Below, in pieces: positions 1-64,000 of a stretch of 64,000 nucleotides of DNA; within the stretch, counting starts at the first letter, position 1; each line of letters begins with the position of its first letter. The notes beneath the pieces were generated by a model. The model was not told where the DNA came from. It searched no databases and was given only the letters and a program-made list of their open reading frames with translations. Source of the DNA: Halobaculum sp. CBA1158 (GTDB lineage: Archaea > Halobacteriota > Halobacteria > Halobacteriales > Haloferacaceae); assembly GCF_021431925.1 (NCBI RefSeq), contig NZ_CP090371.1:930001-994000 (forward strand), given 5' to 3'. A program made the position numbers and the translations under genes.

Positions 1-365
1 CGCGCGCAGCGAAGCGAGCACGTCTCGGCGAAGTTCAAATCTCCGTCCGGACGTTTTCGAGGCGCAACGACGACGAGCGAAGCGAGTCGTCCGCGCCGAC
101 GGTTAGTCTGCACACGGAGATTTGAATCGAACAGTCGCAGCCCGCGAGCGAAGCGAGCGGGACCGTCTGTTCAGAGTTCAAATCTCCGTCCGGACGTTCC
201 TTCACTCACTTCGTTCGTTCAGTCACGTCCGGCCGTGTTCACACTCGCTACGCTCGCGTGAACTCCGTCCGGACGTTTTCGGCGACACAACGCGACGAGC
301 GAAGCGAGGAGCCGTGTCGCCGTCGAAGTTCACACACGGAGATTTGAGCAGCGAACGAGCGAGCG
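1..365. repeat. Array of alternating short repeats and GAGCGAAGCGAG-loop hairpins
   Basis: A unit close to TTCAAATCTCCGTCCGGACG occurs five times in alternating orientation: forward at 32-55 and 175-198 (identical over 24 bases), forward and shortened at about 260-279, and inverted at 111-126 and about 329-348. Hairpins fill the gaps; three have their loop built on the mirror-symmetric dodecamer GAGCGAAGCGAG (75-86, 147-158, 297-308). Arms visible include GAACAG/CTGTTC (128-133/167-172), GTTCAC/GTGAAC (236-241/257-262) and GGCGACAC/GTGTCGCC (about 281-288/313-320). No coding frame is credible here. The array ends about 40 bases before the DUF309 gene. Function unknown. Confidence 0.75.
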
Positions 366-405
366 CGCCCCGGCGCGCCACGGACAGACTGAAACGCGCG
401 CCGGA

Positions 406-1173
406 ATGAGATCCGCTGTGTCTACCAGCGACGCCCCCGACGAGTCCGCCCGCGTCGCGGCGCTCCGGGCCGGCATCGCCCTGTACGCCGCCGAGGAGTA
501 CCACGCCGCACACGATCCCTGGGAGGACGTCTGGCTCGACCTGAAAGACGCCGTCGCTCGCGGGGACGCCGGTGGCGCGGACGCTAATGGTGCGGTCGCG
601 GGCGACACGGACGACACGGTCGAGACGGACGGCGTCGCCGGCGACGCTCCCACCTCCGTCGTCCGCGACGAGGCGCTGTTCCACGGGCTCATTCAGCTCA
701 CCGCCGCACAGCACCACGCCCGCGACCGCAACTGGTCGGGCGCGGTCGGACTCGCCGACGGCGCTCGCGGGTACCTCGCGGACCTCCCGGACCGCTACCG
801 CGGCGTCGACGCGGCGGCGCTGCGGGACGCGCTCGCCGGACTGGCCGCCGATCCCGAGCGCGTCGAGCGCGGGCCCGCGCCGCCGCTGACGCACGGGGGC
901 GAGCGTGTCGCGCCCACGTCGCTGTCGCTTTCGGCGGCGACGCTGGCGGCGGAGGCACTGGCGGAGGAACACGGCCTCGACGCCGGCGTCGTCGCCGACG
1001 CGGGCCGGTTCGCGCGCGAGGAGGAGGCGATGGGCCGCTCGCGCTTCGCGGCCCTCCTGTTCGATCTCCTCCGCGCGGACGACCCGCAGACGCGGGGGCT
1101 GGTGTACGACCGGCTCTCGGGACTGGTCGAGCGCGAGCGCCGCAAGGAGACCGACGTGGAGGGGCTGTTCTGA
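406..1173 (+). CDS. DUF309 family protein
   Basis: 255 residues. The DUF309 signature is visible: an EYHAAHDPWEDVW block (about residues 31-43) and the partner block LFHGLIQLTAAQHH (about 91-104), separated by an acidic Ala/Asp/Gly-rich insert (about 51-85) that looks like a haloarchaeal loop expansion. The family is all-helical and uncharacterised; conserved His and Glu residues suggest a binding pocket, but no reaction is known. The second half (about 145-255) is a haloarchaeal helical extension. It stands alone, followed 67 bases later by the HPP gene on the same strand. The ATG at 406 lies just after the repeat array; no TATA box is obvious. Confidence 0.8.
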   Translation: MRSAVSTSDAPDESARVAALRAGIALYAAEEYHAAHDPWEDVWLDLKDAVARGDAGGADANGAVAGDTDDTVETDGVAGDAPTSVVRDEALFHGLIQLTAAQHHARDRNWSGAVGLADGARGYLADLPDRYRGVDAAALRDALAGLAADPERVERGPAPPLTHGGERVAPTSLSLSAATLAAEALAEEHGLDAGVVADAGRFAREEEAMGRSRFAALLFDLLRADDPQTRGLVYDRLSGLVERERRKETDVEGLF

Positions 1174-1240
1174 CGACGGGGCCGGAGCGTTAGCGACCCG
1201 AACGACAGAGACTTGAACGAAGGCGAACGGATCGGAAGGC

Positions 1241-1738
1241 GTGCAGCGCCGACGCGTCGGGACTAGCCTGTACGCCGGTGTCCTGTTCGCTGTGCTGGGG
1301 TCCATCGCGTGGGTCAGCGGCCAGCCGTTCATCTTTCCGAGCCTCGGCCCGTCGGCGTTCATCCTGGCGTTCGAGCGTCGGGGAGAACGGACGCGCGTCT
1401 ATCGGATCGTCGGCAGTCACGCCATCGGCGGGATCGCCGGACTACTCGCGTACTGGCTGGTCGCCGGCGGCGTGACGCTGATGGCGACACCCGCCGGACT
1501 GTCGCCCGAGGGACTCCGACTCGCCGCGAGCGGCCTCCTCTCGATCGTGGCGACCAGTTGGGGAATGATCGCCACCGACACGAACCATCCGCCGGCGTGT
1601 GCCACGACGCTCATCGTCTCGCTGGGGCTGTTGTCGACGCCGCTTCAGGTGCTGATTATCGTCGCGAGCGTCGTGGTCCTGGTCGAAGTCCACCGGGCGG
1701 CGATCGGCGCGTTCGCGCGGGTGGTCGGCGAGCCGTAG
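1241..1738 (+). CDS. HPP family integral membrane protein
   Basis: 165 residues from a GTG start. Four to five hydrophobic helices are visible. Family signatures are PSLGPSAF (about residue 29) and the name-giving NHPPACATTLIVSLG stretch (about 115-129). HPP proteins are small membrane proteins; some cyanobacterial and plant members are linked to nitrite transport, but the haloarchaeal members have no assigned substrate. No partner gene is adjacent: the next gene, azf, is on the opposite strand with 65 bases between the two stop codons. Membrane location is clear; function is unassigned. Confidence 0.8.
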   Translation: MQRRRVGTSLYAGVLFAVLGSIAWVSGQPFIFPSLGPSAFILAFERRGERTRVYRIVGSHAIGGIAGLLAYWLVAGGVTLMATPAGLSPEGLRLAASGLLSIVATSWGMIATDTNHPPACATTLIVSLGLLSTPLQVLIIVASVVVLVEVHRAAIGAFARVVGEP

Positions 1739-1803
1739 TTCGCGCTCGGGACCGTCTCGCGGTCGGCCCCGGTCCCGGCACGGGTGATCGGAATAGTTCG
1801 CTT

Positions 1804-2616
1804 CTACTGCGACGGGTGGCCGTCCACGGCCGAGTCGTCCCGCGGTTTCCCGTCGAAGGTGTACTCGGCGGAGTTGTCCTGCGGATCGTAGCCGAGCACC
1901 TCCCGGGCGCGCTCGATGGAGTAGTACTTGCGGTCGTTGTCGGAGATACCGTACACGATCTCGTAGCCGTACTCCGCCAGCAGGCAGCGGTCGAACAGGT
2001 GCGCGCAGTCGCCGTGCGAGAGCCACATCGCCTGGCCGCGCTCGTACTCGCGGGGCGGATGTCCCTCCGTGAGGTTGCCGATGCGGACGCACGCGACCGA
2101 CAGACCGTGGTGGTCGTGGTAGTAGCGCCCCAGCGTCTCGCCGGCCACCTTCGAGACGCCGTAGAGGTTCGACGGTCGGGGGAGTTCGGTCCCGTCGAGT
2201 CGGTACTCGTCGCTCGTGCGGTACATGTCGGGCGTGCGCTCGTCGGTCTCGTACGCGCCGACCGCGTGGTTGGAGGAGGCGAACACGACCCGGTCGACGC
2301 CCGCGTCGACCGCGGCCGCGAACACCCGCTGGGTGCCGTCGATGTTGTTCGAGAGCACGGAGTCCCACGGCGCGTTCGGACGCGGGTCGCCGGCGAGGTG
2401 GATCACCGCCCCGACCCCCTCGACGGCCTCGCGGACCGCCTCGTCGTCGGTCACGTCCGCGACGACGACGTCCTCGTCGGTGACGCCCGCGGGGAGCGCG
2501 TCGGCCGAGAGCGGCTCGCGGTCGAGCAGCCGCCAGTCGTACGCCTCGCCGATCCCGGCGAGGATCGCGCGCCCGACGCGGCCGCCAGCGCCCGTGAGCA
2601 ACACCGGTTCGTCCAT
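1804..2616 (-). CDS. azf: NAD-dependent glucose-6-phosphate dehydrogenase, Azf type (SDR/epimerase fold)
   Basis: 270 residues. The N-terminal Rossmann motif GAGGRVG (residues 9-15) and the active-site Tyr/Lys pair in SNLYGVSKVAGE (YxxxK) mark an extended short-chain dehydrogenase. The whole chain, including HLAGDPRPNAPWDSVL and NNIDGTQRVF, resembles the archaeal zwischenferment of Haloferax volcanii. That enzyme oxidises glucose 6-phosphate with NAD+ and opens the haloarchaeal oxidative pentose phosphate pathway; this assignment comes from recalled similarity, not a search. Uronate dehydrogenase is the nearest alternative. The open frame continues far upstream, but the ATG at 2616 is chosen because it directly precedes the Rossmann strand. 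It diverges from mptD. Confidence 0.85.
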   Translation of the reverse strand: MDEPVLLTGAGGRVGRAILAGIGEAYDWRLLDREPLSADALPAGVTDEDVVVADVTDDEAVREAVEGVGAVIHLAGDPRPNAPWDSVLSNNIDGTQRVFAAAVDAGVDRVVFASSNHAVGAYETDERTPDMYRTSDEYRLDGTELPRPSNLYGVSKVAGETLGRYYHDHHGLSVACVRIGNLTEGHPPREYERGQAMWLSHGDCAHLFDRCLLAEYGYEIVYGISDNDRKYYSIERAREVLGYDPQDNSAEYTFDGKPRDDSAVDGHPSQ

Positions 2617-2724
2617 TCGGTCGACCCTCCGGCGAGCGGGGGTAAGTAAGGTGCGGTTCGAGCGGGTCGCCCGCGAGCAGCGGGCTCCCGGTACGCATTT
2701 GCCCGACCGCCCCCACCCGCCGAC

Positions 2725-3069
2725 ATGGCAACCGACGCCCAGCAGGCGTGCTTCGAGGCCGGCATCAAGTTCGGCTCGCTGTACCACCAGTTCGCGGGGA
2801 CGCCGGTGTCGCCCGCCAGCACGCGCTCGCTGGAGACGGCGATCGCCGAGTCGATCGAGAACCAGCCGTACTGCGAGTCCGTCGCCGTCGACATCGACGA
2901 CGACGCCGTCGCCGCCGATATCGACCACGAGAACGGCTACACGGAGCTGTCCGGCCACCTCATGGAGGTGGAAATGCGCATCGAGTACGAGGGCGTCACC
3001 GCCCGCACGCGCATGGAGATGGAGGACGGCTACCCCCTGATGTCGCTCGTGTCTGTCGAGTCGGAGTGA
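2725..3069 (+). CDS. mptD: Archaeal dihydroneopterin aldolase (MptD, DUF372 family)
   Basis: 114 residues, the usual full length. The family block CFEAGIKFGSLYHQFAGTPVS (about residues 9-29) and the Glu-rich C-terminal half with GHLMEVEMRI match the archaeal aldolase that splits 7,8-dihydroneopterin to 6-hydroxymethyl-dihydropterin and glycolaldehyde in pterin cofactor synthesis (characterised for MJ1585). The protein acts in the cytosol as an oligomer. Its start is 109 bases from the divergent azf start, so the two share a promoter region. No other pterin gene is adjacent. Confidence 0.85.
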   Translation: MATDAQQACFEAGIKFGSLYHQFAGTPVSPASTRSLETAIAESIENQPYCESVAVDIDDDAVAADIDHENGYTELSGHLMEVEMRIEYEGVTARTRMEMEDGYPLMSLVSVESE

Positions 3070-3159
3070 CCGGAAATCGGCGTCTCGACCGCCGAGGAAC
3101 TGTATTTCACTTTCACTTTCGGGCGATGGTTTAAGGGGGTCCCCGGCGAACCCGGAGGT

Positions 3160-3603
3160 ATGAGTCAGTCGACGTTCGACGACGACGACCTGTTCGGGGA
3201 GGCGGCCGACGAGACGCGCGCGGCCGTCGAAGAGCACCTCCGCGCGGCGAAGGCGACGCTCCCGACGGCCGACGCCGTCTGGGACACCGACGCCGACAAC
3301 GTGCTCGGCGCGCTCAACGGCCTTCGCTCGGCGCTCGACACCGGCGACGCCGTCGAGGAACTCCGACAGGCGAAAAAGCAGTACGTGCTCGGCGAGCGCG
3401 CCGGCGCGTTCGATGACGACGACGACCTCGCCGACGAGATCGAGGACCTGCAAGCGCTCGTCGAGACGCTGGAGGAGACCCACGAGCGGGTTGGCGAACT
3501 CACGAGCACAGTCCCGCAGCTCCGCGGCGACCTGGAGGACGCACACGAGGAGGGCGTCGACGCCGAGGCGGACGCCGACGACGGGGAAGAGGCCGAGGCG
3601 TAA
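3160..3603 (+). CDS. Haloarchaeal acidic coiled-coil protein (DUF5790-like)
   Basis: 147 residues, very rich in Asp and Glu. An N-terminal DDDDLFGEAADE segment is followed by predicted helices, with a heptad-like stretch at about residues 85-125 (ADEIEDLQALVETLEETHER), so a helical bundle or coiled coil is likely. It resembles small haloarchaeal proteins filed as DUF5790, but that label is from memory. No signal peptide or membrane segment. Transcription is probably separate from mptD: there are 90 bases between them, including a TTTAAG TATA-like stretch near 3131. Function unknown. Confidence 0.7.
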   Translation: MSQSTFDDDDLFGEAADETRAAVEEHLRAAKATLPTADAVWDTDADNVLGALNGLRSALDTGDAVEELRQAKKQYVLGERAGAFDDDDDLADEIEDLQALVETLEETHERVGELTSTVPQLRGDLEDAHEEGVDAEADADDGEEAEA

Positions 3604-3776
3604 CTCGCTCGCGACCGCCCGTCGTTTCTCCGTTTCGTCGCTCCTCCGCCCCGTCGCTCCCCTGCTTCGTCGTCCGCTCGACCCACGAGCGAGGACCGGT
3701 CTCGCCTCTCGCCACCGCTCCGACCCATCGTCGTCGCTTCCCCTGGACTCACCGCCTCGCGGTCACCGCCTCGCAG

Positions 3777-4541
3777 TTATCGATCCCGAGTGACGACCGC
3801 GTCAGTCACTTCGACGAGCGCCTCGCTCGCGACCGCCAGCAGCTCCGCTCCGAGGTCGGCGTCGCCGGCGGTTGGGTCGCCGACGACCCCGTTGGGGCTG
3901 AACTCGTCGCTGTCGTGTGCGAGGTTGACTCCTCGGACCCACTCGCCCCAGCGCTCGCTCGCGCCCTCGCGTGCGGCCTCGACCCGGTCCTCGCGGACGA
4001 GTTCGGGCGCGAGGTGTCGCACCATCGCCGTCTCCAGCGGACCGGCGTGGCCCATTCGACTCGCGTGTTCGCCGACCGCCTCGAACCAGGTGAACGACAC
4101 CGCGTAGGCGTCGGTGTCGCCGTCGCGAGAGACGCGCCGCGACAGCTCGGCCACCGCCTCGACGTTGCCCCCGTGGCCGTTGACGACGACGACCCGGTCG
4201 ATCCCGTGGTGCGCGAGGCTCTCGACGGTCTCGCGGACGTACGCGCGGAAGGTGTCCGGCGACACCCATAGCGTCCCGTCGAACGCGCGGTGCTCCTCGG
4301 CGACGCCGACGTGGACCGGCGGCGCGACGAGGAGGTCGCCCGCGCGCTCGCGAGCGCCGCCGCCCGTCCCCGCCGCCTCGGTCCATCGCTCGGCGGCCGC
4401 GTCGGCGACCGCCTCCGCCGCGAGCGCGTCCGTGCCGAGCGGGGCGTGCGATCCGTGTTGTTCGGTGCTCCCGACCGGGAGCAGCGCGGCGTCGACGGCG
4501 GCGTCGCGTACCTCCGTCCACGTCGCGTCCGAGAGCTTCAT
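3777..4541 (-). CDS. Creatininase family amidohydrolase (possible ArfB-type deformylase)
   Basis: 254 residues. Creatininase-fold metal ligands are visible: the PVGSTEQHGSHAPLGTD block (about residues 22-38; Glu, His, Asp), the VNGHGGN block (about 119-125) and the Glu of GHAGPLETAMV. The family binds two metal ions and opens cyclic or formyl amides. In archaea one member, ArfB, deformylates an early riboflavin/F420 pathway intermediate, and haloarchaeal homologues are often named so. The exact substrate cannot be read from the sequence. It is convergent with the upstream coiled-coil gene across 173 bases of C/T-rich spacer (3604-3776) in which I see no gene. Confidence 0.8.
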   Translation of the reverse strand: MKLSDATWTEVRDAAVDAALLPVGSTEQHGSHAPLGTDALAAEAVADAAAERWTEAAGTGGGARERAGDLLVAPPVHVGVAEEHRAFDGTLWVSPDTFRAYVRETVESLAHHGIDRVVVVNGHGGNVEAVAELSRRVSRDGDTDAYAVSFTWFEAVGEHASRMGHAGPLETAMVRHLAPELVREDRVEAAREGASERWGEWVRGVNLAHDSDEFSPNGVVGDPTAGDADLGAELLAVASEALVEVTDAVVTRDR

Positions 4542-4715
4542 GGTCCCAGTCGGTTCCCGGGCGACTTGTAGCCGGCTATGCGCTCGTGGTGTCGCCGGCG
4601 ACGGGGCGTGACGCTTCGAGGTCCCGTCGGCAATACGGGCGGGTCGTGTCCGGGGCCTACTGGAGGATCCCGAGTTCCGTTGGGGTTATGACCGCCGCAC
4701 CCCAACCCGAGTGCA

Positions 4716-5414
4716 ATGGGACTCCTCGAGGACAAGTCGAACGCGCGGCTGTTCTATCGCTACTTCTCGCGCGTGTACGACACGATCAACCCCTACATCT
4801 GGGACGATCGAATGCGCAACCAGGCGCTGGAGTGGTTCGACGCCGACCGCGACGATCGCGTGCTCGACGTGGGTGCGGGCACCGGGTTCGCGACCGAGGG
4901 ACTGCTCAACCACGTCGACGAGGTGTACGCGCTCGACCAGTCGCGGGGGCAGTTCGAGCAGGCGTTCGCGAAGTTCGGCAAACGCGGAAAGGTCCGCTTC
5001 CACATGGGCGACGCCGAACGGCTGCCGTTCAACGACGACGCCTTCGACAAGCTGTGGTCGTCGGGCTCCATCGAGTACTGGCCGAACCCGGTCGCGGCCC
5101 TCCGGGAGTTCCGTCGCGTCACGAAGCCCGGCGGCACCGTCCTCGTCGTCGGACCCGACTACCCGAAGACCCGAGTCTTCCAGCGGCTCGCGGACGCGAT
5201 CATGTTGTTCTACGACGCGGAGGAGGCCGAGGAGATGTTCCGCGAGGCGGGCTTCGAGGACACCCGGCACTTCATCCAACAGCGCCACCGCGGGGCTCCG
5301 CGGGCGATCACCTCCGTCGCGACCGTCCCCGCCGACGGCGACGAGGAGGCGAGTCAGAACGAGACGACGACCGACGAGGCGGCCGTGACGGATACCGACG
5401 CCGCCGAGGCGTAG
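4716..5414 (+). CDS. SAM-dependent methyltransferase, UbiE/MPBQ-MT-like
   Basis: 232 residues. The class I motif DVGAGTGFATE (about residues 52-62) binds S-adenosylmethionine; the acidic end of strand 2 is in YALDQS, and the post-motif VTKPGGTVLVVGP is typical of UbiE-like enzymes. The N-terminal pattern LFYRYFSRVYDTINPYIW and C-terminal IQQRHRGAPRAI resemble plant and cyanobacterial MPBQ/MSBQ methyltransferases. A role in C-methylation of a quinone such as menaquinone is therefore likely but inferred. The C-terminal 30 residues are an acidic, Thr-rich tail. Transcribed alone, 174 bases from the divergent creatininase gene. Confidence 0.8.
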   Translation: MGLLEDKSNARLFYRYFSRVYDTINPYIWDDRMRNQALEWFDADRDDRVLDVGAGTGFATEGLLNHVDEVYALDQSRGQFEQAFAKFGKRGKVRFHMGDAERLPFNDDAFDKLWSSGSIEYWPNPVAALREFRRVTKPGGTVLVVGPDYPKTRVFQRLADAIMLFYDAEEAEEMFREAGFEDTRHFIQQRHRGAPRAITSVATVPADGDEEASQNETTTDEAAVTDTDAAEA

Positions 5415-5479
5415 CGGACCCCCGTTCTCTGTAGGTTCTGCCCCGTCCGCAGCAGTCGTTCCAGCCACGAGCTCTCCGT

Positions 5480-6049
5480 TCATGCGGCGCTCGTCCGTAG
5501 CACAGCCATTCGGTGGTCGCCGACGAACAGGCTCGCCTCGACGACCGCGCCCGCTCGGACCCGGGGCCGGTTCGTGCCGGCGACCGCGAACGCCGCCGTC
5601 TCCCCGGCGGTCCACCTCGGATCGGCGGCGGGATTGAACGGGCCGGTCGGGGCGCTCCGGAAGCCCCGCCGCGAGAAGAACGGTACCGACGGCTGCCGAT
5701 CGAGCGGTCGGCCGTCGACCGCGACGACGATCCGGATCTCTCGGGCGTCGAGGGCGTCGCCGCCGCGGTGTGTGAACGTCAGCGTGTCGCCGTCGACCGC
5801 GAGGTCGATCGACGCGACTGGGGGCGGATCAGTCGGTTCAGCGCTCAACGCCGTCGCTCCAACGACCGCCGAGAGCGCCACCGTGCAGGCGACCAGCAGG
5901 GCGACCGCGACGACCGGCGCGGCCCCGCGGTCGGTCGCATCATCGTTGGCGGACGAGGCATCGTCGACGGGCGAGGCGCTGTCGACGGGCGCGGCGCTGG
6001 CGACCGTCGAGTCGTTCCGGGGGTCGGCGGGTCGGAGGAGTCCAGCCAC
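5480..6049 (-). CDS. Type IV pilin-like protein
   Basis: 189 residues from a GTG start. A long polar N-terminus ends in DRGAAPVVAVALLVACTVAL (about residues 40-59), the haloarchaeal class III (prepilin peptidase) pattern: charged residue plus Gly, then a hydrophobic helix. After it comes a beta-rich domain with the LTFTHRGGDALDAREI motif common in haloarchaeal pilins. The product would be processed and assembled on, or anchored to, the outer face of the membrane. No pilus assembly genes are adjacent, as is common for scattered pilin genes. It runs in the same direction as the secreted protein upstream of it (59-base gap), so they may be co-transcribed. Confidence 0.75.
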   Translation of the reverse strand: MAGLLRPADPRNDSTVASAAPVDSASPVDDASSANDDATDRGAAPVVAVALLVACTVALSAVVGATALSAEPTDPPPVASIDLAVDGDTLTFTHRGGDALDAREIRIVVAVDGRPLDRQPSVPFFSRRGFRSAPTGPFNPAADPRWTAGETAAFAVAGTNRPRVRAGAVVEASLFVGDHRMAVLRTSAA

Positions 6050-6107
6050 GGACCGTCTGGTCCCGGCATCGGTGATAAACCCACGCCGGTCGCCCCGGAC
6101 CCCGTCG

Positions 6108-7445
6108 TCACTCCTCGTCGTCGGGCGTCGATCCGTCGGACGACGCCAGCGCGTCCGCGACGGTGTGGGGGGCCGTCGGCGTCACGCTGACCGTCGACAC
6201 CTCGGTCGAGCCGACCTCGACGACGGTGACGACGAACTGCCCGTCCGGGCCGACCGTCCAGAGGACGCCGTCGTCGCCGGTCGTACCGACGTCGGTGCTC
6301 TCGCCGCCCTCGCGGCCGATCTTCACCACGGCGTTCACCGGTTCGCCGGTGGCGGGATCGGTCGCCTCGACTCGGAGGGGACCGCCGGGGAACGTCCGAT
6401 TCACCGTGAGCGCGATGTCGAGGTTCCGGCTGACCGACTCGTCGGTGTCGACGCCCGCGAGGTCGATCCGCTGGTGCTCCATGAACACGCGCTCGGTGCC
6501 GCCGCCGACGAAGGCGGTGAGGCTCCCGTTCGCGTACCGGAGGTCGAACAGGAACGTCCCGCCCGACCCCTGGCCGGCGACGTTGCCGCCGGTGGCGGCG
6601 TAGATCTCGGGGTAGCTCCGCGCCGTGACGTTCTGCGCGACCTCCTCGTTGATCCCCTCGCCACGCTCCCGCAGGTCGCCCCGGAACGCTTCCCGGACGT
6701 ACTCGCCGTCGGTGACCGTCGAGAGAACGATCCCGTCCTCGGTCGCGGCCACGTACACCCTGGTGGAGGCGTCGCGCTCGCCGGCGAGGGCGTCGCCGGT
6801 GCGCTCGCGGACCGGCCCGTCGAACGTCCGGAGGTCGTACAACAGCGGGAACACCCGGTTGTCGTCGATCGACACGTCGTCGGACTCGTCGGCCAGTTCA
6901 CGCAGGACGGCGATCCGTTCCTCCAGGACGGCCGCGGACGCCCGGATACGCGAGAGTTCGATGAGTAACTCACGCGCCGTCAGCTCGCCCGATTCGTAGG
7001 CCGCGATGGCGTCGCGCTGTCGCGCGTGGAGGGTGACGACGTCCTTGTCGACCTCGTTCAGCCCGTCGAGGATGCGGATCTGCCGTTCGTCGCTCGTGTT
7101 CGCGCGCTCGATCCGGTTTCGCAGGGCGATCGTCTCGATCCGGGCCGCGGAGGCGTTCGTCGCCAGGTCGACGGACGTTCCGGCGTCGACGGTGACCACG
7201 TCGATGTCCGAGACGCTCCGCGCGGAGTCGTTGAGCGAGAGCACGCGCAGGTGCCCGCTCGCGTTCGTGTGGTTCGTCGCGGTCACCGACCCGGCGGCGG
7301 CCGACGTATCGGAGTCGGCGGGAGCCGAGACGGCGCGGTCGCCGTCGCCTGCGGAGGTGGCACCGCCGCCGACGACGGGAGCGGCACCGCCGCCGACCGC
7401 GGCACAGACCAGGAGGACTGCGAGGAGGACGGGGATGGCTCGCAT
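6108..7445 (-). CDS. Secreted haloarchaeal protein with C-terminal Ig-like domain
   Basis: 445 residues. A Sec-type signal peptide covers about residues 1-22 (MRAIPVLLAVLLVCAAVGGG), then a Ser/Ala/Thr-rich linker, a helical region (about 100-190, rich in Arg/Glu) and beta-rich domains. The last 90 residues (PLRVEATDPATGEPVNAVVKI onward) look like an Ig-like domain as in surface adhesins. No C-terminal anchor is visible. It belongs to a haloarchaea-specific group of uncharacterised secreted proteins (of the DUF7094/DUF7096 kind, label uncertain). It diverges from the membrane HTH protein, with a 249-base intergenic region. Confidence 0.7.
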   Translation of the reverse strand: MRAIPVLLAVLLVCAAVGGGAAPVVGGGATSAGDGDRAVSAPADSDTSAAAGSVTATNHTNASGHLRVLSLNDSARSVSDIDVVTVDAGTSVDLATNASAARIETIALRNRIERANTSDERQIRILDGLNEVDKDVVTLHARQRDAIAAYESGELTARELLIELSRIRASAAVLEERIAVLRELADESDDVSIDDNRVFPLLYDLRTFDGPVRERTGDALAGERDASTRVYVAATEDGIVLSTVTDGEYVREAFRGDLRERGEGINEEVAQNVTARSYPEIYAATGGNVAGQGSGGTFLFDLRYANGSLTAFVGGGTERVFMEHQRIDLAGVDTDESVSRNLDIALTVNRTFPGGPLRVEATDPATGEPVNAVVKIGREGGESTDVGTTGDDGVLWTVGPDGQFVVTVVEVGSTEVSTVSVTPTAPHTVADALASSDGSTPDDEE

Positions 7446-7694
7446 TGGCGATAGTTCCGCGTCCTCCGATAAAAAACCGGCTCACACGCGCGAGCGAGCA
7501 TCCAGCCGCGCACTCGTCCCGTCGGTTCGTGCTCGGGTCTTGCTTCCGACTCTGCGCTCCGATCGCGCCACAGAGCGGTCACGACCGTCCGAGCGAAATA
7601 CGGGTGCGCGGCCGGGGTCGTCGCCGTCGCGGCTCGACGGATCGCCACCCGATGGAAAGGGTTTTGCCGGAACGCAAAGAGCCGATCACACAGC

Positions 7695-8954
7695 ATGCGG
7701 CACCTCGCCCTCCTCGCCGCGCTGGTGCTTCTCGGCTCGGTCGTGGCCGGGTCGTCGCTGGCGGCGGCCGACGCCTCGCCGGCCGCCCCGTCGCCGACGG
7801 CGACCCCCGAGCGACCGGCGCTCGCGGGCGCGGGCGACCCGGCGGCGCTGGCGATCGCAGCGCCCGAGACGAACTTCACCGTCTCGCTCCGCGAGGACGG
7901 GAGCGCCCGCTGGACCGTCGAGACGCGCTTCGACCTCGCCGACGAGGACGAGCGGGCGGCGTTCCGCGAATACGCCGACGCCTACGAGGCTGGAACGGCC
8001 GAGGACGGACCATCGGTCACTCCCTTCCGCAACGCCGCCCGAGAGGCGTCGGCCGTGGTCGACCGCGAGATGGCGATCGAGCGGGCGAACCGAAGCGCCA
8101 GGATAACTAACAGCTCGGGCGTTCTAGTCCTGCAGTTCACGTGGACGGAGTTCCTCGCCGAGGAAGACGACGGTGCGCTCGCGCTCGGGGACGCGTTCCG
8201 GACCGCGAACAACGGCACCTGGTTCGGATCGCTGTCCGCCTCCCAGCGGCTCGTCATCGAACCCCCCGAGGGGTACGAGGTGAGCGACGTGTCCAACGGC
8301 TTCAGCTACTCCATCAGCGACCGCCGGATCGTCGCCGAGGGACCACAGACGTTCGAGGCGGGCGACATCGGGGTGACGTACGAGCCCGGGGCGACGACCG
8401 ACGAGGGGATAGACACGTCCCTGCTCGCCGGCGTTATCGTCGCCCTACTGGTGGTCGTCGCGGTGCTGTCGTACCGCCGTAGCGACGGCGCGCTCGCGGA
8501 CGTCGCCGACGCGTACGCCGCCGACGAGAGCCCGAACGACGCCGCTCGCGGCGCGGAGCCGAGGACGGGAGAGGCGGACGAGCGTGCCAGCGGGGCGGCG
8601 ACGTCCTCCGATGCCGGCGCGGGAACGGAAGACGGGAGCGTTGATCCGAGGGACTCCGAAGAAGCGGCCGTCGGACCGACCGAGGAGGAACTCGAACTGC
8701 TCTCCGACGAGGAGCGCGTCGAACGACTGTTGGAGCGACACGGCGGCCGGATGCGCCAGGCGACCATCGTCAGCGAGACCGCCTGGTCGGATGCGAAGGT
8801 GTCGCAGTTGCTCTCGGCGATGGCCGACGAGGGGCGTGTCGAGAAGCTCAGGCTCGGCCGCGAGAACCTCATTTCGCTGGCAGACGATGACGGCGACGAG
8901 GACGGCGAGGACGACGCGAACGACGGAGCTGACGGGCGGGAACGACGGAGCTGA
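7695..8954 (+). CDS. Membrane-anchored winged-helix regulator with extracytoplasmic domain
   Basis: 419 residues. A signal peptide (about 1-25) leads into an extracytoplasmic beta-rich domain (about 55-235, containing NFTVSLREDGSARWTVETRF). A single transmembrane helix follows (about 240-258, LLAGVIVALLVVVAVLSY), then an acidic linker and a C-terminal winged helix-turn-helix (about 335-400, VERLLERHGGRMRQATIV and SQLLSAMADEGRVEKL). The layout fits a one-component sensor that sees an envelope signal and binds DNA from the membrane; similar haloarchaeal proteins exist without known ligands. The divergent secreted protein is a plausible target. Transcribed alone. Confidence 0.8.
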   Translation: MRHLALLAALVLLGSVVAGSSLAAADASPAAPSPTATPERPALAGAGDPAALAIAAPETNFTVSLREDGSARWTVETRFDLADEDERAAFREYADAYEAGTAEDGPSVTPFRNAAREASAVVDREMAIERANRSARITNSSGVLVLQFTWTEFLAEEDDGALALGDAFRTANNGTWFGSLSASQRLVIEPPEGYEVSDVSNGFSYSISDRRIVAEGPQTFEAGDIGVTYEPGATTDEGIDTSLLAGVIVALLVVVAVLSYRRSDGALADVADAYAADESPNDAARGAEPRTGEADERASGAATSSDAGAGTEDGSVDPRDSEEAAVGPTEEELELLSDEERVERLLERHGGRMRQATIVSETAWSDAKVSQLLSAMADEGRVEKLRLGRENLISLADDDGDEDGEDDANDGADGRERRS

Positions 8955-9060
8955 CGACGCCCGGTCGTGACCGCTCGATCTCGTCGCCGGCGGAACGACG
9001 CCGGGCCCGTTGGCGTCGGTTCCGAAACTGTTTACCTCCGACCGCGGCAACTCCCGCGCG

Positions 9061-9852
9061 ATGAAGATCCTCGTCACGGTCAAGGAGGTCGCGGAGCCGG
9101 CCGACGACTTCGAGATCGAAGGGACCGACGTGGGCGAGCAGTTCCTCGAGTACGACCTCAACGAGTGGGACGACTACGCCGTCGAGGCGGCGGTCCAGCT
9201 CTCGGAGGCGTACGACGACGTCGAGGTCGTCTCGGCCACCATCGGCCCCGAGCGCGCCGAGGAGACGATCCGAATGGCGCTTGCGAAGGGCGTCGATCGC
9301 TCGATCCGCGTGTGGGACGACGACGTGGCCGCCGCGGAACTCGACGTGGCCGCGAAGACGCGCCTGTTCGCGGCCGTCGTCGACGAGGAGGAGCCGGACC
9401 TCGTGCTCTCGGGCGTCCAGGCGGCCGACGACGGCTTCGGCGCGACGGGCGTCTCGCTGGCCGACGAGATCGGCTTCGACTGGGCGGCCGTCGTCAACGA
9501 CCTGCAGACCGAAGACGACCTCGAGACCGCGCACGTCCACCGGGAACTGGAGGGCGGTATCGAGGAGCTAACCGACGTGGACCTCCCGGCGGTGCTGACG
9601 ATCCAGACGGGGCTGAACGAGCCGCGATACGCCAGCCTCCGCGGGATCCGCCAGGCGCAGAGCAAGGAGATCGCCGAGTTCGGGCTCGACGACCTGGGAC
9701 TCGACGCCGACGCGGTCGCCTCGCCCATCTCGCGCACGGCGATGTACGAGCCGGAGACGGAGTCGGACGCGACGTACTTCGACGGCTCGCCCGAGGAGCA
9801 GGCCGAGCGGTTGGCTGACGTGCTCCGCGACAAGGGGGTGGTGTCCGAATGA
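9061..9852 (+). CDS. etfB: Electron transfer flavoprotein, beta subunit
   Basis: 263 residues. The N-terminus MKILVTVKEVAEPADDFEI and the segment LSGVQAADDGFGATG with ALTHRELE-like spacing (HVHRELEGG) match ETF beta. With the alpha subunit it carries FAD (and AMP) and passes electrons from acyl-CoA or other dehydrogenases toward the quinone pool. The open frame starts 51 bases upstream, but the ATG at 9061 is chosen because homologues begin MKI(L/A)V. It overlaps etfA by four bases (ATGA), so the pair is translationally coupled. The usual quinone oxidoreductase partner (FixC/FixX) is not in the window. Confidence 0.9.
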   Translation: MKILVTVKEVAEPADDFEIEGTDVGEQFLEYDLNEWDDYAVEAAVQLSEAYDDVEVVSATIGPERAEETIRMALAKGVDRSIRVWDDDVAAAELDVAAKTRLFAAVVDEEEPDLVLSGVQAADDGFGATGVSLADEIGFDWAAVVNDLQTEDDLETAHVHRELEGGIEELTDVDLPAVLTIQTGLNEPRYASLRGIRQAQSKEIAEFGLDDLGLDADAVASPISRTAMYEPETESDATYFDGSPEEQAERLADVLRDKGVVSE

Positions 9853-10802
9853 GCGACGTGCTCGCGGTCGCCGACCACAGGCGCGGCGAACTCCGGGACG
9901 TGAGCCTCGAGATCGTCCGTGCGGGGCGCGAGTTGGCTGACGACCTCGGCGGCGACCTCCACGTGGCGGTGATCGCCGGCGACGTGGACGCGTTCGCCGG
10001 TCGACTCTCGCTCGAGGGCGTCGACGCGATCCACACCGTCGACGCGGGCGAGGAGTTCAACCACGACCTGTACGCCGGCGCGACGACGGCGCTGTACGAG
10101 GAGCTCGCGCCGACGGCCGTCCTCATGCCGAACTCCGTCAACGGCCTCGACTACGCGCCGGCGGTCGCGAACCGCCTCGATCTCCCGCTGGTCAGCGACG
10201 CAGTCGGCCTCTCGTACGACGGTGGACTGGAGGCGACCCGCGAGATGTACGGCTCGAAGGTCGAGACGACCGTCGAACTGACCGAGGAGCCGTTCGCGGT
10301 CACGGTCCGCGGCGGCGAGTGGGCGGCCGTCGAGGCCGACGCCGACGTGCCCGTCGAGGCGTTCGTGTACGACTTCGACGAATCGGCGTCCGGCGCTCGA
10401 GTGCAGGGGTTCGAGGAGGTCGGTGCCGGCGACGTGGACATCGCCGAGGCGGAGTTCCTCGTCTCGATCGGCCGCGGTATCGAGGAGGAGGAGAACCTCG
10501 AACTGATCGAAGAACTCGTCGAGGCCACCGGCGCGACGCTGTCCTCCTCGCGACCGATCGTCGACAACGGGTGGCTGCCGAAGAACCGCCAGGTCGGCCA
10601 GTCCGGAAAGCAGGTGACGCCGGACGTCTACCTCGCGATCGGCATCTCGGGGGCCGTCCAGCACGTCGCCGGCATGAAGGGCGCGGAGACGATCATCGCG
10701 ATCAACACCGACCCGAACGCGCCGATCTTCGACATCGCGGACTACGGCGTCGTCGGCGACCTGTTCGACGTCGTCCCGGCCCTGACCGAACAGTTCTCAT
10801 AG
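9849..10802 (+). CDS. etfA: Electron transfer flavoprotein, alpha subunit
   Basis: 317 residues. The C-terminal FAD-binding region is complete: [37 protein letters not shown] and [20 protein letters not shown] (about residues 218-295). This is the diagnostic ETF-alpha signature in which the flavin sits at the subunit interface. It follows etfB with a 4-base overlap and ends the operon; the next gene is 95 bases away with its own TTTT-containing spacer. The heterodimer is cytosolic and would serve fatty acid or amino acid degradation; the partner dehydrogenases are not encoded here. Confidence 0.93.
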
Positions 10803-10897
10803 GTCGGCTCCGGCTCCCGCCGGGCGACCGCTTTCGCCCCCGGCCCTCGCTCCCGCATTCGGTACCCTCTTTTCGGCCCGGCCCCGATACGCGGTAG

Positions 10898-11740
10898 ATG
10901 GAGTACCTGGAGCGTCGGGTCGCGATGGCGAACGAGCGTCTCACCGAAGTGACGGGGGCGGTCGAACCCGCGACGCTGTCAGACGAGATCGAGCACGTCG
11001 CGCTCGCGGGCGGCAAGCGCGTTCGTCCGACCGTAACGCTCCTGTCGTGTGAGGCCGCCGGCGGCGACCCCGAGGAGGCGGTCGACTTCGCCGTCGGCGT
11101 CGAACTCGTCCACAACGCCTCCCTCGTCATCGACGACATCATCGACCGTTCGGACGTGCGCCGCGGTACCGCCAGCGCCTGGGCGGAGTTCGGCTACGGC
11201 CCCGCGATCATCTCCTCCGACGGGATGCTCGGCGAGGCGTTTCACCTCTTCTCGAGCGACGAACGGGCGATGCAGGTCGTCGCCGAGGCCATGGTCGAGT
11301 TGGGCGAAGGCGAGGCGACGGAACTGGTCGCGAAGCCGACGAACGAGGCGGAGTACATGACGCTCGCGCGGCGCAAGACGGGCGCGCTGTTTCGCGCGGC
11401 CGCCGAACTCGGCGCGGTCGCCGCCGGTGCCGACGGCTTCACCGTCGAGGCATTCGGCGACTACGCCGAGCGCGTCGGCGTCGCCTTCCAGATCCGCGAC
11501 GACGTACTCGACGCGACCGCCGACGCCGACGACCTTGGGAAGCCGACCGGCGTCGACGAGGCGGTCGACCGCCCGTCGCTGCTGCAGGTGACGGACCTCA
11601 CCCCAGAGGAGGCCGACCAACGCGCCCGCGACCAGGCTGACGCCGCGCTGGAGGCGCTGGAGACCGCGGGTATCGGGGAGTCCGACGCCCGCGGATACCT
11701 GCGGGACCTGGCGGAGTTCGTGGTCGTGCGGGAGCGGTAG
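10898..11740 (+). CDS. Polyprenyl diphosphate synthase family protein
   Basis: 280 residues, short for the family (commonly 300-350). Visible motifs: GGKRVRP (about 29-35), the first aspartate-rich motif in SLVIDDIIDRSDVRRG (about 75-90) and the second in IRDDVLD (about 198-204). These bind magnesium and the allylic and homoallylic diphosphates used to extend isoprenoids in the cytosol. Odd point: the stretch after the second motif, usually with a conserved Lys-Thr pair, reads VDEAVDRPSLL, so chain length or even activity may differ from the main geranylgeranyl synthase. It may supply quinone side chains or lipids. Read alone downstream of etfA. Confidence 0.85.
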   Translation: MEYLERRVAMANERLTEVTGAVEPATLSDEIEHVALAGGKRVRPTVTLLSCEAAGGDPEEAVDFAVGVELVHNASLVIDDIIDRSDVRRGTASAWAEFGYGPAIISSDGMLGEAFHLFSSDERAMQVVAEAMVELGEGEATELVAKPTNEAEYMTLARRKTGALFRAAAELGAVAAGADGFTVEAFGDYAERVGVAFQIRDDVLDATADADDLGKPTGVDEAVDRPSLLQVTDLTPEEADQRARDQADAALEALETAGIGESDARGYLRDLAEFVVVRER

Positions 11741-11873
11741 GACGCAGTCCGTCCGCGGATCGTCGCTCCGTGGGGACGGTCAGCGTGGGTCGCGACCGAC
11801 CGCCGGGCCGTCTCAGCGCCCCTTCGGGTCACGAGACCCGATGGGTCAAACCGTCGTTTGGTCTTCGAGACGA

Positions 11874-11880
11874 TTTATTT
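11874..11880 (+). promoter_or_regulatory. TATA box of the Tat lipoprotein gene
   Basis: TTTATTT lies 24 bases before the ATG at 11904, the spacing expected for a leaderless haloarchaeal transcript. A CGGGTC/GACCCG hairpin (11825-11840) and a CAAAC/GTTTG hairpin lie just upstream. Confidence 0.65.
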
Positions 11881-11903
11881 CCGATCCGCCACGAGACCCC
11901 GAC

Positions 11904-12329
11904 ATGGACCGACGGGAGTTCCTCGCGGCCGCAGCGGGCGGAGGCCTCGTGTCGACTGCCGGTTGTTCCGGCGTTTCGGAGGACCCGGGGCCGTTCGACT
12001 TCGGAATCACAAACTGGCGGCGGCGGGAGTACACGGCCGAAGTACTGCTCCGGAAGAACGAGGACGTGGAACTGATCGACGGCCGGTTTGACATCGCCGC
12101 CAACGAGCCCGACCGCGAGGACCCGCCGGGGATCTACCTCCGGGACGTCACGCGCGTTCGAAACGGGGACGTCATCGACGCTCGAGTGGCTCTCGACGGC
12201 GAGCCCTATCGCGGACGCTACGAGGTAACGTGTAACCGAACGGCGGACTTCGAGAACGACTTCTTCCTCCGTATCCGCTCCGGCGACGCGGGCAGGATCG
12301 AGTTCTCTGGCAGCGAGTGCGGCGTGTAG
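11904..12329 (+). CDS. Tat-exported lipoprotein, function unknown
   Basis: 141 residues. The N-terminus DRREFLAAAAGGGLVSTAGC carries a twin-arginine motif (RRxFL) and a lipobox ending at Cys20, so the mature protein is expected to be lipid-anchored outside the membrane after Tat export, the usual route in haloarchaea. The rest is a small beta-rich domain (FDFGITNWRRREYTAEVLL, GRYEVTCNRT) with two or three Cys residues. The ATG at 11904 is chosen over the upstream one at 11841 because it gives a clean Tat signal and sits 24 bases after a TATA box. No recognised family; neighbours give no hint. Confidence 0.75.
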   Translation: MDRREFLAAAAGGGLVSTAGCSGVSEDPGPFDFGITNWRRREYTAEVLLRKNEDVELIDGRFDIAANEPDREDPPGIYLRDVTRVRNGDVIDARVALDGEPYRGRYEVTCNRTADFENDFFLRIRSGDAGRIEFSGSECGV

Positions 12330-12547
12330 GCCGGTCCGGTCGCGACGCCGGCCCGGTCGATCGTCGCTCGGCATTCGGCCACGACCGACGCTCCGTCACC
12401 GGGCGGACGCTCCACCACCGGACGACCGGTACGTGCCCAGCCGCAACCCACCGGCACGTTCTCGGAGACCCGCGTGGAACCGACGCCGTGTACGTCGTGG
12501 AGGCACCGGTATCCCTGCGCGGTCACACGTACCGTACCGTACCGCGA

Positions 12548-12705
12548 GCGAGCCAGCCGACGGCTGGCGAGCGAGCGGCCTTTTGATCATCATCAGAATC
12601 GCGGAGCGATTCTGATTAGCAGTCGGATTCTTCGAATCCGACCGCATGAACGGGTTTTGGCGGGGGTCGAGCGCGCCTTCGGCGCGCGAGGCCCCGGTGA
12701 AAAGC
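12548..12705 (+). repeat. Multi-hairpin intergenic element, copy 1
   Basis: Four consecutive hairpins fill the convergent gap between the lipoprotein gene and korB: GCCAGCC/GGCTGGC (12552-12568); an 11-base perfect stem ATCAGAATCGC/GCGATTCTGAT with a 3-base loop (12592-12616); a 9-base stem GTCGGATTC/GAATCCGAC (12622-12642); and GCGCGCC/GGCGCGC inside a GGGG/CCCC stem (12662-12695). Linkers such as GAGCGAGCGG with TTTTGA, and CATGAACGGGTTTT, recur in copy 2 at 55526-55690 in the opposite orientation. The rest of the gap (12330-12547) shows only a small GTACC triplet repeat near 12530 and no gene. Role unknown. Confidence 0.8.
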
Positions 12706-12711
12706 GGTTCG

Positions 12712-13578
12712 TTAGTAGAACTCTCTCACGAGGTCCATCGCGCCCTCCGGCGCGCCGGAGTCGTCGATGTCGGCCATGCTGGAGTCGAGCCCGTGGGTCT
12801 CCTCGTACGGCACCGATTCCTCGTCCTGGTAGAGCACGCCCATGTACTCCTTGTCGGCGTCGAGGACCTTCTCCTTGGCCGCCTCGCGGTCGTGCGGGTC
12901 GTAGTCCGTCTCCTGCAGGTCCACGAGGGAGTCGCGGAAGTAGTCGTACGTGTCCACGTCGTTGAAGGTGACGCACGGCGAGAACACGTTGACGAAGCCG
13001 AAGCCGTCGTGCTCGATGGCCTTCCGGACGATCTCCTGGTGACGCAGGGCGTCAGAGGAGAACGACTGGGCGATGAACGTCGCGCCCGAGGCGAGCGCGA
13101 GCGCGAGGGGGTTGACGGGCGGCTGCTGGGGCCCGTCCGGCGTCGTCGCCGTCTCGAAGTCCTCCCGGCTGGTCGGGGAGGCCTGCCCCTTCGTCAGCCC
13201 GTAGATCCGGTTGTCCATCACGACGTAGCTCATGTCGACGTTGCGGCGGACGGCGTGGACGAAGTGGCCCGCGCCGATGGAGTAGCCGTCGCCGTCGCCG
13301 CCGGCGACCATGACCTCGAGGTCGGGGTTGGCCATCTTGACGCCCGCACCGACCGGGAGCGCGCGGCCGTGGACGCCGTGGATCGCGTAGCTGTGCATGT
13401 ACGTGCCGATCTTGCCCGAACAGCCGATGCCGGCGACGACGAAGGTGTTGTCGGGGTCGTTGCCCGTCTCCGCCAGCGCCTTCATCATGCCGTTCATCGT
13501 CCCGAAGTCGCCGCACCCGGGACACCACGTGGGCTGCTTGTCGGATTTGAAGTCGGTGAATTTGACCTGGGAACTCAT
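12712..13578 (-). CDS. korB: 2-oxoacid:ferredoxin oxidoreductase, beta subunit (2-oxoglutarate type)
   Basis: 288 residues. The thiamine diphosphate-binding beta subunit: WCPGCGDFG (about 18-26, two of the Cys that hold an iron-sulfur cluster), GIGCSGKIGTYMH, and the TPP/Mg motif GGDGDGYSIGAGH with the MDNRIYGLTKGQ block. With KorA it oxidises a 2-oxoacid plus CoA to acyl-CoA and CO2, reducing ferredoxin, and replaces the NAD-linked 2-oxoacid dehydrogenase complexes. The ATG overlaps the korA stop (ATGA). I favour the 2-oxoglutarate over the pyruvate enzyme because its partner is about 590 residues, shorter than haloarchaeal PorA as I recall it. A T4 run follows the stop on the minus strand. 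Confidence 0.88.
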   Translation of the reverse strand: MSSQVKFTDFKSDKQPTWCPGCGDFGTMNGMMKALAETGNDPDNTFVVAGIGCSGKIGTYMHSYAIHGVHGRALPVGAGVKMANPDLEVMVAGGDGDGYSIGAGHFVHAVRRNVDMSYVVMDNRIYGLTKGQASPTSREDFETATTPDGPQQPPVNPLALALASGATFIAQSFSSDALRHQEIVRKAIEHDGFGFVNVFSPCVTFNDVDTYDYFRDSLVDLQETDYDPHDREAAKEKVLDADKEYMGVLYQDEESVPYEETHGLDSSMADIDDSGAPEGAMDLVREFY

Positions 13579-15347
13579 GCTTGCACCTCCTGGCCCTCGC
13601 CGGCGGCCAGCGCCTCCGTGATCTCGTTGGCGAGTTCGTCCGCCTTGAACTGCACGCCGTTGTACTTGTTCACTCGCTTCACGCGCTGAAGCGTGTCGTG
13701 TTCGAGCACGTCCGCGAACTGTCCGGTCGCGTTACACTCGACCACGACGACCTCCTCGGCGGCCTCGAACTCCTCGGTGAGGTCCGGCCGCGGGAAGAGG
13801 TACGGCACCGAGAGGATCCGCACGTCGACGCCGTCCTCCTCGAGGAACTCCAGCGCCTCCACGAGCGTCCCCTCGTTCGACCCCCACGTGACGATCAGGT
13901 TGTCCGCGTCGGCGTCGCCGAACTCCCGCGGGGAGAAGTCCTCGCGCTCGCGGGCGGTCTCGACCTTCCGGTTCCGCTTGTCGACCTGCTCGATGCGCAT
14001 CTCGGTGTCCTCCGTCCGGCGGCCCTGCTCGTCGTGTTCCAGGCCGGTGGACATGTGTGCGCCGCCCTCCGTGCCGGGGAACGCGCGGGGGCTGATGCCG
14101 TCGTCTGTGATCTCGTGGGGCTTGAAGCCGCCTGATTCCGTCTGATGCTCGCCGATGGTCTCCTCGTCGACGACCTTACCGCGGTCGATCTCGACGGCGT
14201 CCATGTCGAAGGCGTCAGGCTCGAACGTCTGCTCGGTGACCGCCATCGCGAGATCCGAGGCGAGGTACACCGGCGTCTGGTACTTCTCGGCGAGGTTGAA
14301 CGCCTCGACGGTCTTCCAGAAGCACTCCTCGACCGAGGTGGGCGCGAGGACGAACCGCGGGATCTCGCCGTGCCCGCCGTACAGCATCATGTTGAGGTCG
14401 CCCTGCTCCTGCTTGGTCGGCATCCCCGTCGAGGGGCCCGAGCGCATCACGTCACAGATGACCAGCGGCGTCTCCGAGGTGGCGACGAGCCCGAACGTCT
14501 CGGTCATCAGGTCGATGCCGGGCCCCGAGGTCGCGGTCATCGAGCGCGCGCCGGCGCGGGCGGCACCGAGCGCGAGGTTGATCGCGGCGAGCTCGTCTTC
14601 CGCCTGGACGACGTGGCCGCCGAAGTTCTCGATCCGCCCCTTCAGGTACGTCATCACGTCCGTCGCGGGCGTGATCGGGTAGCCGGCGTAGTACTTGCAG
14701 CCGGCGGCGATGGCACCCATGCCGATCGCCTCGTCGCCGTTGAGCAGGACGTAGTCGTTGTCGGTGGTGTCGAGGTCGTAGTCGAGGTCGGCGTCGGCGT
14801 AGTGCTCCTGGACGTGCTCCTGACCCAGTCGGGCGGCCTGCTTGTTGTTCTCGACGAGGGCCGTCCCCTTGTCGCTGAACCGCTTCTTCAGCGAGGAATC
14901 GAGGTGCTCGATGTCGAAGTCGGCGGCCTCACAGGCCGCCCCCAGCGCGACGACGTTCGCCATGATCGCGCCGCCGGCGTCCTCCGCGAGGCTCTTGAGC
15001 GGCACGTCCAGCCCGATCATCCCCTCGGGGATCTCGACGTCCTGCATCGTCGTTCGCTCGCCGTCGTAGATGATGATCGAGCCCTCGTGGAGCTCGTCGA
15101 GGTTCTCCTCGATCGTTCGTGGCGTGAGCGCGACGAGGACGTCCAGTCGGTCGACGACCGACCGGACCTTCTCCGTGGAGGTTCGCACCTTGTAGGCGGT
15201 GTACCCGCCACGGATCCGGGAGGCGAAGTCCTTCGACGTGAAGACGTGTCGACCCGCCCGGGAGAGCGCCTGCGCGAAGATCTTCCCGGTGGAGTCGATG
15301 CCATCGCCGGCCTCCCCGCCGATGGCCCAGTTGAAGTCCGCTGGCAT
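13575..15347 (-). CDS. korA: 2-oxoacid:ferredoxin oxidoreductase, fused gamma-alpha subunit
   Basis: 590 residues, the haloarchaeal arrangement with the gamma domain fused in front of alpha. The gamma part (about 1-180) has GGEAGDGIDSTGKIFAQAL and SRIRGGYTAYKVR. The alpha part (about 205-590) has YPITPATDVMTYL, QAEDELAAINLALGAARAG and ATSGPGIDLM, followed by the transketolase C-like segment. It forms a heterodimer or tetramer with KorB in the cytosol. The frame extends upstream of 15347, but MPADFNWAIGGEAGDG is the natural start. An inverted repeat, AAAAGCC-N19-GGCTTTT, lies 29-61 bases before the ATG and could be an operator. Confidence 0.88.
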   Translation of the reverse strand: MPADFNWAIGGEAGDGIDSTGKIFAQALSRAGRHVFTSKDFASRIRGGYTAYKVRTSTEKVRSVVDRLDVLVALTPRTIEENLDELHEGSIIIYDGERTTMQDVEIPEGMIGLDVPLKSLAEDAGGAIMANVVALGAACEAADFDIEHLDSSLKKRFSDKGTALVENNKQAARLGQEHVQEHYADADLDYDLDTTDNDYVLLNGDEAIGMGAIAAGCKYYAGYPITPATDVMTYLKGRIENFGGHVVQAEDELAAINLALGAARAGARSMTATSGPGIDLMTETFGLVATSETPLVICDVMRSGPSTGMPTKQEQGDLNMMLYGGHGEIPRFVLAPTSVEECFWKTVEAFNLAEKYQTPVYLASDLAMAVTEQTFEPDAFDMDAVEIDRGKVVDEETIGEHQTESGGFKPHEITDDGISPRAFPGTEGGAHMSTGLEHDEQGRRTEDTEMRIEQVDKRNRKVETAREREDFSPREFGDADADNLIVTWGSNEGTLVEALEFLEEDGVDVRILSVPYLFPRPDLTEEFEAAEEVVVVECNATGQFADVLEHDTLQRVKRVNKYNGVQFKADELANEITEALAAGEGQEVQA

Positions 15348-15375
15348 ACTGGTCACACCTTCCCACGGTCGGTGG

Positions 15376-15408
15376 AAAAGCCTTCTGAATGGGGGGAGTA
15401 CGGCTTTT
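15376..15408 (-). promoter_or_regulatory. Inverted repeat upstream of korA and content of the 15348-15698 gap
   Basis: AAAAGCC (15376-15382) and GGCTTTT (15402-15408) are perfect inverted arms 19 bases apart, just upstream of korA and covering the place where its TATA/BRE should lie. Further into the 351-base gap are a TCGCCCG/CGGGCGA hairpin (15412-15434) and a near-continuous palindrome CCCGCCGC/GCGGCGGG (15501-15518). I see no gene in the gap. Confidence 0.45.
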
Positions 15409-15698
15409 TCGTCGCCCGTCGGACGCACGGGCGAGAAACAAACAAACGTCCGATCGATCGGCCCACTATCGGCAGTTCCACGGCCGAATGATCGCTTTTA
15501 CCCGCCGCTGGCGGCGGGCACGCCGGTCGGCCGCCACCGCCACGAGATTGTACGACACGCGTGATATCCGACTTCGACGGGTGACGAGAGGATCGAAGCG
15601 GCGAGAAGCGCTCGACCCGACGCCGCGGACGGTCACGGGTCGCCGTCGGTCGCGCCGGAAACGACACCTTCGGGTACCTCGGCGGGCAAGCGTCGGGC

Positions 15699-16325
15699 AT
15701 GGACGCCACAGTCGCTGTGCGGTCGGTCGCGGAGGTCGGGCCGGACACGGTCGCGGTGACGCTCGATTCGCCCCCGGAGTTCGACGCGAGGCCCGGCCAG
15801 TTCGTTCGGCTCACCGCCCTCGTCGGCGGCGAGGAGACGTCCCGCTTCTACACCGTCTCCTCGCCCGACACCGAGGGAACGTTCGAGACGACCGTCGGAC
15901 TCGACGGCGGCGACTTCTCGGCGTACCTCGCGTCGCTGGAGTCGGGCGACGAGGTCGATATCTCCGGTCCCTTCGGCGACGACTACTACGAGGGGGAGGC
16001 GCGCGCGGTCGTGATCGCTGGCGGTCCCGGCGTGGGTCCCGCCGTCGCCATCGCGGAGTCGGCACTCGACGCCGGCAACGAAGCGGCGGTGGTCTATCGG
16101 GACGACGCGCCCGCGCACGTCGAGCGACTCGAGGACGCTCGCGACCGCGGCGCGAGCGTGGTCGTCGCCGACGGCGACATCGCCGACGCGGTCGCGGACG
16201 CCGTCACCGGCGCGGACGGGGAGCAGGCGTTCGTGTACGGGTTCGCCGACTTCGTCGACGAGGCGGTCGCGGCGCTGGAGGAGGCGGGGTACGCCGGCGA
16301 CGCGAAGATCGAGAACTTCGGGTAG
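15699..16325 (+). CDS. Ferredoxin-NADP reductase-like FAD/NAD oxidoreductase
   Basis: 208 residues. The FAD-binding RFYTVSSPD motif (RxYxxxS, about residues 49-57) follows a short beta-barrel. A nucleotide-binding IAGGPGVGPAVAIAE stretch (about 108-122) begins the NAD(P) half, and the chain ends in EEAGYAGDAKIENFG. No iron-sulfur domain is attached, so it probably moves electrons between NAD(P)H and a separate ferredoxin or similar carrier in the cytosol. It sits 350 bases from the divergent korA, which also handles ferredoxin; a link is possible but not shown. It is convergent with the phosphodiesterase gene (21-base gap). Confidence 0.8.
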   Translation: MDATVAVRSVAEVGPDTVAVTLDSPPEFDARPGQFVRLTALVGGEETSRFYTVSSPDTEGTFETTVGLDGGDFSAYLASLESGDEVDISGPFGDDYYEGEARAVVIAGGPGVGPAVAIAESALDAGNEAAVVYRDDAPAHVERLEDARDRGASVVVADGDIADAVADAVTGADGEQAFVYGFADFVDEAVAALEEAGYAGDAKIENFG

Positions 16326-16346
16326 CTCGCGCGGGCGACGGTCCCG

Positions 16347-17693
16347 TCAGACGAGGCTGCCGCCGTCGAACTCGGCGCGCGCGTACTCGACGTCCATCAG
16401 ATCGAGGATCGTCGGCGCGATGTCGAGCAGGTCGGAGTCGGCGATCGACGCGTCCGGGTCGTCGACGAACAGGGTCGCGTTCTCGAAGCTGTGCATCCCG
16501 TTGCGCGGCCCAGTCGAGAAGACGCCGTCGTCGTGGGCCTTGAACTTCGCCTTCAGGTCGAAGCCGTGGTTCGGGATGATCACAAGATCCGGGGCGATGT
16601 CGTCGTGCTCGCCGCGGAACGCCTCCTCCTTCTCGACGACGCGCTGGGCGACGGGCGTGCCGTCGGGCCCTTCGAGCGCCTCGATCTCGGCTTTCAGCTC
16701 GTCGCGAACGTCGTCGTACTCGTCCTCGGGCACGGACCCGCGGGGCTCGCGCCCCTCGAGGTTGAGGTACAGCCGACCGGGGATGAGCGAGTAGGCGCGT
16801 GCGCCGTCCGCGATGTCGCCCAGTTCCTCGTGGTCGTCGTCATCGAAGGACAGCCACCCCTCCTCCTGGAGCCACCGGTTGATGTCGACCTCGTAGTCCT
16901 GCACCGTGAAGCCGTGGTCGGAGGCGACGACGAGCGTCACGTCCTCCGGGAGCATCTCGCGGATCTCGCCGACGTAGTCGTCGACCGTCTCGTAGAACTC
17001 CATGAACTCCTCGTAGTACTCGCCGTCGCGAGCGTAGTCCTCGAACAGGAAGTGGTTCACCCGGTCGGTCGTCATGAAGACGCCGAAGAACAGGTCCCAG
17101 TCGTCCTGTTCGATGTAGTGGGTGAACGCCTCGAAGCGCTTGTCGAGCGTCTCGTGGGAGACCTCCAGGAACTCCGATTTGTCGTCCTTGTGGCCGAGTT
17201 TGGCGTTCGTGTCGATCCGGTAGTCGATCGACTCCAGGTAGTCACGGAGGTCGTCGGGGTAGGCCGCCTTGTCGACGCCCGGCGAGAGGAACCCCGAGAC
17301 CATGCGCTGGACGTTGCGCTGGGGCGGGAACGTCACGGGGACGTTCAGCACGGTCGCGTCGAGGCCCTCGTTCGCGACGCGGTCCCACAGCCGAGTCGCC
17401 TGCACGTCCCGCCCCATCGGGACGTACGTGTCGTAGCTGCCGACCTCTCGGTCCTGGAAGCCGTACACCCGCGTCTCGCCGGGGTTGACCCCAGTGGTGA
17501 GGGCGGGCCAGCAGGCCGACGACTCCGGCGGTACGATGGAGTCGATGGCCCCGGCCGACCCCTCCTCGGCGAGCGCGGCGAAGTTCGGGAATCGGTCCGG
17601 ATGCTCTGCCAACAGCGAGTGCGGCACCCCGTCGATGCCGATGAAGGCGACGCGAGGCGTGTCGTCCCCGCGAAGCCGATCGAACAGTCCCAT
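16347..17693 (-). CDS. Alkaline phosphatase superfamily phosphodiesterase
   Basis: 448 residues. Superfamily metal ligands are visible: GIDGVPHSLL (first Asp), the nucleophile region PPESSACWPALTTGVNPGETRVYGF (Ser/Thr), DRVNHFLF, the ASDHGF pair (about residue 253) and the late GMHSFENATLF His. It resembles archaeal type I phosphodiesterase/nucleotide pyrophosphatase proteins with unknown natural substrate. No signal peptide is seen, so it should be cytosolic. A single gene; its ATG lies 100 bases from the receiver-domain gene that precedes it on the same strand. Confidence 0.82.
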   Translation of the reverse strand: MGLFDRLRGDDTPRVAFIGIDGVPHSLLAEHPDRFPNFAALAEEGSAGAIDSIVPPESSACWPALTTGVNPGETRVYGFQDREVGSYDTYVPMGRDVQATRLWDRVANEGLDATVLNVPVTFPPQRNVQRMVSGFLSPGVDKAAYPDDLRDYLESIDYRIDTNAKLGHKDDKSEFLEVSHETLDKRFEAFTHYIEQDDWDLFFGVFMTTDRVNHFLFEDYARDGEYYEEFMEFYETVDDYVGEIREMLPEDVTLVVASDHGFTVQDYEVDINRWLQEEGWLSFDDDDHEELGDIADGARAYSLIPGRLYLNLEGREPRGSVPEDEYDDVRDELKAEIEALEGPDGTPVAQRVVEKEEAFRGEHDDIAPDLVIIPNHGFDLKAKFKAHDDGVFSTGPRNGMHSFENATLFVDDPDASIADSDLLDIAPTILDLMDVEYARAEFDGGSLV

Positions 17694-17795
17694 GGCCCTC
17701 CTTCCTCGTGGGCAGGTAAAGTAATTCAGGTTCTGACCGGAGCCGACGCGGCTCCGAGATTTCGGCAGGAACTGCCGGGAGTCGTCGCTCCGGTC

Positions 17796-18218
17796 TCAAT
17801 CCGCGTCGACCCGGCCTCGAGCGACGGCGTCGCCGACGCGCTCGACGAGTTCGTCCAGTCCCTCCAGCCCCGCGCGCTTGGCGACCGCGTCGTGGACGGA
17901 CCCCGCGTCGCGGACCGCCTCGGCGGTACACGAGAAGACGACGACCGGAACCTCCGGCGCGACCGTCCGCACCGCTTCCGCCACGTCGACGGCGTCAGTC
18001 CCCGGCGGACGGTGGTCGGTGACGACACAGTCGACGCGCTCGTCGACGGCGGACGCCACGCCGTCCGGCGACCGAACGCGCCGAACGGATACCCCCGACC
18101 GGCCCCGCGTCAGGTACGTCTCCACGAGCGAGGCGATCCCCTCGTCGCGCTCGACGTGAATAACTCGAAGGTCGTCCCGACCGGTCCCCCCGTCAGCTCC
18201 CGATGTCTCTCCGCCCAT
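17796..18218 (-). CDS. Single-domain response regulator (receiver)
   Basis: 140 residues. A CheY-like receiver: LRVIHVERDEG (strand 1 acidic pair), the phospho-acceptor Asp in CVVTDHRPPGTD (about residue 70), the Ser/Thr in VVVFSCTAE and the Lys of AVAKRAG. There is no attached output domain, so it must act by binding a partner or a histidine kinase. Start choice: ATG at 18218 after a Gly/Ser-rich leader; an in-frame ATG at 18233 is the alternative. No kinase gene is adjacent. It diverges from a small membrane protein across a 208-base spacer. Confidence 0.78.
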   Translation of the reverse strand: MGGETSGADGGTGRDDLRVIHVERDEGIASLVETYLTRGRSGVSVRRVRSPDGVASAVDERVDCVVTDHRPPGTDAVDVAEAVRTVAPEVPVVVFSCTAEAVRDAGSVHDAVAKRAGLEGLDELVERVGDAVARGRVDAD

Positions 18219-18426
18219 GCCATGTGATACCATTACCGTACACTCCATGGCTCGACCCGGCGGGATAACTGGTTCCCATCGTTTATCGGCGATCATACAC
18301 GGGAATAGACAGGTTCGTGTGGTACAACCGGCGAATCCTCGGTGCATCGCCGGCCGCGTCGCCCTCGGACCGCGGTCGCGGCGCGGTCCCGATGAGAATT
18401 TGAGTGGTCGGACCCAAGCAACGACC

Positions 18427-18747
18427 GTGAGCGAGGACCCGACGGAGGGCGCGAGCGACGGCGTGCCGGAGCGACCGCCGGCGCTCGGGCTGCTGGAGAC
18501 GCTGTCGGTGCGACGCAACGCCGTCGTCGGGGTCGCGGTCGGCGGCGGTCTCGGCGTCGCTGTGTACGTGGTGCGGGCGCTGGAACTTCTCGGTCCGGTC
18601 GGCGGCACCCGCGAGTACCCCGTGATCGGTGCCGACGGCTACTTCCTGCTGCTGGCGTTCGTGCTCGCGTCGGCGACGGCGCTGCTCGTGGCGACGCTGT
18701 TGACGGTCGCCGCCGCCGTGCGGGCGATCCGCGCGGCCCCGGAGTGA
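18427..18747 (+). CDS. Small two-helix membrane protein
   Basis: 106 residues from a GTG start (MSEDPTEGASDGVPERPP). Two hydrophobic helices are clear: about residues 30-48 (AVVGVAVGGGLGVAVYVVR) and 76-100 (FLLLAFVLASATALLVATLLTVAAAV), joined by a short loop GPVGGTREYPVIGADGY. It looks like one of the small haloarchaeal membrane families (DUF7536-like, label uncertain). The long open frame upstream of the GTG has no coding character. No function can be assigned. Confidence 0.65.
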   Translation: MSEDPTEGASDGVPERPPALGLLETLSVRRNAVVGVAVGGGLGVAVYVVRALELLGPVGGTREYPVIGADGYFLLLAFVLASATALLVATLLTVAAAVRAIRAAPE

Positions 18748-18801
18748 GCGGACCGGCGAGACGGAACGGGACGGCACGGGACGCGGCGATCCTACGTCCG
18801 G

Positions 18802-19281
18802 CTATTCCCGGTCGGCGTCGGGGAACAGCCGGTAGGAGGTTCGTCCCACGGCCACGTCCTTCGGCTCGCCGTCGGGATCGACGCTGGAGACGAGGGTGTC
18901 GGTATATCCCATCGACCCGCCCGCGCGCAGCACCTCCGCCTCGACGCGCAGGTCGTCGGTGGCGGGGCGGAGGTACGTGACGTTGAGGTCTGTCGTCGCC
19001 AGCGACCCGGTCGTCGGGTCGTCGAACGTCGACCGCAGTGCGAATCCGGAGGCCGTGTCGACCAGCGTGGCGGCGATGCCGCCGTGAACCGAGCCGACCG
19101 GAGAGCCGGGGTTGACGAGCTTCTCGTCGTACGGGACGGACATGACGATCCGGCCGCGCTCCAGGTCCTCGACGGTCAGGTCGAGCCACGAGAGGAAGCC
19201 GTGGCTCTCGATGAACGCCTGCAGGAGGTCGACGTGGTCCGGAGAGATCGGGCCGGAATCGCGGTCAAGGTCGTCGCTCAT
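18802..19281 (-). CDS. PaaI-family hotdog thioesterase
   Basis: 159 residues. The hotdog-fold signature NPGSPVGSVHGGIAATLVDTASGFAL (about 56-81) contains the HGG motif and the catalytic acidic residue. The second half TTDLNVTYLRPA is also typical. Such enzymes hydrolyse acyl-CoA, often phenylacetyl-CoA or other stalled thioesters; the substrate here is unknown. Cytosolic, single gene, convergent with the small membrane protein (54-base gap) and in the same direction as the DUF502 gene. Confidence 0.83.
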   Translation of the reverse strand: MSDDLDRDSGPISPDHVDLLQAFIESHGFLSWLDLTVEDLERGRIVMSVPYDEKLVNPGSPVGSVHGGIAATLVDTASGFALRSTFDDPTTGSLATTDLNVTYLRPATDDLRVEAEVLRAGGSMGYTDTLVSSVDPDGEPKDVAVGRTSYRLFPDADRE

Positions 19282-19392
19282 GGCGAGGGACGCGCCTGCG
19301 GCGCACTTGACGATTCGGTTCCGACTTCGTCGTCCGGGTCGTCCGGGTCGTCCGGGTCGGTCGTGTCGGCTTCCGGTCGGATCGACTCCCGG

Positions 19393-20172
19393 TCAGGTTG
19401 CCGACCGATCGTCGTCGCGATCCGCGTCGCCGGCGTCGGTGTCGCGGTTGGCATCGGTGTCGCGGTCGGCGTCTGAGGTGGAATCGCCGCCACGAGCGCC
19501 GGGGGTTCCGGGTTCGGCGACGCCCGCGGCGGCGGCCTCGGCCGGACTCCGATTGCCGCCCTCACCGAAGCCGGCAGAGAGGATCCGGGTGAGCGCCTCC
19601 TCGACCTTCTCGTCGACCTCCTCGATGTCGTCGGGGTCGACCTCCATCACGAAGCCGGTGGTGATGTTCGGCGCGGTCGGCATGAACACGACCTCGCGGC
19701 CGTCGGCGGTCGTCTGTCCGGTCTTGAACGCCGTCATGCGCATCCCGTTCCACGGCTCCAGTTTCACCGGCGTCTGGAGGTCGTCGGTGCCGGTGAGGGC
19801 GGTCTCGACCGCCAGCTTCGAGGCGTTGTAGATGACGCGCAGCCCCGGGACGCGGTTGATCGCGTTGTCGATCACTCCCTCCGCGAGGCGGCCGGACGTC
19901 GTCCGCATCAGATAGCCCGCGGAGAACACCAACAGGACGAACACGACCAGCGCGACGAGCACCTCGGCGAAGCCGTACAGCGGCGCGGCGTACTCGTTGA
20001 GGGGTGCGAGTCTCGACCCCGGCGCGAACACGCCGCCCTCGGGCGGGGTGATCGTCGGAACGAACGGCAGCGTCGCCAGCAGGTTGTACAGCCAGTTCGC
20101 GACGAAGAGGATGACGAGGAGCGGGGTGACGACGACGAGGCCGCTCGCGAAGTCGCGCTTCCACGTGGACAT
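19393..20172 (-). CDS. DUF502 family membrane protein
   Basis: 259 residues. Two transmembrane helices (about 9-30, GLVVVTPLLVILFVANWLYNL, and 66-90, FAEVLVALVVFVLLVFSAGYL) surround a Pro-rich loop. The soluble domain with VPGLRVIYNASKLAVE and VFMPTAPNITTGFVMEV matches DUF502, a family found in many prokaryotes and in plant LIKE COV proteins, with no settled biochemical role. The C-terminal 50 residues are a low-complexity tail built on repeated DADRDTDANRDTDA units, probably disordered. Confidence 0.85.
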   Translation of the reverse strand: MSTWKRDFASGLVVVTPLLVILFVANWLYNLLATLPFVPTITPPEGGVFAPGSRLAPLNEYAAPLYGFAEVLVALVVFVLLVFSAGYLMRTTSGRLAEGVIDNAINRVPGLRVIYNASKLAVETALTGTDDLQTPVKLEPWNGMRMTAFKTGQTTADGREVVFMPTAPNITTGFVMEVDPDDIEEVDEKVEEALTRILSAGFGEGGNRSPAEAAAAGVAEPGTPGARGGDSTSDADRDTDANRDTDAGDADRDDDRSAT

Positions 20173-20309
20173 TCGGTGGTCGAGTAGTCGTGGACGCCCC
20201 GGGCATATCAGCCCTTCTACACGGGAGGGTCACCCCCGAACTCGGGCTGGGACGCGGCCGGGTGGTCGTCCGTCGAGGGCGACGGACTCGGATGTCGGTG
20301 ACGCCGGGA

Positions 20310-21149
20310 TCAGACGCCGAGAACCGCCCGCACGGCGAACAGCGCGTTCTCCTTGCGCTCGCGAACGCGCCGGTAGAAGTACGACAGCCACCTGTCGCCG
20401 TAGGGGGCGTACTGCCACACCTCGACGCCGTCGGCGGCGAGGCGTCGCTGTTCGTCGTCGCGCACGCCCATGAGCATCTGGACCTCGTAGTCGGCCCCGT
20501 GCTCGGCGTGCAGCTCCTCGGCCAGCGAGATCATCGCGGGGTCGTGGCTGCCGACGGCGATGCCGTCGTCGCGCTCCTTGAACAGGAACTCGAGGTCCTC
20601 GCGGTACGCCTCGTTCACGTCCGCCTTGTCGGTGTAGGCGATCGACTCGGGCTCGTCGTACGCTCCCTTCACCAGGCGGATCCGCCCCGGCACGTCGACG
20701 AGGCGGTCGAGGTCGCCGCGGGTCCGCCGGAGGTTCGCCTGCACGCACAGGCCGACGCCGCCGTCGAACTCCCGCGCCAGCGCCTCGAAGGCGTCGAGCG
20801 TCGCGTCGGTGGTGTCGGCGTCCTCCATGTCACACCAGACGAACACGCCGTGCTCGTCGCCGGCGGCGACGACGCGACGGAAGTTCTCGCGGAAGACGTC
20901 GTCGCCGATGTCGATGCCCAGTTGGGAGGGCTTCACCGAGACGCAGGCGTCGAGGTCCGTGTCCCCGATGTCGCGTATCAACGAGACGTACGCGTCGGCG
21001 TCGGTCTCGGCCTCGGCGCGGTCGTGGTAGTGTTCTCCCAGGAGGTTGAGGATGACGTTCACGCCGTCCTCGTTCGTCCGCCGGACGTGCTCGAACGCCG
21101 CGGCGGGGGTCTCCCCGGCGACGAACCGACCGGCGATTGGCGGGATCAT
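20310..21149 (-). CDS. Proline dehydrogenase (FAD)
   Basis: 279 residues. PRODH TIM-barrel signatures: ACVSVKPSQLGID, VWCDMEDADTTDATLDAF, GVGLCVQANLRRT, RLVKGAYDEP (about residue 160) and the flavin-binding C-terminal end DRWLSYFYRRVRERKENA. It oxidises proline to pyrroline-5-carboxylate and passes electrons to the quinone pool; the second step (P5C dehydrogenase) is not encoded nearby. The ATG at 21149 is chosen; the frame continues into the heptamer array but that part is low-complexity. Divergent from carS. Confidence 0.85.
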   Translation of the reverse strand: MIPPIAGRFVAGETPAAAFEHVRRTNEDGVNVILNLLGEHYHDRAEAETDADAYVSLIRDIGDTDLDACVSVKPSQLGIDIGDDVFRENFRRVVAAGDEHGVFVWCDMEDADTTDATLDAFEALAREFDGGVGLCVQANLRRTRGDLDRLVDVPGRIRLVKGAYDEPESIAYTDKADVNEAYREDLEFLFKERDDGIAVGSHDPAMISLAEELHAEHGADYEVQMLMGVRDDEQRRLAADGVEVWQYAPYGDRWLSYFYRRVRERKENALFAVRAVLGV

Positions 21150-21218
21150 GTCTCTGGCAACGCTTGCCGGTCGCCCGTCTTGAGTCTTGATAGATCGTGA
21201 TCGGGGGACGCGGGCCCG

Positions 21219-21330
21219 GCGTCTGTCGTCCGTTGTCGGCCGTCCATCGTCGGCTGTCCGCCACCCGCCACCCGTCGTCCGCCGTCTTCCGTCTCCCGTC
21301 CCCCGTCTCCCATTCCCCGTCCCCCGTCCG
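21219..21330 (+). repeat. Degenerate heptamer tandem array (16 units) upstream of carS
   Basis: Sixteen consecutive 7-base units in strict register, consensus close to (C/T)CGTCC(G/C), e.g. CCGTCTT, CCGTCTC, CCGTCCC, CCGTCTC, CCATTCC, CCGTCCC, CCGTCCG at 21282-21330. The same heptamer family occurs inverted at 22014-22069, on the other side of carS. Confidence 0.8.
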
Positions 21331-21400
21331 GCCTTCGGCGACGGCGTCGCCGCCGCGGATCCCACGGACTTAACACCGAACGCGGGGGAGTCGTCAGAAC

Positions 21401-21949
21401 ATGGCCGGACTCGTGGGGACCGTCGCGGTCGCGCTGTGGGCGATGCTGCCGGCGTACGTGCCGAACAACGCCGCGGTGTTGGCCGGCGGCAGCGCGCCGA
21501 TCGACGGCGGACGGACGTGGGACGGACGGCGCGTGCTCGGCGACGGGAAGACCTGGCGTGGGACCGCCGTCGGCACAGCCGTCGGCGTCGCGCTCGCGTT
21601 CGGACTGAACGCCGTCTCGGCTCCGGCCGGCGCGCTCCTCGGCGTCGCGCTCCCGACGTTCCCGCCGCTCGCGGCCCTGGGGTTAGCGCTCGGCGCGATG
21701 CTCGGCGACGTCGGCGCGTCGTTCCTCAAGCGGCGCTCGGGTCGCGAGCGCGGCGCGTCGTTCCCCGTGCTCGACCAGCTCGACTTCGTGGCCGGCGCGC
21801 TGGGGCTGGCGCTCGTGCTCGCCTCGGACTGGGTGCTCGCGACGTTCTCCGCGCCGGTGTTGATCGTCGTGGTCGTCGCGACGCCGGCGCTGCATCTCGT
21901 GACGAACGGGATCGCCTACCTGCTGGGCCTCAAAAACGAACCCTGGTAG
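21401..21949 (+). CDS. carS: CDP-archaeol synthase
   Basis: 182 residues, an integral membrane enzyme with about five helices. Family blocks: [12 protein letters not shown], the [10 protein letters not shown] motif (about 47-56) and the catalytic, metal-binding [17 protein letters not shown]...PVLDQLDF stretch (about 107-136). It activates unsaturated archaetidic acid with CTP to CDP-archaeol, the branch point to polar ether lipids, in the cytoplasmic membrane. It stands alone, with heptamer repeat arrays before (21219-21330) and after (22014-22069). The ATG at 21401 gives a first helix directly. Confidence 0.92.
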
Positions 21950-22013
21950 CCGGCGGTCGACTCGGTGACCCGATCGTCGCCGCCGATCTCACCGGCATCT
22001 CACCGGCGACCAC

Positions 22014-22069
22014 TACCGACGACTGACGACCGGCGACTGACAATCGACGACTGACGACCGGCAATCGAT
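22014..22069 (-). repeat. Inverted heptamer array (8 units) downstream of carS
   Basis: Eight 7-base units in register: TACCGAC, GACTGAC, GACCGGC, GACTGAC, AATCGAC, GACTGAC, GACCGGC, AATCGAT. Read on the minus strand they are GTC(N)GTC-type heptamers, the same family as the 16-unit array at 21219-21330. Confidence 0.7.
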
Positions 22070-22149
22070 ACCCGTGACGGGCGACGCAGAGAATCGTCCG
22101 TGAGAATCAGGGCGACGGGGTTTTGTCCGACGCCCGCGCCGTGACCGAC

Positions 22150-22665
22150 ATGAACGAACCGGACGCCGCGGAGGTCGACGACCTCCCCGACGGGGAGCGG
22201 GAGGAGGACGACCGGCTCTCCCCCCGCGAGCACGTCCGGACGGTGTTCCCGACGATCGCGTTGGGGTTCATGCTGCTCGCGGCCGCCAGCGTCGCCGGGA
22301 TCGGCGGCGTCGTCGCGACGGGACTCGGCGGCGAGCCGATCGAACGGCCCGATCGGCTCACCTTCTCTGTCGAGACCGGCGGCAACGACACCGCCATCGT
22401 GGTCTCGCATCCCGACGGCGCGGTCCCCTCCGAGGACCGCGTCGTCGTCGTCGACGAGGCCGGCACGCGGGTCCCGTGGAGCGACCTCAGCACGGCCGAG
22501 GGCGAGGCGCGGATCACCGGTCGGAGCGCGCTGGCGTGTCCCGCCCAGGGGTCGACCTACCGGGTCGTCTTCGAGGGTCGCGCGGCCGACCACACCGTCG
22601 ACGCGTACGAGGTGGACGCGCCCATTCCCGCCAGCGTCGTCGAGCGCTGTGAGGCGGCGAACTGA
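22150..22665 (+). CDS. Single-pass membrane protein, pilin-like
   Basis: 171 residues from the ATG at 22150 (a GTG at 22141 is also possible). An acidic N-terminus is followed by [26 protein letters not shown] (about 28-53). This resembles the haloarchaeal type IV pilin start (Arg, Ala/Thr-Val-x-Pro-x-Ile, then a hydrophobic helix), though the cleavage Gly is not clear. The external part is beta-rich, with a [28 protein letters not shown] pattern like pilin C-terminal domains. Could equally be a simple membrane-anchored surface protein. No assembly genes adjacent; function unknown. Confidence 0.6.
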
Positions 22666-22757
22666 GCAGACGCCGGCCGTCGATCGATCGGCGGCGGCCC
22701 CGATCGGGTCGTCCACGGACCGATAGCCTTTCGCGCCGGCGCGCGCCTCCTCCGAGC

Positions 22758-23321
22758 ATGAGCGACAGCAGCGACGGACGCGGCGCGGGACCGGACGAGG
22801 GGGAGCAGGCGGCGCTGATCGACGCGCTGCGCGCGGCCGACGCCGTGCTGTTCGGGGAGTTCGAACTCTCACACGGGGGCACCAGCGACTACTACGTGGA
22901 CAAGTACCGGTTCGAGACCGACCCCGACTGCCTCGGTCGGATCGCCGCCGCCTACGCCGACCGCGTCGGCGACGCGAAACTCGCGGGCGTGGCGCTTGGC
23001 GCGGTCCCACTGGTGGCGGCCACGAGCGTCGAGACCGGATCGCCGTACGTCATCGTCCGGAAGGCCGCCAAGGAGTACGGCACCGGCAACCGGATCGAGG
23101 GCGAACTGACAGAGGGCGAGGAGGTCGTCGTGCTCGAGGACATTGCCACCACGGGGCAGTCCGCCCTCGACGCCGTCGAGGCGCTCCGCGAGGCGGGCGC
23201 GGTCGTGAACCGAGTGCTCGTCGTCGTCGACCGCGAAGAGGGGGCGGCCGACCTGCTCGCCGACCACGACGTGGAACTGGAGTCGCTGCTCACGGCGTCG
23301 CGCCTGCTCGCGGACCGCTAG
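22758..23321 (+). CDS. pyrE: Orotate phosphoribosyltransferase
   Basis: 187 residues. The PRPP-binding motif [14 protein letters not shown] (about residues 123-136) and the orotate-loop region [19 protein letters not shown] (about 38-56) with [16 protein letters not shown] identify PyrE. It joins orotate to PRPP to give orotidine 5'-phosphate in pyrimidine synthesis. In haloarchaeal genetics pyrE is a widely used marker. It is followed 171 bases later by gfcR, another protein of the same fold. Confidence 0.92.
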
Positions 23322-23466
23322 ACGGCCGCCGATCCCCCTCAGTCGAGGTCGTCGCCGAGGCGTCGCCGGATCGGCGCGCCGACACGTCGGACGCTCGGCG
23401 CGTTCGATTGTGAGACACACTTACACAGGTCTGCGTGTTCGGACCGATCTACGATCCGAAGTGTTC

Positions 23467-23498
23467 ATAGTTGCACGAACGAGCATAGCTGCATGAAC
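23467..23498 (+). promoter_or_regulatory. Direct-repeat candidate operator overlapping the gfcR start codon
   Basis: ATAGTTGCACGAAC (23467-23480) and ATAGCTGCATGAAC (23485-23498) are 14-base direct repeats with two mismatches and an 18-base period; the second contains the start ATG of gfcR. The outer ends also form TGTTCAT/ATGAACA. Just upstream lies an inverted TTCGGA/TCCGAA pair (23438-23460). Autoregulation by GfcR is a guess from position. Confidence 0.5.
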
Positions 23499-24206
23499 AG
23501 GGCCGAGAAGGCCGCCCTCCAGTTACAGGCGGTCGCCGTGTTGCGGACGCTGAAGGAGACGCGAACGTACGACGAACTCGCCGAGGTGACCGGCCTGCCC
23601 GCGGGCGACCTGAACCGCTACGTCAACGGCCACGTCCTCCCCGGGGCCGAACGCGCCCGGGAGGTCGTCGGTGGGATCGGCCGCGAGACGCTGGCCGACG
23701 AACTGGAGGCGCGGATCGGCTTCGACGACGAGGGCTACGTCGACAACTCCGGCGTCGTCTTCGACCAGCCGTTTCTCGACCTGGTCGCGCCGGTGGCGGC
23801 CGAGTCGTTCGACTTCGAGACGCCGGACGTGGTCCTCACCGCCGCGACCGATGGAATCACCCTCGGGGCGGCGATGGCGAGCCACTTCGACGCGGGCCTC
23901 GCGTACGCGAAGAAGTCGAAAGAGACGGCCGTCGAGGAGTTCATCGAGTCGCGCCAGCGCCTCGCCTCCGGGATCGAGTTGACGTACTACCTCCCCGCGG
24001 GAGCGATCGACGCCGGCGAGTCCGTGCTCGTCGTCGACGACCTGATCCGCTCGGGCGAGACCCAGGAGCTCCTGCTCGATATCGCCCTCCAGGCGGACGC
24101 CGAAGTCACCGGCGTGTTCGCGCTCATCGCCGTCGGCGACGAGGGAACCGACCGCGCCGCGGAGATCACCGACGCGCCGGTGGGCGCGCTCACGCGGTTC
24201 GAGTAG
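23493..24206 (+). CDS. gfcR: GfcR-type transcription regulator (PRTase fold)
   Basis: 237 residues. An N-terminal helix-turn-helix (about 17-60, TYDELAEVTGLPAGDLNRYVNG) is fused to a phosphoribosyltransferase-like domain with the PRPP motif VLVVDDLIRSGETQE (about 176-190) and KKSKETAVEEFIESRQR. In Haloferax, GfcR controls sugar-degradation genes (glycolysis and the semi-phosphorylative Entner-Doudoroff route); the fold is like PyrE or PurR. It is placed between pyrE and a nucleobase permease, so a purine or PRPP signal is also conceivable. The start codon sits in a direct repeat; the stop overlaps a GAGCGAAGCGA-loop hairpin. Confidence 0.85.
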   Translation: MNRAEKAALQLQAVAVLRTLKETRTYDELAEVTGLPAGDLNRYVNGHVLPGAERAREVVGGIGRETLADELEARIGFDDEGYVDNSGVVFDQPFLDLVAPVAAESFDFETPDVVLTAATDGITLGAAMASHFDAGLAYAKKSKETAVEEFIESRQRLASGIELTYYLPAGAIDAGESVLVVDDLIRSGETQELLLDIALQADAEVTGVFALIAVGDEGTDRAAEITDAPVGALTRFE

Positions 24207-24289
24207 AGCGTCGTCGAGCGAAGCGAGACGACGGAGAGGAACGGGGAGCGAAGCGACCCGTGGATAAGAGCGTCGTCGAGCGAAGCGAG
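24206..24289. repeat. GAGCGAAGCGAG hairpins after gfcR
   Basis: AGAGCGTCGTCGAGCGAAGCG recurs at about 24205 and 24267. The first forms a perfect CGTCGTC/GACGACG stem whose loop is GAGCGAAGCGA; a second hairpin ACGGG/CCCGT (24241-24260) has the same loop. They could act as a terminator for gfcR, but no long T run follows. The same loop sequence is used in the 1-365 array. The remaining gap to 24446 holds a TTAAAC TATA-like box near 24419 for the permease gene and no other gene. Confidence 0.6.
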
Positions 24290-24446
24290 CGCGAGAGGCG
24301 GGGCGAACGCCGCGGTCTCACGCGCCGGCTCGGCCGCTGGAGGCCGGCAAAGATCCGACGTGAGCGGAACAACAGATATTCTCGTTCTTGCATATCTATC
24401 GGTACGAAAGCCGAACGCTTAAACCAGAAATGCACAACCCTGGGAC

Positions 24447-25901
24447 ATGGGGCTGCAACAGCAGTTGGCAGCGTTCTTCGAGTTCGAGGAACTCGGGACG
24501 GATCTCCGGACCGAGGTCGTCGCTGGCGTGACGACGTTCCTCACGATGAGCTACATCGTGATCGTCAATCCGAGCATCCTCGCGGTAGCGATCGCGAACG
24601 GACCGGGGCCCGATATCGGCCGGTCGATCCCGGAGCTCCAGCAGATGCTCGCGGTCGTGACCCTCATCTCGGCGGCCGTCGCGACGCTGGTGATGGCGCT
24701 GTACGCGAAACGGCCGTTCGGACAGGCCCCGGGCCTGGGACTGAACGCCTTCTTCGCGTTCACCGTCGTCCTCGGACTGGGCATCCCGTGGAACACGGCG
24801 CTCGCGGCGGTCGTCGTCGAGGGCGTCGTGTTCGTGCTGCTCACCGCCGCAGGTGCGCGCGAATACGTGATCAAACTGTTTCCCCAGCCGGTGAAGCTGG
24901 CCGTCGGGGGCGGCATCGGGCTGTTCCTCGCTATCATCGGGCTGGAGGCGATGCGGGTCGTGGCCTCCGACCCGGAGACGTACCTCCAGTTCTCGCCGGT
25001 GTTCGCGCAAGACCCCGTGGCGATCCTCTCGGTCGTCGGGCTGTTCCTCACGTTCATGCTGTACGCGCGAGGGGTCCCGGGCAGCATCGTCATCGGCATC
25101 CTCGGAACGAGCCTGCTCGGCTGGGCGGCGGCCGCCGCCGGCTACACCGCGTACACGGTTCCCGACGACGCCGGCTACGTGATCGCGGACGCCTCGCTGT
25201 CGCCGGCGCTCGACACGCTGACGTACTCGGCGGCGGGCTACGACATCACGCCGCTGGTGGGTGCGTTCATCGGCGGCCTGGCCAACGTCGACGCGTTCGC
25301 GTTCGCGCTGATCGTGTTCACGTTCTTCTTCGTCGACTTCTTCGACACCGCCGGCACGCTCGTCGGCGTCTCGCAGGTCGCCGGCTTCCTCGACGAGGAC
25401 GGCAACCTCCCCGACATCGACCGGCCGCTGATGGCCGACGCGATCGGTACCACGGTCGGCGGGATCCTCGGCACCTCGACGGTGACGACGTACATCGAGT
25501 CCGCCGCGGGCGTCGAGGAGGGCGGCCGTTCCGGGATGACCGCCCTCGTCATCGCGGTGCTGTTCCTGCTCTCGCTGGCGGTCGTCCCCCTGGCGGCGGC
25601 GGTGCCGATCTGGGCGAGCCACATCGCGCTGGTCGCCGTCGCCGTGTTGATGCTGCGGAACCTCGTCGATATCGACTGGGCGGACTACACCAACGCGGTT
25701 CCCGCCGGACTGACGATCCTCGTGATGCCGTTCACCTACTCCATCGCCTACGGCATCGCCGCGGGCATCGTCTCGTACCCGCTCGTGAAGGCCGCCGCCG
25801 GCGACACCGACGACATCCGGGCGGGTCATTGGGTGCTCGCGGGCGCGTTCGTGCTGTACTTCTTCGTCCGCACCGGGGGCGTCCTCGGCGGCGCGCTCTG
25901 A
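24447..25901 (+). CDS. NCS2 family nucleobase permease
   Basis: 484 residues, about 13 hydrophobic helices. The AzgA-like NCS2 start FEELGTDLRTEVVAGVTTFLTMSYIVIVNP (about 14-43) and motifs GQAPGLGLNAFFAF (about 92-105), FFFVDFFDTAGTLVGVS (about 293-309) and GTSTVTTYIESAAGVEEGGR identify the branch that imports adenine, guanine, hypoxanthine or related bases with protons. Exact substrate unknown. It lies downstream of gfcR with its own TATA-like region, and the gap has TGCATATCTAT, loosely like the inverted gfcR repeat. A purine salvage role next to pyrE is plausible. Confidence 0.88.
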   Translation: MGLQQQLAAFFEFEELGTDLRTEVVAGVTTFLTMSYIVIVNPSILAVAIANGPGPDIGRSIPELQQMLAVVTLISAAVATLVMALYAKRPFGQAPGLGLNAFFAFTVVLGLGIPWNTALAAVVVEGVVFVLLTAAGAREYVIKLFPQPVKLAVGGGIGLFLAIIGLEAMRVVASDPETYLQFSPVFAQDPVAILSVVGLFLTFMLYARGVPGSIVIGILGTSLLGWAAAAAGYTAYTVPDDAGYVIADASLSPALDTLTYSAAGYDITPLVGAFIGGLANVDAFAFALIVFTFFFVDFFDTAGTLVGVSQVAGFLDEDGNLPDIDRPLMADAIGTTVGGILGTSTVTTYIESAAGVEEGGRSGMTALVIAVLFLLSLAVVPLAAAVPIWASHIALVAVAVLMLRNLVDIDWADYTNAVPAGLTILVMPFTYSIAYGIAAGIVSYPLVKAAAGDTDDIRAGHWVLAGAFVLYFFVRTGGVLGGAL

Positions 25902-26005
25902 GGCGCGACGCTTCCCCGCACCCGGGGGTCGATCGCACCCGTCGAGCGTCCGACACGCGACGACGGAGCACAAGAGTTTCCACCCCGCACCGCTCCGTAC
26001 GGTGT

Positions 26006-27436
26006 ATGGCGACTTCTCTCCCCGTCTCCCGGCGGACGGCCGCGCGGGCGCTGGTCGCGCTCGTCGTGTTGGGGCTGTTCGCCCCCGCGGCCGTCCAGGC
26101 CCTCGTCCCGAGCGATACGGGCACGCCCGGGACCGTCGGACTCGAGGCGGGCACCGTCGAGGAGGAGGCGAACGGCTCCACCGTCGTCGCGATCCAGGGG
26201 TTCCACTTCCAGGGCCAGGGGAACCAGAAGAAGCCCGCCCGCCTCGTCCAGGTGCGACCGGACGGTTCGACCGACTGGGTGTACGACGGCTCGAACCAGG
26301 ACGCGTTCTGGTTCTACGACGTGGACCCGCTCGAGAACGGAAACCTGCTCGTCGTCGGCACCAACCCCGACGGCACCACGGTCGCCGAACTCGACCGCGA
26401 GACCCGAGAGCCGGTCTGGACCGAGCGGTTCGACTTCACCGACACGCACGACGTGGCGATGCTCCCGAACGGCGACCTGCTGATCGCCAACATGCGCAAC
26501 TGGAACGAGTCTGCCCAGCGCTCGGACGACCGCATCCTCGTGTACAATCGCTCGACCGACCAGATCGACTGGGAGTGGAAGTTCCGGAACCACTACCCGA
26601 ACTCGACGGACGGCGGCTTCAGCGAGGACTGGACCCACGTGAACGACGTGGACCGTATCGCGGAGGACCAGTACCTCGTCTCCCCGCGTAACTTCGACCA
26701 GGCGATCGTCGTGAACCGATCGACTAACGAGATCGACTACCGCCTCGGTGAGGACGGCGACCACGACACCCTACACGAGCAGCACAACCCCGACTGGCTC
26801 GTGAGCGAGGACGGCAACCCGACGATGCTCGTGGCCGACTCCGAGAACGACCGCGTCGTCGAGTACGAGCGCCGCGACGGCGAGTGGGTCGAGGTCTGGG
26901 AGGTCGGCACCGGACAGCTCGACTGGCCGCGCGACGCCGACCGCCTCCCCAACGGCAACACGCTCATCACCGACTCGCTCAACCACCGCGTGATCGAGGT
27001 GACGCCGCGCGGCGAGATCGTCTGGGAGTACTACGCCACCTGGGGGCCGTACGACGCCGAACGCATCGGCACCGGCGCGGAGTCGAACGGGCCGACGATG
27101 GCCGACCAGGGCGTGAGCGGTAGCTACCAGATCTACGGGTCCGCGGGCCTCATCGAAGGGACCGGCGACACGCTGACGTTCGCCGCGGCCGTCCAGAACA
27201 CCTTCGCCGGGACCGTACTGGCCGATCCCGCCCAGGGCTTCGCGACCACGTGGTCGGGCGTCGTCCCGTGGATCCGCCCGGTGTGGATGGGTTCGTGGGC
27301 CTTCGCCGGCGCGGTCGGCGGACTGCTCGTGCTCGTCGGCTGGGGGGTCGCCGAGGCGGTCGCCGCGCGCGACCGGATCAGACGCGGCGTCCGTCGGGCG
27401 GTCCGCGAGGTCCGGACACGCCGAGGCGAGAGCTGA
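26006..27436 (+). CDS. Arylsulfotransferase (ASST)-like membrane-anchored beta-propeller
   Basis: 476 residues. A signal-anchor helix (about 15-35, LVALVVLGLFAPAAVQALV) precedes a repeated beta-propeller with NGNLLVVGTNPDG, HDVAMLPNGDLLIANMRNWN, HVNDVDRIAEDQYLVSPRNFD and RLPNGNTLITDSLNHRVIEV blocks. These are typical of the archaeal ASST/PQQ-like group. A C-terminal helix (about 430-452) gives a second membrane span. The bacterial enzyme moves sulfate between phenols using a His nucleophile; that activity is not established for haloarchaeal members. The ATG at 26006 is chosen for the clear signal. It ends 178 bases before the ATP synthase operon. Confidence 0.75.
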   Translation: MATSLPVSRRTAARALVALVVLGLFAPAAVQALVPSDTGTPGTVGLEAGTVEEEANGSTVVAIQGFHFQGQGNQKKPARLVQVRPDGSTDWVYDGSNQDAFWFYDVDPLENGNLLVVGTNPDGTTVAELDRETREPVWTERFDFTDTHDVAMLPNGDLLIANMRNWNESAQRSDDRILVYNRSTDQIDWEWKFRNHYPNSTDGGFSEDWTHVNDVDRIAEDQYLVSPRNFDQAIVVNRSTNEIDYRLGEDGDHDTLHEQHNPDWLVSEDGNPTMLVADSENDRVVEYERRDGEWVEVWEVGTGQLDWPRDADRLPNGNTLITDSLNHRVIEVTPRGEIVWEYYATWGPYDAERIGTGAESNGPTMADQGVSGSYQIYGSAGLIEGTGDTLTFAAAVQNTFAGTVLADPAQGFATTWSGVVPWIRPVWMGSWAFAGAVGGLLVLVGWGVAEAVAARDRIRRGVRRAVREVRTRRGES

Positions 27437-27576
27437 TCGCGCCGGTCCCGCGGGCGGTCCTGTCGACCGGTCGCGCTCGGCGGTCGCGTCGTTCCATCCC
27501 CCGATATCTCCGCTCTGTCCAGTCGTTCCACGACGAACTCCCCGCGCCTCGATCCACGACACATTCCGCAAACACC

Positions 27577-27582
27577 TTATAG
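27577..27582 (+). promoter_or_regulatory. TATA box of the ATP synthase operon
   Basis: CCTTATAGCG contains TTATAG 33 bases before the ahaH ATG, giving a predicted transcript start about ten bases before the coding region. This is the only TATA-like site seen upstream of the ahaH-atpI pair. Confidence 0.6.
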
Positions 27583-27614
27583 CGACGTGGGTTACTCCGT
27601 GACGACGAGTACCC

Positions 27615-27947
27615 ATGCCGAGACCCGAAGTTCTCGAACGCGTGAAGGAGGCCGAAGCCGATGCCGAAGAGATCGTCGCCGAGGCGGAGGCCGACCGCGA
27701 GGCGCGGATCTCGGAGGCGCGGTCGGAGGCCGACGAGATCGTCGCCGAGGCCGAAGCCGAGGCCGATCGCATCGAGGAAGAGCGCCTCGAGGAAGCGCGC
27801 GAGGAGATCGAGGAGAAGCGTGAGGAAATCATCGCGGCGGGCCGCCGCGAGCGGACAGAACTCGTCGACGAGGCGAGCGACCGGGTAGAGGAGGTCGTCG
27901 AGTTCGCGGTCGAACGGTTCGAGGAGGCGGTACATGCTCAGGCCTGA
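27615..27947 (+). CDS. ahaH: A-type ATP synthase subunit H
   Basis: 110 residues, almost entirely one Glu/Arg/Ala-rich helix (EAEADAEEIVAEAEADREARI onward), the coiled-coil peripheral stalk subunit that pairs with subunit E. This is the first gene of the operon. Its end overlaps the atpI start by 14 bases, so the two are translationally coupled. Identification rests on composition, length and position ahead of atpI. Confidence 0.85.
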   Translation: MPRPEVLERVKEAEADAEEIVAEAEADREARISEARSEADEIVAEAEAEADRIEEERLEEAREEIEEKREEIIAAGRRERTELVDEASDRVEEVVEFAVERFEEAVHAQA

Positions 27948-30201
27948 GCGGATGAGCAAGGTGTCGGTCACCGGGGCCGACGCCTACTTGGACGAGGTCG
28001 TCGAGACCGTCCACGAGATGAACCTCCTGCACGTCACCGACTACGGTGGCGGCTGGGAGGGGTTCGAGCAGGGCAGTCCCCGGTCGGGCGCGGAGGGCGC
28101 GGCCGAGAAACTGGTCACCGTCCGGTCGCTCAAGTCGATCCTCGGCGTCGAGGACGACGACGCGGGGCCGGCCCGCGTGCTCGACGACGACGAACTGGCG
28201 GCGGAACTGGAGGAGCTTCGCGAGGACGTCAACGCGCTGGACGACCGGCGCGACGACCTCCGGTCGCGGCTCCGCTCGATCGAAGAGCGTATCGAGGCCG
28301 TCGAGCCGTTCGCCGATCTCGGGATCGACCTCGACCTGCTGCAGGGGTACGACTCCGTGCAGGTCGCCGTCGGTCGAGGCGACCGCGAGGCCGTCGAGCG
28401 CGCCGTCCTCGACGCCGGCGGGCTGGCCGAGTACGAGGTGTTCGGCGACGACGTGCTGGCCGTGTTCGCGCGTCCCGAGGGCGACGACGCCGACGCGCTC
28501 GAGGACGCGCTGGTGAGCGCCGAGTTCGCCGGCCTCGACGTCCCCGACGTCGAGGGCGACAACGTCTCGCCGGAGGTGTACGTCAGCGAACTCGAGAAGG
28601 ACCGCGAGGAGATCGAACGCGAACTCGACGAGGTCGAGACCGAGATCGAGGCCCATCGCGAGGACGCCGCGGGATTCCTCCTGGCGGCCGAGGAGACGCT
28701 GACGGTGGACGTGCAGAAGGCGCAGGCTCCCCTCTCGTTTGCGACGACGCGCAACGCGTTCGTCGCCGAGGGGTGGATCCCGACCGAGCGATACACCGAG
28801 TTCAACTCGGCCGTGCAGGACGCCGTCGGCAGCCACGTGGAGGTCGAAGAGCTCGAACGGGCCGCTTTCGGTGCCGACGGTGACGTACAGGTCCGCGAGG
28901 ACGTCCCGCCGTCCGTCGAGGACACGGGCCCCGAGAACGGGGACGACGCCGACGCCGCAGGCGACGACGATGGCGCGACCGAGCGCCAGCGGGCCGTCGC
29001 CGACGGCTCCGGCGGCTCGGTCGTCATGCGAAACGACGACCCGCCCGTGGTGCAGGACAACCCCGGCATCGTCTCGCCGTTCGAGGTGCTCGTTCGGGCG
29101 GTCGGTCGCCCGAACTACCGCGAGTTCGACCCGTCGGTGATCCTGTTTCTCACCTTCCCGGCGTTCTTCGGGTTCATGATCGGTGACCTCGGGTACGGGA
29201 TCCTCTACACGGCAATCGGCTACTTCCTGTACTCGAACTTCGACTCGAAGGCGTTCAAATCGATGGGCGGCGTCACCATCGCGGCCGGTATCTTCACCGC
29301 GATCTTCGGCGTCTTCTACGGCGAGTTCTTCGGCTTGCACGTCATCTCGACGTACTTCTGGGAGGGCGCGATCGGCCTCTCCAGCGCCCCGATTCACAAG
29401 GGGCTGCAGCCCGCCGACATCTACTGGGCGCAGGCGTGGCTGGTGATATCGACCATCGTCGCGCTGATCCACCTGAACGTCGGCTACGTCTTCGGGTTCC
29501 TCGAGGAACTGGAGTTCCACGGGGCGAAGGCGGCGATCACCGAGAAGGGCTCGTGGATCCTGGGCATGAACGGCCTCTGGCTGTTCGTGTTCAGCCGGCT
29601 GTACGCCGGCAAGAAGCCCGCGTTCATCTTCACCGTCTTCGACGGGTCCGGTGCGGCGCCTGAGGCGTCCGGCGAGTTCGCCTCTACGGCGTTCGCGCTC
29701 GGATTCAACGGCTTCTCGCCCGCCCTCGGCGTCCTCGGGCTCGGACTGTTCCTCCTGGGCGCAGTCCTGCTGGTCGTCGGCGCGCCCGCGGAGATCCTCG
29801 AGATCTTCGACGTGCTCGTGAACGTGCTGAGCTACACGCGTATCGCCGCGGTGCTGCTGGCGAAGGCGGGGATGGCGTTCGTCGTCAACCTCCTGTTCTT
29901 CGGTGCCTACGAGACCCCCGACGGGGAGTTCCACTTCCTGTTGGAGTACGGCCCGAGCCAAGCGCCCGAGGCGGCGACGATCATGTTCCCGGGGCTGGTC
30001 CACGGGAGCATCGCGGCGGTCGTCGGCGGACTGCTCATCTTGGTCGTGGGGCACCTGCTCGTGCTCGCGCTGGGCGTGACCTCCGCGGGTCTCCAGGCCG
30101 TGCGCCTCGAGTACTACGAGTTCTTCTCGAAGTTCTTCGACGGCGGCGGCACGGAGTACGAGCCGTTCGGTCACGAACGGCGCTTCACCGCTGAGGAGTG
30201 A
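27934..30201 (+). CDS. atpI: A-type ATP synthase subunit I (membrane a subunit)
   Basis: 755 residues. The N-terminal half (about 1-370) is cytoplasmic stalk-binding with coiled coils. The C-terminal half has about eight helices, including PAFFGFMIGDLGYGI and LSYTRIAAVLLAKAGMAF, where Arg636 is the conserved arginine of the proton path. Residues about 310-370 are an acidic Gly/Asp/Ala-rich insert (for example ENGDDADAAGDDDGA) that looks like a haloarchaeal loop. It forms the half-channels beside the c-ring. The start MLRPERMSKVSV may actually be the second Met (27952). A 195-base gap with its own promoter separates it from atpK. Confidence 0.93.
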   Translation: MLRPERMSKVSVTGADAYLDEVVETVHEMNLLHVTDYGGGWEGFEQGSPRSGAEGAAEKLVTVRSLKSILGVEDDDAGPARVLDDDELAAELEELREDVNALDDRRDDLRSRLRSIEERIEAVEPFADLGIDLDLLQGYDSVQVAVGRGDREAVERAVLDAGGLAEYEVFGDDVLAVFARPEGDDADALEDALVSAEFAGLDVPDVEGDNVSPEVYVSELEKDREEIERELDEVETEIEAHREDAAGFLLAAEETLTVDVQKAQAPLSFATTRNAFVAEGWIPTERYTEFNSAVQDAVGSHVEVEELERAAFGADGDVQVREDVPPSVEDTGPENGDDADAAGDDDGATERQRAVADGSGGSVVMRNDDPPVVQDNPGIVSPFEVLVRAVGRPNYREFDPSVILFLTFPAFFGFMIGDLGYGILYTAIGYFLYSNFDSKAFKSMGGVTIAAGIFTAIFGVFYGEFFGLHVISTYFWEGAIGLSSAPIHKGLQPADIYWAQAWLVISTIVALIHLNVGYVFGFLEELEFHGAKAAITEKGSWILGMNGLWLFVFSRLYAGKKPAFIFTVFDGSGAAPEASGEFASTAFALGFNGFSPALGVLGLGLFLLGAVLLVVGAPAEILEIFDVLVNVLSYTRIAAVLLAKAGMAFVVNLLFFGAYETPDGEFHFLLEYGPSQAPEAATIMFPGLVHGSIAAVVGGLLILVVGHLLVLALGVTSAGLQAVRLEYYEFFSKFFDGGGTEYEPFGHERRFTAEE

Positions 30202-30334
30202 CCCCGCGTTCCCGGGACGGATCCGGGAACGGGGATTCCCTACCGAAGACCGGAACTCGCGTGCGGACGATTCACACGAACAGCGGCGCGTCGCACGCCG
30301 GAACGTCGGACTCTCGTCGTTCGTTTTGGGAACC

Positions 30335-30387
30335 TTTATGCACTCCTCAGGCGCAAACACGCTTGTCCGGAGTTAGGCATCCGCCTA
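30335..30387 (+). promoter_or_regulatory. Internal promoter and leader hairpin before atpK
   Basis: TTTATG (30335-30340, in AACCTTTATG) lies about 57-62 bases before the atpK ATG and is followed by a short leader holding a TAGGC/GCCTA hairpin (30374-30387) ten bases before the start codon. An extra promoter here would raise the ring subunit, which is needed in many copies per complex. Confidence 0.55.
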
Positions 30388-30396
30388 CCGAATACC

Positions 30397-30648
30397 ATGC
30401 TCGAAACCACACCTGAACTCGCTAACGTTGTACTGCAGGAGAGTAGCCCGGCCATCCCCTCGGCGTCCGCCGCGGCGCTGGCTGTCGGTCTGGCCGCGTT
30501 CGGCGCGGGCTATGCCGAGCGAGGCATCGGCTCGGCCGCCGTCGGTGCCGTCGCCGAGGACGAGGACCTGTTCGTCACGGGTCTGATCTTCACGGTCCTG
30601 CCCGAGACCCTCGTCATTCTCGCACTAGTCACCATCTTCCTGGTCTAA
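30397..30648 (+). CDS. atpK: A-type ATP synthase subunit K (c-ring proteolipid)
   Basis: 83 residues: one hairpin of two helices (about 22-42 and 58-82) with the ion-binding Glu70 in FTVLPETLVIL. It is the single-hairpin form, so each subunit carries one carboxylate, as in proton-driven synthases. The N-terminal MLETTPELANVVLQESSPAI may be a processed leader. It forms the rotor ring turned by proton flow past subunit I. Preceded by its own promoter and leader hairpin; followed 20 bases later by atpE. Confidence 0.93.
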   Translation: MLETTPELANVVLQESSPAIPSASAAALAVGLAAFGAGYAERGIGSAAVGAVAEDEDLFVTGLIFTVLPETLVILALVTIFLV

Positions 30649-30668
30649 ACCGCCTCCTCCCTTTCACC

Positions 30669-31253
30669 ATGAGTCTGGAGACAGTCGTCGAAGACATCCG
30701 TGCCGAGGCGGACGCGCGTGCGGAGGAGATCCGCGAAGAGGGCGAGGAGCACGCAGCGGAGATCGTCTCGGAGGCCGAGGAGGAGGCCGAACGTATCGTC
30801 CAGGAACGAGAACAGCAGGTCGAACGGCAGATCGAACAGGAGCGCGAGCAGACGCTGTCGGCGGCGAAGCTCGAGGCGAAACAGCAGCGACTGGAGGCCC
30901 GACGAGACGTCCTGGCGGACGTTCGCGAGGACACCGAGGCCGCCATCGCCGACCTCGCAGGCGACGAGCGCGAGGAGCTGACCCGGTCGCTGCTGGACGC
31001 GGCAGCGCCCGAGTTCGACGACGACGAGTCGGTTTCCGTTCGCGGTCGCGCCGACGACGAGGAGCTGTTGACCGAAATCCTCGCGGACTACGACGGCTGG
31101 TCGTACGCCGGCGAGCGCGAGTGTCTCGGCGGCGTCGTCGTCGAGAGCGAGGAGTCGCGCGTCCGTGTGAACAACACGTTCGACTCGGTGCTCGAGGTGG
31201 TCTGGGAGGACAACCTCAAGGAGCTGAGCGACCGACTGTTCGACGATGAGTAA
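30669..31253 (+). CDS. atpE: A-type ATP synthase subunit E
   Basis: 194 residues. A long charged helix (about 1-110, EEAERIVQEREQQVERQIEQ) forms the peripheral stalk coiled coil with subunit H. A C-terminal globular domain (about 115-194, CLGGVVVESEESRVRVNNTFD) contacts the catalytic head. It overlaps atpC by eight bases. Length and layout are normal for the family. Confidence 0.92.
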   Translation: MSLETVVEDIRAEADARAEEIREEGEEHAAEIVSEAEEEAERIVQEREQQVERQIEQEREQTLSAAKLEAKQQRLEARRDVLADVREDTEAAIADLAGDEREELTRSLLDAAAPEFDDDESVSVRGRADDEELLTEILADYDGWSYAGERECLGGVVVESEESRVRVNNTFDSVLEVVWEDNLKELSDRLFDDE

Positions 31254-32298
31254 AAGCGCCGGCACGTCCAACCCCGAGTACGTCACCGCCCGCGTTCGAT
31301 CGCGGCGCGCAGGGCTGTTCGAGGAGGACGACTACCGGAAGCTGGTCAGGATGAGCCCGGCGGAGATCGCCCGGTTCATGGAGGAGTCGTCGGCCTACGA
31401 GGAGGAGATCAACGCGCTCGGGTCGCGGTTCTCGGGCGTCGACCTCATCGAGTACTCGCTGAACGCGAGCCTCGCGGAGGACTTCGAGGACATCCTCAGC
31501 TGGTGTGAGGGCAAGCTGTACGGCCACGTCGCCCGCTACCTTCGCAAGTTCGACGTGTGGAACGTCAAGACGGTGCTTCGCGGCGTGTACGCCGACACCG
31601 AGCGCGAGGCGGTCGCGGACGACCTCATTCGCGCCGGCGAGTTCGACGAGCGACTGCTCGAGCGGCTGCTCGATGCGGGCTCCATCGAAGAGGTCGTCGA
31701 GGTGCTCGAGCGGACGGTGTTCGGCGACCCGCTCGCCGACGCCCTCGACGACTACGAGTCGTCGGGCGTGCTCGTGCCGCTGGAGAACGCGGTCGACCGC
31801 GCGTACTACGACCTGTTGCGGACCGATGATCTCACCGGCGAGGCGCTCTCGGAGTACCGGGAGTTCCTCGAGGCGGAGATCGACTTCCGTAACGCGATCA
31901 ACACCCTGCGGCTCGCCCGGTCGGGCACGGACATCAACCCCTCGGAGTACTTCATCGAGGGGGGCGTGTTGTTCTCCGCCGCCGAGCTGTCACAGCTCGC
32001 GTCGAACACCGACGAGCTGGTCGAGCGGATCCGCGAGTCGCGCTACGGCGAGCGCCTCTCGGACGCAGTAGCGGAGTTGGAGGACGCAGAGAGCCTCATC
32101 GGATTCGAACACGCCCTCGAAGCGGCCCTACTGGAGTACGCGGACTCGCTGGGGCTGGTCCACCCGCTGTCGGTGACGCCGGTGGTGTCGTACGTGCTCG
32201 CTAAGGAGCGCGAGGTCGACAACATCCGCGCCATCGCCCGCGGCAAGGAGGCGGGGCTCGGCCCCGAAGAGATCGAACAGGAGTTGGTGATCATATGA
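31246..32298 (+). CDS. atpC: A-type ATP synthase subunit C
   Basis: 350 residues, all-helical, with the subunit C/d pattern (NPEYVTARVRSRRAGLFEEDDYRKLV at the start, YGHVARYLRKFDVWNVKTVLRG in the middle and AREKGNIRAI-like EREVDNIRAIARGKEAGL at the end). It is the funnel that couples the c-ring to the central shaft (D and F). Overlaps atpE by eight bases at its start and atpF by four (ATGA) at its end, so translation is coupled. Confidence 0.93.
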   Translation: MSKSAGTSNPEYVTARVRSRRAGLFEEDDYRKLVRMSPAEIARFMEESSAYEEEINALGSRFSGVDLIEYSLNASLAEDFEDILSWCEGKLYGHVARYLRKFDVWNVKTVLRGVYADTEREAVADDLIRAGEFDERLLERLLDAGSIEEVVEVLERTVFGDPLADALDDYESSGVLVPLENAVDRAYYDLLRTDDLTGEALSEYREFLEAEIDFRNAINTLRLARSGTDINPSEYFIEGGVLFSAAELSQLASNTDELVERIRESRYGERLSDAVAELEDAESLIGFEHALEAALLEYADSLGLVHPLSVTPVVSYVLAKEREVDNIRAIARGKEAGLGPEEIEQELVII

Positions 32299-32618
32299 GT
32301 CAGGAGATCGCCGTCGTCGGCAGCCCCGAGTTCACGACCGGATTCAGGCTGGCCGGCGTCAGGAAGTGCGAGAACGTCCCCGACGACGAGAAGGACGACC
32401 GCCTCGACGAGGCCGTCGAGGGGGCGCTCTCGGACGACGACGTGGGTATCATCGTGATGCTCGACGACGACCTCGATCACCTCTCGCGGACGGTCCGCCG
32501 GGACGTGGAGGGGAGCGTCGAGCCCGTACTGGTCACGCTCGGCGGCGGTGCCGGGAGCGGCCTGCGCGAACAGATCAAGCGAGCCATCGGGATCGACCTG
32601 ATGGACGAGGAGGAGTGA
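32295..32618 (+). CDS. atpF: A-type ATP synthase subunit F
   Basis: 107 residues. A Rossmann-like small subunit: [21 protein letters not shown] at the start and [17 protein letters not shown] in the middle are family hallmarks; the C-terminal helix ([18 protein letters not shown]) binds the shaft. With subunit D it forms the rotating central stalk. Four-base overlap with atpC, four-base gap to atpA. Confidence 0.93.
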
Positions 32619-32622
32619 ACAC

Positions 32623-34386
32623 ATGAGTCAGGCAAGCGAAACCGAGACGACCGACGGAACCGGACGCATCAACAGCGTGAGCGGCCCGGTCGTGAAGGCC
32701 GTCGACCTCGACGCCCGGATGAACGACGTCGTCTACGTGGGCGACGAAGGGCTGATGGGCGAGGTCATCGAGATCGAAGGCGACATCACGACCATTCAGG
32801 TGTACGAGGAGACCTCCGGGGTCGCCCCCGGTGAGCCCGTCGAAAACACGGGCGAACCGCTCTCCGTGGACCTGGGACCGGGAATGCTGGACGCCATCTA
32901 CGACGGCGTCCAGCGCCCGCTCGACGTGCTCGAAGACAAGATGGACAGCGCGTTCCTCGACCGCGGGGTCGACGCGCCCGGCATCGACCTGGAGAAGGAG
33001 TGGGAGTTCACTCCCGAGGTCGAGGCCGGCGATAGTGTCGAGGCAGGCGACATCGTCGGCATCGTTCCCGAGACGGTCACCATCGACCACAAGGTCATGG
33101 TGCCGCCGGACTACGAGGGCGGCGTCGTCGAGAGCGCCGAGGAAGGGGAGTTCACGGTCGACGACCCCGTCGTCACGCTGGAGAACGGCGAGGAGATCTC
33201 GATGCGCCAGGAGTGGCCGGTTCGCGAGAAGCGGCCGACCGTCGAGAAGCGAACGCCCCGCGAGCCGCTCGTCTCGGGCCAGCGCATCCTCGACGGCCTG
33301 TTCCCCATCGCGAAGGGCGGGACGGCCGCCATCCCGGGCCCGTTCGGCTCCGGGAAGACCGTCACCCAGCACAGCCTCGCGAAGTTCGCGGACGCGGACA
33401 TCGTCATCTACGTCGGCTGCGGCGAGCGCGGCAACGAGATGACCGAGGTGATCGAGGACTTCCCCGAACTGGAGGACCCGAAGAACGGCAACTCCCTGAT
33501 GGCCCGCACCTCGCTCATCGCGAACACCTCGAACATGCCCGTCGCGGCCCGCGAGTCGTGCGTGTACACCGGCATCACCATCGCCGAGTACTACCGCGAC
33601 ATGGGATACGACGTGGCGCTCATGGCCGACTCCACCTCGCGGTGGGCGGAGGCCATGCGCGAGATCTCCTCCCGGCTGGAGGAGATGCCCGGCGAGGAGG
33701 GGTACCCCGCGTACCTCGCCGCCCGCCTGGCGGAGTTCTACGAGCGGGCCGGCTACTTCGAGAACCTCAACGGTAGCGAGGGCTCGGTGTCGGCGATCGG
33801 CGCGGTCTCGCCGCCCGGCGGCGACTTCTCCGAGCCGGTCACGCAGAACACGCTGCGCATCGTGAAGACGTTCTGGGCGCTGGACGCCGACCTGGCCGAG
33901 CGCCGCCACTTCCCGGCGATCAACTGGAACGAGTCGTACTCGCTGTACCAGGAGCAGCTCGACCCCTGGTTCAAGGAGAACGTCGCCGAGGACTGGCCCG
34001 ACCGGCGACAGTGGGCCGTCGACGTGCTCGACGAGGAGGGCGAGCTTCAGGAGATCGTCCAGCTCGTCGGGAAGGACGCCCTGCCGGAGGACCAGCGGCT
34101 CACCCTCGAGGTGGCGCGCTACCTGCGTGAGGGGTACCTCCAGCAGAACGCCTTCATCGACGTGGACATGTACTGTCCGCCCGAGAAGACGTACGCGATC
34201 CTCGAGACCATCCAGACGTTCAACGACGAGGCGTTCGACGCGCTCGACGCGGGCGTCCCCATCGAGGACATCACGAGCATCGACGCCGCGCCCCAGCTCA
34301 ACCGGATCGCGACCCAGGAGGACTGGGAGGCGTTCGTCGACGAGCTTCAAGAAGACATCATCGAGCAGCTCCGCTCGCTCTACTGA
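32623..34386 (+). CDS. atpA: A-type ATP synthase catalytic subunit A
   Basis: 587 residues. The Walker A motif GPFGSGKT is at residues 239-246 and the Walker B region is in [20 protein letters not shown]. The bulge region (about 115-200), which marks the A/V type, is present. There is no intein at the P-loop, a site used by inteins in other archaea. Three copies with three B subunits form the head that makes ATP from ADP and phosphate. Two bases short of touching atpB. Confidence 0.96.
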
Positions 34387-34389
34387 ACC

Positions 34390-35814
34390 ATGAAAGAGTA
34401 CCAAACCATCACGGAAGTCAGCGGCCCGCTGGTGTTCGCCGAGGTCGACGAGCCCATCGGCTACGACGAGATCGTCGAGATCGAGACGCCAAGCGGCGAG
34501 ACGAAGCGCGGCCAGGTCCTCGAGAGCGAGGACGGGGTCGTCGCGATCCAGGTGTTCGAGGGCACCACCGGCATCGACCGCAACGCCTCGGTCCGCTTCC
34601 TTGGCGAGACGCTGAAGATGCCCGTGACCGAGGACCTGCTCGGTCGCGTCCTCGACGGCTCCGGCAACCCGATCGACGGCGGCCCGGAGATCGTCCCCGA
34701 CGAGCGGCGCGACATCGTCGGCGCGGCGATCAACCCGTACAGTCGGGAGTACCCCGAGGACTTCATCCAGACGGGCGTCTCGGCCATCGACGGGATGAAC
34801 ACGCTCGTGCGCGGCCAGAAGCTCCCGATCTTCTCGGGCTCCGGCCTGCCGCACAACGACCTCGCGCTCCAGATCGCCCGACAGGCGACCGTCCCGGAGG
34901 AGGAGGGCGAAAGCGACGAGGACGAGTCGGAGTTCGCGGTGATCTTCGGTGCGATGGGCATCACCCAGGAGGAGGCCAACGAGTTCATGGAGGACTTCGA
35001 GCGGACGGGTGCGCTCGAGCGCTCGGTCGTCTTCATGAACCTCGCGGACGACCCCGCCGTCGAGCGGACGGTCACGCCGCGGCTGGCCCTGACGACCGCC
35101 GAGTACCTCGCGTTCGACAAGGGGTACCACGTGCTCGTCGTCCTGACGGACATGACCAACTACTGCGAGGCGCTCCGGGAGATCGGTGCCGCCCGCGAGG
35201 AGGTGCCCGGCCGGCGTGGCTACCCCGGGTACATGTACACCGACCTGGCGCAGCTGTACGAGCGCGCGGGTCGCCTCAAGGACCGCGACGGCTCCGTCAC
35301 GCAGATCCCGATCCTCACGATGCCGGGCGACGACGACACCCACCCGATCCCCGACCTGACGGGGTACATCACGGAGGGGCAGATCATGATGGATCGCCCG
35401 CTTCACAGCCAGGGCATCCAGCCGCCCGTAAACGTCCTCCCCAGCCTCTCGCGGCTGATGGACGACGGTATCGGCGAGGGGCTCACCCGCGCCGACCACG
35501 GTGACGTGTCCGACCAGATGTACGCGGCGTACGCGGAGGGCGAGGACCTGCGCGACCTCGTGAACATCGTCGGTCGCGAGGCGCTCTCCGAGCGCGACAA
35601 CAAGTACCTCGACTTCGCCGACGCCTTCGAGGAGGAGTTCGTCGAACAGGGCTTCGACACCAACCGCACGATCGACGAGACGATCGAACTCGGCTGGGAC
35701 CTGCTGTCGACGCTGCCGAAGACGGAGCTCAACCGCGTCGACGAGGACCTCATCGAGGAGCACTACCGCGAGGACGCCTCCGCCGCCGACGCCGAGGAAG
35801 TCTCGGCGGACTGA
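34390..35814 (+). CDS. atpB: A-type ATP synthase regulatory subunit B
   Basis: 474 residues. The nucleotide-binding fold is kept but the P-loop is replaced by [13 protein letters not shown] (about residues 151-163), the known mark of the non-catalytic B subunit. [27 protein letters not shown] and the C-terminal helical domain are typical. The last 15 residues are acidic. It follows atpA by three bases. A T6 run 22 bases after its stop (35836-35841) suggests that much of the transcription ends here. Confidence 0.96.
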
Positions 35815-35835
35815 ACGCCCGACCCGCGGGCCCGA

Positions 35836-35841
35836 TTTTTT
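35836..35841 (+). terminator. Oligo-T terminator candidate between atpB and atpD
   Basis: GGGCCCGATTTTTTCGC: six T residues after a GC-rich stretch, 22 bases beyond the atpB stop, matching the oligo-T style of archaeal termination. The remaining gap to atpD (35842-35995) holds a TTAAC-containing AT-richer stretch near 35950-35967 that could be the atpD promoter. Confidence 0.55.
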
Positions 35842-35995
35842 CGCAGACGACGGCGCGGACGACGCACGATCGGGACGGCGCGAGCCTCGACGGGTGCGTC
35901 GGCCGATCGTCCGCTATCGGTCGCGCCCGATCGTCACACGCGCACGCCGACTAACAAGGATTAACACCCTCGCCGCGCAACCGTCAGGCAAGACT

Positions 35996-36703
35996 ATGGC
36001 GGAGGACGTCAAGCCGACCCGGAAGAACCTCATGGAGATCGAGGACCGTATCGACCTCTCCGAGCGGGGGCACGACACGCTCGAACAGAAGCGAGACGGC
36101 CTCATCATGGAGTTCATGGACATTCTCGATCAGGCGCAGGACGTCCGCGACCAGCTCGAGACGGACTACGACGACGCGCAGGACAAGATCAACAAGGCGC
36201 GCGCGATGGAGGGCGACGTGGCCGTCCGCGGCGCGGCGGCGGCGCTGAAGGAGCACCCCGAGATCACGACCCAGTCGAAGAACATCATGGGCGTGGTCGT
36301 GCCGCAGATCGAGTCCTCGAAGGTGCGGAAGAACCTCGACGAGCGCGGCTACGGCGTGCTCGGATCCTCGGCGCGCATCGACGAGGCGGCCGACGCATAC
36401 GAGGAGCTGCTGGAGTCGATCATCCTCGCCGCGGAGGTCGAGACGGCGATGAAGAAGATGCTCGAGGAGATCGAGACCACCAAGCGCCGCGTCAACGCCC
36501 TGGAGTTCAAGCTCCTGCCCGAACTCAACGAGAACAAAGAGTACATCGAACAGAAGCTCGAGGAGCAGGAGCGCGAGGAGATCTTCCGCCTCAAGAAGAT
36601 CAAGGCGAAGAAGGAGGAGGAAGAGAAGGAAGAAGAGCGCGAGGCCGCCGCGAAGGCCGAGGCCGAGGCGCTCGAGGCCGGCGTCGCCGAGAGCGACGAC
36701 TGA
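35996..36703 (+). CDS. atpD: A-type ATP synthase subunit D
   Basis: 235 residues. The antiparallel coiled-coil shaft: [31 protein letters not shown] at the start and [30 protein letters not shown] near residue 165-195 are diagnostic. The C-terminal tail (about 205-235) is Lys/Glu then Ala/Glu rich. It rotates inside the A3B3 head. The ATG at 35996 is used; an upstream in-frame ATG at 35894 would add an Arg-rich leader unlike homologues. Unlike the other subunit genes it is 181 bases from its neighbour. Confidence 0.93.
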
Positions 36704-36785
36704 TCGGGTCGGATCGGGTCGTCGCGTGCGCGGTTCGGTCGGTCAGCCCCACCCGTTTTATCTCCTCTCGCTCGCGACGCGACGT

Positions 36786-37196
36786 ATGGTCTGTCCCGAC
36801 TGTGAGGCCGCCGACCCGGTCGCGTTCGCGGTTCCCTCCGAACTCCGCGACCACGCGCCGGCGACCGCGACGGTCGCGAGCATCTGTCCGAACTGTCTCT
36901 CGGTCGCGAGCGCGTCCGAGACGGCGACCGACGGGGACCCCGAGTTCTCCCGAGTCCACGAGTCGTTCCCCGCCGGTGACGCCGGGGTGGCGTTCGCGCT
37001 GTTGATCGGCACGCTCCCGTCGATCGCGTTGCGAAAGTCGTCCGCGCGCGCCCTCCGCGAGGCCGCAGAGCGCGATGGCGCGGACGTGTCGCTGGCGTTC
37101 GACCGACTGATCGCGGCCGTCCACGACGCCGAGGTGGTGCCGACGTTCGACCTCGAACGGCGCGTGCGACAACTGAACTCGCTGCTGGGGTCCTGA
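36786..37196 (+). CDS. Zinc-ribbon protein (DUF6276-like)
   Basis: 136 residues. Two CxxC pairs (MVCPDCEAAD at residues 3-6 and ICPNCLS at about 38-41) form a zinc ribbon in the first 45 residues. A helical domain follows with AGVAFALLIGTLPSIALRKSSARAL and VVPTFDLERRVRQLNSLLGS. It looks like the haloarchaeal family DUF6276, a label from memory. A TTTTAT TATA-like stretch lies about 28 bases before the ATG at 36786. It is convergent with prf1, now separated by the IS element. Function unknown. Confidence 0.7.
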   Translation: MVCPDCEAADPVAFAVPSELRDHAPATATVASICPNCLSVASASETATDGDPEFSRVHESFPAGDAGVAFALLIGTLPSIALRKSSARALREAAERDGADVSLAFDRLIAAVHDAEVVPTFDLERRVRQLNSLLGS

Positions 37197-37269
37197 CGAG
37201 AGCGACGCGAGGCGGAACCGGGTGAAGACGGGGACTCAGCGGGGCCGGAGGTCGGCCGTCGAGTTTACG

Positions 37270-37325
<56 letters not shown>

Positions 37326-37401
37326 ATTCAACCGCTGGCGGTGGCATAGACGGGGGTTCCAACGTAGTCTTTAATCCGTCCGATCGTGATAGTATAGATA
37401 G

Positions 37402-39100
<1,699 letters not shown>

Positions 39101-39104
<4 letters not shown>

Positions 39105-40366
39105 ACGCCGGTCGAGTAGCGGAGGATGCCGGCGACGCCGCCGAAGGCGTCCATGAGCTGTTCGCCCTTCTCGAAGTCGGTGGAGATGAACTTCGTGTCG
39201 GTGCCGCGCTGTTCGGCGATGTTCATGAGGTGCTCGACGGCGTCCTCGCGCTCGCCGGCCTCGCTGGCTGGGACCGTCTCGCCGCACTCGGTACACTCGT
39301 GATCGGGCGTGGAGTGTCGGCGTTCGACGATCTCGCGTTCCTCGTGCCCGTTGGGACACTCGTAGGGGATCACGTCGTGGTGGAGGTCCTCCGAGACGAG
39401 GAGCCGGTCGACCGAACCCATCACGAGGTTTCGGCGGGTCTGCTCGAAGCCGTAGGTGGCCTCCTCGCCGGTGTGGAGCTTCTCGAAAAACTCCTCCATC
39501 TCGCGTTTGTCCTTGAGCACTTCCTGGTTGGCGAGCACCTCGTCGGCGGCGTCGACGAGGTCGTGCAGGCCGGACTCGTCGGTGTAGGCAACGTCGAACT
39601 TCCCGAGGACGAGGTCTTGGAGCTCGTGGTGGAGGTAGTCGCCGTCGAGGAACTCGTCTTTCGTGGGCGAGGGACCGCCCACGAGGATGCCCTCGAGCTC
39701 GTGGCGCTTGTCGACCATCAGGTCGTTGGCCATCCCCGCGACCTCCTGGTAGAAGTTGTCGATAGCCTCCAGGCGGAGTCGAGCGAAGCGTTGGGCGGAC
39801 TGGCCACCCTTCCGCTGCTTGCCGGGAACCAGCGAGGAGGCCGACTTGACCGCCTCGACGCGCTTGCCCTTGAGCCAGCCGACGTTCGCCTCGCGGCGGT
39901 CGAGGACGATGAGCCCGAACAGGCCCTTGTCGGACATCATGTCCTCGAGCGGCCCGGTCAGGAAGTTCGAATCGCAGTGGTAGCGGAACGACTGGATCGG
40001 CTCGGGCGGCGACTCCAGCACCTTGGTCACCATCTCGGTTTGCCCGCCGCCGGAGTCGACCGCGCCCGAGAAGATCACGATGCCGTTGTCCGGTGGGTAG
40101 GTGTCGTAGTAGCGCAGGCGGTCCTTGATGCTGGTGAGCGCGTCCTGCACGGCCGTTCGGGTCTGTTTGGACTTGATGTTGGACGCCTCGCTGTGCTCCT
40201 GGGTGACGTGTGCGACCACGTCGGAGACCTGCTTGTCCTCGGGGATGTAGATCGTGACGAGTTGGGTTCCCGACCCCTCGAAGTCGTCGAGTTCGTCGAG
40301 GACCTTCCGGAACTCGTACTTCCGTCTGTCCTCGTTGGGTTGCCCCTCTTCGGCGTCGCTGCTCAT
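39101..40366 (-). CDS. prf1: Peptide chain release factor aRF1
   Basis: 421 residues. NIKS (63-66) reads stop codons and GGQ (187-189, in RKGGQSAQ) triggers peptide release; a C-terminal zinc-type segment (CPNGHEERE, CTECGE) is present. The protein ends GILRYSTGV. Its stop TGA (39101-39103) and one base of the last Val codon belong to the IS element; without it the end would read GTG TAA, so the protein is unchanged. It recognises all three stop codons on the ribosome. The ATG at 40366 is chosen; a long open frame continues upstream. Three CTCCCGAC repeats lie in the promoter region shared with the MinD-like gene. Confidence 0.95.
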
Positions 40367-40470
40367 TACGGGTAGATCGCCGGGCGCGGTGTAAGTACCT
40401 GTTGAATAGTGCGGTACCACGCCGCACGCGACTGCTCCCGACGGATGAGTCGGCGATCGGTGTCGGTTCT

Positions 40471-40513
40471 CTCCCGACCTCCATCCCCTCCCGACCGCCA
40501 ATCTCCTCCCGAC
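40471..40513. promoter_or_regulatory. Three spaced CTCCCGAC repeats between prf1 and the MinD-like gene
   Basis: CTCCCGACC at 40471-40479 and 40488-40496 and CTCCCGAC at 40506-40513, 17-18 bases apart, in the 208-base divergent gap. A TTTAT box near 40543 serves the MinD-like gene about 30 bases before its ATG. Binding protein unknown. Confidence 0.4.
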
Positions 40514-40574
40514 GGCCGGCCGACCGCGCGTCGGGACCCACATTTATCACGAGGGGCCGCCGTACCCACGGTAG

Positions 40575-41768
40575 ATGCCGACGATCTACGCCGTCGCGAG
40601 CGTGAAAGGGGGGGTCGGAAAGACGGCGACCGCCGCCAACCTCGCGGCCACGCTCGCGGCCGCAGGGTACGACACGGTCGCGGTCGACGCCGACCTGGGA
40701 TCGGCCAGCCTGGCCCCGACGCTCGGGGTCGATCCGGGGGAGACGACGCTGCACGACGTGCTCGCGGGGGAGGGCGACCCCGCGGAGGCCACCCGCGAGG
40801 GCCCCCACGGGCTGGCGGTGCTCCCCGGCGGGACGACCCTGGAGGACTTCCGGAAGGCCGAGCCGACCGAACTCGTCGACGTGATCGAGGCGATCACCGA
40901 GGCGGAGTACGTCGTCGTCGACACCGGTGCGGGGCTCACCCACGAGACCGCCCTACCGTTGTCGGTCGCCGACGCGGTCCTGCTCGTGTCGACGCCGACG
41001 CGCGACGGCCTCGCGAACACCCGAAAGACGCAGGATCTCACCGAACGCCTCGGCGGGAGCGTCGCCGGCATCGCGCTCAACCGCGCCGACGGCGACGAGG
41101 ACACCGGCGACGTGGACGTGCCCGTGCTCGGCTCGATCCCCGAGGACCCCGCGGTCGCGGACGCGCAGGCCGCCGGCGAGCCGCTGTCGATTCACGCGCC
41201 CGACGGCGAGGCGGCCGCGGCCTACCGGTCGCTCGCGTCGTCGCTCACCGGGAGCCCGATCCGCCCGCCGATGGACGCCGAGGACGCCGAGGACGCCAAG
41301 GACGCCGAGGACGACGGGCCCGGGTTCGACGAGGCCGAGGAGGCCGAGGAAGGCGACGAGGAACCCGACGAGCACCGGGACACCGGAGCGAGCGAGCCGC
41401 CGACTGCCGCACTCGACCTCGACCCGGCCGGATCCGAGGCGGCCGCCGGGGAACCGACCGATCCCATCGCCCCGGATGACACCGACCCCGAGGCCGAGGT
41501 CGACGACGCGGTCATCATCGACGACGACGACGGGCAGGAAGACGAGGCCGCGGCGGCCGCCCGACGGATGGTACTCGGCGAGGAGTACGTCCCCGTCGAG
41601 GACGCCGAATCGGGCGAGGCCGCGGAGATCGGCGACGACGTGATCCCGTTTGCTCAAGAGAGCAAGGAGCGGACCGACATCGCGAAACAGGGAAGCGACG
41701 GCGAGTCCGACGAGGACGAGGACGCTGACGACGACAACGGCGGGATCTTCGGCCGCCTGTTCCGGTAG
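40575..41768 (+). CDS. MinD/ParA-like ATPase with acidic tail
   Basis: 397 residues. The deviant Walker A KGGVGKTATAANLA (residues 11-24) with the signature Lys, then DADLGSASLAPTLG and VVDTGAGLTHETALPL (switch regions), identify the MinD/ParA family. The ATPase domain ends near residue 230. The remaining 165 residues are a strongly acidic, Ala/Asp/Glu low-complexity tail (built in part on repeated DAEDAED units), probably disordered. Haloarchaea carry several MinD paralogues that place archaella and chemoreceptor arrays; which one this is cannot be told. Transcribed alone. Confidence 0.85.
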   Translation: MPTIYAVASVKGGVGKTATAANLAATLAAAGYDTVAVDADLGSASLAPTLGVDPGETTLHDVLAGEGDPAEATREGPHGLAVLPGGTTLEDFRKAEPTELVDVIEAITEAEYVVVDTGAGLTHETALPLSVADAVLLVSTPTRDGLANTRKTQDLTERLGGSVAGIALNRADGDEDTGDVDVPVLGSIPEDPAVADAQAAGEPLSIHAPDGEAAAAYRSLASSLTGSPIRPPMDAEDAEDAKDAEDDGPGFDEAEEAEEGDEEPDEHRDTGASEPPTAALDLDPAGSEAAAGEPTDPIAPDDTDPEAEVDDAVIIDDDDGQEDEAAAAARRMVLGEEYVPVEDAESGEAAEIGDDVIPFAQESKERTDIAKQGSDGESDEDEDADDDNGGIFGRLFR

Positions 41769-41858
41769 CGCGGCCGGCGGGGACGCGGGCTCCGTGGATG
41801 TTGTTGTCGGCCCGACGGAACCGAGGGTTTCTTGCGTTCGGCACGACCCCTCCAGCGT

Positions 41859-42017
41859 ATGAGCGAAGCAGGAAACGACTCCGTGCCGCTGTGGTGGATA
41901 CTCGTCTTCATCGTCCTCGCGCTGGGCCTGGGGGCCGCGGCCGTCCTCTCGGTCGGCGGGAGCCTCGTCACGCCCGCGTTCATCGCGCCCGTGACGGATC
42001 TGCCGTCTGCGGTCTGA
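41859..42017 (+). CDS. Small single-span membrane protein
   Basis: 52 residues (MSEAGNDSVPLWWILVFIVLA start). One hydrophobic helix (about 10-30) with a short polar tail ending TPAFIAPVTDLPSAV. A conserved-looking small membrane protein gene in the gap between the MinD-like gene and argS; the ATG at 41859 is chosen over an Arg-rich upstream extension. No function can be given; it could be spurious. Confidence 0.55.
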   Translation: MSEAGNDSVPLWWILVFIVLALGLGAAAVLSVGGSLVTPAFIAPVTDLPSAV

Positions 42018-42093
42018 GTCCGGTCGACGGGGAGCGCAAAGAGCGACTTCTTCGGACGAGTCCGGCGTCGACCGCGGCGTCGACGACCGCCGG

Positions 42094-43875
42094 CTACATC
42101 GACTCGGGGGCCTCGATCCCGAGCACGTCGAGCGCGTTAGCGACGGCGTTGCGCGCGGCGACGACGAGCGCCAGACGTGCCTCGCGGGTGGCCGGGTCGT
42201 CGGCCGTGAGCACCGGGCACTCCCGGTAGAAGGCGTTGAACGTCTCGGCGAACTCCCGAGTGTAGGTCGCGACGCGATGGGGCTCGAGGTCGTCGGCGGC
42301 CTCCTCGATCACGGCGGGAAGCCGCGCGATCACGTGCACGAGGTCGCGCTCCTCGGGCGTCGACAGCGTCGCGGGGTCGACGGCGGCGTCGCCGGCGATC
42401 GCCCCCTCCGCGAGGGGCTCCTCGTCGCGGGCCTCGTCGACGATGCCGCAGCAGCGCGCGTGGACGTACTGGACGTAGGGAGCGGACTGCGCCTCGAAGT
42501 CAAGCGCGCGATCCCACTCGAAGGTGATCGCCTTCGCGGGCTGTTTGCTCACGATGTCGTATCGGACCGCGCCGACGCCGACCTGGCGGGCGATGCGGTC
42601 GACGTCCGCCTCGGCGAGTTCGTCGTCGCGGATGCGGTCGTCCATGCGCGACTCCACCTCCTCGCGGGCGCGGTCGATCGCCTCGTCCAGCAGGTCGTCG
42701 AGGTCGATTCCGGTCCCGGCGCGGGTACTCATTCCCTCGCCACCGGGGAGGTTCACCCACGAGTAGAACAGCTGTTCGAGCTGGTCGGTGTCGTGGTCCA
42801 GTAACTCCAGGGCGTGGCGGAGCTGGTCGAACGCGAGCTTGTGGTCCTCGCCGATGACGGTGACCGCGCGGTCGTAGTTCTCGAACTTCCACTCGTGGTG
42901 GGCGAGGTCGCGGGTCGTGTACAGCGTCGTGCCGTCCGAGCGCAGGAACACGAGCTTCTTGTCGATACCGAACGCAGACAGGTCCAGTTGCCAGGCGTCC
43001 TCCTCGTACACCGACTCGTCGAGGTCCTGCAGGCGCTCGACCAGGTCGTCCGCGGAGCCGTCGCGCATGAACCGCGTCTCCTTGACGAACTCGTCGAACT
43101 CCGCGGGCAGGCGCGCCAGCGTCCCGCGCATCCCCGCGAGCACGGCGTCGACGACCTCGCTCACGCGCTCGTAGGTGTCCTCGTCGCCCGCCTCCAGCCC
43201 CTGCATGATCGACTGGATCTCGGCCTCGGCGGTCTCGACCGCCGCCTCGGGACCCTCCTCCAGGAAGGCGTTGCCCTTGCGGTAGTAGCGCACGAGGTCG
43301 TAGTCGGGCTTGTCGCGCTCGACGTCGGGGAGGTCGCTCTCGTCGAACGTCTCGTAGGCCCACGTGAACACGGCCATCTGCCGGCCGGCGTCGTTGACGT
43401 AGTAGTGGCGGTCCACGTCGTAGCCGGCGTAGTCGATGGCGTTGGCGACGGCGTCGCCGACGATCGGGTTGCGCGCGCGCCCCACGTGGATCGGTCCGGT
43501 CGGGTTCGCGGACGTGTGCTCGACGACGACGGACTCGTCTTTCGGGGGAAGCCGGCCGAACTCGTCGTCGCCGGCGGCCGCGACCGTGTCCGCGAGGTAG
43601 GCGTCGTTCGCGAGGAAGTTCACGTACGGGCCGCTGGTCTCGACGCGCTCGAGGTACTCAGTCGCCTCCGCGTCGACCGCGTCGGCGACCTCGGCGGCGA
43701 CCTGCGGCGGCGGCGCGCCCGCCTCCCCCGCCAACCGAAAGGCGACGCTGGAGGCGAGCGTCGCGTCGACGCCGTCGGGCGGGTCCTCGATGCCGAGGTC
43801 GTCGGTCGGGTAGCCGAGGTCGGCGAGCGCGTCCGTCAGCGCCGACGCCGCGGCCGACCGGAACTGTCTGAACAT
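42094..43875 (-). CDS. argS: Arginyl-tRNA synthetase
   Basis: 593 residues. Class I signatures: [20 protein letters not shown] (HIGH motif, about 110-129) and [12 protein letters not shown] (KMSK-like, about 385-396). An N-terminal additional domain (1-100) and the C-terminal DALR anticodon-binding domain (about 475-593, ending [12 protein letters not shown]) are present. It charges tRNA-Arg in the cytosol. The frame is open much further upstream, but [17 protein letters not shown] is the expected start. Single gene, divergent from rbkR. Confidence 0.95.
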
Positions 43876-44091
43876 GCGCGGGGCTTCCCCCGCCGCCGAT
43901 AAATGGGTTTCCGAACCGCGCCGGCGACGCCGTCGAACGGCCGCGACGCGGATCGGCGAACCCGCTCCGGTTCGCCGGCCGAATCCCCCAGCGCCGGTCG
44001 CCGACACCGACGCCTTTTGGTGGATCGCCTCCACAGATACGGTACGGGTTCCGAAGGCGGGATACTGGATCTCAGTTTCGTTACGCATATC

Positions 44092-44102
44092 GTATCCGAT
44101 AC
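44092..44102 (+). promoter_or_regulatory. GTATC-C-GATAC palindrome upstream of rbkR
   Basis: A perfect 5+5 inverted repeat 32 bases before the rbkR ATG, in a region with further GATAC copies (44036-44040, 44061-44065). RbkR proteins bind palindromes before riboflavin genes, so autoregulation is likely, though I cannot match a known haloarchaeal consensus. Confidence 0.5.
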
Positions 44103-44133
44103 GCTTTTGCGTCGCGCTCCCCGAGAACGGACA

Positions 44134-44895
44134 ATGAGTTCCACGACGACGACCGTCGGCCACGACGAGGTGGCCGCGCTGAAGACGGTCGCGCTCTGCG
44201 GCGGCCTCGGCGAGCCCGTGAAGGTCTCGTGTTCGACGCTCGGTGAGCGCCTCGACGCGTCCAGTCAGACCGCCTCCAGACGGCTCCAGCGACTGGAGTC
44301 GGCCGGCCTGCTCGACCGCGACGTGGTCGGAGACGGGCAGTGGGTGACGGTGACCGACGCCGGCGAGCGCCGCTTACGCGGGGAGTACGCCGACTACCGC
44401 CGCCTGTTCGAGGGCGAGGCCGGCCTCTCGCTGTCGGGGACGGTAACCTCCGGGATGGGCGAGGGCCGCCACTACATCCAGCTGTCGGGCTACCACGAGC
44501 AGTTCATCGAGCGGTTGGGATACGAACCCTTCCCGGGGACGCTGAACGTCGATCTGTCGGAGGCGGCGGTGCGCGCCCGCGCCGGACTCGACTCCGTCGA
44601 CGGCGTCCCCATCGACGGCTGGGAGGACGACGAGCGGACGTTCGGCCCGGCGACGTGTTACGCGGCGGAGGTCCGCGTCGACGACGGGTCGTTCACGCCG
44701 GCGCACGTCATCGTCCCGGAACGGACGCACCACGACGAGGACCAACTGGAGGTAATCGCGCCCGCGAAGCTCCGCGATGAACTGGGGATCGACGACGGCG
44801 ACGAGGTTCGCGTGCGCGTCACCGACGCCGAGCGCGCCGACGCCGGGGAGGCCGCAGATCACGCCGCGGCCGCCGACGCCGGGGGGTCCGCGTGA
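44134..44895 (+). CDS. rbkR: RbkR: transcription regulator fused to CTP-dependent riboflavin kinase
   Basis: 253 residues. An N-terminal winged helix (about 10-85, [25 protein letters not shown]) is joined to the archaeal riboflavin kinase domain (about 95-225) with [29 protein letters not shown] and [17 protein letters not shown]. The kinase makes FMN from riboflavin and CTP; the same protein represses riboflavin genes. It overlaps ribB by four bases (GTGA), so the regulator is in one operon with its target. The C-terminal 25 residues are an Ala/Asp tail. The ATG at 44134 lies after a GTATC/GATAC palindrome. Confidence 0.9.
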
Positions 44896-45566
44896 GCCGG
44901 CAGGCCGGGCGGCTCGACCGAGCGCTCGCGGCGTTCCGGACGGGCGAGCCCGTGTTGGTCCACGACTTCGACGACCGCGAGGGTGAAACCGACCTCGTGT
45001 ACCCGGCGGGCTCCGTCGGGCCGGAGGACGTGGCGCGGATGCGCAACGACGCGGGCGGCCTGATCTGCGTGGCCGTCTCCGACGCCGTCGCCGACGCCGC
45101 CGGCCTCCCGTTCCTCGAGGACCAGATCGACCACCTGGCGGCCGCGAGCCACGACCTCGCGTACGACGACAGGTCGTCGTTCTCGCTGCCGGTGAACCAC
45201 CGCGACACCTTCACCGGGATCACCGACGACGACCGCGCGCTGACGATCACGGAACTGGCGTCGATGGCCTCGGCCGTCGAGGCCGGCGTCGACTACGGTC
45301 CCGAGGAGTTCGCCGCCGAGTTCCGCGCGCCCGGCCACGTCCACGTGCTCCGGGGCGCGCCCGACGGGCTCTCGGATCGGCTCGGACACACCGAGTTGGG
45401 GCTCGCGATGGCCGCCGAGACCGGACAGCCGCCCGCTGTCGTCGTCTGTGAGATGCTCGACGACGAGACCGGGCGGGCGCTGTCGCCGACGGCCGCACGG
45501 GAGTACGCCGAGCGCCACGGCTTCCCGTACGTCGAGGGCGAGGAACTGGTCGAGGCGCTTGGGTAG
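44892..45566 (+). CDS. ribB: 3,4-dihydroxy-2-butanone 4-phosphate synthase
   Basis: 224 residues from a GTG start overlapping rbkR. Active-site segments: [13 protein letters not shown] (about 27-39, acidic loop), [23 protein letters not shown] and the [25 protein letters not shown] pair. It converts ribulose 5-phosphate to the four-carbon unit of riboflavin plus formate, with magnesium. A shorter relative of its last ~30 residues occurs again at 46176-46277. Downstream gap (45567-45729) has a TTTTTAT box near 45644 for the EamA gene. Confidence 0.93.
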
Positions 45567-45729
45567 AACGAGGCCGGAATCGCGTCAGAAGCCTCCGCCG
45601 CCGGCGACCGGACCCGTGCGTACCGCCGACCGCACCGACCTCGTTTTTATCCGTCGCCGAACGGGTGAGTTACTCCATGAGTCGGTTGACCGGTCGGACG
45701 GAACGCACGAACTCCGGGAGACGAGCCCG

Positions 45730-46143
45730 ATGAGCTACCTCCTGTGGACCGTGGCGGCGATGATATCGTACGCGTTCTCGTTCCTCTTCATCAAGATCGC
45801 GATGAACGACCTCCCGGCGTTCACCGTCATGCCGATCGCGGTCGTCACGCTGGCGATCGGATCGACGATCGTGGCGGCGTTGTTCGGCGAGTGGTCGACC
45901 GTGTCGGTGACGAGTCGGTCCGTTCAGTTCTCGCTTGCGGCAGGGATCTGTCTGGCCGGCGCTGTCATCGGGTACTTCCGGGCGCTCTCGACGGGCCCGG
46001 TGAGCGTCGTGGTTCCGGTGTTCGGGCTGTTCCTCGTCGTGGGCGCGCTCCTCGGGATCGTCGTTCTGGGCGAACCGGTCACGGCCAGGAAGGCCCTCGG
46101 GATCGTGCTCGCTGGTGCCGCCGTCGTTCTCTTAGCGTCGTGA
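45730..46143 (+). CDS. Single-domain EamA/DMT membrane protein
   Basis: 137 residues with four to five helices, i.e. one EamA repeat rather than the usual two (about 280-300 residues). SYAFSFLFIKIAM at the start and YFRALSTGPVSVVVPVFGLFLVVGALLGIVVLGEPVTARKALGI at the end are typical of the drug/metabolite transporter superfamily. Such half-size forms work as dimers. Substrate unknown. It lies between ribB and a remnant of a second ribB 3' end, so it may have come in by recombination. Confidence 0.8.
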   Translation: MSYLLWTVAAMISYAFSFLFIKIAMNDLPAFTVMPIAVVTLAIGSTIVAALFGEWSTVSVTSRSVQFSLAAGICLAGAVIGYFRALSTGPVSVVVPVFGLFLVVGALLGIVVLGEPVTARKALGIVLAGAAVVLLAS

Positions 46144-46175
46144 GGTGGCGGTATCGTCCCCGCCGACGCCCCAAT

Positions 46176-46277
46176 CGGGCACTCTCGCCGGCGACCGCGA
46201 GCGAGTACGCCGATCGGCACGATTTCACGTCCGTGGTGGGTGAGGAACGAGCCGAAGCGTCGCGGGAGACCCTGGGG
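46176..46277 (+). pseudogene. Remnant of the ribB 3' end
   Basis: Translated in frame, RALSPATASEYADRHDFTSVV... aligns with the C-terminus of RibB ([21 protein letters not shown]...): about 17 of the first 24 positions match, and both end in ETLG/EALG-like residues. No homology continues upstream, so this is a truncated copy. The frame runs on without a stop into the acetyltransferase gene. Confidence 0.7.
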
Positions 46278-46340
46278 TCACGGCACCACGCCCCCGGTTC
46301 TCACACCCCCGAAACGGTCTTGCCGCCGACCGACAACGAC

Positions 46341-46868
46341 GTGACTGTGCCGACTGATCCCGCGGTCCGCCCCGTCTGCGCCGGCGACCTCCGCGGGGTG
46401 CAGGAGACGCTCGCGCGGTCCTGGCGGCGCGGCTACGACGACGTCCTCGACGGCGACGCGCTGGTCGAGGCGACGACGGATCCGACGGAGTTCTACCCCG
46501 AGGAGCGGTTCGAGCGCAAGCGCGCGGACGGGGAGTTGCTGTTCCTCGTGGCTGTCGTCGACGACGGCATCGCCGGGGTCTGCAACGTCGCGTGGGGGGA
46601 GTCGAACACGCACGCGTTCGTCCCCGATGACGCCGCACAGCACCGCGCGGTCTACGTCGCCCCCGACTACTGGGGCGAGGGGGTCGGGAAGGCGCTCGTC
46701 CGGCGGGGGAGCGACGCACTCGAGGACGGGACGCCGGAGTACGTCGAGTGCCTGGCCGCGAACGAACGCGGGCGTCGGTTCTACGAGTCGCTCGGGTTCG
46801 AGCGCTACGACGGAGGTACCGTCGACCTGTTCGACGGGACGCACCCGACAGACCGGTTCTCGCGGTAG
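46341..46868 (+). CDS. GNAT family N-acetyltransferase
   Basis: 175 residues from a GTG start. The acetyl-CoA binding region is in AVYVAPDYWGEGVGKALVRRGSDAL (motif A, Q/RxxGxG/A form WGEGVG, about 98-122), followed by LAANERGRRFYESLGFERYD (motif B), ending in DPFGGTH-like LFDGTHPTDRFSR. It transfers an acetyl group to an unknown amine. The start is uncertain: the same frame is open back through the ribB remnant, and a second GTG is at 46347. Convergent with nhaC. Confidence 0.78.
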   Translation: MTVPTDPAVRPVCAGDLRGVQETLARSWRRGYDDVLDGDALVEATTDPTEFYPEERFERKRADGELLFLVAVVDDGIAGVCNVAWGESNTHAFVPDDAAQHRAVYVAPDYWGEGVGKALVRRGSDALEDGTPEYVECLAANERGRRFYESLGFERYDGGTVDLFDGTHPTDRFSR

Positions 46869-46905
46869 CGACGGGGTCGGCCCGAGGACCTCGCCGCGGT
46901 CCTCT

Positions 46906-46926
46906 CGAGGCCGCTTCGCGGCCTCG
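46906..46926. terminator. Convergent-gene hairpin between the acetyltransferase and nhaC
   Basis: CGAGGCCGC-TTC-GCGGCCTCG, nine perfect base pairs with a 3-base loop, ending two bases before the nhaC stop. Placed to serve both convergent transcripts; no T run, so termination is only suggested. Confidence 0.4.
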
Positions 46927-46928
46927 CT

Positions 46929-48368
46929 CTAATCGTCCGCGGGGGCGACACCACCCGGCGTCTCGGTCGGCGTCGTCGCCCGCCCGGCCAGCGCCATCCC
47001 GACGAGCGCCAGCACGGACAGCGGCCCGAAGAAGTAGTACGGGACGAACGCCCACGACGACTCGAAGCCGAGCGCGGCCGCCATGAAGACCGCGCCGGCG
47101 TGCCACGGGAACAGCGGTCCCGTCGGAGTGCCGGCGGCCTCGACGGCCCGCGAGAGGTCCCGCGAGTCGAGCCCGTAGTCGTCGTACAGCTCTCGAAGGC
47201 TCACGCCGGGTACGACGATGCTCATGTACTGCTGGGCGGTGAACGCGTTCGTGAGCAGCGCGGAGGCACCGGTACCGATGACGAGGGAGTTCCGGGACCA
47301 CACCGCGTCGGCGAGGCGGTCGGTCACCACCGCGAGCACGTCGGTGCCCTCGAGCAGGCCGCCGAGCGCCAGCGCCGCGACGACGACGGCGATGGTCCAT
47401 CCCGAGCCCGCGAGGCCGCCGGTCGACAGCAGGCCATTGACCAGTTCGCTCCCCGTCTCGGGGGCGGTACCGTTCAGGAAGGCGTCCCAGGCCGCGGTGA
47501 ACGAGCGACCCTGCGCGAGCACGGTCGTCCCCGCGCCCGCGAACACGCCCGCCACCAGCGACGGGAGCGCCGGGTACCCACGGGTCGCGAGCCCGAACGT
47601 GACGAGCAGGGGAAGGAACACCAGCGGGCCGAGCGCGTACGTCGACGCGAGCGGTTCGGTGATGGCGGCGGTGTCGCCGCCGGAACCGCTCACCGCGTAC
47701 GCGCCGAGGACGGCGTAGCCGACGACCGAAACGCCGAGCGCGACGGCGGTGCCGAGGCGCATGGCGGTGATGTGGTCGTACAGGTCGGTGTTCGTGACGG
47801 CGGCCGCGAGGTTGGTGGTGTCCGACAGCGGGCTCTGCTTGTCCCCGGCGTACGCCCCCGAGACGATCGCGCCGGCGGTCATCGGCGCTGACACGCCAAG
47901 CCCCGAGCCGATACCGATGAACGCGACGCCGAGCGTCCCGACGGTGGTCCACGACGAGCCGATCGCGAAGGCGACGACGGCGGCGAGCACGGCCGTCACC
48001 GGGAGGAACACCTGCGGTGACAGCAGCCCCAGGCCGTAGTACATCAGCCCCGGGATCGTGCCGGCGCTGGTCCACGTCGCGATCAGCCCGTAGATGACGA
48101 ACAGGATTAGTATCGCCTGCATCCCCATCCGCAGGCCGCCCTCGGCGGCGTCGTACACGCCGTCCCAGTCGTAGCCGAGCCGGTAGCGCGCGAACAGCCC
48201 GGCGAACGCGATGCTCCACAGCAGCGGTCCGTGCGGGGCCAGTCCGAGCAGCCCCGAGCCGACGGCCAACGAGGCGACGACGACCGCCAGCGGCACGACC
48301 GCTTCGCCGAGCGTCGGCCGCCGCGCGTCGCCGCGCTCCCCGTCGGTGCGTGGCGTCTGTGTCTCCAT
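46929..48368 (-). CDS. nhaC: Na+/H+ antiporter, NhaC family
   Basis: 479 residues, about eleven helices. NhaC pattern: AIGSSWTTVGTLGVAFIGIG, GAIVSGAYAGDKQSPLSDTTNLAAA (about 175-199) and the C-terminal TNAFTAQQYMSIVVPG. It exports sodium in exchange for protons in the membrane, relevant to a high-salt cell. The ATG at 48368 is chosen because an AT-rich TTTAATTA element lies about 28-35 bases upstream on this strand; a TTG start at 48389 would add seven residues. Divergent from ilvE. Confidence 0.87.
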   Translation of the reverse strand: METQTPRTDGERGDARRPTLGEAVVPLAVVVASLAVGSGLLGLAPHGPLLWSIAFAGLFARYRLGYDWDGVYDAAEGGLRMGMQAILILFVIYGLIATWTSAGTIPGLMYYGLGLLSPQVFLPVTAVLAAVVAFAIGSSWTTVGTLGVAFIGIGSGLGVSAPMTAGAIVSGAYAGDKQSPLSDTTNLAAAVTNTDLYDHITAMRLGTAVALGVSVVGYAVLGAYAVSGSGGDTAAITEPLASTYALGPLVFLPLLVTFGLATRGYPALPSLVAGVFAGAGTTVLAQGRSFTAAWDAFLNGTAPETGSELVNGLLSTGGLAGSGWTIAVVVAALALGGLLEGTDVLAVVTDRLADAVWSRNSLVIGTGASALLTNAFTAQQYMSIVVPGVSLRELYDDYGLDSRDLSRAVEAAGTPTGPLFPWHAGAVFMAAALGFESSWAFVPYYFFGPLSVLALVGMALAGRATTPTETPGGVAPADD

Positions 48369-48537
48369 CACCGACAAATAATTCTTCAAAGTAATTAAAC
48401 AGCACGTTTTTATTATTCATGGTTGTGCATGGGGGGTCGTCGCCCGCCGATCCCGGGGGCACGGGCTCCGCGAACGCGGCGGGAGCGGAGCGAACGAGAA
48501 ACTGGGTCCGGAGCCAGTCGCCCCGTCGTTTCTGTGG

Positions 48538-48546
48538 TATTTATTG
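48538..48546 (+). promoter_or_regulatory. TATA box of ilvE
   Basis: TATTTATTG lies about 25-32 bases before the ATG at 48570, pointing to a leaderless transcript and supporting that start over an upstream Arg-rich extension. The whole nhaC-ilvE gap (48369-48569) also contains an AT-rich stretch near 48380-48420 and no gene. Confidence 0.6.
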
Positions 48547-48569
48547 TCCGGCAAATCCTGCGACCGCGT

Positions 48570-49502
48570 ATGGCTGGCTTCGCGGAGATGGACGTCGACA
48601 CTATCTGGCAGAACGGCGAGTACGTCGACTGGGAGGACGCGACGACCCACGTCCTCACACACGGACTGCACTACGGCACGGGCGTCTTCGAGGGCGTGCG
48701 CGCGTACGACACCGAGGAGGGGACGGCCGTGTTCCGCTGGGAGGAGCACCTCGACCGCTTCTTCGAGTCGACCAAGCCGTACGACATGGAGATCCCGTAC
48801 TCCCGGGAGGAGCTGACGGAGGCGACGATGGAGGTCATCCGCCGCAACGACCTCGAGTCGGCGTACGTCCGCCCCATCGCCTACTACGGCTACCATCAAC
48901 TCGGCGTCTCGCCGGGCGACTGTCCCACCGACGTGGCGATCGCGGCGTGGCCGTGGGGCACGTATCTCGGCGAGGACGCCCTGGAGAACGGCATCAAGGC
49001 GATGGTCTCCTCTTGGCGCAAGCACGCTTCGAGCCAGATCCCGACGAACGCCAAGACGACGGGGCTGTACGTCAACTCCCTGCTCGCGGGCGAGGAGGCC
49101 CGCCGTAACGGCTACGAGGAGGCCATCGTCCTCAACAAGGAGGGCAACGTCGCCGAGGGCCCCGGCGAGAACATCTTCCTCGTGCGCGACGGCGAGATCC
49201 ACACCCCCGGGCTGAGCGAATCGATCCTCGACGGCATCACCCGCAACACGGTGATCGAACTGGCCCGCGAGCGCGGCTACACCGTCCACGACAACGTGAG
49301 CATCTCGCGGGGCGAACTCAACACCGCCGACGAGCTGTTCTTCACCGGCTCCGCGGCGGAGGTCACGCCGATCCGGCAGGTGGACAACGTCGAGATCGGC
49401 ACCGGATCGCGCGGGCCGGTCACCGAGGAGTTGCAGACCGCGTTCTTCGACCTCGTGGAGCGTCGCACCGACGACCACGAGGAGTGGTTCACGTACGTCT
49501 AG
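48570..49502 (+). CDS. ilvE: Branched-chain amino acid aminotransferase
   Basis: 310 residues. Class IV aminotransferase: DATTHVLTHGLHYGTGVFEGVRAY (about 23-46), the PLP-binding lysine in TNAKTTGLYVNSLLA (about 160), and EAIVLNKEGNVAEGPGENIFLV with FFTGSAAEVTPI near the end. It moves the amino group between glutamate and Leu/Ile/Val keto acids in the cytosol. The ATG at 48570 is set by the TATA box; Met at 48588 is the next possibility. Single gene. Confidence 0.92.
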   Translation: MAGFAEMDVDTIWQNGEYVDWEDATTHVLTHGLHYGTGVFEGVRAYDTEEGTAVFRWEEHLDRFFESTKPYDMEIPYSREELTEATMEVIRRNDLESAYVRPIAYYGYHQLGVSPGDCPTDVAIAAWPWGTYLGEDALENGIKAMVSSWRKHASSQIPTNAKTTGLYVNSLLAGEEARRNGYEEAIVLNKEGNVAEGPGENIFLVRDGEIHTPGLSESILDGITRNTVIELARERGYTVHDNVSISRGELNTADELFFTGSAAEVTPIRQVDNVEIGTGSRGPVTEELQTAFFDLVERRTDDHEEWFTYV

Positions 49503-49570
49503 GCCGACGGGTCAGTCCGTTCCGGTCGTTCGTCGTCGCCCGAACGGGCGGCCCCGAACCGGACGGACTC

Positions 49571-50638
49571 TTACCGGTCCAACTCCTCGTCCACGCACTC
49601 GCGGATCGGACCGACGAGTTCGTCGGCGACGGAGTACGGATCCGTCTCGCGCGCGACCACGCGGTCGGCGAGGGCGTCGATGCCGCCGGCGTCGGCGATC
49701 ATACGCTCCAGCTGGGCGGCCGTATCGCCGCGGACGAGCTGTCGGATCTCCTCGGCGTACCGCGTGCGCGCCTTGTCGTCGATCCGTCCCGTCTCCTGGA
49801 GCCACGCCGCGTGCGCGTCGAGGGTGTCGATCAGCTCGTCGACCCCCTCACCGCTGGTGGCGACCGTCTCGATCACCTCCGGGTCCCACGCGTCCTCTTC
49901 GGGGTCGTCGAGGGCGACCTCGCGCATCTCCTCGTCGTCGACGGGACCGTGGTGTCCCGTGTTCAGCCCCGCAGCGGGGTTCTCGCGCATGTGGATCATC
50001 TCCTCCAGCTCGGCGACGGTCCGTTCCGCGCCGTCCATGTCGGCCTTGTTGACGACGAACACGTCGCCGATCTCGAGGATGCCGGCCTTCAGCATCTGCA
50101 CGTCGTCGCCGGAGCCGGGCTGGACGAGCACGCAGACGGTGTCGGCCGTGCGGACGATGTCCACCTCGTTCTGTCCGGCCCCGACCGTCTCGATGATCAC
50201 CGTGTCCTTGCCGAAGGCGTCGAGCGCCTTCACGGCGTCCGAGGTCGCCGTCGACAGTCCGCCGAGGGTCCCTCTCGCGCTCATCGATCGGAAGAACACG
50301 TCCATGTCGCCGACGTTCGAGGCCATCCGGATCCGGTCGCCCAGCACCGCCCCGCCGGTGTACGGCGAGGAGGGGTCGACCCCGATGACCCCGACGGTGT
50401 CGCCGCGGTCCCGGTACGTCCTCGCCAGTTTGTCCACCAGCGTCGACTTGCCCGCGCCCGGGCTGCCAGTCACGCCGATCACGTCGGCCTCGCCGGTGTG
50501 GGCGTGGAGCTGCGAGACGATGTCGCGGTACCCCGGCGAGCGGTTCTCGATCTTGGAGATGACGCGGGCCAGCGCCCGGTGTTTGCCGTTCAACAGCTCC
50601 TCGACGAGCTTCGACCGACTCGACTCTGCGGCCGTCAT
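49571..50638 (-). CDS. meaB: Methylmalonyl-CoA mutase-associated GTPase MeaB
   Basis: 355 residues. G domain motifs: GSPGAGKST (Walker A, about 57-65), DPSSPYTGGAVLGDRIRM (switch region), ETVGAGQNEVD and NKAD (about 198-201). MeaB protects and loads methylmalonyl-CoA mutase with intact adenosylcobalamin. It follows the small mutase subunit gene in one operon; the ATG shares one base with that gene's stop (TGATG), while a GTG one codon earlier gives a 4-base overlap. Convergent with ilvE. Confidence 0.92.
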   Translation of the reverse strand: MTAAESSRSKLVEELLNGKHRALARVISKIENRSPGYRDIVSQLHAHTGEADVIGVTGSPGAGKSTLVDKLARTYRDRGDTVGVIGVDPSSPYTGGAVLGDRIRMASNVGDMDVFFRSMSARGTLGGLSTATSDAVKALDAFGKDTVIIETVGAGQNEVDIVRTADTVCVLVQPGSGDDVQMLKAGILEIGDVFVVNKADMDGAERTVAELEEMIHMRENPAAGLNTGHHGPVDDEEMREVALDDPEEDAWDPEVIETVATSGEGVDELIDTLDAHAAWLQETGRIDDKARTRYAEEIRQLVRGDTAAQLERMIADAGGIDALADRVVARETDPYSVADELVGPIRECVDEELDR

Positions 50639-51063
50639 CACTCGCGCTCGGGCGCGTTCTCGCGGACGAACTCGATCGTCTCTTCCATCGGGGTCCCGGG
50701 GCCGAACACCGCGTCGACGCCCATCTCGACGAGCTCGTCGCGGTCGTCATCGGGAATGATCCCGCCCACGAGGATCAGCGTGTCGTCGAAGGCGTCGTAG
50801 CTCTCGAGTCCCTCGACTATCTTCGGGACGAGCGTGTTGTGCGCGCCCGAGAGGATGGAGATCCCGAGGACGTCCACGTCCTCTTGGACGGCAGCCTGTA
50901 CGATCTCGTCGGGGGCGCGGTGGAGGCCGGAGTAGATTACCTCGAAGCCGGCGTCACGGAACGCCCGCGAGATGACGTGTGCGCCGCGGTCGTGGCCGTC
51001 GAGCCCGACCTTGGCGATGAGACAGCGGATCGTCCGTTCCTCCTCACGCTCCTGTGTACTCAT
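50638..51063 (-). CDS. mcmA2: Methylmalonyl-CoA mutase, cobalamin-binding subunit
   Basis: 141 residues. The B12-binding motif DGHDRGAHV (DxHxxG, about residues 22-30, whose His coordinates cobalt) is followed by SGLHRAPDEIVQAAVQEDVDVLGISILSGAH and GGIIPDDDRDELVEMGVDAVFGPGT, typical of the separate small subunit in archaea. With the large subunit (not in the window) it interconverts methylmalonyl- and succinyl-CoA. Coupled to meaB. Confidence 0.92.
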   Translation of the reverse strand: MSTQEREEERTIRCLIAKVGLDGHDRGAHVISRAFRDAGFEVIYSGLHRAPDEIVQAAVQEDVDVLGISILSGAHNTLVPKIVEGLESYDAFDDTLILVGGIIPDDDRDELVEMGVDAVFGPGTPMEETIEFVRENAPERE

Positions 51064-51152
51064 GCACCACGCTTCGTCGCCGCCGGTGTTGACTTTAACG
51101 GACGCCTCTGAAGCGTTCCCCGCGCGGGTCGGTGCCGGGTGTGCGGTCTCGA

Positions 51153-52325
51153 CTACGGTAACTCGACGTCCACGGCGTACCACCCGAACGCGGCCACGTC
51201 CACCCCGGTCAAGGGAACGGGGACCATACCCACGATCAGGTCCTCGGGGCCGTCGTCGCTCTCGCGGGTGATGTCTCGGTGGGCGACCTCGTCCGGGCCG
51301 TCGGAGCCGAACACCTCGCGTTCGGTCGCCGTCGGGAACGCCTCCGACACCGGCCGCCCGACGCCGTCGGACCCGAACAGTCCCTCGTAGGCTGAGTTCA
51401 CCTCCGCGAGCACCGGGTCGCCGCCGTCACCGGACTCCACGTACACCGCCGGGGCTCTGATCCCCTCGAAGAAGTACTGAAGCCGGTCGCGTTCGACGCG
51501 GAGGTCGGACTCCCGCTGGAGGCGCGCGAGCGCCTCCGCCGCGTGGGAGGCGACGATCTCGACGAACTCGGCGTCGCGCTCGTCGAAGGCCCCTTCGTGG
51601 TCGCTCGTCACCTGGAGGACGCCGTGGTCGCCGACGGGAACGCTCACGACCGAGCGGGTCTCGATGTCGCGGGCGCGGTCGGGGTCGGCCCGGTAGTCGT
51701 CGACGATCTGCGTCTCCTCGGTCTGGTACGTTCGTCCGATGACTCCCTCGTCGGTGCCCAACGTCGCGTCGAAGTCCTCGGGGAAGGTGTGGCCGTACGG
51801 GTAGAACTCGTCGCCGTCGCGCATCGCGAGGACCACTTCTCCGTGTCCGAGGGCTTCCGTCACCGCATCGACGACGGTCTCGCTCACGCCCTCGACGGTC
51901 TCGCAGCCGGTCAGCTCGCGGGTGTACGTGTTGAGCGCCGAGAGCTTCGCGTTCGCCTCTGCGAGTCGGTCCCGCTCGCGCGAGCGCTCGATCCGGTCGA
52001 GCACCTGTCGGCCGAGCACGCTCGTCCCGCCGTCGCGGGCGACGACGGCGTCGACCGGGGCCGACGGCGCGGTGTCGCCGTACACGACGATCGGCATCGT
52101 CGGGTCCGTCTCCGCCAGCGCCGCTGCCTCGCAGCCTTCCCCCTCACAGCAGATCACGCAGTCGATCGTCGGGCCGAGTTCGCGCAGGAACTCGACGACT
52201 GTCTCCCCGCCGCGAACGATCGTCTCGCAGTCGATCTCCGCCTCCAATTCGTCCGCGATCCGGTCCCCGTCGGCCGACGCGTCCGGTGTGGCGAGAAGGA
52301 TACGCGGGCGTCGGACGTCCGGCAT
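51153..52325 (-). CDS. Pseudo-receiver/GAF/PAS sensor protein without output domain
   Basis: 390 residues. Residues about 5-100 have a receiver-like fold (RPRILLATPDASADGD, DCVICCEGEG) but the phospho-acceptor position has no Asp, so it cannot be phosphorylated in the usual way. A GAF domain follows (about 125-265, GHGEVVLAMRDGDEFYPYG, TRSVVSVPVGDHGVLQVTS), then a PAS-like segment (about 280-390, LQYFFEGIRAPAVYVES, EVNSAYEGLFGSDGVGRP). No kinase or HTH is attached, so it may modulate a partner. The ATG at 52325 is chosen; a GTG at 52334 is possible. Confidence 0.75.
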   Translation of the reverse strand: MPDVRRPRILLATPDASADGDRIADELEAEIDCETIVRGGETVVEFLRELGPTIDCVICCEGEGCEAAALAETDPTMPIVVYGDTAPSAPVDAVVARDGGTSVLGRQVLDRIERSRERDRLAEANAKLSALNTYTRELTGCETVEGVSETVVDAVTEALGHGEVVLAMRDGDEFYPYGHTFPEDFDATLGTDEGVIGRTYQTEETQIVDDYRADPDRARDIETRSVVSVPVGDHGVLQVTSDHEGAFDERDAEFVEIVASHAAEALARLQRESDLRVERDRLQYFFEGIRAPAVYVESGDGGDPVLAEVNSAYEGLFGSDGVGRPVSEAFPTATEREVFGSDGPDEVAHRDITRESDDGPEDLIVGMVPVPLTGVDVAAFGWYAVDVELP

Positions 52326-52427
52326 ACGATTCACCTCAACCGGTCTGACCTCTTAACTCATTCGTCGCCGGCGGTGATGGATCCTCACCACCGGCGGAAT
52401 CGGCATCCGAGCCGAACTCGCAGCCGG

Positions 52428-54338
52428 TTACGCGCCGTCGCCGACGTGTTCGTTCAGGAACTCCTCGATCGCTCGGTACGCCTCGATCCGGTTTTCCAAC
52501 TTCGAGAAGCCGTGCCCCTCGTCCTCGAAGATCAGCGACCGCGTGGGCACGTGCTCGCCGGCCTCCTCGACGATCTGTTCGGCCTCGCCGACCGGCACCC
52601 TGGGGTCGTTCGCGCCGTGCAACACGAACAGCGGCGCGTCGATCTCGTCGACGTGGTTGATCGGCGAGATCGACTCGAGGAACTCCCGGTCGTCCTCGAG
52701 GCTGCCGTACTCGGCCTCCCGCAGTTCGCGCCGCCAGTCGCCCGTGTTCTCGAGGAACGTGACGAAGCTCGCGATGCCGACGATGTCAACGCCGGCGGCC
52801 CAGAGGTCGGGGTACTCCGTCAGCGCCGACAGCACCATGAACCCCCCGTAGCTCCCGCCCATCGCGACGATCCGGTCGGGGTCGACGACCGGGTGGTCGT
52901 GGAGCCACTCCACGGCCGCCTCGACGTCTGCGACCGAGTCCATCCGCCGTTCGACGTCGTCGAGGTGGGAGTACGCCTTTCCGTACCCCGAGGACCCGCG
53001 GACGTTCGGCTCGAACACGGCGTAGCCGGCGTTGAGGAGGTACTGCTTGACCGCGTTGAAGGACGGGCGACGCTGGCTCTCGGGGCCGCCGTGGATGTCG
53101 ACGACGACGGGCGTGTCGCGCTCGCCGGCGTCGTCCGGCGTCGAGAAGAACGCCGGGATGTCCCGGCCGTCGAAGGTGGGATAGTGGACGAGTTCGGGCT
53201 CGACGAACGTCTCGGCGGGAATGCCTGCAGTCGCCGCGTACGTCCACCGCTGGACCTCGCCGGACTTCACGTCCGCCACGTAACAGTTCGTGTTCACCGT
53301 GCTCCCGGTGACGGTGATCGCCAGTCGGTCGGCGTCGGGACCGAACGAGAGCCCGCCGGCGACGCACCTCGGCAGGTCGGGCTCGGCGAACTCGTCGATC
53401 CGGTCGGGGGCCGTGAACTCGCCGACCGTGATCCGGGTGTACCCTTCGACGTTTCGGGAGTAGGCGACCCGGTTGGTGTCCTCGTCGACGACCACCCCGT
53501 CGACGTTCCAGTCGCCGCCGTCGGCGACGACGGTGAGATCGCCCAGCGTCTCGCCCGCGCCGTCGCCTGCGCGGTCGCCGGTGGCGTCGTCCGCGCCGCC
53601 ACCGTCGCCGGCGACACCGCCGTCAGCGCCTGCTTCGTCCCCGAGGGCGATCCGCTCCAGGCGGAGCGTGTCGGAGGCGTGGTCGGTGCAGACGTACACG
53701 GCGTCGCCCGCCGGCCCCCACTCGGGGCTGGAGAAGCGGGCCTCCGCGGAGTGGGGCGTGAGGGTGGTCAGCTCCCCCGAGTCGACGTCGAGCACGTGGA
53801 GGTCGTGGTCGAAGCTCGCGTGCGCCTCGTGGACGAGCAGACGGGAGTCGTCGGGCGACCAGCCCGCCACCGAGAGCCAGCCGTCGCCCTCGTACACCAG
53901 TTCCGCCTCCTCGCCGGTCTCCTCGCGACCCTGGACGTACACGTCGAAGACGGCCTCGTCGCGGCGGTTCGAGGCGAACGCGAACCGCTCGCCGTCGTGT
54001 GACCAGCCGCCCCAACGGTGTTTCGCCTCGGGCATCCCGGTCCACTCGGTGACGACGCCCGCGTCGGGATCCAGGCGGTACAGCTGTGCGCGCTCGTTGC
54101 CGCCCTCGTCCATGCCGAAGGCGAGTTCGCGACGCTCGGGCGACCAGTCGACGAAGGTGACGCGCTCCTCGTAGAAGGTGTGCTGCTCGGGCCACGCCCC
54201 CGGCTCCGTGAGGCTCCACACCTGCGGGGTCCCGGTGGTGTCCATCAGGAACGCGAGCGTGCCGTCGGGCGCGAACGCGCCACCGTGCGCCGAGCGAACG
54301 TTGAGGTACCGCTCGATGTCGTACGTCGGGTTGCTCAT
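52428..54338 (-). CDS. S9 family (prolyl oligopeptidase-type) serine peptidase
   Basis: 636 residues. An N-terminal beta-propeller (about 1-385) with repeated WSPD/WSHDGE blocks is followed by an alpha/beta hydrolase domain. Catalytic Ser is in AMGGSYGGFM (about 480), Asp in HGANDPRVP (about 565) and His in EDEGHGFSK (about 600); DIHGGPESQ is the oxyanion region. It cleaves short peptides, acyl-peptide hydrolase style, in the cytosol. An Asp/Gly/Ala-rich loop (about 230-260) is a haloarchaeal insert. Divergent from the glycosyltransferase. Confidence 0.88.
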   Translation of the reverse strand: MSNPTYDIERYLNVRSAHGGAFAPDGTLAFLMDTTGTPQVWSLTEPGAWPEQHTFYEERVTFVDWSPERRELAFGMDEGGNERAQLYRLDPDAGVVTEWTGMPEAKHRWGGWSHDGERFAFASNRRDEAVFDVYVQGREETGEEAELVYEGDGWLSVAGWSPDDSRLLVHEAHASFDHDLHVLDVDSGELTTLTPHSAEARFSSPEWGPAGDAVYVCTDHASDTLRLERIALGDEAGADGGVAGDGGGADDATGDRAGDGAGETLGDLTVVADGGDWNVDGVVVDEDTNRVAYSRNVEGYTRITVGEFTAPDRIDEFAEPDLPRCVAGGLSFGPDADRLAITVTGSTVNTNCYVADVKSGEVQRWTYAATAGIPAETFVEPELVHYPTFDGRDIPAFFSTPDDAGERDTPVVVDIHGGPESQRRPSFNAVKQYLLNAGYAVFEPNVRGSSGYGKAYSHLDDVERRMDSVADVEAAVEWLHDHPVVDPDRIVAMGGSYGGFMVLSALTEYPDLWAAGVDIVGIASFVTFLENTGDWRRELREAEYGSLEDDREFLESISPINHVDEIDAPLFVLHGANDPRVPVGEAEQIVEEAGEHVPTRSLIFEDEGHGFSKLENRIEAYRAIEEFLNEHVGDGA

Positions 54339-54457
54339 GACCGATTGGTCTCCGCGACGCGTCGAAAGCGTTCGGGTCGGCGAGGGTGTCGACGACGCTG
54401 TGAGTCGCCGCCGGCTATCGCCTCCCTTTTTGTTCCCGCCCGGGTAGCTCGGAGTAC

Positions 54458-55519
54458 ATGCGCGTCGCGGTCGTCTCGATGGACACGGTGGGAACGCGGG
54501 ACGCGCCCGCCACCCGCCGGACGCGACGCGTCGCCCGCGGACTCGCCGACCGCGGCCACAACGTCCATTGGCTGTGTGCGCGGTGGTGGGGCGGAGAGAT
54601 TCCACGGTTCGAGCACGAGGGGATCGAGTATCACGCCGTCACCGACGACCCCGGCCCGGGGCGGTTCCGCTCGAAGCTCCCGTTCCTCCTCCGACGCGTC
54701 GACCCCGACGTGATCCACGCTGTCTCGGTCCCGCCCGGCCACGCCACCACGGCGCGAACGACCGCGCGGGTGTTGCGCGTCCCCGTCGTCGTCGACTGGT
54801 GGGAGCGCGACCCCGAGCGCGGGTCCGGTCGGCAGTACCGTAAGGCGGCGACCGGAGCCGACCGCGTGACCGTCCCCTCGGAGACGGTGCGCACCGCCGT
54901 CCGCGAGCACGGCGCGAGCGACGTGAACGTCCGAGTGATCCCCGAGAGCATCGACTTCGATCTCGTCCGCGAATCAGGGGTCGACGACCGATTCGACGTG
55001 GTCTGGGCCCGCGACCTCGACGGCGACGCCAACGTCGGAGAGTTCCTCCTCGCGCTGGCGGAGCTTCGCGACCGCGACTGGAACGCCGCCGTCGTCGGCG
55101 ACGGCCCCGCCCGCGACGACGCCGAGCGGACGGCCGCAGACCTCCGGATCGACGACCGCGTCCACTTCCTCGGCGACCTCTCCGACGAGGAGCTGGTGCC
55201 GGTGTTGAAGGGCGCGCACGTGTTCGCTCAGACGGCGACCTACGAGCCGTTCGCGACTGAACTCCTGTGGGCGCTGGCCTGTGGCTGTGTCGGCATCGTG
55301 GAGTACCAGGCGGGGTCGTCGGCCCACGAGGTCGTCGAGGGCCTCGACCGCGGCCGGCTGGTGACGAACCCCCAGGAGTTGGCCGACGAAATCGTCGCCT
55401 GCGGCGGCCTGTCTGAGTGGGAGATCAACGAGGGGTTCGCGGGGTTCGACCACGCCGAGGTGCTCGAGGAGTGGGTCGAGTGTTACGAGGCCGTCGTCGA
55501 CGACTACGGCTGGCTCTGA
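54458..55519 (+). CDS. GT4-type glycosyltransferase
   Basis: 353 residues, GT-B fold. N-terminal half: MRVAVVSMDTVGTRDAPATRR, RRVARGLADRGHNVHWLCA. C-terminal half: the donor site region VHFLGDLSDEELVPVLKGAHVFAQTATYEPFATELLWALACGCVGIVEYQAGSSAHEVV (about 228-285) with the ExFxxxxLEAxAxG-like pattern. Donor and acceptor unknown; a role in surface glycan or lipid glycosylation is possible. Six bases after its stop the multi-hairpin element copy 2 begins. Divergent from the S9 peptidase. Confidence 0.83.
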   Translation: MRVAVVSMDTVGTRDAPATRRTRRVARGLADRGHNVHWLCARWWGGEIPRFEHEGIEYHAVTDDPGPGRFRSKLPFLLRRVDPDVIHAVSVPPGHATTARTTARVLRVPVVVDWWERDPERGSGRQYRKAATGADRVTVPSETVRTAVREHGASDVNVRVIPESIDFDLVRESGVDDRFDVVWARDLDGDANVGEFLLALAELRDRDWNAAVVGDGPARDDAERTAADLRIDDRVHFLGDLSDEELVPVLKGAHVFAQTATYEPFATELLWALACGCVGIVEYQAGSSAHEVVEGLDRGRLVTNPQELADEIVACGGLSEWEINEGFAGFDHAEVLEEWVECYEAVVDDYGWL

Positions 55520-55525
55520 ACCTCC

Positions 55526-55690
55526 TTTAGGGGGGTCCTCCTCGCTCACTCCGTTCGCTCGCTCGCCGAACCCCCCTAAAACCCGTTCATGTCGTTGGAT
55601 TCCGGAGGAATCCGACTACTGACGGGAAATCTTCGATTTCCCGTAATGTCAAAAATGCCGCTCGCTCGCCAGCCGAAGGCTGGCTCACTC
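55526..55690 (-). repeat. Multi-hairpin intergenic element, copy 2
   Basis: On the minus strand the order matches copy 1: GCCAGCC/GGCTGGC (55668-55684), a 10-base perfect stem ACGGGAAATC/GATTTCCCGT with 3-base loop (55622-55644), GGATTCC/GGAATCC (55597-55613), then CATGAACGGGTTTT and a final TTTAGGGGGG/CCCCCCTAAA stem (55526-55580). The first stem, linkers and third stem resemble copy 1 in sequence; the second stem is unrelated in sequence yet keeps its shape. The rest of the gap to 55813 shows no gene. Confidence 0.8.
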
Positions 55691-55813
55691 ACGGAACTAC
55701 CGTTAACGACTTCCGCACCGCAGCTGTGGTCTCTCTACGATCTCACCGATAACTGCGTCGCCTACGCCTGGCGTCCGTCCCGCTCCGGTCCCCCGCCACG
55801 GATTCGATCGACG

Positions 55814-55820
55814 GATATAG
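55814..55820 (+). promoter_or_regulatory. TATA box of the halocyanin gene
   Basis: GATATAG lies 26 bases before the ATG at 55846, the usual spacing for a leaderless transcript. Confidence 0.6.
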
Positions 55821-55845
55821 GTTCGGGACACGCCTAGCCGCGAGC

Positions 55846-56412
55846 ATGGAAGACGACACGCTCAGCCGCCGGAGCTTCATCCGGGGGGCGGCGGGCGCGA
55901 CCGCCGCCGCGGGCGCGGTCGCCGCGGGCTCTGGAACCGCAGCCGCTCAGGCGACGGCCGACGGCTCCGGCACCGTCGAGGTCGGTGCCGGCAGCGACGG
56001 CCTGCTGTTCGCGCCCGGGACCGAGGAAACGCTCTACGTGACGCCCGGAACGACGGTCACCTTCGAGTGGGTCTCCGGCGGCCACAACGTCGCCGTCAAC
56101 AGCCAGCCCGACGGCGCGTCCTGGGAGGGTCACACCCCGATCGAGGACGAGGGATTCTCGACGGAGTTCACCTTCGAGACCGTCGGCGTCTACGAGTACG
56201 TCTGTGAGCCCCACGCCTCCGTCGGGATGGAGGGAACTCTCGAGGTCGTCGAGGAACTGCCCACGCCTGAGCCGACGCCTGCGGGGCCGCCCGGAGTGCC
56301 CGATTCCGCAAAGAGCCTCGGCGTCGCCTCCTTCATCGCGATGGTCGCGACGCTTGGCCTCGCGTTCTTCTTCACGAAGTACGGCGGCGACTACGAACCG
56401 CCCGAGCAGTAG
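55846..56412 (+). CDS. Halocyanin-type blue copper protein
   Basis: 188 residues. A Tat signal (SRRSFIRGAAGATAAAG, residues 7-23) with AQA cleavage site, then a plastocyanin domain: copper ligands are His in SGGHNVAVN (about residue 83) and Cys/His/Met in YVCEPHASVGM (about 123-133). A Pro-rich linker and a C-terminal helix (about 160-178) anchor it outside the membrane, unlike lipobox-anchored halocyanins. It carries electrons in the respiratory chain. No oxidase gene is adjacent. Confidence 0.88.
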   Translation: MEDDTLSRRSFIRGAAGATAAAGAVAAGSGTAAAQATADGSGTVEVGAGSDGLLFAPGTEETLYVTPGTTVTFEWVSGGHNVAVNSQPDGASWEGHTPIEDEGFSTEFTFETVGVYEYVCEPHASVGMEGTLEVVEELPTPEPTPAGPPGVPDSAKSLGVASFIAMVATLGLAFFFTKYGGDYEPPEQ

Positions 56413-56479
56413 TCGCCGACGCCTCCGGTTTTTCGACGGTCGAATATCGGCCGTCGCGTTCGGCTTTCTCGCCCGATCG

Positions 56480-56593
56480 GTCCAGGGGTCCCGCGATCCG
56501 TCCAGGGGTCCCGCGATCCGTCCATTCCTCATGGCCACCGTCTGCTCGAGATCGTATACCTATCGTGCAGCAATTTTGACGGCAGTCTGCACG
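56480..56593. repeat. 20-base tandem duplication and hairpin in the halocyanin-M42 gap
   Basis: GTCCAGGGGTCCCGCGATCC is repeated perfectly at 56480-56499 and 56500-56519. Further on, CGTGCAG/CTGCACG arms (56564-56570/56587-56593) frame a 16-base loop with AATTTTGA. The 367-base gap (56413-56779) lies between convergent genes; no coding frame is credible. A small RNA is possible but unsupported. Confidence 0.6.
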
Positions 56594-56779
56594 TAGTGAC
56601 GGAACCTCGACAGATTCATTGCCGTCACCGAGAACGGACCGGTGCGGTACCGCGAGACGGGGGATGTCAGAGGCGCACGACGGCCGGCGGTCGAACCGCG
56701 TTCGAACCGGACGGCGATCCGGGCGGAGGCGCTGGGTCGCCGGGCCGTTTTCGGCGTCGAATCGCCGATCGACCGGCCG

Positions 56780-57832
56780 TTACAGCGAGTAGTCGTGAGA
56801 GCCGTCCTCGCTCGCGAGGAACGCCGCCAACAGGTCGATCGTCGCGCGCACGTCGTCGCCGTGGGCGGTCTCGGTGACCGTGTGGAGGTATCGCGTCGGG
56901 ATCGAGATCGCGCCGACGGGCTTCGCGCCGTTGGCCGTCTGGAAGGCGGCGGTGTCGGTGCCGCCCGAGGGCAGCACCTCCATCTGGTGGTCGATCCCCT
57001 CGGCCTCGGCCACGTCGCGCAGGCGACGGGTCACCTTCGGGTTCGTGATCACGGAGCCGTCCTTCAGCTTCACCGCCGTCCCCTCGCCCAGTCGGGTCAC
57101 CTGCTTGTCCTCGGCGACGCCGGCCGTGTCGGAGGCGATGGTCACGTCCAGCGCGATCGCGAGGTCCGGGTCCACGTCGACGCCGAGCGCCTCCGCCCCG
57201 CGCAGGCCGACCTCCTCCTGCACGGTCGCACAGAAGTGGACCGTCGCGTGCGGGTCATCCAGTTCGCGGGCCGCCTCGAGCATCGCGAACAGGCACACGC
57301 GGTCGTCGAGCGCCTTGCCCGTGACCGTCTCGCCCATCTCGACGGTGGTCTGCTCCATCGTCACGAGGTCGCCCACGTCGACGAGGTCCACGACGGCGTC
57401 CCCGTCCATCCCCAGGTCGATCACCACGTCCTCGACGGCGTCGTCCGTCTCGCGCTCCTCCTCGGAGAGCGTGTGGGGCGGCACCGACCCGATGACGCCG
57501 GTGAGGTCGCCCTGGCCCGTGTGGACTCGGACGCGCTGGGCGCGCAACACGCGGGCGTCCCACCCGCCGAGCGCGTCCACCTTCAGGAAGCCGTCGTCGG
57601 TGACGTGTTTCACCATGAAGCCGATCTCGTCCATGTGGGCCGCGACGGCGACCTCGTGGTCGCCGCTCCCCTCGACCGTCCCGACGACGTTGCCCATCGC
57701 GTCGGTTCGCACCTCGTCGACGGCGTCCTCGAGGACGGCGCGGACGCGGTCGCGGACGCGGTCCTCGTAGCCCGGCACCCCGGGAGTCTCGGTCAGCTCG
57801 CGAAGCAGGTCGAAGTCGAAGTCGAACGCCAT
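56780..57832 (-). CDS. M42 family metallopeptidase
   Basis: 350 residues. Metal ligands: HMDEIGFMVKHV (about 67), the Asp of KALDDRVCLFAML (about 179), EEVGLRGAEAL (about 210-220), DVTIASD and the late IPTRYLHTVTE His (about 320). These are the TET-type aminopeptidases that trim peptides after the proteasome in large cytosolic assemblies; some members are annotated as endoglucanases. The ATG at 57832 is chosen over an upstream open frame. It diverges from the MTH865 gene. Confidence 0.88.
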   Translation of the reverse strand: MAFDFDFDLLRELTETPGVPGYEDRVRDRVRAVLEDAVDEVRTDAMGNVVGTVEGSGDHEVAVAAHMDEIGFMVKHVTDDGFLKVDALGGWDARVLRAQRVRVHTGQGDLTGVIGSVPPHTLSEEERETDDAVEDVVIDLGMDGDAVVDLVDVGDLVTMEQTTVEMGETVTGKALDDRVCLFAMLEAARELDDPHATVHFCATVQEEVGLRGAEALGVDVDPDLAIALDVTIASDTAGVAEDKQVTRLGEGTAVKLKDGSVITNPKVTRRLRDVAEAEGIDHQMEVLPSGGTDTAAFQTANGAKPVGAISIPTRYLHTVTETAHGDDVRATIDLLAAFLASEDGSHDYSL

Positions 57833-57993
57833 GCTCGATCCACGTCGCGCGCGGGCCATAACCACCGGGGATTTCGAGGCGGACGGCCCGCCCGAGGTCG
57901 GCGTTCGGGTCCGCGACGACCGCTCGGGACAACTCTCACGGAGTTCACCGTGGTTCCGGAACGCTTTTGCGGCCATCGGCCCCGGTTGCGCGT

Positions 57994-58254
57994 ATGTCAG
58001 ACGACGTGGAAGCCGACCTGCGCGCCCAGTTCGAAGAGGCCTTCTCGGGAGCCGACTTCCCGGTCTCCAGTCAGATGGACCTCGTGCCGGCGCTGCCGCA
58101 GGGCCCGGGCACGAAGTTCGAGTCCGGCGACGTCTCCTTCACCGCGATGGAACTCGCCGCCAAGCTCGGCTCCAGCCAGGACTTCCCCTACGAGGACGTC
58201 GACTCGCTCGTCGACGACGTGATCGAGGGGCTGAAGGACAACGGGATGATCTGA
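57994..58254 (+). CDS. MTH865-like family protein
   Basis: 86 residues, the full family length. The helical EF-hand-like pattern DLRAQFEEAFSGADFPVSSQMDLVPALPQGPGTKFESGDVSFTAMELAAKL and terminal LKDNGMI are characteristic of the MTH865 family, known from structure but not function. Cytosolic. The ATG at 57994 follows an Arg-rich leader that is not part of the family. Confidence 0.83.
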   Translation: MSDDVEADLRAQFEEAFSGADFPVSSQMDLVPALPQGPGTKFESGDVSFTAMELAAKLGSSQDFPYEDVDSLVDDVIEGLKDNGMI

Positions 58255-58328
58255 GTCCGGCTTCGACCGCCCCACCCCGGGTCTCTCCTTCCCGTCGCCC
58301 TCCCGCCGCACTCCCGGTACCGCCCGGT

Positions 58329-58577
58329 TCAGTCGCCGCGTCGCTCGCGGCCGTGCGCTTCACACAGCACTTCGCCAGCGCCGCTGTCCAGGTAGAACGC
58401 GTCGCCGGCGCGGACCGCTTCGCCGCAGACCGCACAGCCGTCGCCGTGGAACACCGCGAGCTTCCCGACGGCGGTTCCGGTGCGGAGCGCTCCGGCCTCG
58501 CGTGCGGGGCGAGCGATCCCCTCGCCGACGGCCGTCAGGTCGTCGGTGTCGGCCGCCTCGAATCGGATGATCGGCAC
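58329..58577 (-). CDS. Small zinc-binding protein
   Basis: 82 residues from a GTG start. CAVCGEAVRAGDAFYLDSGAGEVLCEAH (about 48-75) has a CxxC...CxxH arrangement that should hold one zinc ion. The N-terminal half (MPIIRFEAADTDDLTAVGEG) is a short beta/alpha piece. No family recalled. It is divergent from the J-domain gene with a 111-base spacer; the large frame upstream overlaps that gene and is not coding. Confidence 0.65.
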   Translation of the reverse strand: MPIIRFEAADTDDLTAVGEGIARPAREAGALRTGTAVGKLAVFHGDGCAVCGEAVRAGDAFYLDSGAGEVLCEAHGRERRGD

Positions 58578-58688
58578 GCGTGAGCGACGCGTCTGCGGGG
58601 CCTTCACTCCTCGCGTCGCAGGCGACGCGGTCGCGGCCGGTCGGGCCGCCGGCGAGGGGTTCAAGAGCACCCGTCGCCAATCGCTGGT

Positions 58689-59324
58689 GTGTTCGGTGAG
58701 TGGATCGCCGCCCTGCCGGGGTGGCTGGTGTGGGGAGTCGTCGTCGGCGTCGTCGCCTCGGCCGGCGTCGCGACGGTGTTCCTGGCGGCCAATCGCTGGT
58801 TCCCCGACCCGCCGGCCCGCACCGGCGGCCGCGACCGCGGGTCGATCCGCCGCCGCGAGGAGATCCGCGAGTACCTCCGGCGCATCGACGAGCGGTTCCT
58901 CGAGGACGTCGACCGCGACGGGACGACCGTCGACTTCTACCTGCCCGAGCGCCGCGTCGCGCTCACCTTCGACGTGCACGCGTACTTCGCGATCCGCGAC
59001 GACGACGCCAGCGACGACCACGTGATACTCTGTGAACACGAGATGCCCGGGTGGCACCTCGCCCGGCGACTCCCGTTCGAGGTGCCCGAGGTCGACCTCG
59101 GTCTCGCTCCCGGACCCGGGTCCGCGAAGGCGACGCCCGCGGCCGCCTTCGATACGCTGGGCCTGCCCGCGAGCGCCGGCGAGGAGCGCGTCGAGGCCGC
59201 CTACCGCGAGAAGGTGAAGGAGACGCATCCCGACCAGGGCGGGAGCAGGGAGGCGTTCGACGAGGTCCGCGAGGCGTACGCGACCGCCCTCGAGCACGCC
59301 GAGGAGTCGTCCGCGCGGTCGTAG
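58689..59324 (+). CDS. Membrane-anchored J-domain protein
   Basis: 211 residues from a GTG start. One N-terminal helix (about 8-33, LPGWLVWGVVVGVVASAGVATVFL), a cytosolic region, and a C-terminal J domain (about 150-205, FDTLGLPASAGEERVEAAYREKVKETHPDQGGS) with the HPD tripeptide that stimulates Hsp70 ATPase. It would recruit DnaK to the membrane. The layout (anchor first, J last) is like other haloarchaeal forms. Transcribed alone. Confidence 0.83.
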   Translation: MFGEWIAALPGWLVWGVVVGVVASAGVATVFLAANRWFPDPPARTGGRDRGSIRRREEIREYLRRIDERFLEDVDRDGTTVDFYLPERRVALTFDVHAYFAIRDDDASDDHVILCEHEMPGWHLARRLPFEVPEVDLGLAPGPGSAKATPAAAFDTLGLPASAGEERVEAAYREKVKETHPDQGGSREAFDEVREAYATALEHAEESSARS

Positions 59325-59402
59325 CGCGCCGGGCGCTCTCGACAGTTCGTTCCTCCTCTTTTCTCTTCCTCGGGGCGGCGGTCCCTCGGTCCGTCCCGAC
59401 CG

Positions 59403-60356
59403 TTACCGCGAGATCCCTCCCTCGCCCTCGTCGATCACGCGCTCGACCTCCTCGGGCGTGACGACCGCGAGGTCGCCGGCGATGGTCCGCTTGAGCGAGG
59501 CGGTCGCGGCACCCCACTCCAGCGCCTCCGCCACGTCGCCGCCGCGGCACCGCCGCGAGAGGAAGCCGCCGACGAAGGCGTCGCCGGTACCGATCGCATC
59601 GAGCGTGTCGGCCTCGTACACCGGCTGCTCGAACACCTCGCCGTCGTGGAGCGCGAGTGCGCCCCGCTCGCCCCGCGTGACGACGACCGTCTCGAAGCCG
59701 TGGTCGGTCGCCAGTCCGTGGGCGATCTCGACCGTCTTCCCCTCCCGGTCGAGCACGGTCTCGGCGTCGCGTCTGGCGACGAACAGCGTGTCGACGTGAT
59801 CGAACAGGTCGGTCAGGGTCTCCCGGGCCGCCTCGTGGCTCCAGAGCTTGCTCCGGTAGTTCACGTCGAGGCTGGTCGAGGCTCCGGCGTCGGCGGCGCG
59901 TTCGAGGGCGGCGGCGGTCGCGTCGGCGGCCCGCCCGGAGAGCGCGGGCGTGATCCCCGTCGTGTGGAAGGCGGTCGCGTCGTCGAGCACGCCCAGCGGC
60001 AACTCCTCGGGCGTCACCGTCGTCACCGCCGAGTCGGCGCGGTCGTAGACGACGTTCGTTCCTCGGGGCTCGCCGCCGTGTTCGAGGTAGTAGGTGCCGA
60101 GGCGGGCGTCCTCGTCCCACGCGATCCCGGTGTGGACGCCGTGTGCGCGCAGGCCTCTGACCACCCGGCGGCCGAGCGGTGAGTTCGGGAGCTTCGAGAG
60201 CCACACCGTATCGATCCCCAGCGACGCGCCCGCGACGGCGACGTTGCTCTCTGCCCCGCCGACGCGGGCGTCGAGGGAGTCGGCGGTCTCCAGTCGGGTG
60301 CCCTCCGGGGGGGAGAGGCGAAGCATCGTCTCCCCGAAGGTGACGAGGTCGGTCAT
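59403..60356 (-). CDS. kdgK: 2-keto-3-deoxygluconate kinase (PfkB family)
   Basis: 317 residues. Ribokinase-fold signatures: [15 protein letters not shown] (about 34-48), VNYRSKLW (about 175) and the anion hole/catalytic [17 protein letters not shown] (about 255-270, catalytic Asp in GTGDAF). It phosphorylates KDG to KDPG in the semi-phosphorylative Entner-Doudoroff route used by haloarchaea; sugar specificity is inferred. GfcR, in this window, regulates such pathways in Haloferax. Convergent with the J-domain gene. Confidence 0.82.
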
Positions 60357-60442
60357 GCGCGGGCCGACGACGGCGGCGCACAAGAAGGGTCGGGAAGGGA
60401 GCCGAGGGGAAGGAGGGACGGGAGCCTCGAGACCGGCTCCGC

Positions 60443-62869
60443 CTACTCGTCGCGTCGACCGCCGTGGCCGGGATAGTCGCGCTCGAACCGCTCGTCGATC
60501 TCCTCGGTCCCGAACTCCACGAGCACGGGGCGGCCGTGCGGACACGCGTAGGGGTTCTCGCAGTCGTCCAGCGCGTCGAGCAGGTCGGCGACGCTGCCCT
60601 CGGTCAGCGACGTGTTCCCCGTCACCGACGGGTAGCAGGCGAGATCCGCGAGCAGCGCGTCGGCCACCTCCGCCACCGGGCGACCGCCGTCGGCGACCTC
60701 GTCGGCGAACGCCGCGAGCACCTCGCGCAGGAGATCCGGGTCGAGCGTCGCGTCGAACACCGCCGGCACCGCCGTCACCGCGACCGCGCGGTCGACGGCG
60801 TCGGCGTCAGCGTCGCGGTCGGCGTCGTCGGCGCGGTCGCGGTCCCCGTCGCCGTCGACGCGCTCGGCCCGGAACCCCACCTCCCGGAGCGCGTCGCGGA
60901 ACGTCTCGAACAGCTCGGCCTCGCGGGCCGTCAACGGGAGTTCGACCGGCGCGGCGAGCGTCTGTGCGGGCGTGTCGCCGGCGACGGCCGCCCGGAGTCG
61001 CTCGTAGTTGACGCGCTCGTCGGCGGCGTGCTGGTCGACCAGCACGAGTCCGGCGTCCGTCTCGCAGACGACGTAGGTGTCGTCGTACTGCCCGAGCACC
61101 CGCATCGCGGGCAGGCGGTCGTGGTCGGTCCGCTCGTCGGTGGTGCCGCCCGCGAGCGTCGCCTGCGAGGGCGCGCCCCACGACCGGTCGCGGGCGTCGT
61201 CACTACCGTCCCCCGGCCGGTCGCTGTCGGCGTCACCACCGTCCCCGCCCTGGTCGCTGTCGACGGTCGCGCGGCCCCGACCCCGGTCGTCGCCATTACC
61301 GTCGTCGCCGTCCGTCTCCCGATCGACGTCGTCGGACTGCCACGATCGCGGCGACGGTGCGTCGCCGGCGGTCGCGTCGGTTCGCCCCCGCGTCGGGTGA
61401 TCCGTCGGCCGGTCCGTGCCGCTCACCTCGACGCTCCAGGCGTCGTCGCCGGCGGCGTCGGTGCCGCCGGTGTCGGCCGTTCCACCGGCGTCCGTGCCGT
61501 CGACTCCGGTCTCGTCGCCCGCGGCCGCTCCGGACGACTCCGATTCCTCGGAGTTTGCGGAGTCAGAACCGCCCCACGCGTCGAGGACCGAGGACGTCGA
61601 CTTCGCGCCGGGACTCGGGGAGTCGCGGTCGTCCGCGTCGCCTCCGGTCGAATCGCCGTCGTTGGAGCCGCTGTCGTCGGAGTCGTCGTTGGAGCCGCTG
61701 CCGTCGGAGTCGTCGCCGTCGGAGTCGCTTGTGTTCGCCGTCTCGTCGTCTTCGCGCCGCTCGGCCGCCGCCCGCTCGTGGTCCGTCCCCGCGCCGCCGA
61801 CGACCTCCGGGTTCACCGAGGTCTCGTCGGGCGCGGACCGACCCCGCGGGGCCGACGAGCGAACGAGGCCGTGGTCCAACAGCGCGGCCCGGACTCCCTC
61901 GCGGACGGTCGCCATCACGTCGGCGTCGTCGCCGAAGCGAACCTCGGTCTTCCGCGGGTGGACGTTCACGTCGACGGCCGTGCGCGGCACGTCGACGAAC
62001 AGGACCGCGAACGGGTAGCGGTCCGTGGCGAGTTGGCCCCCGTAGGCGTCGACGACGGCCCCACGGAGGTCGCTCTCGCGCACCCAGCGGTCGTTGACGT
62101 AGGTGGTGAGGTACTCCCGACTCGCCCGGGTCGTCTCCGGGTGCGAGACGAGCCCCGAGACGGCGATTCGCCCGTCCGCTGACTCGTGGTCGACCTCGAC
62201 CATCGACTCGGCGACCTCGCGGCCGTACACCGCGAGTACCGCCGAGCGCCGGTTCCCGTCGCCGGGGGAGGCGAACACCTCGCGACCGTCGTGCTCCAGC
62301 GAGACGGCCACGTCCGGGTTCGCCAGCGCGTACGCCGACACGACGCCGTTGACGCGGTCGAACTCCGTCGCGGGCGTCTTGAGGAACTTCCGGCGGGCGG
62401 GCGTGCGCCCGAACAGGTCGCGCACCTCGACGGTCGTCCCGACGGGGCAGCCGGCCGGTTCGACCTCTCCCTCGTCGCCGTGGTCGACGGTCAACTCCGC
62501 CCCGGTGTCGGCGTCGGGCGTTCGCGAGCGGACCGTCAGCCGAGCGACCGCGCCCACGGAGTGGAGCGCCTCGCCGCGAAAGCCGAGGGTTGCGACGCCC
62601 GAGTCGAGGTCGTCCATGCCCTCGAGCTTGCTCGTCGCGTGTTTCGCCACCGCCATCGGGAGCTCCTCTGGAGGGATGCCCGCGCCGTCATCGCGCACCC
62701 GGACGCCGTCGATCCCGCCGTTCTCGACGGCGACGGCGACTCGGCCCGCGCCCGCGTCCAGCGCGTTCTCGACGAGCTCCTTCACGACGGAGGCGGGTCG
62801 CTCGACCACCTCGCCAGCGGCGATCTCGCGGACGGTTCGGTCGTCGAGCGAGCGTATCTCCCCGGTCAT
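60443..62869 (-). CDS. mutL: DNA mismatch repair protein MutL
   Basis: 808 residues. GHKL ATPase motifs: [12 protein letters not shown] (about 32-43), DDGAGI and [17 protein letters not shown] (about 90-106). An N-terminal domain (to about 330) and C-terminal dimer/endonuclease domain (about 600-808, with [17 protein letters not shown] and [12 protein letters not shown]) are joined by a long disordered linker (about 335-600) rich in GSND/DDS and GTDAGG units. Partner mutS is not in the window. The linker is longer than usual and repetitive at DNA level. Confidence 0.92.
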
Positions 62870-62924
62870 CGACGGTACGTGGCGACGACGGGGTATCAAT
62901 CCCGTGTTCCGTGCGCCCGCGGGG

Positions 62925-62962
62925 CGACACCGGGAGCCGCGGCGACGACACCGGGAGCCGCG
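62925..62962. repeat. 17-base direct repeat upstream of mutL
   Basis: CGACACCGGGAGCCGCG at 62925-62941 recurs at 62946-62962 (21-base period) in the 234-base gap between mutL and the divergent RecA-like gene. A TTAAG box near 63068 probably serves the latter. Confidence 0.55.
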
Positions 62963-63103
62963 TCGCCGCCGTCCCGAACCGCGCTGGCGACGAGTCGCGG
63001 TGAGACGCCGCCGTCGGCCTACAGGCCTGGGATCGCGTTACCGCGACTGAGAACGTCGGCGATCCGATTAAGTGGCGAGTTCGCACAGGAACTGCCAGCA
63101 CGC

Positions 63104-63784
63104 ATGAGTGGGAGCTCGCTCGAGGAACAGGACCGAACCGACGAACGCGACGCAGCCGCGGCGACGGACGGCGCGGGGGACGCCGTCGACGCGAGTCCGG
63201 ACGACGCGCACATCGCCGATACAGCCGGGGACGACACGGAGCGCCCCCGGTCGGCGCGCGCGGAACTGGTGTTGACGCCGCCGGGGCCGGAGCGTCGCGC
63301 GATGCTGAAGCGACAGGCGGTGACCGGCTACGTCGAACATCCGACGGTCGTGGAGTTCAGCTACGAGACCGACCCGGCGACGCTTCACGAGCGCTGGCGA
63401 GAGTCCGTCGGGTCGCCGCCGTGCCACATGGTCGTCGACGCCACCGGCAGCGGCGAGGTACCGGGCCCTCGGGTCGCCGCCGACGGGGGGTCATTCGCCG
63501 CGGAGGCGGCCCACCCGCAGGACCTCACCGGACTGTGCATGAAGTGGCAGGACGCCCTCGAGGAGGCGCGCGGCCGCGGCGACCTCTTCGTCGCGTTCGA
63601 CTCCGTGACGGCGCTGTTGCAGTACGTCGACCTCAGGGAGGCGTACCGCTTCCTGCACACCCTCGTCGCCGGCGTGCATCAGGCCGGCGCGCGCGCCCAG
63701 TTCTACCTCGACCCCGACGCCCACGACGAGCAGACCGTCTCGACGGTGCAGGGGCTGTTCGACGCCGTCCGACGGATCGGGTGA
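63104..63784 (+). CDS. RecA/KaiC-like haloarchaeal protein (DUF7504-like)
   Basis: 226 residues. After an acidic N-terminus (about 1-55) comes [23 protein letters not shown], then [16 protein letters not shown] and [53 protein letters not shown] (about 165-220). This matches a KaiC/RecA-type core with strand 3-4 and DSVTALL like Walker B, but no Walker A lysine is visible. Haloarchaeal DUF7504 is the likely family (from memory). Function unknown; possibly signalling. Confidence 0.65.
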
Positions 63785-63858
63785 GTCGCGAAGGACCGAC
63801 GCGACGGGCGGCTTCCGGGCGCGAACACGGTTTTGTCGCCTGGGACCGTTCGGCCGAC

Positions 63859-64000
63859 ATGGACCTCACGCGCCGGTTCGCCGACTACGACGCCTTCTGG
63901 GAGCGTCACGCGAACCCGAAGAGCGGCTGGTCGCGGTTCCTGTCGGTCCCGCTGTTGGTGCTCGCGGCGTACACGCGCGACCGACGACTGTTCGCGGTCG
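63859..64000 (+). CDS. Membrane protein, DUF6653-like (truncated by window end)
   Basis: Only the first 47 residues are in the window: [21 protein letters not shown] then [22 protein letters not shown]. The pattern FWxRHANPxSGW followed by a first hydrophobic helix is that of small haloarchaeal membrane proteins filed as DUF6653 (from memory). Continues beyond 64000. Confidence 0.55.

Follow-up and report, generated by a model that had tools for sequence, protein, structure and literature searches.

A hairpin cassette with a U-tract and exchangeable palindromes positioned at stop codons of haloarchaeal genes

Archaeal transcript ends are thought to require little beyond a U run. At the intergenic terminators of Haloferax volcanii, a T stretch is combined with a TC dinucleotide that is conserved, and termination occurs at C (PMC7237163); aCPSF1, a factor that terminates transcription in archaea, binds to U4 tracts (PMC8716108). 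From Haloquadratum, 52-bp terminal-only PATEs with two palindromes, small mobile repeats entering palindromes and 'SwitchRepeats', i.e. two different repeats alternating at one position between strains, have been described (PMC3119063). Bacterial REP/BIME elements, tagged by GTAG or CGTC, are extragenic mosaics of palindromes located 3' of genes, some of them near stops (PMC3733652). Inverted DNA-uptake signals can form terminators (PMC1852404). In these, too, a short conserved sequence is repeated in inverted form behind genes. The element presented here resembles terminator, REP and PATE in its working and, as a whole, fails defining features of each.

The window, i.e. the whole analysed stretch of 64,000 nucleotides from Halobaculum sp. 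CBA1158, harbours two copies, at 12548-12705 and in the reverse complement of 55526-55690 (Table 1). Both had been recognized in an initial annotation, and their parts follow the common order described there. The middle stem (hairpin C) is indeed perfect in both copies while its sequence differs (ATCAGAATCGC/GCGATTCTGAT vs. ACGGGAAATC/GATTTCCCGT, 3-nt loops). The natural reading direction is the opposite of the annotated one: the proposed G-rich final stem is in fact the leading one and immediately follows the stop codon of the adjacent gene. The element had also been placed outside any gene; it abuts the stop codon at copy 1 and covers the last two bases of the stop codon at copy 2. An additional helix (GAAC/GTTC plus TTTT/AAAA) encloses the G-rich stem, and the two middle hairpins represent one optional module (B-C). 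This helix had been overlooked, as had the strongest regularity of the element, its fixed position and orientation at stop codons. The gene-sense strand folds at -87.2 kcal/mol (copy 1) and -68.6 kcal/mol (copy 2), in both cases better than 200 of 200 shuffles (z -6.76 and -4.13, respectively). The 14-mer CATGAACGGGTTTT occurs twice in the window, against a chance expectation of 0.06 at up to two mismatches, and AAAACCCGTTCATG is identical in both copies and has nine matches in the genome. Orthologues of both host genes are present in 11 of 11 genomes of the genus.

Table 1 Features of the two window copies, and loci with facing copies
Feature	Position	Strand	Basis or remark
Copy 1 host gene, beta subunit of 2-oxoacid:ferredoxin oxidoreductase	12712..13578	-	Pfam TPP_enzyme_C 9.7e-31, PFO_beta_C 1.5e-20
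Copy 1 host gene stop codon TAA	12714-12712	-	abuts element
Copy 1 P1 5' arm GAAC	12707..12710	-	one base after stop; fold; covaries with 3' arm across genera
Copy 1 U-tract TTTT (P2 5' arm)	12700..12703	-	9-12 nt after stop; invariant columns in alignment A1
Copy 1 hairpin A, G-rich, exchangeable, type III	12659..12699	-	fold and sequence comparison
Copy 1 conserved AAAACCCGTTCATG (P2 3' arm, internal loop, P1 3' arm, ATG)	12645..12658	-	
Copy 1 optional module B-C	12588..12644	-	present/absent between sister species at exact ATG boundaries; covariation
Copy 1 hairpin B	12622-12642	-	part of module B-C; followed by spacer TGCTAA
Copy 1 hairpin C	12593-12615	-	part of module B-C
Copy 1 second A-tract	12581..12584	-	on the other strand, U-tract behind hairpin D
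Copy 1 hairpin D (CCGCTCGCTCG...CTCGCTCGCGG)	12542..12578	-	fold; kept in genus copies
Copy 2 host gene, glycosyltransferase family 4	54458..55519	+	Pfam Glyco_transf_4, Glycos_transf_1
Copy 2 host gene stop codon TGA	55517-55519	+	
Copy 2 P1 5' arm GAAC	55518..55521	+	overlaps stop TGA; fold pairs UGAAC with GUUCA
Copy 2 shortened U-tract CTTT	55525..55528	+	sequence
Copy 2 hairpin A, type V	55529..55577	+	fold and sequence
Copy 2 conserved AAAACCCGTTCATG	55578..55591	+	
Copy 2 module B-C	55592..55648	+	differing hairpin C (ACGGGAAATC type)
Copy 2 hairpin D	55658..55694	+	sequence and fold
Facing copies, L011	C1:2503744-2504560		own genome
Facing copies, L054			G004
Facing copies, L281			G123
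Facing copies, L291			G406

Read in gene sense, the stop is followed by P1 (GAAC), a CNC loop, TTTT, hairpin A, AAAA, CCC, P1' (GTTC) and ATG. Behind this first ATG, either (C)CAAAA follows directly, or the two-palindrome module B-C intervenes and closes with another ATG; hairpin D comes next and is succeeded by the tail TACAACTGCTAGTG, which fades out. P1, P2 (TTTT/AAAA), A, B, C and D form separate helices in the folds of both window copies. The imperfect inverted repeat of 11 nt that P1 and P2 constitute surrounds hairpin A alone, and the element extends beyond it. Module B-C is 55-59 nt long, missing from most copies and flanked by short ATG repeats, and its presence or absence is clean between sister species. 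The U-tract, located about 10 nt behind the stop, reads TCTTTT or CCTTTTT; its positions T8-T11 are invariant in alignment A1, and CTTT is found in a few copies, among them copy 2. A second A-tract, unpaired in the fold, lies 9 nt after P1 in most copies: of 125 copies, 83 have a run of A4 or longer at most 20 nt from P1 and another 23 at most 90 nt from it (106 of 125), as compared to 20 of 1239 control windows of 20 nt (1.6 %). Downstream of hairpin D, several species carry expanding minisatellites, CCGCACCGC(TTC)CGCGACAGC (L145, L147, L002).

Position relative to the stop codon was determined for the 101 copies in which an acidic reading frame could be recognised upstream; they belong to many unrelated genes from several genera. 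P1 starts between -3 and +10 nt from the stop in 81 of these, mostly at -2 or +1. The upstream gene runs in sense direction in 75 of 77 classified copies, and the downstream gene is directed variably (25 same, 26 opposite); copies that several species carry at the same gene do not represent independent observations in these tallies. Convergent neighbours are hence not enriched, and a need for bidirectional termination arising from them was discarded as an explanation. Overall, about ten genes per genome carry the element right behind the stop. The hosts are unrelated and include, according to Pfam, PhoU, a Cdc48-like AAA ATPase, a MenB-like enoyl-CoA hydratase, a thioredoxin-reductase-like protein, aldehyde ferredoxin oxidoreductase, a short-chain dehydrogenase and a beta-CASP nuclease, the latter probably being aCPSF1 as judged from domains and sequence. 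The enoyl-CoA hydratase ending PWHY, the beta-CASP gene and a gene ending QANIF serve as hosts in different genera or families. For Natrialbaceae-type copies, the distance to the preceding gene ranges from 9 to more than 100 nt, or a clear host gene is missing. Among Natrialbaceae and Halorubrum-like copies away from stops (L164-L181, L257, L321, L323, L327), CAGTACAG often stands directly ahead and may mark the true left end of a mobile form. The convergent pair PhoU/Cdc48-like ATPase harbours two facing copies in two genera.

Further copies in haloarchaeal genomes, as predicted by the initial annotation, were retrieved by exact word as well as covariance model searches. CATGAACGGGTTTT was detected nine times in this genome, with no additional site at one mismatch and none for the reversed control word; in total, the genome contains 9-10 copies. 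The same word, exact and with up to one mismatch, is present in 10 of 11 genomes of the genus. Beyond the genus, it was found in Halolamina, Halorarius, Natronolimnohabitans and Halobonum, next to chance matches in bacteria. A covariance model of the frame (R2), which replaced a first automatic model of only four pairs (R1), yielded matches in 65 of 119 genomes at the level of the taxonomic family and in 90 of 214 genomes at that of the order, with up to 24 copies per genome; its E-values are rough, and the weakest matches need not be members. Scanning a phage collection revealed no match, and a plasmid scan three partial ones.

The shape is maintained while the sequence changes, as had been noticed from the two window copies: further copies retain the pairing, and P1 and module B-C covary. 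P1 is paired at 100 % and P2 at 97.5 % in alignment A1 (slid controls at most 67 %), with two of the four P1 pairs changing on both sides. Across genera, P1 adopts at least five pairing states (GAAC/GTTC, CGAC/GTCG, CAAC/GTTG, CCA/TGG and CTA/TAG). One scan for these states demanded pairing and is therefore by itself no proof of it; pairing was not strictly demanded of the covariance model matches. A single departing Halobaculum copy combines CGAC with GTTC. Within module B-C, both partners changed in 13 of 20 pairs (105 cells of this kind) and 97.7 % of cells are paired, compared to at most 47 % in slid controls. Departures from pairing comprise 9 G-T and 7 A-C in module B-C, and 62 G-T and 71 A-C in hairpin A. 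A-C departures being about as frequent as G-T, these counts do not point to selection on pairing of the sense RNA, and this explanation was dropped. The same covariation would result from a DNA palindrome replaced as a whole, or from one in which either arm serves to correct the other.

Comparison of related species revealed exchange of hairpins at fixed sites. At the glycosyltransferase site, nine of 11 species possess the element between conserved flanks, hairpin A occurs in four types, and one species has a 25-nt gap in place of the element. The sisters G007 and G009, with coding flanks 95-99 % identical, share six element sites; hairpin A is replaced at four of these (46-70 % identity, differing lengths), at three sites one sister has module B-C and the other lacks it, and two-palindrome modules are nested in the loops of A or D at several. 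In one instance, hairpin A has been flipped at an unchanged site (L117 vs. L104 and L111). Hairpins of the same site in different species have a similarity of 0.685 as compared to 0.632 for random pairs (reached in 0 of 300 permutations), a weak but significant site memory. Within one genome, hairpin similarity does not exceed that of random pairs (0.616 vs. 0.632), and gene conversion within genomes was rejected as the only cause on this basis. Same-site hairpins being slightly more alike than random pairs and same-genome ones not, a pool of hairpin types common to the genus is indicated. Within the genus, matches to module B-C lie only inside elements, and its interpretation as a free genomic repeat was dropped accordingly. 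Another two-palindrome module (AAGACTCGCT...TCTTCCGTG-TTCTCGTTCGCTTCGCTCACGAGAAC) is also located within loops of intergenic hairpins elsewhere and has short CTTCGG-like repeats on its flanks (L304-L318 in the genus; e.g., L307, L312, L305). At L184 (G256:C59), a stretch starting with GGCTTTGTTGAAATCCTC and resembling an insertion-sequence end follows AAAACCCGTTCATG after the conserved ATG, exactly where module B-C would start.

The initial annotation had offered two interpretations, a selected structure or a palindrome-exchanging mobile element. Its observation is confirmed and its interpretation partly supported: palindrome exchange at fixed sites is visible between sister species, and orthologous sites devoid of the element, which it had suggested looking for, exist in G001 and G008; no sign of selection on folded RNA and no transposition of the whole element with target duplication were found.

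How the element relates to the systems outlined above can now be specified. As is typical of archaeal U-tract terminators, a run of four or more U closely follows the stop, apart from few CTTT exceptions, and the element shares with these terminators the intergenic location a few nt behind the stop and the TC ahead of the T run. However, the latter need no conserved flanks or hairpins, whereas here the 14-mer, the covarying enclosing helix and the exchangeable palindromes are kept. Haloquadratum PATEs and small mobile repeats are likewise short and noncoding, with near-terminal palindromes, two-palindrome units of 52-57 bp, insertion into palindromes and exchange at one position between strains; in contrast to both, the present element is fixed in position and orientation at stops and conserved over many species and genera. 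PATEs combine two near-terminal palindromes with the absence of a target duplication and a length insufficient for a transposase; module B-C, though flanked by short ATG repeats, is similar in form, and the whole element does not fit. IS605 ends were not recognised among the module B-C matches of the genus, which lie inside elements. Unlike REP/BIME elements, with which it shares the extragenic location 3' of genes and the mosaic of palindromes, the element has a low copy number instead of a high one, is a multi-hairpin cassette with a conserved enclosing helix and lacks the unpaired tetranucleotide tag, the GTC at the start of hairpin B being paired (pairs 3-25 to 5-23). DNA-uptake signals are abundant genome-wide, as opposed to the about ten copies observed here. 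HF1-type halovirus intergenic repeats were dismissed because they are AT-rich promoter repeats. Rfam 15 gave no match in the 64-kb window and, save one chance match, none above gathering score in ten loci. A literature search of limited reach retrieved no paper with the exact 14-mer and no haloarchaeal repeat of like make, only papers on PATEs and small mobile repeats, REPs and halovirus repeats. The element thus belongs to a haloarchaeal family without Rfam entry or a published description found in this search.

The interpretation we favour, and to which we assign about even chances, is a transcript-3'-end (U-tract) cassette that is fixed at gene ends and exchanges its palindromes at the DNA level. 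By analogy to the T-stretch terminators of Haloferax, in which TC and a T run are combined as in TCTTTTC here, and to U-tract-binding aCPSF1, the tracts would terminate transcription. With the cassette placed at the stop in gene sense, the mRNA would be released at, or cut near, the U-tract. On the opposite strand, the second A-tract would act as a U-tract directly behind hairpin D and halt transcription from the far side before it enters the gene, while the P1-P2 helix around the G-rich hairpin would hold the cassette together. Conservation of the second A-tract would be accounted for by such a two-way cassette, stopping transcription in both directions; recombination or small mobile palindromes may exchange the hairpins. 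As the U-tract lies ahead of hairpin A, an mRNA ending there would lack this hairpin, the pairing of which would then have to act at the DNA level or in read-through RNA, or be irrelevant. Speaking against this reading are the CTTT of copy 2, the restriction to about ten genes per genome and the Natrialbaceae-type copies off stops. Moreover, the precise stop-codon address and the conserved 14-mer exceed the needs of a U-tract terminator. A scan for bacterial-type terminators (GC-rich stem, followed at once by at least five T in eight) found neither window copy, the tracts being 4 nt long. A bacterial-type terminator-like match inside the oxidoreductase gene (window 12848-12866) is expected by chance.

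Somewhat doubtful, yet to be taken seriously, is a selfish small mobile repeat akin to the haloarchaeal PATEs and small mobile repeats, which would insert at stops, where it does least harm, with its internal two-palindrome modules also mobile and hopping into hairpin loops. Near-identical short copies occur in distant genera, in Halolamina and in Natrialbaceae, and copies within one genome are often alike; the element-free sites in G001 and G008, the exact presence or absence of B-C between ATG repeats, a module (E) in hairpin loops inside and outside the element, and the Haloquadratum precedent of 52-bp PATEs and palindrome-targeting small mobile repeats (PMC3119063) also agree with mobility. 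Less compatible are the sites common to species and genera with their hairpin site memory, the confinement of B-C to elements in the genus, and the near-invariable orientation to the gene, which is unexpected for free insertion; neither target duplication nor a linked transposase was seen at the loci examined. The mobile and transcript-end readings can both be true, if mobile palindromes were captured as gene-end signals.

Unlikely, in our estimate, is a stop-codon-addressed haloarchaeal cassette system in which a putative dedicated enzyme would recognise the P1/U-tract/A-tract frame and exchange, invert or insert whole palindromes at the DNA level, such that gene ends would be re-terminated from a common hairpin pool faster than the flanking genes diverge. 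We regard as still less probable a translation-linked 3' element in the manner of REPs near stops, the P1 helix of which would slow termination or recycling and thereby tune gene expression. P1 does overlap or abut the stop, and work cited in the RepRanger paper has REPs within 15 nt of the stop stalling ribosomes and lowering translation (PMC12306157). However, the P1 helix would be absent from the mRNA if ends fall at the U-tract inside P2, and the lack of a G-T excess over A-C in B-C and hairpin A indicates that substitutions do not favour RNA folding. A separate structured noncoding RNA or riboswitch-like 3'-UTR element, suggested by the strong fold and the covariation, is very improbable in view of the missing Rfam match, a hairpin A that is wholly different between sister species at the same gene, one hairpin tolerated in inverted orientation and, again, no G-T excess.

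Should the reading as a recombining transcript-end cassette be true, an order-wide element with an exact stop-codon address, a covarying frame and hairpins that exchange freely would mean that at least some gene ends in archaea consist of specific cassettes that recombine. Sister species would then allow terminator function to be compared in a natural setting, and the element could point the way to a new palindrome-handling activity in haloarchaea.
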